Positions 1 to 34,725 of a stretch of 34,725 nt of DNA are shown here, piece after piece (the stretch's first letter is position 1; every line of letters begins with the position of its first letter). A program made the position numbers and the translations under genes. Source of the stretch: an uncultured Mycoplasmatota bacterium (GTDB taxonomy: Bacteria; Bacillota_I; Bacilli_A; RF39; UBA660); the NCBI GenBank assembly GCA_947569245.1, contig CANORV010000010.1, positions 1 through 34,725 on the forward strand, written 5' to 3'. The notes below the pieces were generated by a model, which had not been told where the DNA came from, did no database searches, and was given only the letters and a program-made list of their open reading frames with translations.

Positions 1-2
1 TT

Positions 3-62
3 AGTGGTGCTAATGGCTCAGCAGTTGTGGACCTTGGTTTCCGAGTTGTCTTAGCGCCATAG
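3..62 (+). CDS. C-terminus of a DGR target protein (FGE-sulfatase / C-type lectin fold), partial
   Basis: Only the last 19 codons and the TAG stop are in the window; the frame opens at base 3 and the gene starts upstream. The residues end in LGFRVVLAP. A terminal GFR-V-L signature is typical of formylglycine-generating-enzyme-like (C-type lectin fold) proteins, the commonest targets of diversity-generating retroelements. The accessory genes and reverse transcriptase that follow support this reading. In such targets the variable repeat lies immediately before or over this C-terminus, so most or all of it is probably outside the window. The amino-acid signature is seen directly; the target role is inferred from context. 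Confidence 0.7.
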   Translation, partial: SGANGSAVVDLGFRVVLAP

Positions 63-141
63 GCACAAATTACCCTTTTTCTAACGTAAAAATATTTGAA
101 TGTAGCAACTATGATTTTCCAAAGCAATATGTGATATGAGT

Positions 142-179
142 CAAGCTTGCTACCCACCTTTTTTAGGGTAGCAAGCTTG
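142..179 (+). repeat. perfect 14-bp inverted repeat downstream of the DGR target gene
   Basis: Bases 142-155 (CAAGCTTGCTACCC) and 166-179 are exact reverse complements around a 10-base loop. There is no clear T-tract after the right arm, so this is a poor intrinsic terminator. In the Bordetella phage DGR a DNA hairpin just downstream of the variable repeat promotes target recognition. This one lies 80 bp after the target stop codon and could play that part, or end target transcription. Confidence 0.75.
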
Positions 180-218
180 TTCGACTTTTATAGATGTAGT
201 ACTGAAAGGAATATAACA

Positions 219-599
219 ATGAGTAAAATTTATGATAAATATTTAGAACTTAAGAAAAAAGATGATACAAAAATGTACTTGTTTCGTGTTGGAAACTTCT
301 ATATTTTTCTTAATGAAGATGCACATAAGATAAATGAATATATGGTTCTAAAATTAACTTACTTTGCCCGTGATGTAGAAAAATGTGGCTTTCCTATACA
401 AAGTCTTGAAAATTATCAAAGGATTTTCGAAAAGCAAAATCTAAATGTTGAAATTATAGAAAATAATGAAATAAAGACAGATGAAGAAAAAGTAAATAAT
501 ATCATAAAACGATTAAATAAAATCAACATAGATGAAATAACACCACTTAATGCAATTATAGAACTTGCAAAACTAAAGGAGATAATAAATGGAAAATAA
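219..599 (+). CDS. Stand-alone MutS N-terminal-domain-like protein, DGR accessory (MSL type)
   Basis: This 126-residue protein resembles only domain I of MutS, the mismatch-contacting domain: an opening Y-x3-LKKK-x-D segment, then FRVGNFYIFLNEDA near residues 23-36, where MutS has its F-x-E-like loop. No clamp or ATPase domain follows, so it cannot act as a complete MutS. MutS-like small proteins are a known accessory class in DGRs beside Avd and HRDC proteins. The start at 219 is chosen because AAAGGA lies 8 bases upstream; an earlier in-frame ATG at 147 sits inside the hairpin and lacks a ribosome binding site. Its last 11 bases overlap the avd start, implying coupled translation. The exact role in DGR mutagenesis is unknown. 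Confidence 0.7.
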   Translation: MSKIYDKYLELKKKDDTKMYLFRVGNFYIFLNEDAHKINEYMVLKLTYFARDVEKCGFPIQSLENYQRIFEKQNLNVEIIENNEIKTDEEKVNNIIKRLNKINIDEITPLNAIIELAKLKEIINGK

Positions 600-1005
600 A
601 ATAATTGAAGAAGGAAAAATTGTATTAAAAAAGAAAAAAGAAAAGAAAAAAGATGAAATCGAAAGCTTGTTAATATATGGCAAATATTTGGATTTAATAT
701 CATACACAGAAATGATACTAAAAAAATATCCAAAGTGTGAAAGATTTGCATTAGCCAGCAGTATAAAAAAAACTACATACGAAGGCATGGAATGTGTAAT
801 ATATGGACACAAATACTATGATAAAACAAGAAAATTGGAACCATTAAACTAACTTGATGTAAAACTAAAAATGATTAAAGTATTAATTCGAGGTTCATAT
901 AAGGCCAATTATATAACAGTTCAAAACTATAGAGCCTGGAGTAATAAACTTACTAACGTTGGCAATTTGCTTGGTGGGTGGATTAATGCATGCCTAAAAC
1001 AATAA
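589..1005 (+). pseudogene. avd: Avd-like DGR accessory protein, interrupted by an in-frame TAA at codon 88
   Basis: Avd is a four-helix-bundle protein that binds the DGR reverse transcriptase and template RNA. Codons 1-87 carry its usual first half, including KYPKCERFALASSIK near residues 45-59. Codon 88 (850-852) is TAA. Reading on in the same frame with no indel gives the expected second half: LD-x-KLK, R-SY, an NYRAWSNKL helix and the diagnostic GNLLGGWINAC, to a TAA at 1003-1005. The full frame is 138 codons, normal for the family. One base change from AAA or CAA would make the stop. The gene starts inside msl and its end overlaps the RT start by 16 bases. It could be a recent inactivation, a sequencing error, or a suppressed stop; TAA ends other genes here, so general recoding is unlikely. 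Confidence 0.85.
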
Positions 1006-2024
1006 GAAACAAATGGGAAAAGCATTTCACTTTCGATAAATTTGTAGAGGCTCATGAACGAGCAAGAAAGGGGAAGTGTTATAAAAAAGAAGTCTTAGAA
1101 TTTGAAGTAAACTTAGAAACTAATATTTCTAATATGATGAAAAAAATTGAAACAGGAAACTATGAATTTGGTAAATATAGAGAGTTTATTATATATGAAC
1201 CAAAAAAAAGAATAATAAAATCTCTACCATATCAAGATAGAGTTGTACACCAATGGTATGTAGAAGAATTCATTAAACCATATATGATGCCCCGCTTCAT
1301 AGAACATACATATGCATGTTTGCCAGAAAGAGGCGGACACAAAGCTGTTCATGATTTACAAAAAATGATGCGTATTATGAAACGAAACTGTGGTGGAAGT
1401 TATTATGTATTGAAATGTGATATAGCAGGCTATTTTTACAATATAAATAAAAAAATCTTATATGAAATAATGAAAAAGAAAATAAACGATCAAAAACTAC
1501 TTGAATTTACAAAAAAAATAATTTATGATGAAGAAGGAGAAAGGGGAATACCAATTGGTAATTATACCTCTCAGCTTTTTGCCAATATTTATTTAAATGA
1601 ACTAGACCAATATGCAAAAAATGTCTTGAAAATAAAATTTTATTTAAGATATATGGATGACTTCATTATTCTATGTAAAAATAAAGAAGAAGCTAAAAAA
1701 TATTTTTATATCTTAAAAGAATTTGTTGAAAAAAAACTCGATTTAAAATTCAATCAGAAAAGTAAATATTATCCTAGTCATTTAGGAATTGACTTTTGTG
1801 GATACATTACATATGAGATTAATAGAAGATTAAGAAAAAGAGGTAAAAGGAACATGCTAAAAAAGATTAAACAATGGAATAAAGAATATCGAAATGATAC
1901 ATTGGATTTAAAAATAGTTCAAGAAAGCTGGAACTCCTGGTTAGGACATATTAGCCATGCAAGTTGTTATAATTTAATGAAACGATATAGAGAAAAGTTT
2001 GAGTTTAAAGATTTGATAGATTAA
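990..2024 (+). CDS. DGR-type reverse transcriptase
   Basis: A 344-residue reverse transcriptase with palm motifs in order: motif A CDIAGYFYNI (Asp near 144), motif B IGNYTSQLFANIYLNELD (189-206), and catalytic YMDD (221-224). The IGNxxSQ form of motif B, in place of the QGxxxS of retrons and group II introns, is characteristic of DGR enzymes, which copy a template repeat with adenine-specific errors into a variable repeat. No maturase or endonuclease domain follows; a short basic thumb ends the protein. The ATG lies inside the end of avd. No separate strong ribosome binding site is seen, so translation is probably coupled to the upstream frame; the premature stop in avd could therefore lower RT expression. 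All catalytic residues are present. Confidence 0.93.
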   Translation: MPKTIRNKWEKHFTFDKFVEAHERARKGKCYKKEVLEFEVNLETNISNMMKKIETGNYEFGKYREFIIYEPKKRIIKSLPYQDRVVHQWYVEEFIKPYMMPRFIEHTYACLPERGGHKAVHDLQKMMRIMKRNCGGSYYVLKCDIAGYFYNINKKILYEIMKKKINDQKLLEFTKKIIYDEEGERGIPIGNYTSQLFANIYLNELDQYAKNVLKIKFYLRYMDDFIILCKNKEEAKKYFYILKEFVEKKLDLKFNQKSKYYPSHLGIDFCGYITYEINRRLRKRGKRNMLKKIKQWNKEYRNDTLDLKIVQESWNSWLGHISHASCYNLMKRYREKFEFKDLID

Positions 2025-2059
2025 AGTAGAAAAATATTAAAAGTGAAAGGTAACAAGAT

Positions 2060-2458
2060 ATGAAAAAAATCATGTATTTAAATCTATTTATAGTATTACT
2101 AGTTATGATAACAGGTTGTAGAGGCAATGATATGTACGATAAAGAAGATATAACAATGACTATAAAAAATGGGACATTAACAAATAAAAGTGCAACAATT
2201 ATAATTACCGATTTTAGTAAACAAAATAATAGTTATGGTTTATGGTTTAGAATAGATAAAAAAGAAAACAATAAATGGAAAGAACTAAAGGCAAAGGAAA
2301 ATTGGATTAACACACCAGCATACTATGTTGATGAAAATAATAAACTAGAATTAGAACATAATTGGCAACATATTTATGGCAAACTTCCAAATGGAGAATA
2401 TCGAATAATAAAAGAGGTTAATGGTAAATATATATCAGCAGAATTTACAATTAGTTAG
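2060..2458 (+). CDS. Small lipoprotein with a bacterial Ig-like domain
   Basis: This 132-residue protein begins with a lipoprotein signal: MKK, a hydrophobic stretch, and a lipobox ending ITGC with the lipidated Cys at 20. The rest is beta-rich (ITMTIKNGTLTNKSATIII, then YGLWFRIDKK and a GKLPNGEYRIIKEV edge) and resembles the bacterial immunoglobulin-like domains in small Bacillota lipoproteins. The ribosome binding site is AAAGG before the ATG. It starts 35 bp after the reverse transcriptase with no visible terminator, so read-through from the DGR is possible, but nothing in the protein suggests a DGR function. Its ligand or role is unknown. Confidence 0.65.
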   Translation: MKKIMYLNLFIVLLVMITGCRGNDMYDKEDITMTIKNGTLTNKSATIIITDFSKQNNSYGLWFRIDKKENNKWKELKAKENWINTPAYYVDENNKLELEHNWQHIYGKLPNGEYRIIKEVNGKYISAEFTIS

Positions 2459-2524
2459 TATCTAAAATTTTATAAGAAAATCCTTATTTTTATTTAAATA
2501 GAATAACATTTGGAGGTGATTTCT

Positions 2525-3022
2525 ATGTTAAAAAGTAACAAAATAAACCAAATAATAAAGTATGGATGCATAATATTCATTTTGATTTTTCTTCCACTAA
2601 TTTTTTTAGAAGTAAAAACAGAATGTTATGAAATATATCTAGATAAAAATAATCAAACGAATAAAGTAATGTATAGAGTAAATGGCATTTTAACGAAAAG
2701 TTTTTGGCATAATACATTTTACTTAAATGTAGATTTTGATAATCCTGATAATCACAGAACTGTTGGTATATTCATTCTAAAGGACAAAGAATTAAAATTT
2801 TTAGAGGCACATAGTAGAGGAGAATATAAAGGCCTTGTAACTGAAAGTGGCTATTCTGTAACAAATGAATTACTAAGAGCAATAGAAAAAAGAAATAAGG
2901 GAAATATGATAAATAAAATGCTAAAAAATAAAGATAACTTGTATATATGTGTTTCACAAAATTATGATGCAGAAAATGTAAAAATTGAAGAATGTAATAA
3001 AATAATACTAATAAAAAATTAA
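2525..3022 (+). CDS. Membrane-anchored protein of unknown function
   Basis: I do not recognise this 165-residue protein. The start at 2525 is supported by a strong GGAGGTGAT 4 bases upstream. Residues about 14-31 form one hydrophobic segment (IIFILIFLPLIFLEV), so the protein is anchored or exported, with a soluble outer domain of about 130 residues. The segment around YRVNGILTKSFWHNTFYLNVDFDN suggests beta-strands; the C-terminal third is lysine- and asparagine-rich. No lipobox Cys is seen. It follows the lipoprotein gene in the same direction after 66 bp and may be coexpressed with it. Confidence 0.55.
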   Translation: MLKSNKINQIIKYGCIIFILIFLPLIFLEVKTECYEIYLDKNNQTNKVMYRVNGILTKSFWHNTFYLNVDFDNPDNHRTVGIFILKDKELKFLEAHSRGEYKGLVTESGYSVTNELLRAIEKRNKGNMINKMLKNKDNLYICVSQNYDAENVKIEECNKIILIKN

Positions 3023-3056
3023 AAAATAACTTTAATATTTTAAAAGCTTATATTTC

Positions 3057-3092
3057 ATTCTGGCAATATTAATTATAATTATTTGCCAGAAT
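3057..3092. repeat. 10-bp perfect inverted repeat in the intergenic region
   Basis: ATTCTGGCAA at 3057-3066 pairs exactly with TTGCCAGAAT at 3083-3092 around a 16-base AT-rich loop. It lies 30 bp before the cwlD-like start. Neither strand has a downstream T-run, so it could be an operator, a 5'-leader structure or a weak terminator. Confidence 0.5.
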
Positions 3093-3121
3093 AAAAACAT
3101 ATACTTAATCAGGTGATAATT

Positions 3122-3784
3122 ATGCCATACAAAAAGTATATGTTTTTTATTTTGTTAACATTTATCATATCATTAGCCATTTTTTCTAAAACAAATGCTA
3201 TGATAAATGAGTTGCCATTACTAGGAAGAATAGTATTCGTAGATCCTGGCCATGGAGGCCGTGATCCTGGTACTATGTACAAAAATTTAATGGAAAAAGA
3301 TATAGTTTTAGATATATCCTTAAAACTACGAGATACCTTAATGGAAAAAGGTGCCATTGTTTATATGACAAGAGATGAAGACGAAGATTTATCTAGTAGA
3401 TGGGATGAAAGAAAGAAAAGAGGAGACCTATACAGAAGACTTTTAATGTATAAAGATGTACCAACTGAGGTTTACTTATCAATTCATATTAATAATGATA
3501 ATGAATCCAGTAGTCATGGAGCTGAAGTTTTATATCATCCAATTAACAAAGAAAATGAAAGACTTGCCAAAATCCTAATGAAAAACTTTGAAAACGATTT
3601 AAAAACATCAAGAGTAATAAAAAAGACAGATCTTTATATGTATAGAAACACAACAATACCAGGAGTTTTGATAGAATGTGGTTTTTTATCAAATAGTAAT
3701 GAGAGATATTTACTTCAAAGAGAATCATATCAAAAAAAACTAGCTAGCTCTATTACGAATAGTGTAATAGAATTCTTTAACTAG
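3122..3784 (+). CDS. cwlD: N-acetylmuramoyl-L-alanine amidase, CwlD-like (Amidase_3)
   Basis: This zinc amidase cleaves the bond between N-acetylmuramic acid and the stem peptide; CwlD relatives act on spore cortex. All metal and catalytic positions are present: VDPGHGG (His44), Glu58 in MEKD, SIHIN (His122) and ECGFLSN (Glu185). Residues 7-26 are hydrophobic and act as a signal or anchor, so it works outside the membrane. Total length is 220 residues, close to CwlD (about 237). The start at 3122 is preferred because AGGTGAT lies just upstream; a GTG nine bases earlier is part of that site. Its stop overlaps tail-to-tail with the convergent SpoIID-like gene by 8 bases. The gene symbol rests on the HIN and ECGFLSN features and the sporulation-type neighbour. 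Confidence 0.82.
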   Translation: MPYKKYMFFILLTFIISLAIFSKTNAMINELPLLGRIVFVDPGHGGRDPGTMYKNLMEKDIVLDISLKLRDTLMEKGAIVYMTRDEDEDLSSRWDERKKRGDLYRRLLMYKDVPTEVYLSIHINNDNESSSHGAEVLYHPINKENERLAKILMKNFENDLKTSRVIKKTDLYMYRNTTIPGVLIECGFLSNSNERYLLQRESYQKKLASSITNSVIEFFN

Positions 3785-4898
3785 TTTCTCTATCAATATA
3801 AGTATTTGGAAAGTAATGCTCTAATATTTGTTTATAATTATATCCTTGTTTTGCCATACCATTAGCCCCGTACTTGCTAAGACCAAGACCATGTCCAAAA
3901 CCACGAACAGTAAATAAAGTATCATCATCATGTACCTCAACACTATAATCATTTGAAGGAAGACCAAGTTTGCTACCTAAGATAAATCCATCAAAAACTT
4001 TATCGTTGAATTTTATATATTTAACTCTACTACCCTCTGTTCTAGAAAGAATCTCAACTTTTGTTGAAGAATCAATTTTCATATTAAGTAGCTTAGATAA
4101 ATACTCATTTGAAACGCGTCTTTTATTAAGATAATTAGGACTTGATAAATCCCAAACACTAGAAACAGAAATTAAATATGGATAAGAAAGTTTTAAAACA
4201 TTTTTAGAATTTTCTGTTTTACCATTATTAGTTAAGTGATAATATGCATCAATAAGCTCTCCATCATACTTTAGAACCTGTCCCTTAGTTGAATCAATAG
4301 CTAATTTTACCTTCTCTTTATAACTATCATATTTATCCGCCCAAAGCAGCTTTAAGTAATGGTGATCTCTAAATATCTGTGTCTCGTTATAGTCCTTTAA
4401 TTCCTTTCTTTTTTTAATTTGTCTCATAGCATAAGTTCTTGCTATAACAGCTTGAGCCTTCATTGCTTCTATATTAAAAACACCAGGCATTTCACCACCA
4501 ACAATACCAAAAACATAATCTTCAAGCTTCATTCTCTCAATAATACCACTACTACGATTTAAATCAACTAACTTTATACTTGGATAATCATCGACATCAA
4601 GAATCTCTATATCTTCTAAAACATTATCTTTTAAATAACTGATAAAATCATACTTTTTTTCGTTATTATTAGAATTTTTCAATGTCAAACTAGCAACAAC
4701 TCGTTTATCAACAACCAAATAAATTTTATTACCGTCAAATTTAACACCACTCGTATTGATATAATTTATAATTCTCTGATAAATATTATCTGAACTATTT
4801 TTTATTTCTAAATCATTACTAAACTCATAAGTATTATTCATATATAAATAAAGAACTTCCTGATTATTATCAAAAACCACTACATGCTTATAAAACAT
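3777..4898 (-). CDS. SpoIID/LytB-domain protein (peptidoglycan lytic enzyme-like), copy A
   Basis: This 373-residue protein carries a C-terminal SpoIID domain: LEDYVFGIVGGEMPGVFNIEAMKAQAV-type opening near 130-155, a YHLTNNGKTEN segment, and the closing GFGHGLGLSKYGANGMA. SpoIID is the lytic transglycosylase of the engulfment machinery in endospore formers. No clear N-terminal signal or membrane segment is visible, unlike classical SpoIID, and the first 120 residues are a lineage-specific domain shared with the paralogue at 11419-12801. The start at 4898 follows AGGTGAT; earlier in-frame GTG and ATG codons overlap that site. It converges on cwlD, an apt neighbour for cortex or septum hydrolysis. 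Confidence 0.85.
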   Translation of the reverse strand: MFYKHVVVFDNNQEVLYLYMNNTYEFSNDLEIKNSSDNIYQRIINYINTSGVKFDGNKIYLVVDKRVVASLTLKNSNNNEKKYDFISYLKDNVLEDIEILDVDDYPSIKLVDLNRSSGIIERMKLEDYVFGIVGGEMPGVFNIEAMKAQAVIARTYAMRQIKKRKELKDYNETQIFRDHHYLKLLWADKYDSYKEKVKLAIDSTKGQVLKYDGELIDAYYHLTNNGKTENSKNVLKLSYPYLISVSSVWDLSSPNYLNKRRVSNEYLSKLLNMKIDSSTKVEILSRTEGSRVKYIKFNDKVFDGFILGSKLGLPSNDYSVEVHDDDTLFTVRGFGHGLGLSKYGANGMAKQGYNYKQILEHYFPNTYIDRETS

Positions 4899-4953
4899 TT
4901 TCATCACCTAGTAGTATTATGTTATAGTTTTTATTTTTCAATACAAAAAAGAA

Positions 4954-5931
4954 TTAAAATTCAAAATATTTTAATTCCCTCATAATATCACAATCTCTTC
5001 CTGTTACATAAGAATTATTCTTAATAACACTTTTTAAATCAATATCTTTATTATCGTAAAAATATTCATTAATTTTATTAATTATCCAAACAGTCTTTAT
5101 AATACTATCTTGATATAAATCAATTAAGGATAAATTACTAACTATTTTTTTATCAGTAGGATTACACCACTTTTTATGATCGAGATTTAAATAATCACTC
5201 TTTAAATCTACCTTTTGATTATAAGACAATATATCAAGTTTTAAGTATTTTCTTGTCTTAAATAAATCTAAAAATCTATAAAAATTAACTTTTATAGCAA
5301 AAGGATCATATCTAATTTCCCTATAAAAAAATCTCATATTACTAATTGCTTGTTTATATATTTTACTCATATTATTAATATTAAATACTTGCTTGTATGA
5401 AAAATCAATTATATCATTAAGTTTATCATTAAAACTACATGTTTCAAAAAAATCATAACATTTAAATTTAACAGGATTTATATTTTCTCGTGTTAAAATT
5501 AGATAATTATCAAAATAAGTTTCTAATCTTCCATGTAAATGATTATACTTGTATGTTTTTCTATCATCTCTTTTAAAGACACCTGTTTTATATATAACAT
5601 ATGGATGCATTGTACTATCAAGTACATAATGTGAAAGCATTCCATATAAATAAGCCATTACTGAAGAATCATCGTAATATTTTTTCAATTTTATATAATG
5701 GATTAAAGTTTCAAAAAAATTGTATACTTCATGTTGATGAAAATAGTGACCAAAATCACGTATTTTTTTTCCTTTTTTTAAATTAGTAATATTATAAAAA
5801 AATAGTACATCCATGTTTTGAGCTGTTGTTTTTAAAAAATTCTTTTTATAACAAAGAAAGTTTTTAGTCTTAGAATCTAACTTTTCATAAACATCCATTA
5901 TAAAATAAGCATGAGTAATAGTACTAGCCAT
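4954..5931 (-). CDS. Zinc-dependent phospholipase C family protein
   Basis: The 325-residue product opens with MASTITHAYFI and carries a spread of histidines typical of the Zn_dep_PLPC fold: THA near residue 6, GHYFHQHEV, YLYGMLSHYVLDSTMHPY and NHLHGRLE, which together can bind a trinuclear zinc site. Clostridial alpha-toxin shares this fold, but this branch lacks a secretion signal and is a common housekeeping-type protein in Bacillota, so toxin activity should not be assumed. The C-terminal half is not recognised. AAAGGA stands 8-9 bases before the ATG, with TATAAT-like sequence just upstream on the minus strand. It is divergent from the Abi_2 gene. Confidence 0.8.
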   Translation of the reverse strand: MASTITHAYFIMDVYEKLDSKTKNFLCYKKNFLKTTAQNMDVLFFYNITNLKKGKKIRDFGHYFHQHEVYNFFETLIHYIKLKKYYDDSSVMAYLYGMLSHYVLDSTMHPYVIYKTGVFKRDDRKTYKYNHLHGRLETYFDNYLILTRENINPVKFKCYDFFETCSFNDKLNDIIDFSYKQVFNINNMSKIYKQAISNMRFFYREIRYDPFAIKVNFYRFLDLFKTRKYLKLDILSYNQKVDLKSDYLNLDHKKWCNPTDKKIVSNLSLIDLYQDSIIKTVWIINKINEYFYDNKDIDLKSVIKNNSYVTGRDCDIMRELKYFEF

Positions 5932-6006
5932 AATATCAATCCTTTATTATAAAAGTATAACATATTTTTTCATAAATTTTTCATATAAATTACACAATAA
6001 TTATGA

Positions 6007-6026
6007 TATAATTATAATCAGGTGAG
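6007..6026 (+). promoter_or_regulatory. -10 element and ribosome binding site of the abi-htrA operon
   Basis: Two abutting TATAAT hexamers (6007-6012 and 6013-6018) precede AGGTGAG at 6020-6026 and the ATG at 6030. The transcript leader must be very short. No good -35 hexamer was seen at the standard distance. Confidence 0.5.
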
Positions 6027-6029
6027 AAC

Positions 6030-6977
6030 ATGGAAAATAAAAAGTTTAAAAACCTAGATGAACAAATTTCCATTTTACGTTATAAGGGTTTAGTTATTAA
6101 TGATGAAGAATATGCTAAAAAGGTTCTTTTAAGAGAAAATTACTTCTTTATTAATGGATATCGACACATATTTATGAAGTCAGCAAATAACAAGGTTTTT
6201 ATTGAAGGTACAACGTTTGAAGAGTTATATAGTTTGTTTCTTTTTGATAGAACATTTAGAAATATCATTTTTAAGAACCTTCTTATTATTGAAAATAACA
6301 TGAAATCAATTATATCGTATCAATTATCTAAAAAATATGGATATAAGGAAAGTGAATATCTAAAACCAAAAAACTTTACTAAAGATCCTGCAAAGTCACG
6401 GCAAGTTAATGATTTGATTAAGAAGATGAAAAGGCAGGTTAGGGTAAACGGTTGTCAACATGCTGCAACTGTCCATTATATAACTAATTATGGGTATATT
6501 CCATTATGGGTTATGGTAAAGGTTTTGTCTTTTGGAATAGTAAGTGAATTATTTTCCGTATTGAAACACGAAGATCAAAAGGAAATTGCTGATATCTATG
6601 AGGTAGAAGTAGATGATTTGATAATGTATTTACCTATTTTAGCAAATTATCGTAATTTGTGTGCTCACGAAGATATTGTCTATGAAAATAAGACTCAAAG
6701 ATGTATAGACAATACAATTTATCATCAATTATTAAAAATAGATAAAATGGATGATGAATATATTTATGGGAAAAATGATTTATTTGCTTTAATAATAATT
6801 ATAAGACAGTTATTGAGTAATCAGGAGGTATCTAATCTTACTGAGGAAATAAATCATGCTATATCAAATTTAGAATATAATCTAAAAACAATCCCTATAC
6901 TTAAAGTATTAGATCGTATGGGGTTTCCAGAAAACTGGAAAGATATTGAACGTATAAAGAAAAGGACTGATGAATAA
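6030..6977 (+). CDS. Abi_2 (AbiD/AbiF-like) HEPN abortive-infection protein
   Basis: This 315-residue protein matches the Abi_2 family: N-terminal LDEQISILRYKGLVI, ENYFFINGYRHIF (37-48), an FDRTFRNII helix (72-80), YGYIPLWVMVKVLSFG (154-169), and the HEPN motif YRNLCAHE with Arg208 and His213 in the R-x4-H spacing of HEPN ribonucleases. Lactococcal AbiD and AbiF abort phage infection; the domain is thought to be an RNase. The gene starts after a short leader and its stop overlaps the first base of the htrA start, so the two are co-translated. Pairing with HtrA may be chance or may let proteolysis gate the toxin. Confidence 0.87.
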   Translation: MENKKFKNLDEQISILRYKGLVINDEEYAKKVLLRENYFFINGYRHIFMKSANNKVFIEGTTFEELYSLFLFDRTFRNIIFKNLLIIENNMKSIISYQLSKKYGYKESEYLKPKNFTKDPAKSRQVNDLIKKMKRQVRVNGCQHAATVHYITNYGYIPLWVMVKVLSFGIVSELFSVLKHEDQKEIADIYEVEVDDLIMYLPILANYRNLCAHEDIVYENKTQRCIDNTIYHQLLKIDKMDDEYIYGKNDLFALIIIIRQLLSNQEVSNLTEEINHAISNLEYNLKTIPILKVLDRMGFPENWKDIERIKKRTDE

Positions 6978-8092
6978 TGAGAGAAAAATTTTTAACTATA
7001 TCAATTGTTTTTTTAGCTTTTATTGGTGGTGGAGCATTTTGCCATTACGTATTAGATCAAGGAAATGGAAATACTATTACAACAATTAAGAATAGTAGTA
7101 CCCCAACAAATAATGGTGTTATTAAATGTGATAGTAAAATAACTATTGATGAAACTGGAATTTCAGCAGCAGTAGGAAAAATATACGAATCTGTAGTTAC
7201 AATTCAAAACTATAAGAATAATCGACTATCTTCATCTGGTAGTGGTTTTATCTACAAAAAAGACGATAAATATGCTTATGTTATGACAAATCACCACGTT
7301 GTAAATGGTGCAACTAAGCTTTTAATTACTTTATCTGATGATACTCAAGTAGAAGGTGAGTATTTAGGAAGTGATCAATATTTAGATTTAGCTTCTGTAA
7401 AAATTCCAAGTGCTAATGTAAAGCAAGTAGCAACTATCGGTTGTAGTGAAAATGTTAATTTAGGTGATACAGTATTTACTGTTGGAACACCTGTTGGATA
7501 TGAATATCGTGGAACAGTAACTAGAGGAACACTATCTGGTAAAAATAGAATGGTATCTGTTGATGTTAGTAGCAGTGATGATTGGATTATGAAAGTTCTT
7601 CAAATAGATGCTGCAATTAATCCTGGAAATAGTGGAGGACCACTTGTAAATGTCAATGGTGAAGTAATTGGGATAAATTCTTTGAAATTAGTAGAAGATG
7701 AAATAGAAGGTATGGGGTTTGCTATTCCTATTGAAGATGCTATGAATTATATTGATACTTTAGAAAATGGTAAGAAAATAGAAAGACCATTAATTGGTAT
7801 TAGTATGTTAAATGTAAGTCAAACATATCAGTTATTACAACAAGGAATAAAATTAGATGAAGAAATAGAGGAGGGAGTTGTAGTAATTTCAACAACCGAA
7901 GGTAGCGGAGCAGAAAAAGCTGGACTTAAAAAAGGTGATGTTATTCTGCAAATAGGAAGTGCAAAGGTTAAAAATTCGGCATATATGAAATATGAATTAT
8001 ATAAATATAATGTTGGGGATACTGTAGAGGTAACATATATTAGAGATAATAAAGCACATACAGCTAAAATAACCTTGACAAAGGCAAATTAA
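6977..8092 (+). CDS. htrA: HtrA/DegP-like membrane-anchored serine protease with PDZ domain
   Basis: The product is 371 residues: a membrane anchor (residues 6-24), a low-complexity linker, a trypsin-like domain and one PDZ domain. The triad is visible as TNHHVV (His107), YLDLAS (Asp137) and PGNSGGPL (Ser219). The PDZ domain (about 265-368) includes LIGISMLNV and AGLKKGDVILQIG. HtrA proteases degrade or refold damaged exported proteins. It lacks the second PDZ domain of DegP and matches Gram-positive HtrA in layout. Its ATG overlaps the abi stop, and a strong terminator follows. Confidence 0.93.
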   Translation: MREKFLTISIVFLAFIGGGAFCHYVLDQGNGNTITTIKNSSTPTNNGVIKCDSKITIDETGISAAVGKIYESVVTIQNYKNNRLSSSGSGFIYKKDDKYAYVMTNHHVVNGATKLLITLSDDTQVEGEYLGSDQYLDLASVKIPSANVKQVATIGCSENVNLGDTVFTVGTPVGYEYRGTVTRGTLSGKNRMVSVDVSSSDDWIMKVLQIDAAINPGNSGGPLVNVNGEVIGINSLKLVEDEIEGMGFAIPIEDAMNYIDTLENGKKIERPLIGISMLNVSQTYQLLQQGIKLDEEIEEGVVVISTTEGSGAEKAGLKKGDVILQIGSAKVKNSAYMKYELYKYNVGDTVEVTYIRDNKAHTAKITLTKAN

Positions 8093-8098
8093 GTAACT

Positions 8099-8137
8099 AA
8101 AAAGGATTTTTTCTAAACTGAAAGAATCCTTTTTTTC
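8099..8137 (+). terminator. intrinsic terminator after htrA
   Basis: AAAAAGGATT (8099-8108) pairs with AATCCTTTTT (8125-8134), and the T-run continues to 8137. The A-rich left arm may let it work for the convergent gene as well. Confidence 0.85.
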
Positions 8138-8221
8138 CACAAATAATTGTTGATAAAGTTAAATATACAAATATCACATACTAAAATAGATTGGTATATA
8201 GTCAATCAAAATAATTGTTAA

Positions 8222-9607
8222 TTATAAACTAAGTTGGTAAGGATTATCAATTGAACCATCACCAGAAGTAAATTTGACATTAGTATTTAAATGAACAACA
8301 GGAAAAATACTCATAGAAGAAGTTGAGGCTAAAGATTGTATTTCTCCAGTAGCTGAAACGATATGAACGCCATTGATATATAATGTAACTGGTACTATAT
8401 ATCCAGGATAACTATCCAATGTCCACTTATCATATAAAGATGAATATAAATAATTATTATCTTTGCAGTCACTACTAACATCACTACTATTCCAATTTTT
8501 GAATTTAGTTGCTAAGCAGACGTCTCTAGTAGTAGTAGTACCACCACTAGTAGCATATCCATAATCAGTAGTAGACATAAGTCCAATTTTACTTAAAATA
8601 CCATTAGCATCATTATTTGGCTTGTAAGTATTTTCTTGCATTTTGCTTCCTGGTTGCCATAAAGTATCAGAAATCATATCTTTATCACTATTTAAAGTAT
8701 CTAGATATGTACTATTTAATAATACCTTAATTGAAGAATTATTCCAATCGGTAATACTATCACTTTCAGCAAATTTTACAGCTTCACCATAAGGAGTTGC
8801 TTTTATTATTTTAAGTCTACTTTCACCAACATCATCTTCACTTGTTTTTACATTATTCATAACACCGATGATTCTCCATAACTCACCATTAAAATTAACA
8901 TAATTAGAAGGATTAGCTCCAATATATCTAATATTATGATCAACAGTTTCATCATCTACAAGACTATCATCACTAGGGGCAATTCTTTGAATATATGAAA
9001 CAGCAGTTTCACTAGTTGTGTTATTATTGTTAATATAGTTGGCAGTGATAGTTACTTTACCTTGCCAAGTTGCATTCATTACTTCATCTATGGCACTTGT
9101 ATCTTCATCTAACCATAGTCTTAAACTAAACTGCTTCTTTTCTTTATTACCTAGTGTTCCTTGATATAGTTTATAAGCACTAGTTGCATCAGTTATTACT
9201 TTTTCTTCATTTATATGTTTTGTAAGTAATTTATCTAAAAATAACTGATTGGTATTACTAATTAAATAGGCTTTAACATAATTATCAGCAAGAATCTTAT
9301 CACCAGTTGAAATTGTTTCTAGATTAATTACATAGTTGGTATCCGTTGTACAAGTATTTTCTATTGTAAATGTATAAGGCATTAGTTTTTTTCCATCTTC
9401 ATCACTTGTTGGGCTTACATCAATTAAATTAATTGCATCAGTTTCTTCAGTTAAAGTTAGTTTTAGACATCCAGTTGTTATGACATTAGTATCAGTTTGC
9501 TGTAATGTTATCTGCCACAAAGCATAACTTGTTCCAATTATTATAAATAAACCTAATACAATAAACAGCGGAATAATTACCTTTTGATTTTTATACCATT
9601 TTTTCAT
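8222..9607 (-). CDS. SipW-type-signal surface protein
   Basis: This 461-residue exported protein has one hydrophobic N-terminal segment (about 11-29) ending GTSYALWQ, a form typical of signal peptides processed by SipW-type peptidases, as in TasA and CalY biofilm proteins. A beta-rich first half (to about 200) resembles that class, with ENTCTTDTNYVINLE. The second half (about 215-461) begins IRYIGANPSNYVNFNGELWRIIG, a domain recurring in surface proteins of uncultured gut Bacilli, and is rich in Ser, Thr, Asn and Asp with paired cysteines near the C-terminus. AGGAGAG precedes the ATG, with a TATAAT-like -10 at 9634-9639 on the minus strand. It may be a matrix or adhesion protein; no enzymatic motif was seen. 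Confidence 0.7.
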   Translation of the reverse strand: MKKWYKNQKVIIPLFIVLGLFIIIGTSYALWQITLQQTDTNVITTGCLKLTLTEETDAINLIDVSPTSDEDGKKLMPYTFTIENTCTTDTNYVINLETISTGDKILADNYVKAYLISNTNQLFLDKLLTKHINEEKVITDATSAYKLYQGTLGNKEKKQFSLRLWLDEDTSAIDEVMNATWQGKVTITANYINNNNTTSETAVSYIQRIAPSDDSLVDDETVDHNIRYIGANPSNYVNFNGELWRIIGVMNNVKTSEDDVGESRLKIIKATPYGEAVKFAESDSITDWNNSSIKVLLNSTYLDTLNSDKDMISDTLWQPGSKMQENTYKPNNDANGILSKIGLMSTTDYGYATSGGTTTTRDVCLATKFKNWNSSDVSSDCKDNNYLYSSLYDKWTLDSYPGYIVPVTLYINGVHIVSATGEIQSLASTSSMSIFPVVHLNTNVKFTSGDGSIDNPYQLSL

Positions 9608-9742
9608 TTTATTATCTCTCCTATCATGTAAACATTATACATTATATAAAAATAAATGTATATAAAAATTTAAAGTAAATTTACTAAAACGTAAAACGAT
9701 TATTATTGTCTCTAATTTCTAACTAATACGTAGTTTTTATTT

Positions 9743-9767
9743 TTTTATCATAATATTTATGATAAAA
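9743..9767. repeat. 11-bp perfect inverted repeat upstream of cls
   Basis: TTTTATCATAA (9743-9753) and its exact reverse complement (9757-9767) flank a 3-base loop, ending 7 bases before the AGGTGAT ribosome binding site. It is either an operator or a hairpin at the mRNA 5' end. Confidence 0.55.
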
Positions 9768-9785
9768 TAAGTACAGGTGATATTC

Positions 9786-11327
9786 GTGAAAAAGCTGTTT
9801 AAAATTTTAACACACAGAATTGTTTTAGCAGGGTTACTTATGCTATTACAAGTCTTTCTTATATTCCAGTTATTAACTGTATTTAAAGATTATTCATATA
9901 TTGCTTATACAGTATGTACTTTTTTAAGTTTCTTTGTAGTATTATATATTATTAATAGAAATGATAACCCTGGTTATAAGATTGCCTGGATTATCACAAT
10001 TTTACTTTTTCCAATATTTGGTGGTTTATTTTATATATTTTATGGTGGAAATAAAATAAGTAATCGTACAAAGAAAAAAATGAAAAAAATTGAATACAAA
10101 TTACTTGCTAATCTAAAACAGGATGAAGATATTCTAAAGGAGATAGAAAAGGATAATCCAAGTGCTTATAATCAAATGAATTATATTTATCAAAATGCTA
10201 TATCACCAGTATATAAAAATACAGATACGAAATATTTTAAAGTTGGTGAAGATTATTATAAAGCACTAATTGAGGAGCTAAATAATGCTAAATATTATAT
10301 TTTTCTAGAGTATTTTATTATAAAAAAGGGTAAGATGTGGGATAACGTTCTTGAAATTTTAAAAAAGAAAGTTAAAGAAGGTGTTGATGTACGTTTAATT
10401 TATGATGATTTAGGCTGCATAAATTCTTTACCACAAAATTATTATCAAGAGCTTAATAAATATGGTATTAAAGCAATTGCTTTTAATCAGTTCAAAGCAT
10501 TATTGACCCTTACTACTAGAATGAATAATCGAGATCACAGAAAAATTGCCGTAATTGATGGTCACACAGCTTTTACTGGTGGGATTAATCTTGCTGATGA
10601 ATATATAAATGAAACTCATAGATTTGGTTATTGGAAAGATAATGGCATTATGTTAAAAGGTGATGCTGTTTGGTCATTTACAGTAATGTTTTTATCGATT
10701 TGGGATTTTGCCAAAGGTGAAAGGGCTAATTATGATAAGTATTTACCAAATATTCACAATAAGGAAAAAATAACAGGAAGTGGCTATGTCCAACCATATG
10801 TCGACAGTCCTTTAGATAATGAAACTGTTGGGGAGATTGTCTATATGAATTTAATTAACAAAGCCAATAGATATATTTATATAACAACTCCATATTTGAT
10901 TTTGGATAATGAAATGGTTACAGCTTTATCAATTGCTGCTAAAAATGGACTAGACGTAAAAATTATTACACCAGGAATACCTGATAAAAAAACTATAAAT
11001 GAGGTAACTAAGGCTTATTATGATGTCTTAATTGAAAGTGGTGTCAAGATATATGAATATACTAAAGGATTTATTCATGCTAAGACTTTTATCGTTGATG
11101 ATTTATATGCAACAGTTGGAACAATTAATTTAGATTATAGGAGTTTATATTTAAATTTTGAATGTGGAGTACTTTTATATAAATCAGCAACAATTGAAGA
11201 TATTAAAGAAGACTATCATGAAATACTAAAATATTCGAAAAAAGTTAAATTTCAAGAGAATAAAATACATGGTTGGTTTAATCATATAAAAAGAGGAGTT
11301 TTAAAAATATTAGCACCATTAATGTAG
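9786..11327 (+). CDS. cls: Cardiolipin synthase (phospholipase D superfamily)
   Basis: A 513-residue membrane enzyme that condenses two phosphatidylglycerol molecules into cardiolipin. It has two or three N-terminal membrane segments (about 9-75) with the usual PGYKIAWI and FYIFYGG region, and two HKD motifs: HRKIAVIDG with FTGGINLADEY near residue 250, and HAKTFIVDD with GTINLDYRS near 430. Length matches bacterial ClsA (about 480-510). The start is the GTG at 9786, placed after AGGTGAT; an upstream GTG at 9777 is part of that site. It is transcribed alone and followed by a terminator. Confidence 0.93.
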   Translation: MKKLFKILTHRIVLAGLLMLLQVFLIFQLLTVFKDYSYIAYTVCTFLSFFVVLYIINRNDNPGYKIAWIITILLFPIFGGLFYIFYGGNKISNRTKKKMKKIEYKLLANLKQDEDILKEIEKDNPSAYNQMNYIYQNAISPVYKNTDTKYFKVGEDYYKALIEELNNAKYYIFLEYFIIKKGKMWDNVLEILKKKVKEGVDVRLIYDDLGCINSLPQNYYQELNKYGIKAIAFNQFKALLTLTTRMNNRDHRKIAVIDGHTAFTGGINLADEYINETHRFGYWKDNGIMLKGDAVWSFTVMFLSIWDFAKGERANYDKYLPNIHNKEKITGSGYVQPYVDSPLDNETVGEIVYMNLINKANRYIYITTPYLILDNEMVTALSIAAKNGLDVKIITPGIPDKKTINEVTKAYYDVLIESGVKIYEYTKGFIHAKTFIVDDLYATVGTINLDYRSLYLNFECGVLLYKSATIEDIKEDYHEILKYSKKVKFQENKIHGWFNHIKRGVLKILAPLM

Positions 11328-11350
11328 TAAAGAAACATTTTTTAGTATGA

Positions 11351-11387
11351 AAAAAAGAAATTATTTAAAAATAGTAATTTCTTTTTT
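11351..11387. terminator. intrinsic terminator between convergent cls and spoIID-like genes
   Basis: AAAAAAGAAATTA (11351-11363) pairs exactly with TAATTTCTTTTTT (11375-11387). A- and T-runs on both sides make it plausible in both directions. Confidence 0.8.
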
Positions 11388-11418
11388 AGTTATCAACAAC
11401 TTATGTGGATAATTAAAA

Positions 11419-12801
11419 TTAAAGTGTTGAAATACTTATATTTTGATAGTAATGATTTAAAATCTGTTGATAATTATAACCATCATTTGCCATTTGGTTA
11501 GCACCATATTGACTCATTCCAACACCGTGTCCAAAACCTCTTGTTGTAATTACAATTTTTTCATCCATATAAGTAATATCAAAGTCACTACTTCTAAGTC
11601 CAAAGATATTTCTAAATTCAACTCCAGTATAGATATTATCATTAATTGAAACTTTATCTACTCGACCACTTTCATTTTTTGAAAGTATCTTAATATCTAG
11701 TTGTGAAATATCAAGTCCAAATAGTTTAAGTAGTTTAGTGTTGTCAAACTCGACAGTTCGAAGATAGGAGCTTACGTATTTATCATATGAGCTATCAACA
11801 GAAATTAAATATGGTATACTGTTTCCCCATACATATTTTGCATCTTCTGTTTTTCCGTTACTAGTAGAATGATAGACAGCATCTATTAATTCTCCATTAT
11901 ATAAACAAACTTCCTTTTCTGTTTCGATAACAGCAGTTTTTATTTTATTATAGTAAATATTAAAACTACTCCCCCACATTTTTTTTAACTGATTATTGTC
12001 TTTATAAGCCTGAGTAGAAACAGTATCAGTAACAGTCAAATTGTTTTTTATTCGTTTCATAACATAGGTTCTTGCTAATATAGCTTGAGCTTTTAAGGCT
12101 TCTATGTTAAAAGATGCTGGCATTTCTGCTGCAACAACACCAATCAAATAGTCTGTCATTTTGATATTAATAACTTCTCCAGTACTTCTTTTTACTATAA
12201 CTTGCATTTCATTACTTGTATTATTTATATCTTCATATGGCAAGTTATCATTAGTATTTACATCTGTATTTGTTATATTATTAGTAGATTGTGATGGTTT
12301 AAAAGTATTTATATTATTAATTGGCTTATTGCTTGAAGTGTTTGAATTACTATTATTAGTTGTTTGATTGTTATTAGTACTATTGGTTGAACCTTGTATA
12401 TTGTTTGTACTATTATTACTAGATGGCTCTTTTATATTGACTGTATTATTATTAATATTATTATTATTTGTAGAAATATTATCCATATTGTTATTAGAAC
12501 TATTGATTTCAATTGCTTTGTTACTCATAACTTCTAAAATACTTGGAACATATATTTGTTTGTCTATATCTATTTTATTTTTATAAAAATTATTTGTAAG
12601 TAAAAAAGGAACAATAACACCAGTTCCTAGTACTAAAAAGATTCTTTTTCCATGAAAATTGATATTATTATTTTTTATAAATCTTTGTATAGAGTAATCT
12701 TTAAAATGGTTTAACCATGGCAATGAAAATTCAGTGTAATCAACATATAAAAATAGTATTTCTTCATTTTCAAGTGTTTCTATCTTATAACTTGTAATCA
12801 T
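11419..12801 (-). CDS. SpoIID/LytB-domain protein, copy B, with a long Asn/Ser/Thr linker
   Basis: A 460-residue paralogue of the product of 3777-4898. The two share an N-terminal segment (here ENEEILFLYVDYTEFS) and the C-terminal SpoIID domain (about 215-455): MTDYLIGVVAAEMPASFNIEALKAQA, YHSTSNGKTED and GFGHGVGMSQYGANQMA. Residues 54-70 (FLVLGTGVIVPFLL) are hydrophobic and may form a membrane segment. Residues 100-186 are a low-complexity linker, mostly Asn, Ser and Thr, absent from the paralogue, suggesting it spans a cell-envelope layer. The start at 12801 is chosen for GGTGAT just upstream; a longer frame to 12849 lacks a ribosome binding site. Confidence 0.83.
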   Translation of the reverse strand: MITSYKIETLENEEILFLYVDYTEFSLPWLNHFKDYSIQRFIKNNNINFHGKRIFLVLGTGVIVPFLLTNNFYKNKIDIDKQIYVPSILEVMSNKAIEINSSNNNMDNISTNNNNINNNTVNIKEPSSNNSTNNIQGSTNSTNNNQTTNNSNSNTSSNKPINNINTFKPSQSTNNITNTDVNTNDNLPYEDINNTSNEMQVIVKRSTGEVINIKMTDYLIGVVAAEMPASFNIEALKAQAILARTYVMKRIKNNLTVTDTVSTQAYKDNNQLKKMWGSSFNIYYNKIKTAVIETEKEVCLYNGELIDAVYHSTSNGKTEDAKYVWGNSIPYLISVDSSYDKYVSSYLRTVEFDNTKLLKLFGLDISQLDIKILSKNESGRVDKVSINDNIYTGVEFRNIFGLRSSDFDITYMDEKIVITTRGFGHGVGMSQYGANQMANDGYNYQQILNHYYQNISISTL

Positions 12802-12920
12802 ATTATCACCATTAAATATTGTGAACAAATATTTATAATTTATCATCAATATAAAAAATATATGAGTTTCTTTACTTCAAAAAATTATTCTTTATATTTT
12901 AAATGACTGGAAAAAGAATA

Positions 12921-13017
12921 TGGTATAATAAAAATAAGCAAATCTTATCAAAAAAATAAATTTGCAACTAATATTTTACAAAAAGTAACTAAAAAATGGT
13001 GGTGTGCAACCAATATT
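12921..13017 (+). promoter_or_regulatory. Promoter and two direct repeats upstream of the membrane XRE regulator
   Basis: An extended -10 (TGG then TATAAT, 12921-12929) is followed by two near-identical copies, TGCAACTAATATT at 12963-12975 and TGCAACCAATATT at 13005-13017, 42 bp apart. Both lie in the leader, between promoter and start codon, suggesting binding sites for autoregulation or leader RNA elements. Confidence 0.5.
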
Positions 13018-13048
13018 ATCGATAAAATCTATATTGTGAGGTGGTAAT

Positions 13049-14620
13049 ATGAAGTTTAAAGATAAGCTTCAAAAGTTAAGAAAAAAGTCTGAGCTCTCAC
13101 AAGAGCAATTAGCAGATAAATTAAATGTTTCAAGACAGGCAGTATCTAAGTGGGAGTCAGGTGCAGCATATCCAGAAATGGACAAAATAATAGCAATTTC
13201 CAAAATATTTAATTGTGGAATTGAATATTTAACTAATGAAAATATGACAGAAACTGATTTCTTAGAAAAAGGAAATAAATCAAATATTAATATTTATATA
13301 AGTAATTTTTTAGATTTTATTACAAAAACAACAAATATGTTTTTTAGTATGAAATTAAAGAGCTTGTTAAAGTGTATTTTAGAACTAAGTATACTTGCAG
13401 TAATAATAATAGTTCTATGTATGATAGTTACAACTAGTATAACTTCTATTGTTGAATCATTGCTTTTCTTTTTACCATTACATATAGTTGAGATAATTTC
13501 TAATATGACAATAGCAATCATTTCTCTAATTGTTGGAGCAATTGGAATAGTTGTATTTATCCATATATTTAAAATTAGATATTTAGATTATTATGATGAA
13601 GCTATTAGTAATATGGAAAAGCAGGACAATTTTAATGAAGTTGATAATAATGAGTTAGAAAAACATAATAGTAAACCAAAAAACGTTTTTATAGATGAAA
13701 AAGATGAAAACAATTTTAAATCAGGCAAAAATAATAATCGATTTGAAGTAAATAGAAAAAAACAGGAATATGTTAAATATAGAGAACCAAAAATAATCAT
13801 AAGAGACCCAGAAGATAAATCATTTAAATTTCTATATGGTATTTTAAAATGTGCTTTAGTATTTGTTAAGTTTATGATTGCATGTTTTTCAATCGTTTTT
13901 GTAATTTCACTTTTTTGTCTTATAACATTTTTGGTTGTGTTGGTTATACTTCTATTTGATAAAGTGATTTTAATAGGTGTATTGACGATTGTAATTGGAT
14001 TAACTATTTTAAATTATGAGTTTTTATATATTACATATAAATTTATAGTAAGTCAAAAGCAAAATGTAAAAAGAATCTTTATAGTATTAACTTTATCAGT
14101 GATTACAGTGGGAATTGGTACAGGAATAGCAGTTATGGAATTAAGAAATTATACGTATACAGAAAATGTTGAGGATATTATTAATTTAGAGGAGAAAGAA
14201 TTTGAATATAGCATAGGAAAGGATTTTTACTTTGAGTTACATGATAGAGATGTTACATATATCGTTGATGATAATATTAAAAGTAATACAATTAGAATAA
14301 AGATTAAAAATGATAAAAGATTTAATAGCTATGATTTGATTATGTTTGAAAATAGGTTAGAGATTTATCAAAGTGAAACAACTGTTAATTTAAAAAAAAT
14401 ATATAAAATATTAACTACTGATATAAGTAACCATATTATAAGAGATTATAATGGTTTAATGGATATAGACTTTTATGTTTATGGTAATACAGATGATATT
14501 GCTAATTTAAAAAAAGTAATGGATAAAAAATATTACAATAGCCCTATAATAAGAAATGACATTAAGAATATGGAAATAGTACATTATTATTATAATAAGC
14601 CAGAAGTTACAAATAAGTAG
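13049..14620 (+). CDS. Membrane-bound XRE-family transcriptional regulator
   Basis: This 523-residue protein starts with a Cro/C1-type helix-turn-helix (about 5-60: LRKKSELSQEQLADKLNVS then RQAVSKWESG). Several hydrophobic segments follow: about 105-135, 148-173, three crowded between 265 and 335, and one near 350-370. The middle (about 190-255) is charged and cytoplasmic-looking; the last 150 residues are probably outside. Bacillota use similar regulators to sense envelope events. AGGTGG precedes the ATG. No kinase or protease partner is adjacent. Regulation by its own HTH at the direct repeats upstream is possible. Confidence 0.8.
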   Translation: MKFKDKLQKLRKKSELSQEQLADKLNVSRQAVSKWESGAAYPEMDKIIAISKIFNCGIEYLTNENMTETDFLEKGNKSNINIYISNFLDFITKTTNMFFSMKLKSLLKCILELSILAVIIIVLCMIVTTSITSIVESLLFFLPLHIVEIISNMTIAIISLIVGAIGIVVFIHIFKIRYLDYYDEAISNMEKQDNFNEVDNNELEKHNSKPKNVFIDEKDENNFKSGKNNNRFEVNRKKQEYVKYREPKIIIRDPEDKSFKFLYGILKCALVFVKFMIACFSIVFVISLFCLITFLVVLVILLFDKVILIGVLTIVIGLTILNYEFLYITYKFIVSQKQNVKRIFIVLTLSVITVGIGTGIAVMELRNYTYTENVEDIINLEEKEFEYSIGKDFYFELHDRDVTYIVDDNIKSNTIRIKIKNDKRFNSYDLIMFENRLEIYQSETTVNLKKIYKILTTDISNHIIRDYNGLMDIDFYVYGNTDDIANLKKVMDKKYYNSPIIRNDIKNMEIVHYYYNKPEVTNK

Positions 14621-14630
14621 CTTCTTTTTT
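14603..14630 (+). terminator. terminator overlapping the end of the XRE gene
   Basis: GAAGTTAC (14603-14610) pairs, with one wobble, to GTAGCTTC (14617-14624), followed by six T. It includes the TAG stop codon at 14618-14620. Confidence 0.7.
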
Positions 14631-14693
14631 ATAAAAATTAATAAGTGACAAAAAAACACCAAAGACATATTTTACTATAGAGAGGTGAAAAGA

Positions 14694-14747
14694 ATGGATA
14701 ATAATGATACTCGTGCTGTGAAAGGTATAGTAATAGATGCAGGACAC
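14694..14747 (+). pseudogene. 5' fragment of an amidase gene, cut by a mobile element
   Basis: A good AGAGGTG site precedes an ATG at 14694 that opens an Amidase_3 domain: 18 codons ending KGIVIDAGH. The family then requires GGEDPGA, which is found 10.5 kb away at 25266. After 14746 the frame runs into element DNA and stops at 14778-14780. The cut falls inside the codon of the first zinc-binding His. No signal peptide precedes the domain, so the intact enzyme was probably cytoplasmic or phage-like. Confidence 0.88.
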
Positions 14748-14767
14748 CCGAGTTATGTATTCCCCAA
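14732..14767 (+). other. attL junction of the mobilizable element
   Basis: Amidase sequence to GCAGGA, then core CA (14745-14746), then element sequence with the TTCCCCAA half-site motif at 14760-14767. The inferred empty site reads GCAGGA-CA-TGGGGGAG. Confidence 0.8.
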
Positions 14768-14802
14768 TGTAGAGGTATAACGAATAAGAATCTATAAATA
14801 GT

Positions 14803-14829
14803 AAGGTACTTCGTAGGAAAGTATCTTTT
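14803..14829 (+). terminator. terminator at the left end of the element
   Basis: AAGGTACTT (14803-14811) pairs, with one wobble, to AAGTATCTT (14819-14827), then further T. It would stop transcription entering from the amidase promoter before it reaches the ABC-3C operon. Confidence 0.65.
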
Positions 14830-14890
14830 ATTATATACAAAATTAATCATTAATGTTATGAGATTAATATTATTTTTGAAGATTTTATAG

Positions 14891-14896
14891 TATAAT
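14891..14896 (+). promoter_or_regulatory. -10 element of the ABC-3C operon
   Basis: TATAAT at 14891-14896, followed by AAGGCGAG and the ATG at 14925. No convincing -35 was seen. Confidence 0.5.
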
Positions 14897-14924
14897 ATAC
14901 TTGCAAGTATTTTTAAGGCGAGTG

Positions 14925-15887
14925 ATGGTAGTGTATAGTAAAAGGATAATGATATCAAATATAATAAATGCAATTATTTCTACTACTGAAATGAAATTCC
15001 AACAAACTTTTGTTAGTTTTTTAGAGGTAGTTTGTAAGTATAATGGCTTAAAATTTGAAAAAGTTCAACCAGCAAATGGGGATTCCAAAAATGATGGTTG
15101 GATACCAGAAAAAAATATTTATTTTGGAATGTATTCTCCAAATGATCCTAACATATCTCAAATTAAATCAATTAATAAAAAATTATATGATGATTTAGGC
15201 GGTTTATGTGAACATGTATATGTAAAAGGAGAATGGGGAAAAGAAATAAATAAGTTTTATTTAATTGTTAATACACATGATAAAGATTTTCCGGCGGACC
15301 CAGACCGTATGATAGACCAAACTATTAAAGAGATAAAAGAAAAATATAAAAAAGAATTTGTAGTAGAAGTTATAATTGCTAAAGACATTAAACATTTTTT
15401 ATTGGATTCAGATATAGAATTAATCGAAAAAATATCAAACTATTTAGATGTTTATAATATTGAACAAGAATTTTCTATTCCAGAAGTAGTAAATTTTATT
15501 GATGAATATATGAAATATTTAGCAACAAAAAAAATTGAAATTCCAAGTACAGATTATTCTAGAATAAAAGTTGAAGATAAAATAAAATTGAATAATCTAG
15601 ATGAAAGACATGATAAAATTTTAAATCTAATCGATGCTTCTGATAAAATAGATAAATATTTAGAATTTGTTAATTCTGAAGGAATTGACATGTCTAATTA
15701 TGAAAACTTAAAAAATTTTATAATACAAAAGTATACTCATTTAACTATCAATTATTCAGGAAATGAATTATATGATAAGTTGCTTGATGAATTGATTTAT
15801 GATTCTATGATGGATAGTCGTGCTGTAATTTTAGAAGCAATAGTAGTTAATATTTTTATAAAATGTGATATTTTTCAAAAGGAGTGA
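14925..15887 (+). CDS. ABC-3C system effector, nuclease-like N-terminal domain
   Basis: This 320-residue protein heads a three-gene set whose other members fit the ABC-three-component (ABC-3C) systems predicted as biological-conflict modules. Residues about 22-72 (FQQTFVSFLEVV, then ANGDSKNDGW at 50-59 and IYFGMYSP) match the restriction-endonuclease-like N-terminal pattern of ABC-3C effectors, whose likely target is nucleic acid. The rest is a helical region that would bind the other components. The start at 14925 follows AAGG by 6 bases and lies just downstream of the -10; an upstream TTG at 14901 would coincide with the transcription start. The gene is separated from the next by 6 bases. 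Effector chemistry is not proven; the GD-x-KNDG signature is seen, a complete PD-(D/E)xK site is not. Confidence 0.72.
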   Translation: MVVYSKRIMISNIINAIISTTEMKFQQTFVSFLEVVCKYNGLKFEKVQPANGDSKNDGWIPEKNIYFGMYSPNDPNISQIKSINKKLYDDLGGLCEHVYVKGEWGKEINKFYLIVNTHDKDFPADPDRMIDQTIKEIKEKYKKEFVVEVIIAKDIKHFLLDSDIELIEKISNYLDVYNIEQEFSIPEVVNFIDEYMKYLATKKIEIPSTDYSRIKVEDKIKLNNLDERHDKILNLIDASDKIDKYLEFVNSEGIDMSNYENLKNFIIQKYTHLTINYSGNELYDKLLDELIYDSMMDSRAVILEAIVVNIFIKCDIFQKE

Positions 15888-15893
15888 TAGTTA

Positions 15894-16136
15894 ATGATTT
15901 TACCTAATAAATATATAGAGCCTTCTCAAAGTTTGTTTTATCTAGGCGCTATTACACTTAATATAATTGAAAGAAAAAGAATAAGTTTAGTTGATTTATG
16001 GATTGGTTTTAAAAAGAATACTAAAGAAAAAATTTCTTACACCAGATTTTTACAAACTTTAGTATATTTATATGGCACTGGAATTATTTCCTATACAAAA
16101 GAAGGTGAAATATATAATGAAAATATTAAAAATTGA
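15894..16136 (+). CDS. ABC-3C middle component (MC6-like)
   Basis: An 80-residue protein with the opening MILPNKYIEPSQSLFYLGA and a winged-helix-like remainder (VDLWIGFKKN, then FLQTLVYLYGTGIISYTKEGEIY). This pattern matches the small middle component that links effector and ATPase in ABC-3C systems; the MC6 subtype is my best match from memory. AGGAGTGA lies 8 bases upstream. Its last 20 bases overlap the start of the ATPase gene, as expected for subunits made in fixed ratio. Confidence 0.72.
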   Translation: MILPNKYIEPSQSLFYLGAITLNIIERKRISLVDLWIGFKKNTKEKISYTRFLQTLVYLYGTGIISYTKEGEIYNENIKN

Positions 16137-17766
16137 AATTTTTTCTCCGAAATTAGAAAAACTTAGAGAGGTAAAATTTAGAGAGAATGGTTTATCGGTC
16201 ATATATGGTGATGTAGAAAAACCAAAATCCGAAAATGAAACTTCTAATAGTATAGGTAAAACAATTCTTTTAAAAATAGTCAATGTTGTTTTAGGAACAA
16301 AGAATAGCGGTAAAGATACAATTAAGGGCCTAGAAGGTTTTATAATAAAAGCTAAAGTAAAAAAAGATGCAGTAGAATATGATGTAGAGATAACCATTGG
16401 AGATTCTAAAAGGTACTATATTGATGGAGAAAAGTATAACTTAACAAAATATAAAGAAAAATTTAATATAAATAGATCTTATTATAGCAAGCAAACAATG
16501 TTAGATAAAAGAAAAGGTTTGCTATCATCCATTTCTAAGAAGGCTAATAAAGATGACATTTCCGTAATTTTAAAATTGTTATATCTTGAAAATGTCGAAT
16601 CAATATTTATGAAAATAAAAAAGATGCAAGATGAAATTGAATTAATCAACAAATATAATAATAATTTTAAAGATGACATTAGCCAACTTGAAAGAGAAAA
16701 TTTTAATAATGAAATGAAGAAAAAACAAATTGACGAAGAATTAAATATTCTTAATGATAGAATACAAACATTAAAACTATCTGATAACATTAGTGAGATT
16801 GCGCAAAAAAGAGCAGGTATTGATCAAGATATAAAAAATAAAAATGAAAGATTAAGAATAAATAATATAAGAATTTCTAAATATGAGCAAATAATAAATG
16901 ACTCTAAAAGTGATTCTATTTCATTATCTGATGTAGAAAAAATATATTCAAGTGCTAAAGTAGAAATACCAATGTTATTAAAAAGGACATTATCTGATGT
17001 TGAGGATTTTTATAAAAATCTATTGGATGATAAGAATGATCTGTATAATAAGCAAATAATCGAATTGAAAAAAGTGAATAAAAAACTAGTAGAAGAATTA
17101 ACAAAAGAACAGAAAGAATTGGATGAATTATCTGAAATAATTTCTGAAAATGATTCTGTAAGAGAAGCTATAAAAATTTATGATTTAAAAACGAAAGAGA
17201 AAATTGATGTTGAATCTAAGATTTCTGAAATTAATGCAAAATTAACTCAAATTAACAATTCAAAAAATTTAAAGTCAGAAATTGATAGTTCTTTAATTGA
17301 ATTGGAAACTTCATTTGAAGAAAATAAATCAATAATTAATAAGTATAGGGAATATATTTATAAATTAGTAAAAAAGATATATGGTAATGATAGAAATCCG
17401 TATTTAAATATTAGTATGACAAGCTCAAATCGTAAGTATCAAGCTATGCCAGTAAATATAGATTTAACTTTTGATGGAGATACAGGAGAAGGTTTAATGT
17501 CAGCAAAGTTTTTATTATTTGATTTTTTGATTATGAATTATACAAAAAAAGTTGACTTTTTAATAGAAGATTCTTCTTGTTTTGAAGCAATTGATAGAAG
17601 ACAAATTAAAAATATTTTACAAGAAGGTATTAAAATTTCAGAACAAAATAATAAACAATTAATAGTATCTTTAAATAAATATTTATTAGAAGATATAAGA
17701 GATATTCAAGATTGTATTGTTTTATCACTTAATGAGAGCGATACATTATTAAATATTAAGTTTTAG
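16117..17766 (+). CDS. ABC-3C SMC-like ATPase with DUF2326-type C-terminus
   Basis: This 549-residue SMC/Rad50-like ATPase has GLSVIYGD and a Walker A variant NSIGKTILL (about 44-52) near the N-terminus. A long coiled-coil region follows (about 160-410, with many Glu and Lys heptads and an apex near 290). The C-terminal half-ATPase has SAKFLLFDFLIMN and VDFLIEDSSCFEAIDRRQ as Walker B (about 465-505). The DUF2326-type C-terminus is a hallmark of one ABC-3C ATPase class. The ATPase is expected to sense an invader-linked DNA state and release the effector. The start at 16117 follows GAAGGTGA; a longer frame from 16072 lacks a ribosome binding site. Confidence 0.85.
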   Translation: MKILKIEIFSPKLEKLREVKFRENGLSVIYGDVEKPKSENETSNSIGKTILLKIVNVVLGTKNSGKDTIKGLEGFIIKAKVKKDAVEYDVEITIGDSKRYYIDGEKYNLTKYKEKFNINRSYYSKQTMLDKRKGLLSSISKKANKDDISVILKLLYLENVESIFMKIKKMQDEIELINKYNNNFKDDISQLERENFNNEMKKKQIDEELNILNDRIQTLKLSDNISEIAQKRAGIDQDIKNKNERLRINNIRISKYEQIINDSKSDSISLSDVEKIYSSAKVEIPMLLKRTLSDVEDFYKNLLDDKNDLYNKQIIELKKVNKKLVEELTKEQKELDELSEIISENDSVREAIKIYDLKTKEKIDVESKISEINAKLTQINNSKNLKSEIDSSLIELETSFEENKSIINKYREYIYKLVKKIYGNDRNPYLNISMTSSNRKYQAMPVNIDLTFDGDTGEGLMSAKFLLFDFLIMNYTKKVDFLIEDSSCFEAIDRRQIKNILQEGIKISEQNNKQLIVSLNKYLLEDIRDIQDCIVLSLNESDTLLNIKF

Positions 17767-17787
17767 GCTACAGATAGTAGTCTTTTT
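17765..17787 (+). terminator. terminator after the ABC-3C operon
   Basis: AGGCTAC (17765-17771) pairs with GTAGTCT (17777-17783), one wobble, followed by T. It overlaps the ATPase stop codon. Confidence 0.6.
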
Positions 17788-17815
17788 ATATGTAAAAGAA
17801 AGAGAGGATTGATAT

Positions 17816-19096
17816 ATGAATTATGGAATATTTAGAAGTCAACCAATAATGACTATAAACGATTTAGCACAAATTGGATCACACAATAAGCGAGAGAAAA
17901 AAGCCTACAAGAGTAATCCAAATATTAAATTAGAACTAACTAAAAATAATATAGAATTAGTACCCTTAGCAGAAAAGTATGTTAAGGGTTTTAAATTACT
18001 TGTAAAAGATTATGAAAAAGAACACAACGAAAGAATGAAAACTGAACGAACTGAAAGAAAAAAGACTTTTAATGAAATGTTAAATAAATCTAAAAGTGTT
18101 GTAGCTGATGAACTCATGTTTACTGCAACACATAATTTTTTTGATAATATGAGTAAAGAAGAAATAATGAGTTGGGCAGATACTTGTATGGATTTTGTTT
18201 ATAATGATTTAGGTTATAAGAAAGAACGAATATTACATGCTACTCTACACATGGACGAGAAAACACCTCATATTCATTGTGTAGTTGTACCACTTGTTAA
18301 AAAGTTAGATAAAAGAACAAATACTGAAAGATTAACTATTTCTAAAAAGCAATATATTAAAGATAATATTCATTTATCAGAATTACAAGATATTTATAAT
18401 ATAAGATTAAGAGAAAATGGCTTTGAATTAGAAAGAGGTATTAAGGGTAGTGATAGAAAACATCAAAAAGTAAAGGAGTTTAAGAAAACAACTAGATATT
18501 ATGAAGATAAAGTAACTACTATCAATAAAAATCTTGATAATGCTATGAATGAATTTGAAGAAAAAATGAAAACCACTAAAAATACTTTAATAGATAAAGA
18601 ATATGTAAAGGTACGAAAAGACACTTTTGATAGTATGCAAAATGTAATAAGAGAAACTAAACAGGTTATGGAATTTCAACCTAAAATAGAACAACTATTT
18701 AAAGAAGTAGATACTTTTAGTAAAAGTCATCAAACATTAGAAAAAGAAAATCTTAACTTACAAAAAGAGGTAAAAGCACTTACTACAAGAAATCAAAACT
18801 TAACAAAAGAGAATAACAATCTAAAAGACTATTTAAAAGCCGTTTTAAAGGCAATTAAACACTTTTTTAGAGAATTACTACAAATTGGTAATGAAAAGAC
18901 AAAAGATCGTGCTGCAAGTGAAATAAAAGACTATTATGACAATGAAGATTTTGATTCTAATGATGTTTATGATATTTCAAAAGGTACAACTAAACAAGAT
19001 GAATTATTTGATTATGCAGAAGTGCCTAGCTATTTAAAAACTAGCAAGAGGTCTTATGATGACAAAGATAAAGATGATTATGAAATTAGTCTATAA
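17816..19096 (+). CDS. mobV: MobV-family relaxase (Mob/Pre)
   Basis: This 426-residue relaxase nicks oriT and pilots single-stranded DNA to a recipient through a helper's secretion system. Motif I resembles GSHNKREKKAYKSNPNI (21-37), and the metal-binding motif is HMDEKTPHIH (145-154), the HxDExxPHxH of the MobV family. The middle shows AFELERGIKGS-like and HQKVKEFKK segments; the C-terminal part (about 240-350) is coiled coil for dimerisation. AGAGAGGA precedes the ATG. A matching oriT is found at 21551-21590, 2.5 kb downstream and not beside the gene as in pMV158. Confidence 0.93.
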   Translation: MNYGIFRSQPIMTINDLAQIGSHNKREKKAYKSNPNIKLELTKNNIELVPLAEKYVKGFKLLVKDYEKEHNERMKTERTERKKTFNEMLNKSKSVVADELMFTATHNFFDNMSKEEIMSWADTCMDFVYNDLGYKKERILHATLHMDEKTPHIHCVVVPLVKKLDKRTNTERLTISKKQYIKDNIHLSELQDIYNIRLRENGFELERGIKGSDRKHQKVKEFKKTTRYYEDKVTTINKNLDNAMNEFEEKMKTTKNTLIDKEYVKVRKDTFDSMQNVIRETKQVMEFQPKIEQLFKEVDTFSKSHQTLEKENLNLQKEVKALTTRNQNLTKENNNLKDYLKAVLKAIKHFFRELLQIGNEKTKDRAASEIKDYYDNEDFDSNDVYDISKGTTKQDELFDYAEVPSYLKTSKRSYDDKDKDDYEISL

Positions 19097-19164
19097 AATA
19101 ACATTTGTTATTTTACCTTGACAATTATAAGAAAAATAGTATAATAAATAACAAGTGTTATTTA
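19095..19164 (+). promoter_or_regulatory. TetR promoter flanked by two 20-bp palindromic operators
   Basis: TTGACA (19118-19123) and TATAAT (19140-19145) with a 16-base spacer lie between two perfect palindromes of the form AAATAACA-NN-TGTTATTT: 19095-19114 and 19145-19164. Their centres are exactly 50 bp apart. One overlaps the mobV stop codon, the other abuts the -10. This is a classic autorepression layout for the TetR gene that follows. Confidence 0.88.
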
Positions 19165-19186
19165 ATCTGTTTAGGAGGTGTTTTTA

Positions 19187-19741
19187 TTGGCAAGAAAAAT
19201 AGTATTCAATGAAAATGTTATTTTAGAAAAGACAAAAGATTTTATTAAAGAAAAAGGAATAGATTCAATGAATGCTAGAGATTTGTGCAAATACATTGGC
19301 TGTTCAACTCAACCAATATTCAAAAACTTTGGTAGTATGGATGGATTAAAAAAGAATCTAAAGGAATACTTACATGATTACTACAATGATTTTATTTACA
19401 ATATTGTAGATAAAGAAAACTATTTATACACTATCAGTTTTGCATATGCATTGTTTGCACTTAAAGAATCTAATATATTTAAGGCATTATTTATGAGTGA
19501 TTTAGCAGGAACAAGAACAATAGAAGAAGTATTAAATTCACCACAAAATATTGATACAATTAAATCCATTCCTAAACAATATAAACTAACAAAAAAACAA
19601 TCTGAAAAATTGTATAGAGATGTTAGATTTTATACTCATGGGCTATCTTGTCAAATTGCATGTAAAAGTATCTTAGTAAATGAACAGGAAATTAAAAATT
19701 TAATAACAAACATTATAAAGAATTTAAAGGAAGTGATTTAG
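19187..19741 (+). CDS. TetR-family repressor
   Basis: A 184-residue regulator opening (M)ARKIVFNENVILEKTKDFIKEKG, with a helix-turn-helix around NARDLCKYIGCSTQPIFKNFGSM (about 30-52). The C-terminal half is an unrecognised ligand-binding helical domain. The start is the TTG at 19187, seven bases after AGGAGGTG; a GTG at 19178 is part of that site. Its stop is immediately followed by the ATG of the ABC exporter, so the two are one unit, and two palindromes around the shared promoter are the likely operators. It probably derepresses the exporter when a toxic substrate binds. Confidence 0.87.
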   Translation: MARKIVFNENVILEKTKDFIKEKGIDSMNARDLCKYIGCSTQPIFKNFGSMDGLKKNLKEYLHDYYNDFIYNIVDKENYLYTISFAYALFALKESNIFKALFMSDLAGTRTIEEVLNSPQNIDTIKSIPKQYKLTKKQSEKLYRDVRFYTHGLSCQIACKSILVNEQEIKNLITNIIKNLKEVI

Positions 19742-21475
19742 ATGAAAGAAACTATAAGAAACTTAAAAAAGGTCTATAGTTATGGAAAGGAATATAAATC
19801 TTGTTTAATAATTCAAATAATATGCTGTATAGTTGGCATAGCAATAAATATTAGTGTTCCACTTGTATCAGCTAAATTTATTGTTAATTTTACTGATTCT
19901 ATATGGAATCAAGCTGTTTTTATGGCTTTAATATTATTAGGTATAAGTACAGTGAATGAATTTAAAACATTAATTATTAGAAAAAACACACAAATATTTC
20001 GAAGAGGTACTGTTAGAAATATGCAAATGTCTTTAGGTAGAGAAACATTAAGATTAGAGCAATCTACTTTAGATTCTAATTCTAGTGGTGCTTTTATTCA
20101 AAGACTCACTAATGATACTGATAAAATGGCAGGTATGTTTACAACTGGAATGGGAAAACTAACAGGTTTCTTATCTAATATTGGCTCATTTGTCACTATT
20201 TTAGTAATAGACTATCATATGTTTATTTATTATCTATTAGCAGCAACAATACTTACAATATTACATTATATTAAAAATGAACAAGTTGGAAAGAAAGATG
20301 TTGAATTTAGAAATCAAAGTGATAAAGTTGCTGGCCTTACTGGAGAATTAGTAAGAGGTGCAAGAGATATTAAAATGTTATTTGCGAAAGAAAGTTTTAT
20401 GAAAGAATTAGACAAAAATGTTAAACTTCAAAGTGAGAAAAATTTTGAAATGAGAAATATTGATATGGGCTTTAATTTAGTAATAGATTTATTAAAAAAT
20501 TTCTTTGAATTTATTACTATAGTTGCTTTGATATATTTAGTTACTAAAGATATAATTACAGTTGCTATTGCAGTAGCGCTTTATAGTTATAGATCTACTG
20601 TTCTTACAGATTTAATGGGTACTGTATCATCTTTGCTTGAAGAGTGTAAAAGTTTTAATATTTCTTGCAATAGAGTTTTTGATATAATTAACAATAAAAA
20701 ATTTAAAAAAGAAAAATTTGGCAATAAGCACATCAATAATATTGTAGGCGAATTTGAATTTAAAAATGTAGTGTTCTCATATGATGATAAAAATACAATA
20801 TTAAATAAATTAAATTTAAAAATAGAAGCAAATAAAACCTATGGTATAGTTGGAAAAAGTGGTGAAGGTAAAACAACTATGTTTAATCTTTTGTGTAAAA
20901 TGTATGATACTAAAAGTGGTTTTATCTCTATTGATGGAATAGACATAAAAGAATTAGATGAAGAATCAATAAGAGGAAATATTACAATAATTAGTCAAAA
21001 TCCATATATATTTAATCTGAGTATAAAAGATAATTTAAAACTTGTTAAAAATGATATAACTGATGAAGAAATAGAAAATGCTTGTCGTTTAGCTTGTTTA
21101 GATAATTTTATAAATAGTTTACCTCAAAAATATGATACTGTTGTTGGAGAAGGTGGAGTAAATTTATCTGGAGGGCAAAGACAAAGATTAGCTATTGCTC
21201 GTGCATTGGTGCAAAAAACTAAAATTATTCTATTTGATGAAGCCACATCTGCTTTGGATAACGAAACACAAAGTAAAATACAAAAGGCAATCGATAATTT
21301 AAAAGATAAATATACAATAGTAATAATAGCACACAGATTATCAACAATAGTAAATTGTGATGAAATTATGATATTACAAAATGGTCAAATAATAGATAGT
21401 GGAACACATAAAGAACTATTAAAATCTAATAAAGAATATAAAAGATTATGTGAAACTGAAATTGTTGAAAAATAA
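19742..21475 (+). CDS. ABC exporter, fused permease-ATPase (MsbA/MdlB type)
   Basis: This 577-residue half-transporter has six N-terminal membrane helices (about 20-300) and an ATPase domain with Walker A GKSGEGKTT, Q-loop ISQNPYIF, signature LSGGQRQRLAIARAL, Walker B IILFDEATSALD and switch His in IIAHRLST. It would act as a homodimer to expel a hydrophobic compound, perhaps an antimicrobial. The substrate cannot be read from sequence. GGAAGTG in the end of the tetR gene serves as ribosome binding site. A strong terminator follows. Confidence 0.93.
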   Translation: MKETIRNLKKVYSYGKEYKSCLIIQIICCIVGIAINISVPLVSAKFIVNFTDSIWNQAVFMALILLGISTVNEFKTLIIRKNTQIFRRGTVRNMQMSLGRETLRLEQSTLDSNSSGAFIQRLTNDTDKMAGMFTTGMGKLTGFLSNIGSFVTILVIDYHMFIYYLLAATILTILHYIKNEQVGKKDVEFRNQSDKVAGLTGELVRGARDIKMLFAKESFMKELDKNVKLQSEKNFEMRNIDMGFNLVIDLLKNFFEFITIVALIYLVTKDIITVAIAVALYSYRSTVLTDLMGTVSSLLEECKSFNISCNRVFDIINNKKFKKEKFGNKHINNIVGEFEFKNVVFSYDDKNTILNKLNLKIEANKTYGIVGKSGEGKTTMFNLLCKMYDTKSGFISIDGIDIKELDEESIRGNITIISQNPYIFNLSIKDNLKLVKNDITDEEIENACRLACLDNFINSLPQKYDTVVGEGGVNLSGGQRQRLAIARALVQKTKIILFDEATSALDNETQSKIQKAIDNLKDKYTIVIIAHRLSTIVNCDEIMILQNGQIIDSGTHKELLKSNKEYKRLCETEIVEK

Positions 21476-21481
21476 TTTGCG

Positions 21482-21528
21482 GCAGAAATCCAAAAGAAAC
21501 TTCGTAACTAATGGATTTCTGCTTTTTT
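21482..21528 (+). terminator. intrinsic terminator after the ABC exporter
   Basis: GCAGAAATCCA (21482-21492) pairs perfectly with TGGATTTCTGC (21512-21522), followed by six T. Confidence 0.92.
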
Positions 21529-21550
21529 AACTAACTTTTAGACAAGTTAG

Positions 21551-21590
21551 TAACACACTACGATATTGGTATAACCAATAACGATGTGTG
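21551..21590 (-). other. oriT: MobV-type origin of transfer (oriT) with predicted nic site
   Basis: On the minus strand an imperfect 17-bp inverted repeat (14 of 17 paired, 3-base loop) ends in TAGTGTG followed by TTAC. This matches the pMV158 oriT as I remember it, where MobM cuts TAGTGTG/TTA beside an inverted repeat starting GCACACA; the same GCACACA is present here. The nick would fall between 21554 and 21553. The 5' end left would lead transfer toward lower coordinates, so the exporter, regulator, mobV and ABC-3C genes enter first and the recombinase last. Confidence 0.75.
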
Positions 21591-21662
21591 CCAAGGGACT
21601 CGTCCCTTTGGAAACCCTACCATAGCAACTTATTACAAACTAATCATAAGTAATAATGTTGC
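21591..21662. repeat. two further hairpins beside oriT
   Basis: AAGGGAC/GTCCCTT (21593-21608, 2-base loop, extended by CC/GG across a one-base bulge) and GCAAC-TTATTAC against GTAATAATGTTGC (21625-21662, one bulge). Such stems next to an oriT may serve accessory binding, complementary-strand priming or insulation. Confidence 0.55.
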
Positions 21663-21676
21663 CTTATTTAATATAA

Positions 21677-21717
21677 AAAAACATAATACTATTGTTATTT
21701 ATTAGTATTATGTTTTT
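21677..21717 (-). terminator. terminator of the minus-strand XRE gene
   Basis: A 15-bp perfect stem: AAAAACATAATACTA (21677-21691) with its complement at 21703-21717. On the minus strand the second arm ends in a T-run. It overlaps the last codons of the gene. Confidence 0.8.
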
Positions 21718-22288
21718 GTTTGTATTCATCAATATCAATAAGAACTGACTTTCTAAGTAATGCAGGATCAGTTTTAGGATATTTAGATTTATCAAGTTTT
21801 TCTAAATTTGGTCGCATTATTCTAGTCATTTCTTTTAAAGTTTCTTTTACTTCATTCATTGTGATTTCCTTTTTATAAATTTCAGGATTTTCAATTCTAT
21901 CGATTAAGTCAGTACATATATTTTTGCATTCTAAAGCATTTTTTCTTCTTTCTTCAATGTCATTAAGAACATCATAATAGAATTTTACATAAGTATCTAA
22001 CTCATCTTGATAATCTTTGTATGATCTTCTTTCAGTAGCAACCATGCCCCAATTAATATCTATATCATTATAACCTGCTAATTCCATTAATTTAACTAAA
22101 CTTAAATTAAGTGCTTCTGCTATACCTTTTAAAAATAGTACATTTGGTTTTTGTCTTTTTCCTGCTTCAATCCTTGAAACCTCGGCACAATCCATATTAG
22201 ATAGTTTTGCAAGTTGTCTTTGAGATATGCCTTTTGATGTTCTTGCTTCACAAATATATTTACCAAGTTCAGTAGTATTTTTTTTCAT
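21695..22288 (-). CDS. XRE-family regulator of the element
   Basis: A 197-residue protein with an N-terminal Cro/C1 helix-turn-helix (about 8-65: ARTSKGISQRQLAKLSNMD, then EVSRIEAGKR and KGIAEALNLSLVKLMELAG). The remainder is helical and charged, with DELDTYVKFYYDVLNDIEERRK, perhaps for dimerisation or anti-repressor control. AAGGAG lies about 10 bases before the ATG. It is divergent from the small HTH genes and the recombinase, the position of an element's immunity or excision repressor, and the shared intergenic region carries operator-like repeats. Confidence 0.82.
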   Translation of the reverse strand: MKKNTTELGKYICEARTSKGISQRQLAKLSNMDCAEVSRIEAGKRQKPNVLFLKGIAEALNLSLVKLMELAGYNDIDINWGMVATERRSYKDYQDELDTYVKFYYDVLNDIEERRKNALECKNICTDLIDRIENPEIYKKEITMNEVKETLKEMTRIMRPNLEKLDKSKYPKTDPALLRKSVLIDIDEYKQKHNTNK

Positions 22289-22332
22289 AACATAAAAACT
22301 CCTTTTTAATTACTAAAAGTATTGTAACATAA

Positions 22333-22424
22333 ATTGTTGTAAAAATCAACAATATTGTAATTACTATGTTGACAATTACATCATATAATGATATATTAGA
22401 TTTGTAAGTGATGTAAAAATCAAC
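22333..22424 (+). promoter_or_regulatory. Divergent control region with promoter and operator-like repeats
   Basis: A near-consensus promoter, TTGACA (22369-22374) with TATATT (22392-22397) at 17-base spacing, reads toward 22444. Upstream lies an inverted repeat ATTGTTG-taaaaat-CAACAAT (22333-22353); its TGTAAAAATCAAC core recurs after the promoter at 22412-22424. Sites on both sides of the promoter suggest repression by the XRE protein. Confidence 0.7.
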
Positions 22425-22443
22425 GCAAGAAAGGAGGAAATGG

Positions 22444-22704
22444 ATGACTAATACTCAACTAGAAATTCCAAAGAGATTATGGAATGATAAAAGAATTAAG
22501 CCTGAGGGGAAATTAATATATTCGTATATTTATTCTAAAGGTCAAGATCGAATCATTACAGATTTAAATGTTGGAGAGTTACAACAAGTAGTAAGGATTA
22601 GTAATCAAGGATTAAAGAAGAACTTAAAAAAATTAGAAGATTACAAATACTTACTATTTAAGGAATACTCAAATGGAATGTACACGATTAATATACTAGG
22701 ATAG
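22444..22704 (+). CDS. Small winged-helix/HTH protein
   Basis: An 86-residue protein: LEIPKRLWNDKRIKPEGKLIYSYIYSK, then LNVGELQQVVRISNQGLKKNLKKLEDYKYLLF and a basic tail. The second part is a helix-turn-helix followed by a wing, as in the HTH modules of replication-initiator or DnaD-like element proteins. AAGGAGG precedes the ATG. It is the first gene behind the controlled promoter, so it may activate excision or replication functions. No closer family is recognised. Confidence 0.6.
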   Translation: MTNTQLEIPKRLWNDKRIKPEGKLIYSYIYSKGQDRIITDLNVGELQQVVRISNQGLKKNLKKLEDYKYLLFKEYSNGMYTINILG

Positions 22705-22726
22705 TCTAAGGACACCTAGTAGTAAT

Positions 22727-22760
22727 GGTACAGTAAGCTTGGTAGACTTATGTTAGTACC
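22727..22760 (+). repeat. nested inverted repeat between the two small HTH genes
   Basis: GGTAC (22727-22731) pairs with GTACC (22756-22760), and TAAG (22734-22737) with CTTA (22747-22750). It may be a weak RNA structure; no T-run follows. Confidence 0.35.
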
Positions 22761-22822
22761 TTAAACTTTTACCAAAATAATTGGTTAATTCCAAAACTAT
22801 CATTTATTCTAGGAGGAATATT

Positions 22823-23323
22823 ATGCCTTTTATAAGGTCTTACACAGCAACGCCAAGAATAATATTAAATGATAGCAATTGTTCATCAACAGACAAGTTG
22901 ATATTAGGAATAATTAATTCACTATCATACAATAAGGAATATTGCTATGCTAGTAATAGTTATTTTGCAAAGGAGTTAAGTTTAGGTACTAAAACAATTT
23001 CAAATTCTTTATCAAGACTTAAAAAACAAAAATATATTATCATCAAATATGTAGATGGTAAGAGAAGAATATATTTGAATCCTGAAATAGTAAGTAAAGC
23101 AAATGCTAATGTGGTAGAAAAAAATTTCCAAGAACCTATGGAAGAAAATTACTACCATGATAGAAGAATTAATAATAGAAAAAATAATAGAAATAATATT
23201 GGTCCAATTATAACGAAAGATTCTGATGGTGTAGAACTATGGGATGGTGTGAAATGTGAAGCTATTCCACTTTCACCTGAAGAAGAAAAAGAAATGCAAG
23301 AATTAATGAAAGATTATATGTAA
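22823..23323 (+). CDS. Helix-turn-helix protein (HTH_36/DnaD-like N-terminus)
   Basis: A 166-residue protein. Residues about 10-95 form a winged helix: SSTDKLILGIINSLSYNKEYCYASNSYFAKELSLGTKTISNSLSRLKKQKYI, a pattern used by replication-initiator-type and phage-like HTH proteins. An Asn/Arg-rich linker (about 112-122) leads to an acidic C-terminus (LSPEEEKEMQELMKD). The start at 22823 has AGGAGG 6-7 bases upstream; a longer frame from 22781 does not. It may bind element DNA for excision or replication. Confidence 0.65.
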   Translation: MPFIRSYTATPRIILNDSNCSSTDKLILGIINSLSYNKEYCYASNSYFAKELSLGTKTISNSLSRLKKQKYIIIKYVDGKRRIYLNPEIVSKANANVVEKNFQEPMEENYYHDRRINNRKNNRNNIGPIITKDSDGVELWDGVKCEAIPLSPEEEKEMQELMKDYM

Positions 23324-23340
23324 AGAAAGGAGAGATGTTT

Positions 23341-23364
23341 ATGATTGGAGGAATCTATTTATAA
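23341..23364 (+). CDS. Possible 7-residue leader peptide
   Basis: AAAGGAGAG stands a good distance before ATG at 23341, which opens a frame reading MIGGIYL and then TAA. The strong ribosome binding site with so short a frame suggests a leader peptide or the remnant of a longer gene. Nothing else supports function. Confidence 0.3.
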   Translation: MIGGIYL

Positions 23365-23390
23365 ATAACATGAAAAGGGGGAATGAGAAA

Positions 23391-23537
23391 ATGGAGGTCG
23401 TATATAATGTAGTTTTTAGTGTAAAAAATAATGTAGAAAAAACTGATAAAGAAATAGAAGATATTTTAACAAAGAAATTGTTGAGAGCTATTCTAAACTT
23501 AGAAAATGCAAATAGCATAGCTTTAAATAATTGTTAA
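23391..23537 (+). CDS. 48-residue protein upstream of the recombinase
   Basis: A frame with AAAGGGGG 8 bases before its ATG encodes MEVVYNVVFSVKNN followed by EKTDKEIEDILTKKLLRAILNLE. The second half is a clear amphipathic helix. Small acidic proteins just before the recombinase are usual in serine-recombinase elements of Clostridia, and some act as excision directionality factors. No specific family is recognised, and recombination control is only a guess from position. Confidence 0.6.
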   Translation: MEVVYNVVFSVKNNVEKTDKEIEDILTKKLLRAILNLENANSIALNNC

Positions 23538-23603
23538 TATGAAGTATAATACCTTTATAGATTTAAGTTTGTTTTACCTCAAGGAAGTTTGAGGTGATAG
23601 CAA

Positions 23604-25208
23604 ATGGAAAAGGTAGGTGTATATTGTAGACTATCTGATGAAGATAGATATAAGAAAAACAAAAATGATGATAGTGAGTCAATTGCTAATCAAAAAAGTA
23701 TGCTTTTAAAATATGCTTTAGAGCAAGATTGGGAAATCGTTGATATATATTCAGATGATGACTATTCAGGAGCAGGAACTTATAGACCAGATTTTGAAAG
23801 AATGATTAAAGATTGTGAATCAGGAAGAATTAATATTGTTCTATGTAAAACTCAAAGTAGATTTTCAAGAGATATGGAAGTAGTAGAAAAATATCTTCAT
23901 AATAAGTTTGTGGAATGGGGAGTAAGGTTTGTTAGTATTGTAGATAATGCAGATACGAATAATGAAGCCAATAAAAAATCTCGCCAAATTAATGGACTTG
24001 TGAATGAATGGTATCTAGAGGATTTATCTAATAACGTTAAGAAATCTTTAAAGAATAAAAGAGAAGATGGATTATATATGGGAAGTTTTGCTCCCTATGG
24101 TTATTTAAAAGATCCTAACGATAAACACAAGCTTGTTATTGATGAAAATGTAGCTTATGTAGTAAGAGAGATATTTGAAAAATATAAAGAAGGAATTGGT
24201 TATCATAGAATTTGTGCAAGTCTAAATGAAAGAAATATATTGTGTCCATCTCTTTATAAAAAATCTATAGGAAGTAATTTTGTTTGTTGCAACTTTAATT
24301 ATAAAACAACTGGTATATGGACTTCAGATACAATTGCTAAAATGCTTCAAAATGAAGTTTATATTGGTAACTTAATACAAGGGAAAAGAACAAATATTAG
24401 TTATAAAAATCATAAATCAAAAAAAGTTCCAAAATCTGAATGGTGTAGAACTGAAAATGCACACGAGTCAATCATTGATAAAGAAACTTGGTATTTAGTA
24501 CAAAAAAGATTAGGTAAACATGAGAAACCTATGTCTAATGGTAAAATTCATATTTTAAGTCAAAAAGTTTATTGTGAAGAATGTGGAAGAATATTTATGA
24601 GAAACCAATGCAATATTACTTGTGCAGGTGGAAAAGTAGAAAAAAGAGCATATCTTCAATGCAAAGGTAATAAAAAATATCATACTTGCGACAATAATCG
24701 TTCTATAAGACTAGATCTACTAGAAGAATATGTACTAAATGCAATCAATGAATTATTAAAGAAATGTAATGAAGCATTATTAAAAAGTGATTTAGAAAAA
24801 GAACTTAATAAAGAAAATAACCAAGATATAATCATAACTAATCTTAATAAAGAAAAAGCAAATCTTGAAAAAAAGATAAACGAAAGCAAATTATATTTTA
24901 AAAATCTTTATCAAGATAAGATGAAAGGTGTTATATCTGAAGATGATTTTCAAATGTTAAGAGAAGAATATACAAAAGATGTTGATGGTTATCAAACTAG
25001 ACTTGAAGAGATTGAAAACGAGCTAGGAGAAACAGAAGTCAGAAAGCAAAATTCAAAAGATATTGAGAGCATACTTAAGAAATATAAAAATATTAAAGAA
25101 CTAAATAAAATAATAGTTGATGAATTTATTGAAAAAATATATATTGGTAAGCTGAATAAGGAAACAAATACACGAGAAATCAGATTAGAGTGGAATCTTG
25201 ATTTATAA
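23604..25208 (+). CDS. Large serine recombinase (integrase of the element)
   Basis: This 534-residue recombinase excises and inserts the element. The resolvase domain has YCRLS with nucleophile Ser11, ANQKSMLLKYA, and CKTQSRFSRD (81-90) with active-site arginines. A recombinase domain follows (about 165-310: APYGYLKDPNDKHKL, IWTSDTIAKMLQNEVYIGNL), then a zinc ribbon (CEECGRIF and paired cysteines through about 365) and a C-terminal coiled coil (about 400-480) used to control direction. AGGTGAT precedes the ATG. It ends 57 bp from the right attachment junction. Tn4451 TnpX and Tn5397 TndX belong to the same broad group, though those use GA and this site shows CA. Confidence 0.95.
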   Translation: MEKVGVYCRLSDEDRYKKNKNDDSESIANQKSMLLKYALEQDWEIVDIYSDDDYSGAGTYRPDFERMIKDCESGRINIVLCKTQSRFSRDMEVVEKYLHNKFVEWGVRFVSIVDNADTNNEANKKSRQINGLVNEWYLEDLSNNVKKSLKNKREDGLYMGSFAPYGYLKDPNDKHKLVIDENVAYVVREIFEKYKEGIGYHRICASLNERNILCPSLYKKSIGSNFVCCNFNYKTTGIWTSDTIAKMLQNEVYIGNLIQGKRTNISYKNHKSKKVPKSEWCRTENAHESIIDKETWYLVQKRLGKHEKPMSNGKIHILSQKVYCEECGRIFMRNQCNITCAGGKVEKRAYLQCKGNKKYHTCDNNRSIRLDLLEEYVLNAINELLKKCNEALLKSDLEKELNKENNQDIIITNLNKEKANLEKKINESKLYFKNLYQDKMKGVISEDDFQMLREEYTKDVDGYQTRLEEIENELGETEVRKQNSKDIESILKKYKNIKELNKIIVDEFIEKIYIGKLNKETNTREIRLEWNLDL

Positions 25209-25242
25209 TATAACCTAATAAATTTAGTATAAGTGATAGTTT

Positions 25243-25280
25243 TTGGGGAAAACCGATACAAGCCATGGGGGAGAAGATCC
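25243..25280 (+). other. attR junction of the mobilizable element
   Basis: TTGGGGAA at 25243-25250 is the inverted partner of the left-end TTCCCCAA, followed by core CA (25264-25265) and resumed amidase codons GGG GGA GAA GAT from 25267. Confidence 0.8.
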
Positions 25281-25494
25281 AGGAGCAATAGGAAATAATT
25301 TACAAGAAAAGGATTTAACATTACAAGCAGCAAAATATATGTATCAAAGATTTAAGGAGTTGGGTATACCTGCTACAATAGTTAGAGATACAGATGAAAC
25401 CTTACCACGTGAAGAAAGAATTAGAAGAATAATGGACGCGTATGGCAATGATCCTAATGTAGTTTTAATATCTAATCACATAAATGCGGGTGGT
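25266..25494 (+). pseudogene. 3' part of the split amidase, itself cut short
   Basis: In frame with the 5' fragment it reads GGEDPGAIGNNLQEKDLTLQ (with the zinc-binding Glu), then PATIVRDTDETLPREERI, and VVLISNHINAGG with the third catalytic His. Family members continue with a GDGAEV-type segment and a final Glu. Here the reading changes at about 25494-25497 to ERFSYHC and stops at 25516-25518. The enzyme's last third is missing, so the gene was hit twice, by the element on the left and by a second event here. Confidence 0.85.
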
Positions 25495-25676
25495 GAAAGG
25501 TTCAGCTACCATTGTTAGATTTAATTGGGTATTTAGACGGCTGTATTTGAATGAAAGCAATTGAATGCAGAAGTTATTGAAAAAATGATTTTTGATTTAG
25601 TATGAGCCTAAAATTGAATTTTATTTAGCTTTTTTGGCTGAATTGCTTGCAAATTTAATTAATTTGTCGAGTTATG

Positions 25677-25736
25677 TGGTATAATAAGTATGTAAGATAA
25701 GCAGTATTCAATCTTTTTAAGATGGATACTGCTTTT
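25677..25736 (+). promoter_or_regulatory. Promoter followed at once by a strong hairpin-terminator, upstream of hamA
   Basis: An extended -10 (TGG-TATAAT, 25677-25685) would start RNA near 25692. A 15-bp stem with one bulge and one wobble then runs from 25700 to 25733 (GCAGTATTC and ATCTT against AAGAT and GGATACTGC), followed by T to 25736. The transcript would be about 45 bases unless read through: an attenuator or a tiny RNA controlling the Hachiman operon. Confidence 0.6.
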
Positions 25737-25776
25737 ATGTTAAATGAAAGTGTAATTCTTATAGAGGTAGTAATGT

Positions 25777-26721
25777 ATGGAAGTTATTTTAAAATTAAGA
25801 GATTATTATAATAGAAATTGTAAAAATTTGATTTTTGTCGGTGAAAGAAAATTAAGTAACTATAATAATTGCAAAATGTATTTTTTGGATGTTGAAAATA
25901 AAATAGAACTAAATAATTATAAAAAAGTATTTCAAGAATATTTGCTTTTCTATATTAGGAATAGGGATCATTTGAAATCAATAAAAAAAATTAACGATGC
26001 AACTACTGATGAGCTGCTATCAATAAATTTATTATATGAAGGAAAAAAAATTCGTAGTAATAAAGGATTATATCCACAAATTGATATTGAAAAATCTGGA
26101 ATATATGGAGAGTTATTTAATGATTTTTATTTAAATATTGTGAAGCAAGAAGAAGTTGTTTCAACTTATTCTTTACGAAGCTCTTTTAATCTTCCCAATA
26201 TTAAGGGTGTGGATTTAGTAGCGTGTAAAATAGAAAATAATAATTTAGTCATAATATTTAGTGAATCTAAATTTGTATCTAGCATATCATCTGCCTCATC
26301 AAGTCTTTGTGATGATATAGTTGGAACAGATAGTCAACTTGGACATATTACAAAAGATTATATTAATCAATATACATCTTTCATAATGAATAAAAATCAT
26401 TCTATTTATTTTGATAAGAACAATAGTAAATTAATAATGAATAAATTGAACGAATTAAATAATTTAATACTAAATCAGGAAATTGAACCAATTGATGCAA
26501 TAAATAATTTAAATATAAAAATTAGATTTGATTTTTTTGCAATTTATAATGACAGTAATTATAACATTGAAGAAAGAAGAGAATTTTTTTTGAAAATAGT
26601 TAACCAATTTAATAGTAATATACTTAATACAGGGATTAATAAATATGATATTGAAATTGTTTTTATACCAACAAAAAATAAATCAATGGATATAAAAAAG
26701 GAAGTTGAACAATGGGATTAA
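25777..26721 (+). CDS. hamA: HamA, Hachiman defence nuclease (DUF1837)
   Basis: HamA is the effector of the Hachiman anti-phage system; it pairs with the helicase HamB and attacks DNA once phage is sensed. This 314-residue protein shows a restriction-endonuclease-like core: SGIYGELFNDFYL (Glu112), LPNIKGVDLVAC (Asp146) and LVIIFSESKFVSS (Glu163, Lys165), the pattern of a D...ExK site. The first 90 residues and the last 80 are less conserved. GAGGTAG precedes the ATG. The last 10 bases overlap hamB, as expected for a stoichiometric complex. Identity rests on the DUF1837-like core plus the adjoining helicase. Confidence 0.83.
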   Translation: MEVILKLRDYYNRNCKNLIFVGERKLSNYNNCKMYFLDVENKIELNNYKKVFQEYLLFYIRNRDHLKSIKKINDATTDELLSINLLYEGKKIRSNKGLYPQIDIEKSGIYGELFNDFYLNIVKQEEVVSTYSLRSSFNLPNIKGVDLVACKIENNNLVIIFSESKFVSSISSASSSLCDDIVGTDSQLGHITKDYINQYTSFIMNKNHSIYFDKNNSKLIMNKLNELNNLILNQEIEPIDAINNLNIKIRFDFFAIYNDSNYNIEERREFFLKIVNQFNSNILNTGINKYDIEIVFIPTKNKSMDIKKEVEQWD

Positions 26722-29009
26722 ATAGATTTGATGTAATTAGACAAATTAATTTATATTCTTCTGAAGACAATCAAGAGGCATTAATTGATTTGTTATGTGA
26801 AATATTAGATGATGAAGAATTTAAAACTAGGAATTTGGATTTGATTGAAATAATAATTTCTATTGGTGAATTATATGGTTATTATAGTTATATAGAAAAT
26901 TTTGGTAAAACATTTGGTTATTCTGAAGCAATAAGAAAAAATATGTATAAAAGTAATGATGGTAAAATATATTATAATTCGGGTCAATTATCTCTTTTAA
27001 ATGAAATCAAAAATGAAAATAAATTATTTATTTCAGCACCAACTACATTTGGAAAAACAAAATTGGTTCTCGACTATATTTTATTAGAAGCAAATAATTT
27101 TAATAATATATTGTTTTTAATACCAACAAATTCTCTTTCTGAAGAAATATATATAAAACTGTTAAACTTCAATCATATTCATAATTTTGATTATCATATT
27201 ACGACTAATCCTAAAATTTTAGGAAATAAAAATATTTTGATTTTGACTCCAGAAAAATATTTATTATTGTTGGAATCTAAAGATATTGATTTTGATTTAT
27301 ATATTATGGATGAATCATATAAAATTGAAGAAGAAGATAAAAATATAGATTATGATGATCCATTGAATTCAAGATCTAGCAAATTTAGAAGAACAATGGA
27401 TATTATCGCTTCAAAACAAGGTAAGACAATTTACTTATCGCCATTTACTTATATAACCGATGATTCAATGAATAGATTTTTTGATAAATATAATGTAAAA
27501 AAAATTAATAGGAAAGATAAATATGTCAGTAAAAAGTTGTATAAAATAGCTGATAGCAGTGATTTTAAAATTATAAATAGTACTGCAACTGGTTTTTTGA
27601 AAACTATGAGTGGGGTTGATAAATCAGTATTTATTGTAAAAGAATTATTAGACTCAACAATTGTATACGTTAGATACCCCAAGGATGCTTTAGATTTTGT
27701 TAATAAATATAAACTAGATTGTAAAAAAGAAGATATAAGTGATAGATTTAAAAAATTTATGAAGCATATAGAGGATAATTATGAATTTGAAGGTAGTAAG
27801 TGGTATATTTTAGAAGGCTTAAAGAAGGGAATAGGTGTCTATGTTGCTCCTATGCCAAGATATATAAAACGTGAAATTGTAAAACTGTTTAATGATGGAG
27901 AATTAAAAATATTAGTTGTAACATCTGCTTTTGCTGAGGGTGTAAATAGTTCTGCAAAAAATATAATAATAACAAATGACGTAGTAGGAAGCAATGTTAA
28001 AATGACTTCTCTAGATTTATTAAATCTAAGTGGTAGAGCAGGCAGATTTGGAGTTCATAGTAAAGGTAATATTTTTTCTGTAAAAGATGATATTTACGAT
28101 AGATTAGTAGATTGTATTGATAGTGGTGTAAAAATATCTAATTCAAATTATGAAAACGGAAAAAATGGAAATGATAGAGCTTTATATGATATAGAAAAAA
28201 TAGACAAGAATTATTTAAGTATTAATGAATTAGACAAAAGGAATTTAGTTGAAGCAATACAAAATAGTTATAATTTAAGTGATTTAGATTTGAATATTGC
28301 CTTATCAATATCTAATTATGATAAAATTAGATTATATGATTTTTTTATGAAAAATAGTACTGATAACCTAATTAATACAAGAAATGAAATTATTAATAAT
28401 TTACTTAAAAATGAAAAAAAGGACGTTGTAATTTCTATGAAGTTTATATTTGATGAGCTGGTTAGTGCTGGCATAAAAATATCAAAAGAAAAAGGCGACT
28501 TACCACCATACAGCAAAAATAATGAGTTTTTATGGGGAAAATTTTATAGTATTCATTCTAGTGGGAATGTTAAAGAAATATTAAGAAGAAGAAAACAATA
28601 TATAGAAGAAAAGTATAACTTAGAAAAAAATAGCTTTGAAAATTCAAAAAGTTGGATTGATGAATATATAACAGATGGTAAAGTTGATGATTTTAAATTA
28701 TATAATCAGGCGTTTAGATTTATTTCTAATATAATTGAATATAGAATACCATTTTATGTAGGCTTTTATGTGTCTATATTTAAACTGTATTGTAAAAAAA
28801 ATATTGAAAACATTGATTCTAGTTATGATATTATTGAAATATCTAACAATTTAGAAAATAAAAATATAGATGAAGAATACGATGATTTAGTAGAATTTGG
28901 CTTTTCTATTGATATGATAAAAAAAATACAAATATCGAATGGTGATGTAAATTTGCTTGATGACTATGAAAAAATTATTTACAAAGAGTATAAGGCATTA
29001 GTATATTAA
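26712..29009 (+). CDS. hamB: HamB, Hachiman superfamily-2 helicase
   Basis: The 765-residue helicase has YYNSGQLSLLNEI as Q-motif-like region (87-99), Walker A ISAPTTFGKTK (107-117), motif II IMDESYKIEEED (198-209, a DESY form of the DEAD box), SPFTY as motif III, SAFAEGVN as motif V (405-412) and LSGRAGRFG as motif VI (439-447). The C-terminal 300 residues are helical and unrecognised. HamB binds and moves along DNA, holding HamA inactive until it meets abnormal DNA. The GRAGR motif fits the Ski2-like helicases to which HamB belongs. Confidence 0.87.
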   Translation: MGLNRFDVIRQINLYSSEDNQEALIDLLCEILDDEEFKTRNLDLIEIIISIGELYGYYSYIENFGKTFGYSEAIRKNMYKSNDGKIYYNSGQLSLLNEIKNENKLFISAPTTFGKTKLVLDYILLEANNFNNILFLIPTNSLSEEIYIKLLNFNHIHNFDYHITTNPKILGNKNILILTPEKYLLLLESKDIDFDLYIMDESYKIEEEDKNIDYDDPLNSRSSKFRRTMDIIASKQGKTIYLSPFTYITDDSMNRFFDKYNVKKINRKDKYVSKKLYKIADSSDFKIINSTATGFLKTMSGVDKSVFIVKELLDSTIVYVRYPKDALDFVNKYKLDCKKEDISDRFKKFMKHIEDNYEFEGSKWYILEGLKKGIGVYVAPMPRYIKREIVKLFNDGELKILVVTSAFAEGVNSSAKNIIITNDVVGSNVKMTSLDLLNLSGRAGRFGVHSKGNIFSVKDDIYDRLVDCIDSGVKISNSNYENGKNGNDRALYDIEKIDKNYLSINELDKRNLVEAIQNSYNLSDLDLNIALSISNYDKIRLYDFFMKNSTDNLINTRNEIINNLLKNEKKDVVISMKFIFDELVSAGIKISKEKGDLPPYSKNNEFLWGKFYSIHSSGNVKEILRRRKQYIEEKYNLEKNSFENSKSWIDEYITDGKVDDFKLYNQAFRFISNIIEYRIPFYVGFYVSIFKLYCKKNIENIDSSYDIIEISNNLENKNIDEEYDDLVEFGFSIDMIKKIQISNGDVNLLDDYEKIIYKEYKALVY

Positions 29010-29022
29010 GGAGCGGATTTAA

Positions 29023-29943
29023 ATGATTTATATAACAGGAGACATACATAGAGATTTTTATAGATTGCATAATATAGAAAAAAATGAAAATAATGTGGTA
29101 ATTATATTAGGTGATGTTGGTATTAATTATTGCTTAAATAAAGAAGATAATAAATGCAAAAAGTATTTAAACGATATGAATATAAAATTATTTTGTATTC
29201 AAGGTAATCATGAAGAACGACCTGAAAATATATCAAGTTATAAAGAAGTTGATATGTTTGGCGGGAAAGTATTTATTGAAGATGAATATCCAAATTTAAT
29301 ATTTGCTAAAAATGGTGAACTTTATACAATAGATGGTAAATCTGTACTTGTTATAGGTGGAGCCTATTCAGTAGATAATGATTATAGATTAGCATATGGG
29401 CATAGATGGTTTAAACATGAACAGTTAAGTGGATTCGAAAAAGAACAAATATTAAATAAATATAGTGGTAAACATATAGATATAATTTTATCTCATACTT
29501 GCCCTTTAAAATATGAACCAACTGAGGTATTTATGAAAGGATTAGATCAATCCAAAGTAGATAAATCTATGGAAATATTTTTAGATAAAATAGAAGAAAA
29601 TATTGATTATGATAAATGGTATTGTGGTCATTTTCATACAGAAAAACAGATTGATAAGCTAGAATTTATGTTTGGAAGAATCAAAATATTTAATAAAGAT
29701 GAATTCTATCCTAAATATAATAGAAATGGTTATGAAATAATAAGAGATGTTTATAGTCAAGATGAAGTTATGAAAGAAGAAGTTATTTGCCCAAAATGCC
29801 ATTCTAAAGATATATTGGTAATAAAAGGTGATGGATTTAGAATAGATGGAGCAGACTTTATTGGAATTACTTGCAATGATTGTCAAAAAGTTTATGGATT
29901 TGGTGATGTTAATTATAAGCCTAATTGCCCTAAAGAATTATGA
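29023..29943 (+). CDS. Calcineurin-like metallophosphoesterase with C-terminal zinc ribbon
   Basis: This 306-residue protein has all metallophosphatase motifs: GDIHRD (6-11), ILGDVG, QGNHEE, IGGAYSVD, LSHTCP and CGHFHTE. Residues about 250-306 add a zinc ribbon (CPKCHSKDILV, then CNDCQKVYGFG), which is not part of the usual phosphatase and suggests nucleic-acid or protein binding. It starts 13 bases after hamB with AAGGAG and no terminator between, so it shares the Hachiman transcript. Substrates of the fold range from nucleotides to DNA ends and phosphoproteins. It could be a third Hachiman component, a tRNA/RNA repair enzyme or a passenger. Confidence 0.85.
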   Translation: MIYITGDIHRDFYRLHNIEKNENNVVIILGDVGINYCLNKEDNKCKKYLNDMNIKLFCIQGNHEERPENISSYKEVDMFGGKVFIEDEYPNLIFAKNGELYTIDGKSVLVIGGAYSVDNDYRLAYGHRWFKHEQLSGFEKEQILNKYSGKHIDIILSHTCPLKYEPTEVFMKGLDQSKVDKSMEIFLDKIEENIDYDKWYCGHFHTEKQIDKLEFMFGRIKIFNKDEFYPKYNRNGYEIIRDVYSQDEVMKEEVICPKCHSKDILVIKGDGFRIDGADFIGITCNDCQKVYGFGDVNYKPNCPKEL

Positions 29944-30004
29944 AAAGTATTTGAAATAATAAGAGATTGAATTAAAAAAATAATTAATTTCGTGATATAA
30001 TTAT

Positions 30005-30025
30005 ATTGATTATTTTTTGTGAGGT
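30005..30025 (+). promoter_or_regulatory. Region upstream of the endonuclease gene
   Basis: An AT-rich leader leads to GTGAGGTGG just before the ATG at 30032; a TATAAT-like hexamer lies slightly upstream, near 29997-30002. No -35 of good quality was seen. The 88-bp gap suggests separate expression from the Hachiman unit. Confidence 0.4.
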
Positions 30026-30031
30026 GGTAGT

Positions 30032-32044
30032 ATGACATTTAAAAGTTATAGTTGGTCTATTGGAACAACCAGTTTTAGAACAAGCCAGCTAAACTATAAA
30101 ATTGAAAGACAGTTACAGCTTTTAAAGGATTTTTGGCAAAAAAATTTAGATCTAGATTGGAATTATAAAGGAAGTATAAAAAATATTAAATTATTAAATG
30201 ACGAGAAATATCCATTACAAATTAAGTATTATGAGTATATGAAAGAAAATGATTTTATAACTGGAAATGCTAAAATTAGAGATAAAGACGCTAGAGAAAA
30301 AACATCAGGATTAGTTAATATTGGTATGCTTACTAAAGATAGAAAAATAACTGAAGTTGGTTTACAAATAGAGAGTTTATTGCATATAGAGCAAACAAAA
30401 AATAATATTTTTTATATTGCAGATGATAGCTATAATTATCTACTACAGTTTTTAAAATTACAGATAGATGAAAAAGGAATAAAAATAAAACCTTTTATAG
30501 CATTACTATACATGCTTGAAAAATTAGATTATTTAACATATGATGAATTTACATATTTGTTGCCATTGTGCAAAAACAAGTATGATGTTAGAAAAATGGT
30601 TGAAATTATAAAAAATAGTAGAATGGCATTAGATGTAGATACTATCATCACAACAAGAATATATGACATGGATAATTATTTACGTGCATTTGAAGAATTT
30701 AGAAAAGACTATCCGGTCAATGAAAAGACATTTGAAATGATAGGAATGAATAGAAAAAGTGCTAGTTATGAACATGCATATTTACCTGTTTATAATGAAT
30801 TAGTTAATTTAGCTTTTCATTTAAGACACAACACATTTGAAGAAAGAATTGAATCTTATAATAAATTGCATGAATATTGTAAGAATATTTCTGGTAATGC
30901 TAAATCTTATTGGAATGAATATTTATTCATGGGATACAGGCCTAGAACTTTTGACGAAGAATTTGATAGAAAATTCAGACAATTAGAAATATCAGAGGTT
31001 AAGAATATAATTGATTTTAAAAGAGTGTTTTTTGAAAGAGAACATATAATAAAATGGAAAGTAAATTTAAAAGAATATTTTGACTTAAATAAGAGATATT
31101 TTTCATTAACAGATATCATAAAATTTGAAGATGAAAAAATAGAACTAGATCTACTACCTAAGTATTATTTTAAAGATATTATAGATGATTTATTAAATGA
31201 GGAATTACTTTACGATAAAGAATATTATGCTTTATTCCATTCAGTTGTTCCTATTGAAAAAATTTCTAAGAAATATACTACTAATATTGAAAAAGTCGTA
31301 AATGAGATAAATAAAGATTTAAATACTGATTTAACTGTTAGTAATATTAATACATATCTAGAAGACGAGAAAATTAAACAATTTAATCAATTGATAGATG
31401 AAAAATTCAAGGGAACTGATTTATTAATGTTATTAGATTTAATAAAAAATAGAGATGATTCTGAAGTTTGTGAATATGTTACTGATAATGCTGATGTTCC
31501 AACTATTTTTGAATATGTTCTTGGAATAGCATGGTATAGAATAAGCGGCCAAAAAGGAAATATATTAAATTATATGAATTTAAGTTTGGATGCCGATTTA
31601 CTTCCTAAAACACATGCGGGTGGCGGAATGGCAGATATTGTTTATAAGTATGAAGAAGATTCTTATCCTAGACATGATTTGTTGATTGAAGCAACATTAT
31701 CTGAATCTACAGGGCAAAGAGTTATGGAAATGGAACCTGTTTCTAGACATTTAGGTGAAAATATAAAATTAACAAAAAATGAAAAAGATTATGCTATACT
31801 TGTTGCTCCCCAATTGGATGAGAGAATAGTGTTAGATTTTAGGAGTATGAAAAATAGATATTATCCTAAAGGAAATGATGAGTATATAAATGGATTAAAA
31901 ATTATTCCAATTAGCATAGATATACTAAAAAAGATTATAAATGAAAATAAGGATTATAATTATATATATGATTGGTTTGACAGTGCATACAAATCAACAA
32001 TTCCAGATCCAATATGGTATCAAAAAGAAATATTAGAAAAGTGA
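30032..32044 (+). CDS. AlwI-family type IIS restriction endonuclease
   Basis: This 670-residue protein opens SYSWSIGTTSFRTSQLNYKIERQLQLL, the usual start of AlwI-family enzymes, and near 545-570 has the conserved PRHDLLIEATLSEST then EMEPVSRHLGENI block. AlwI cuts outside the asymmetric site GGATC; relatives include the GAGTC enzymes PleI/MlyI and the nickase N.BstNBI, so the exact site here is open. Length is a little above family norms. The matching double methyltransferase follows. GAGGTGG precedes the ATG. Confidence 0.87.
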   Translation: MTFKSYSWSIGTTSFRTSQLNYKIERQLQLLKDFWQKNLDLDWNYKGSIKNIKLLNDEKYPLQIKYYEYMKENDFITGNAKIRDKDAREKTSGLVNIGMLTKDRKITEVGLQIESLLHIEQTKNNIFYIADDSYNYLLQFLKLQIDEKGIKIKPFIALLYMLEKLDYLTYDEFTYLLPLCKNKYDVRKMVEIIKNSRMALDVDTIITTRIYDMDNYLRAFEEFRKDYPVNEKTFEMIGMNRKSASYEHAYLPVYNELVNLAFHLRHNTFEERIESYNKLHEYCKNISGNAKSYWNEYLFMGYRPRTFDEEFDRKFRQLEISEVKNIIDFKRVFFEREHIIKWKVNLKEYFDLNKRYFSLTDIIKFEDEKIELDLLPKYYFKDIIDDLLNEELLYDKEYYALFHSVVPIEKISKKYTTNIEKVVNEINKDLNTDLTVSNINTYLEDEKIKQFNQLIDEKFKGTDLLMLLDLIKNRDDSEVCEYVTDNADVPTIFEYVLGIAWYRISGQKGNILNYMNLSLDADLLPKTHAGGGMADIVYKYEEDSYPRHDLLIEATLSESTGQRVMEMEPVSRHLGENIKLTKNEKDYAILVAPQLDERIVLDFRSMKNRYYPKGNDEYINGLKIIPISIDILKKIINENKDYNYIYDWFDSAYKSTIPDPIWYQKEILEK

Positions 32045-32046
32045 TT

Positions 32047-32075
32047 AAAGGTAGTTGTTAGACTATCTTTTTTTT
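32047..32075 (+). terminator. terminator after the endonuclease gene
   Basis: AAAGGTAGT (32047-32055) pairs, with one wobble, to ACTATCTTT (32062-32070), then T to 32075. Confidence 0.75.
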
Positions 32076-32083
32076 GTTATAAT
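32055..32083 (+). promoter_or_regulatory. Methyltransferase promoter embedded in the endonuclease terminator
   Basis: TTGTTA (32055-32060), lying in the terminator loop, and TATAAT (32078-32083) are separated by 17 bases. The methyltransferase can thus be made independently of the endonuclease. Confidence 0.6.
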
Positions 32084-32128
32084 ATAAATATAATATGATG
32101 CCTAAAATGGAAATAAGGATGGTGTACT

Positions 32129-34096
32129 ATGAAGAATATTACAATTAACAATAGAAGATATATAGGTAGTAAATCAAGAATGATTAGCTTTATAAAAGAA
32201 GTTATGGAAAAGGAAAAAATTGAATATTCTTCATTTTTAGATTTATTTGGAGGAACAGGAATTGTAGGAGATTTTTTTAATGATTCAAAGACAAAGATTT
32301 ATGTTAATGATTTATTAAAGTCTAATTATCTTTCCTATTTAGCATGGTTTGGAAATGATAAAATAGATAAGAAAAAAATACAAAAATATATAGATAGTTA
32401 TAATTCTTTATCGGAACTAAAAGATAATTATTTTTCAATTAATTTTTCTAATACATATTTTAGTAAGGAAAATTGTAAAAAGATAGGTTTTATTAGGGAA
32501 GATATTGAAGAAAAATATATTAATGGAATATTAAATATTAGGGAAAGAGCAATTTTAATCACTTCTTTATTGTATGCTATGGATAAAATTGCTAATACTG
32601 TTGGTCATTATGATGCATATAGAAAAAATGGGAATTTAGATAGACAATTAGAGTTATGTATGCTAAATTTAAAATCTAATACTAATAATAAAAATAATAA
32701 AATATTTAATGAAGATTCTAATGAATTGGTTAGAAATATAAAAGCTGATGTAGTGTATATTGATCCACCATATAATTCAAGACAGTACTCTGATGCTTAT
32801 CATTTATTGGAAAATGTTGCTATGTGGGAAAAAAATGAAGTTTTTGGTGTGGCTAAGAAGATGGAAAGAAATGGTATAAAGAGTAAATACTGTTCAGTTT
32901 CTGCACCTTTAGCATTTAAAGATTTAATAGAAAATATAAATGCCAAATATATTATTGTTTCTTATAATAATATGGGTAATAAAGGTGCAGGAAGATCTCA
33001 AGCAAAGATTAGTGATGAAGATATAATTACAATTTTAAATAAAAAAGGGAAAGTAAAAAAATATGAGATAGATTTTGCTCAATTTAATACAGGGAAAACC
33101 CATATAGAGAATCATAAGGAAAGACTTTTTGTTTGTAAAGTTGGAAAAATTACTAAATCTAGAAAGAAAAAAGCTATAGTATGTGAAGATAAAGTAAAAT
33201 CACCATTGAATTATACTGGAGGAAAATATAAGATATTAAATCAAATAATACCAATATTTCCTAAAAATTTAGATTTATTTGTTGATTTGTTTTCAGGAGG
33301 AGCTAATGTTGGAATCAATGTTAATGCAAAGAGAATTGTTTGTGTGGATAAACAAAAGGAGATTATTCGTGTTATGAATTTGTTTAAAAAGTATGAAGAT
33401 GGCTATATTATAGATACTCTTGAAAAACTAATTAATAAATATGAATTAAGCAATTCGTTACTTAATGGTTATGAAATATATAATTGTACTAGTGATAAAG
33501 GATTGGGATCTTATAATAAAAATAAATATATACAATTGAGAAATGACTATAATAAGATTAAGAATGATTCTATAGAAAAAGATTTTTTATTTTTACTATT
33601 AGTTATTTATGGATTTAATAATCAAATAAGATTTAATTCTAACGGTGAATTTAATATGCCTGTTGGTAAAAGAGATTTTAATAATTCTTTAAGAAAAAAT
33701 TTAAAGAATTTCATTACAAAGTTAAAAACTAAAAATATTGAGTTTGTTAATTCGGATTTTAGAGAAATTGCAATTGAAACTGCAAATAATACACTAGTAT
33801 ATTGTGATCCACCATATTTTCTAGGTACTGCTAGTTATAATGAAAATGGTGGATGGACTGAGAAAGATGAAATAGATTTATTAAACTATTTATCATTATT
33901 AGATAGTAAAGGAATAAAATTTGCTTTATCAAATGTTATAGAACATAAGGGCTCTAAGCATAATGTGTTGGAATCTTGGGTTAAAGAACATAATTACAAA
34001 ATTCATTTTATTGATTGTGATTATAATAATTCAAATTATCATAAACAAAATGGAAATATTACAAAAACTAAGGAGGTTTTAATAACAAATTATTAG
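32129..34096 (+). CDS. Fused double D12-class adenine-N6 DNA methyltransferase
   Basis: A 655-residue protein made of two Dam-like methyltransferases. The first (1-340) has YIGSKSRM (11-18), the SAM-binding LDLFGGTGIVGDFF (37-50) and DPPY at 212-215. The second (355-655) has SPLNYTGGKYKIL, VDLFSGGANVG (385-395) and DPPY at 560-563. M.FokI and relatives use the same fusion, each half methylating one strand of an asymmetric site, which fits an AlwI-type type IIS nuclease. Both catalytic motifs are complete. AAGGATGGTG precedes the ATG. Confidence 0.9.
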   Translation: MKNITINNRRYIGSKSRMISFIKEVMEKEKIEYSSFLDLFGGTGIVGDFFNDSKTKIYVNDLLKSNYLSYLAWFGNDKIDKKKIQKYIDSYNSLSELKDNYFSINFSNTYFSKENCKKIGFIREDIEEKYINGILNIRERAILITSLLYAMDKIANTVGHYDAYRKNGNLDRQLELCMLNLKSNTNNKNNKIFNEDSNELVRNIKADVVYIDPPYNSRQYSDAYHLLENVAMWEKNEVFGVAKKMERNGIKSKYCSVSAPLAFKDLIENINAKYIIVSYNNMGNKGAGRSQAKISDEDIITILNKKGKVKKYEIDFAQFNTGKTHIENHKERLFVCKVGKITKSRKKKAIVCEDKVKSPLNYTGGKYKILNQIIPIFPKNLDLFVDLFSGGANVGINVNAKRIVCVDKQKEIIRVMNLFKKYEDGYIIDTLEKLINKYELSNSLLNGYEIYNCTSDKGLGSYNKNKYIQLRNDYNKIKNDSIEKDFLFLLLVIYGFNNQIRFNSNGEFNMPVGKRDFNNSLRKNLKNFITKLKTKNIEFVNSDFREIAIETANNTLVYCDPPYFLGTASYNENGGWTEKDEIDLLNYLSLLDSKGIKFALSNVIEHKGSKHNVLESWVKEHNYKIHFIDCDYNNSNYHKQNGNITKTKEVLITNY

Positions 34097-34212
34097 TATA
34101 GAAAAAATAGTAAAAAAAAAAGAAAAATTGAATTATAGACTATAATAAATCAAGAGATAGAATATGATAAAGTAGAAATAAATTTCTATATGCTTTAGTG
34201 AAGGTATGAATA

Positions 34213-34464
34213 ATCTAGTTTATTATCCAAAAATAATTTAGTGTACTTTTCGCGTACGATTTGAATACGATTTAGTTTACTATTTAAAGTCAATTTAGTT
34301 TACTATTCGACTACTAAAAAAATACAATTTAGTTTATTGACTAAATACAGTCAAGTGATAAAATGGAGTAAACTAGAGATATTATGCAAAGAAATATGTA
34401 CTATTTAGTTTACTAATTAGTGTACTAAATTGTTTACTTTTTGGTTTATTATTTAGTTTATTGT
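34213..34464. repeat. Cluster of about nine degenerate TTTAGTTTACTA repeats
   Basis: Copies of (A/T)TTAGT(T/G)TA(C/T)T occur near 34215, 34236, 34269, 34292, 34326, 34402, 34416, 34440 and 34451; a reverse copy lies near 34367. Spacing is irregular, from about 11 to 75 bases. The stretch 34097-34460 has no gene. It resembles an iteron or multi-site protein-binding array such as a replication, partition or recombinase control region. Confidence 0.7.
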
Positions 34465-34489
34465 TTTGTTGATGTCAATAGATTATAAT
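34461..34489 (+). promoter_or_regulatory. promoter after the repeat cluster
   Basis: TTGTTT (34461-34466) and TATAAT (34484-34489) at 17-base spacing. The last repeat copy reaches into the -35, so a repeat-binding protein could control it. Confidence 0.65.
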
Positions 34490-34513
34490 GTAATAAAATA
34501 GCAATATTTATGG

Positions 34514-34534
34514 GAAGACTTAGGTCTTCTTTTT
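34514..34534 (+). terminator. terminator 25 bases after the promoter
   Basis: GAAGAC (34514-34519), loop TTAG, GTCTTC (34524-34529), then TTTTT. The resulting RNA would be about 35-40 bases long, suggesting attenuation of the gene that follows. Confidence 0.75.
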
Positions 34535-34559
34535 GCATGTTTTAATGGAGGTGATGATT

Positions 34560-34686
34560 ATGACTAGTCATCCTATAAAAATTACTGATTTTATTAAAAT
34601 AGGATGATAATAACAGATTAATATCTATTATAAATAAAGGGTTAAATAGAGAAACATCCTTTATATTAATCTACGAAGTAGGATGA
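34560..34686 (+). pseudogene. Frameshifted small ORF at the end of the window
   Basis: GGAGGTGAT precedes ATG at 34560. The frame reads MTSHPIKITDFIKIG and stops at TGA 34605-34607. Moving one base back into the overlapping frame at GGAT continues a natural-looking protein, DDNNRLISIINKGLNRETSF then ILIYEVG, to TGA at 34684-34686. The two halves look like one 40-residue protein split by a single-base deletion, or joined by frameshifting. I do not recognise its function. Only 39 bases follow, so the next gene, possibly the integrase of this second island, is outside the window. Confidence 0.5.
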
Positions 34687-34725
34687 ATTTCGTAAGTACG
34701 AAATAAGAATAGCACCATTAAATTT

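Follow-up and report, generated by a model that had tools for sequence, protein, structure and literature searches.

Genes and features of the locus

The window, i.e., the whole stretch of DNA analysed (34,725 nucleotides), constitutes one entire contig, C10, of the 1.4-Mb assembly of an uncultured Mycoplasmatota bacterium. A first element, with a serine recombinase gene at 23604-25208, splits a gene for N-acetylmuramoyl-L-alanine amidase (14695-14748 and 25252-25509), and the similarity to the amidase ends near 25509, the probable left end of a second element in the same gene. At the far left of the window a reverse transcriptase gene (990-2024) lies near a small protein resembling the MutS N-terminus (147-599); on reading, the two look like parts of a diversity-generating retroelement. 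The region studied here belongs to the second element, and the window ends within its leader. The following features were assigned:

29023-29943, forward strand: cargo gene, calcineurin-like phosphoesterase (PF00149), with an orthologue in the G185 element (L147:4088-5008)
30032-32044, forward strand: cargo gene, AlwI-like restriction endonuclease (PF09491, 3.6e-63)
32129-34096, forward strand: cargo gene, D12-class adenine methyltransferase (PF02086, 1.2e-60), upstream of the array
34105-34180, forward strand: relic of an ancestral promoter region, with a decayed TAGACT...TAGAAT at 34136-34163
34214-34339, forward strand: array 1, five full units with weaker ones between, period about 11.5 bp
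34337-34364, forward strand: promoter P2, -35 box TTGACT overlapping the last unit of array 1, 16-nt spacer, -10 box TAAAAT
34404-34463, forward strand: array 2, units at 34404, 34416, 34440 and 34452, period 12 bp, also present in G185
34461-34489, forward strand: promoter P3, -35 box TTGTTT overlapping the last unit of array 2, 17-nt spacer, -10 box TATAAT
34512-34534, forward strand: hairpin resembling an intrinsic terminator, between the promoters and the gene (MFE -10.3 kcal/mol, z -2.5, followed by T5)
34560-34725, forward strand: leader with a short ORF/hairpin (34560-34607) and the start of a long inverted repeat, cut by the window end

Two loci in related genomes, G185 and G270, are 94% identical to the right end of the window and continue past it with a small CopG-like gene, an HTH_36 gene and then a large serine recombinase gene. 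The gene just beyond the window, left to be identified by the preliminary description of this DNA, would by this homology be the first of these small DNA-binding genes; since the contig stops before the recombinase gene, the presence of the latter in the window's element rests on the same homology. At the corresponding place upstream of the array, G185 encodes two proteins that on reading look like a C5 methyltransferase and an endonuclease, and G270 has type I-like R-M genes (by reading). No secretion genes were noticed in the part of the G185 element that was read or among the window ORFs at 25777-34096, the window's element being truncated by the end of the contig. Rfam returned only tRNAs in the window and in the first four related loci.

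The terminator-like hairpin is kept in G185, G270, G050 and G301. The leader has CATCCT/AGGATG repeats at 34569, 34601, 34655 and 34680, and its complete structure with the long inverted repeat is present in G185 (folding z -7.5); it is possibly an oriT or a recombination end. Leader DNA (34569-34725) matches about 100 of the 291 genomes of the family, often behind unrelated genes.

Two phased arrays, each ending in a promoter

The preliminary description had reported a single cluster of about nine units in some 250 bp, mainly in one direction. The count was borne out: nine forward TTTAGTTTACTA-like copies (≤2 mismatches) start at 34214, 34237, 34271, 34294, 34328, 34404, 34416, 34440 and 34452, all within 34214-34463. 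In 500 dinucleotide shuffles of 34201-34480 the mean was 0.29 such units and the maximum three, every other 280-nt stretch of the window holds at most one, and the exact 12-mer TTTAGTTTACTA occurs six times in the assembly (three copies here, two in a second array on contig C90 and one solitary). By all three counts a similar density does not arise by chance in the AT-rich DNA of this genome.

The spacings split the cluster into two arrays, so that its units stand and its unity does not. In array 1 they are 23, 34, 23 and 34 nt (autocorrelation z 5.3 at lags 23 and 34) and in array 2 they are 12, 24 and 12 nt (z 6.2 at lag 12). The gaps of array 1 are occupied in register by weaker units, TTTCGCGTACGA and TTTGAATACGA, from which it follows that the underlying repeat is 11-12 bp, about one helical turn plus one base. 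The prevailing direction was likewise confirmed, while the reverse copy reported near 34367 is probably not a true reversed unit, since 34366-34377 coincides with AGTAAAAT, a motif just 3' of the -10 box that is common to related promoters.

Each array runs into a promoter. The final unit, TTTAGTTTATTG, contributes the TTG of a -35 box in both cases, and thus a promoter inside the last copy, as first described for what is now P3, is not confined to that copy but recurs as P2 at the end of array 1. The P2 spacer contains AGTCAAG, creating the palindrome TTGACT-N7-AGTCAA, and the P2 core, GTCAAGTG-TAwAAT-xx-AGTAAAAT, is common to most of the 29 listed loci. The geometry of P3 recurs in the G064 ICE and in tRNA-Leu elements. 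In other genomes, too, the TTG of the last unit begins a -35 box 16-17 nt from the -10 box at promoters of this array type (read by eye), hereafter called TTTAG. Several array promoters, having a fair -35 box, might fire unaided.

Upstream of array 1, the relic is 83% identical over 76 nt to the promoter region of the orthologous module in G149, which has no array, and 79% identical over 97 nt to G301. The match to an array-less promoter suggests that the array-promoter cassettes are probably later additions in front of an ancestral module.

A replication or partition site had been among the first candidates for the cluster. As iterons of an origin or a centromere of parC/tubC type, the repeats would secure inheritance of the excised circle. 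The geometry does resemble parC, which usually lies upstream of parM, and a minimum of two 11-bp repeats is required by ParR of R1 (PMC9426499). ParR/parC systems also fall into families, e.g., those of C. perfringens, in which diverged repeat arrays are matched by cognate readers (PMC9426499), and the arrays described here share with parC the short tandem repeats before a promoter and their divergence by family. They differ in that the units overlap the -35 box, each array being tied to it at fixed spacing, and in that they occur at several operons of different elements. Moreover, reading and scanning of the neighbouring genes turned up no initiator (Rep), ParA, ParM, ParR or TubZ gene, and no partition genes were seen in the window's module as continued in G185 or among the ICE proteins scanned. 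We consider an origin or centromere the least probable explanation of all, and the initial suggestion gained no support.

The same array in four kinds of mobile element

A motif search of the genome and its relatives, as had been proposed for checking the cluster, revealed the second array on the organism's own contig C90 and TTTAG arrays in 13 of the 291 family genomes, in four kinds of mobile element; no matches were found in viral contigs, phages or plasmids. Array 1 is homologous at 75-91% identity in the 13 genomes, and the unit sequence is conserved across genera. When natural variants were aligned (array alignment A3, leaving out the G299 row) they differed by gaps of 12, 23, 34 and 45 nt, i.e., by whole units.

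In the first setting, the array lies between a gene for a 91-aa protein and a serine recombinase gene, mostly beside a tRNA-Leu gene (C90, G079, G064 C36, G011 and G299). In the second, a related 90-aa gene is followed by the array directly before the recombinase start (G320 and G050 C38; truncated in G300), and the G320 element adjoins what reads as a tmRNA 3' end. The third setting is the class of the window itself (G185, G270, G301 and G050 C15). In the fourth, the array forms the leading promoter of an ICE (G064 C5 and G222 C65). The proposal that the cluster controls the recombination genes of the second element is supported on two grounds: the same DNA precedes the DNA-binding genes and the serine recombinase gene in G185 and G270, and in other elements recombinase genes have this array as their promoter region. 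A protein-binding array, as was also proposed, is supported as well.

The 91-aa protein was considered as the array reader and rejected, as it also precedes recombinase genes without a TTTAG array and is absent from the window's class. Its predicted model (pLDDT 92) gave no fold match in a PDB search. The family to which it belongs (L007:463-738 and relatives) is present in 158 of the 291 genomes, often adjoining tRNA and tmRNA genes. As a separate observation, serine recombinase genes at six loci (L082, L092, L097, L100, L157 and L177) are broken at an identical codon (..IYTRV or a similar sequence followed by CCGTTGTAATACATAGGCAGACAC), as though their catalytic motif were the target of another element.

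Phased A/T tracts might work by bending the DNA or as extended UP elements, with the unit sequence being immaterial. Some arrays are indeed rich in phased A or T tracts, and arrays of the TTACAG, TTTTGCA and AAAAAGCATC types are predicted to be more curved than shuffled sequences. Against this stand the conservation of the unit across genera and the Bolshoy wedge model, which predicts for the window's two arrays and for the ICE TTTAG array a curvature that does not exceed that of shuffled sequences (z -0.1, 0.0 and -1.1). Intrinsic curvature was accordingly rejected for the window's arrays, where z is about 0, and as a general explanation it is very improbable.

An ICE-encoded regulator as candidate reader

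Behind its array the ICE on G064 C5 encodes a 174-aa regulator, a thioester-domain surface protein, SSB, a VirB4-like protein, VirD4, a MobL relaxase and a tyrosine integrase; the front end is the same on G222 C65. Given that the same array stands at the leading operon of an ICE and in three kinds of smaller element, the reader would most likely be supplied by the ICE. The 174-aa protein, the first sizeable gene behind the ICE array, appears to be the best candidate, with a probability that we place between a minority view and an even one. It matches PHROG 248, 'transcriptional activator' (7e-7), and has weak similarity to models of sigma region 4 and ArpU; its score against TIGR01637 (15.5 bits) is below the cut-off of 43.1 and does not make it a member of the ArpU/RinA family. 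For a homologue from a viral contig the predicted model had a pLDDT of 48. Across 18 loci, array similarity correlated with identity of the 174-aa protein (Mantel r 0.25, p 0.0025), as it would for any ICE-linked gene, so that the identity of the reader is something we infer. The candidate resembles the ArpU/RinA-type phage activators (PHROG 248, TIGR01637) in its weak matches and its first position in the operon, and differs in belonging to an ICE; in the literature searched we found no description of an array of this kind for ArpU/RinA activators. Homologues at L225 and at G083:C2 (L224) precede giant genes whose products read as YD/RHS-repeat proteins, and no ICE is evident around them.

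A close homologue of the 174-aa protein is present in only two of the 13 TTTAG genomes, G064 and G222; the G083 homologue is 51% identical and accompanied by a remnant array, and none was found in the window's own assembly (72% complete). The missing homologues could be due to gaps in the assemblies or to a helper that is present only at times. Their absence from most TTTAG genomes also speaks for a host-encoded DNA-binding protein that reads the arrays of all elements. A single host reader leaves unexplained why quite different array sequences occupy the same place in orthologous modules, and we regard this explanation as improbable.

Somewhat less improbable, though still unlikely, is self-regulation, in which the small element's own HTH_36, CopG-like or XRE protein would repress or activate the module, and the sharing with the ICE would reflect recombination of promoter cassettes. 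The HTH_36 and CopG-like genes lie directly 3' of the promoter, and the palindrome in P2 would suit a repressor. However, the array-less orthologue in G149 retains the HTH_36 recognition helix of the TTTAG elements (RAITRLLKEL), which makes HTH_36 a poor candidate for the reader, and no HTH_36 matches were found at the ICE loci scanned. As to the CopG-like protein, its N-terminus (MRIFKLYLP) is identical in G185, which has a TTTAG array, and in G292, which has a AAAAAGCATC array, and G301 has kept the array without having the gene.

On balance we lean towards the view that the cluster is a tandem-duplicated operator array that serves the recombinase-module promoters of an integrated, R-M-carrying element and is read by an ICE-encoded activator. 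A protein would bind cooperatively along one face of the DNA, to units of 11-12 bp that follow each other at one turn of the helix, and the last unit, overlapping the -35 box, would set the bound protein against RNA polymerase, where it would activate rather than repress. Transcription would then cross the terminator and the leader into the small DNA-binding genes and the large serine recombinase gene. The smaller elements would have copied or stacked the operator array of the ICE, thereby timing their recombinase, and the window's element would depend on a helper ICE and fire its recombinase module when that helper is active, to its presumed benefit.

Array types and the shared promoter core

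Homologues of the 174-aa protein are often preceded by the core GTCAAGTG-TAwAAT-xx-AGTAAAAT together with an array of another sequence. One such array, of the 12-bp TTTACAGTATGA type, precedes a 38%-identical regulator at a further ICE-like locus (G222 C1). A AAAAAGCATC array is present at a G051 locus with a regulator of the 174-aa type and also at the orthologues of the window's module in G292 and G070. Further array types before 174-aa homologues are TACCCCCAAA in G263 C1, GGATACCCAAAA in G173 and TTTTTTGGTAG in G218. A periodic (11/12-bp, z >2.5) upstream region was detected for 34% of the 29 core promoters compared to 5% of 150 control promoters (p 4e-5), a contrast that is conservative, since two to three of the 29 core matches lie inside genes and are probably due to chance.

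Several types may also be combined. The integrated element on the organism's own contig C52 has a TTTACAGTATGA-type array beside a TTTAG array, with its own promoter, and TTTACAG arrays are present in smaller elements on C52, in G299 and on G079 C23. On C52 and on G299 C15, arrays of the TTTTGCA-like, TTACAG, TTTAG and ACCAG types stand in series, each followed by its own promoter, and the series leads to a transposase-like ORF in C52 and to the start of a recombinase gene in G299. Two of these four types also occur at ICE regulator promoters; TTTAG stands at the ICE operon in G064 and G222 as well as at recombinase modules, and TTACAG at the G222 C1 regulator and in C52. No TTTTGCA or ACCAG arrays were found in ICEs, all their occurrences being in recombinase elements.

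These combinations raise the tentative idea, to which we give rather less than even weight, that operator codes of 11-12 bp are specific to the individual ICE lineages of these gut Bacilli and that smaller elements stack several such promoters as an OR gate of helper signals. Any of several helpers could then fire the same recombinase.

Relation to known helper-controlled islands

Helper-controlled islands have been well worked out in Gammaproteobacteria, with SGI1 and AcaCD as the example. Excision of SGI1 is driven by AcaCD of its IncC helper (PMC4605294; reviewed in PMC5704250), and SGI1-related islands are excised by the helper activators AcaCD or SetCD (PMC4605294, PMC5704250). As in the SGI1/MGI systems, one operator is found here at promoters of the putative helper and of the recombination genes of an integrated island, and the logic that we propose, an integrated element timed by the activator of its helper, is the same. 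The SGI1/MGI site is one 13-bp inverted repeat with flanks, bound by an FlhDC-type protein, whereas here there are five to ten tandem 11-12-bp units; the target is xis in the former and a serine recombinase module in the latter. Unlike SGI1/MGI, the unit sequence changes from one ICE to another, some islands have several array types in series, and the reader is a candidate. In the part of the literature covered, no description surfaced of phased operator arrays common to ICEs and serine-recombinase elements in this group.

Taken together, our data suggest that small mobile elements take their cue from the signals of larger ones. If so, a large group of uncultured gut Bacilli would have an independent version of helper control, with modular and quickly diverging operator codes, and the spread of R-M defence cargo would be tied to the activity of particular ICEs. 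Which element mobilises which would then become readable from promoter DNA.
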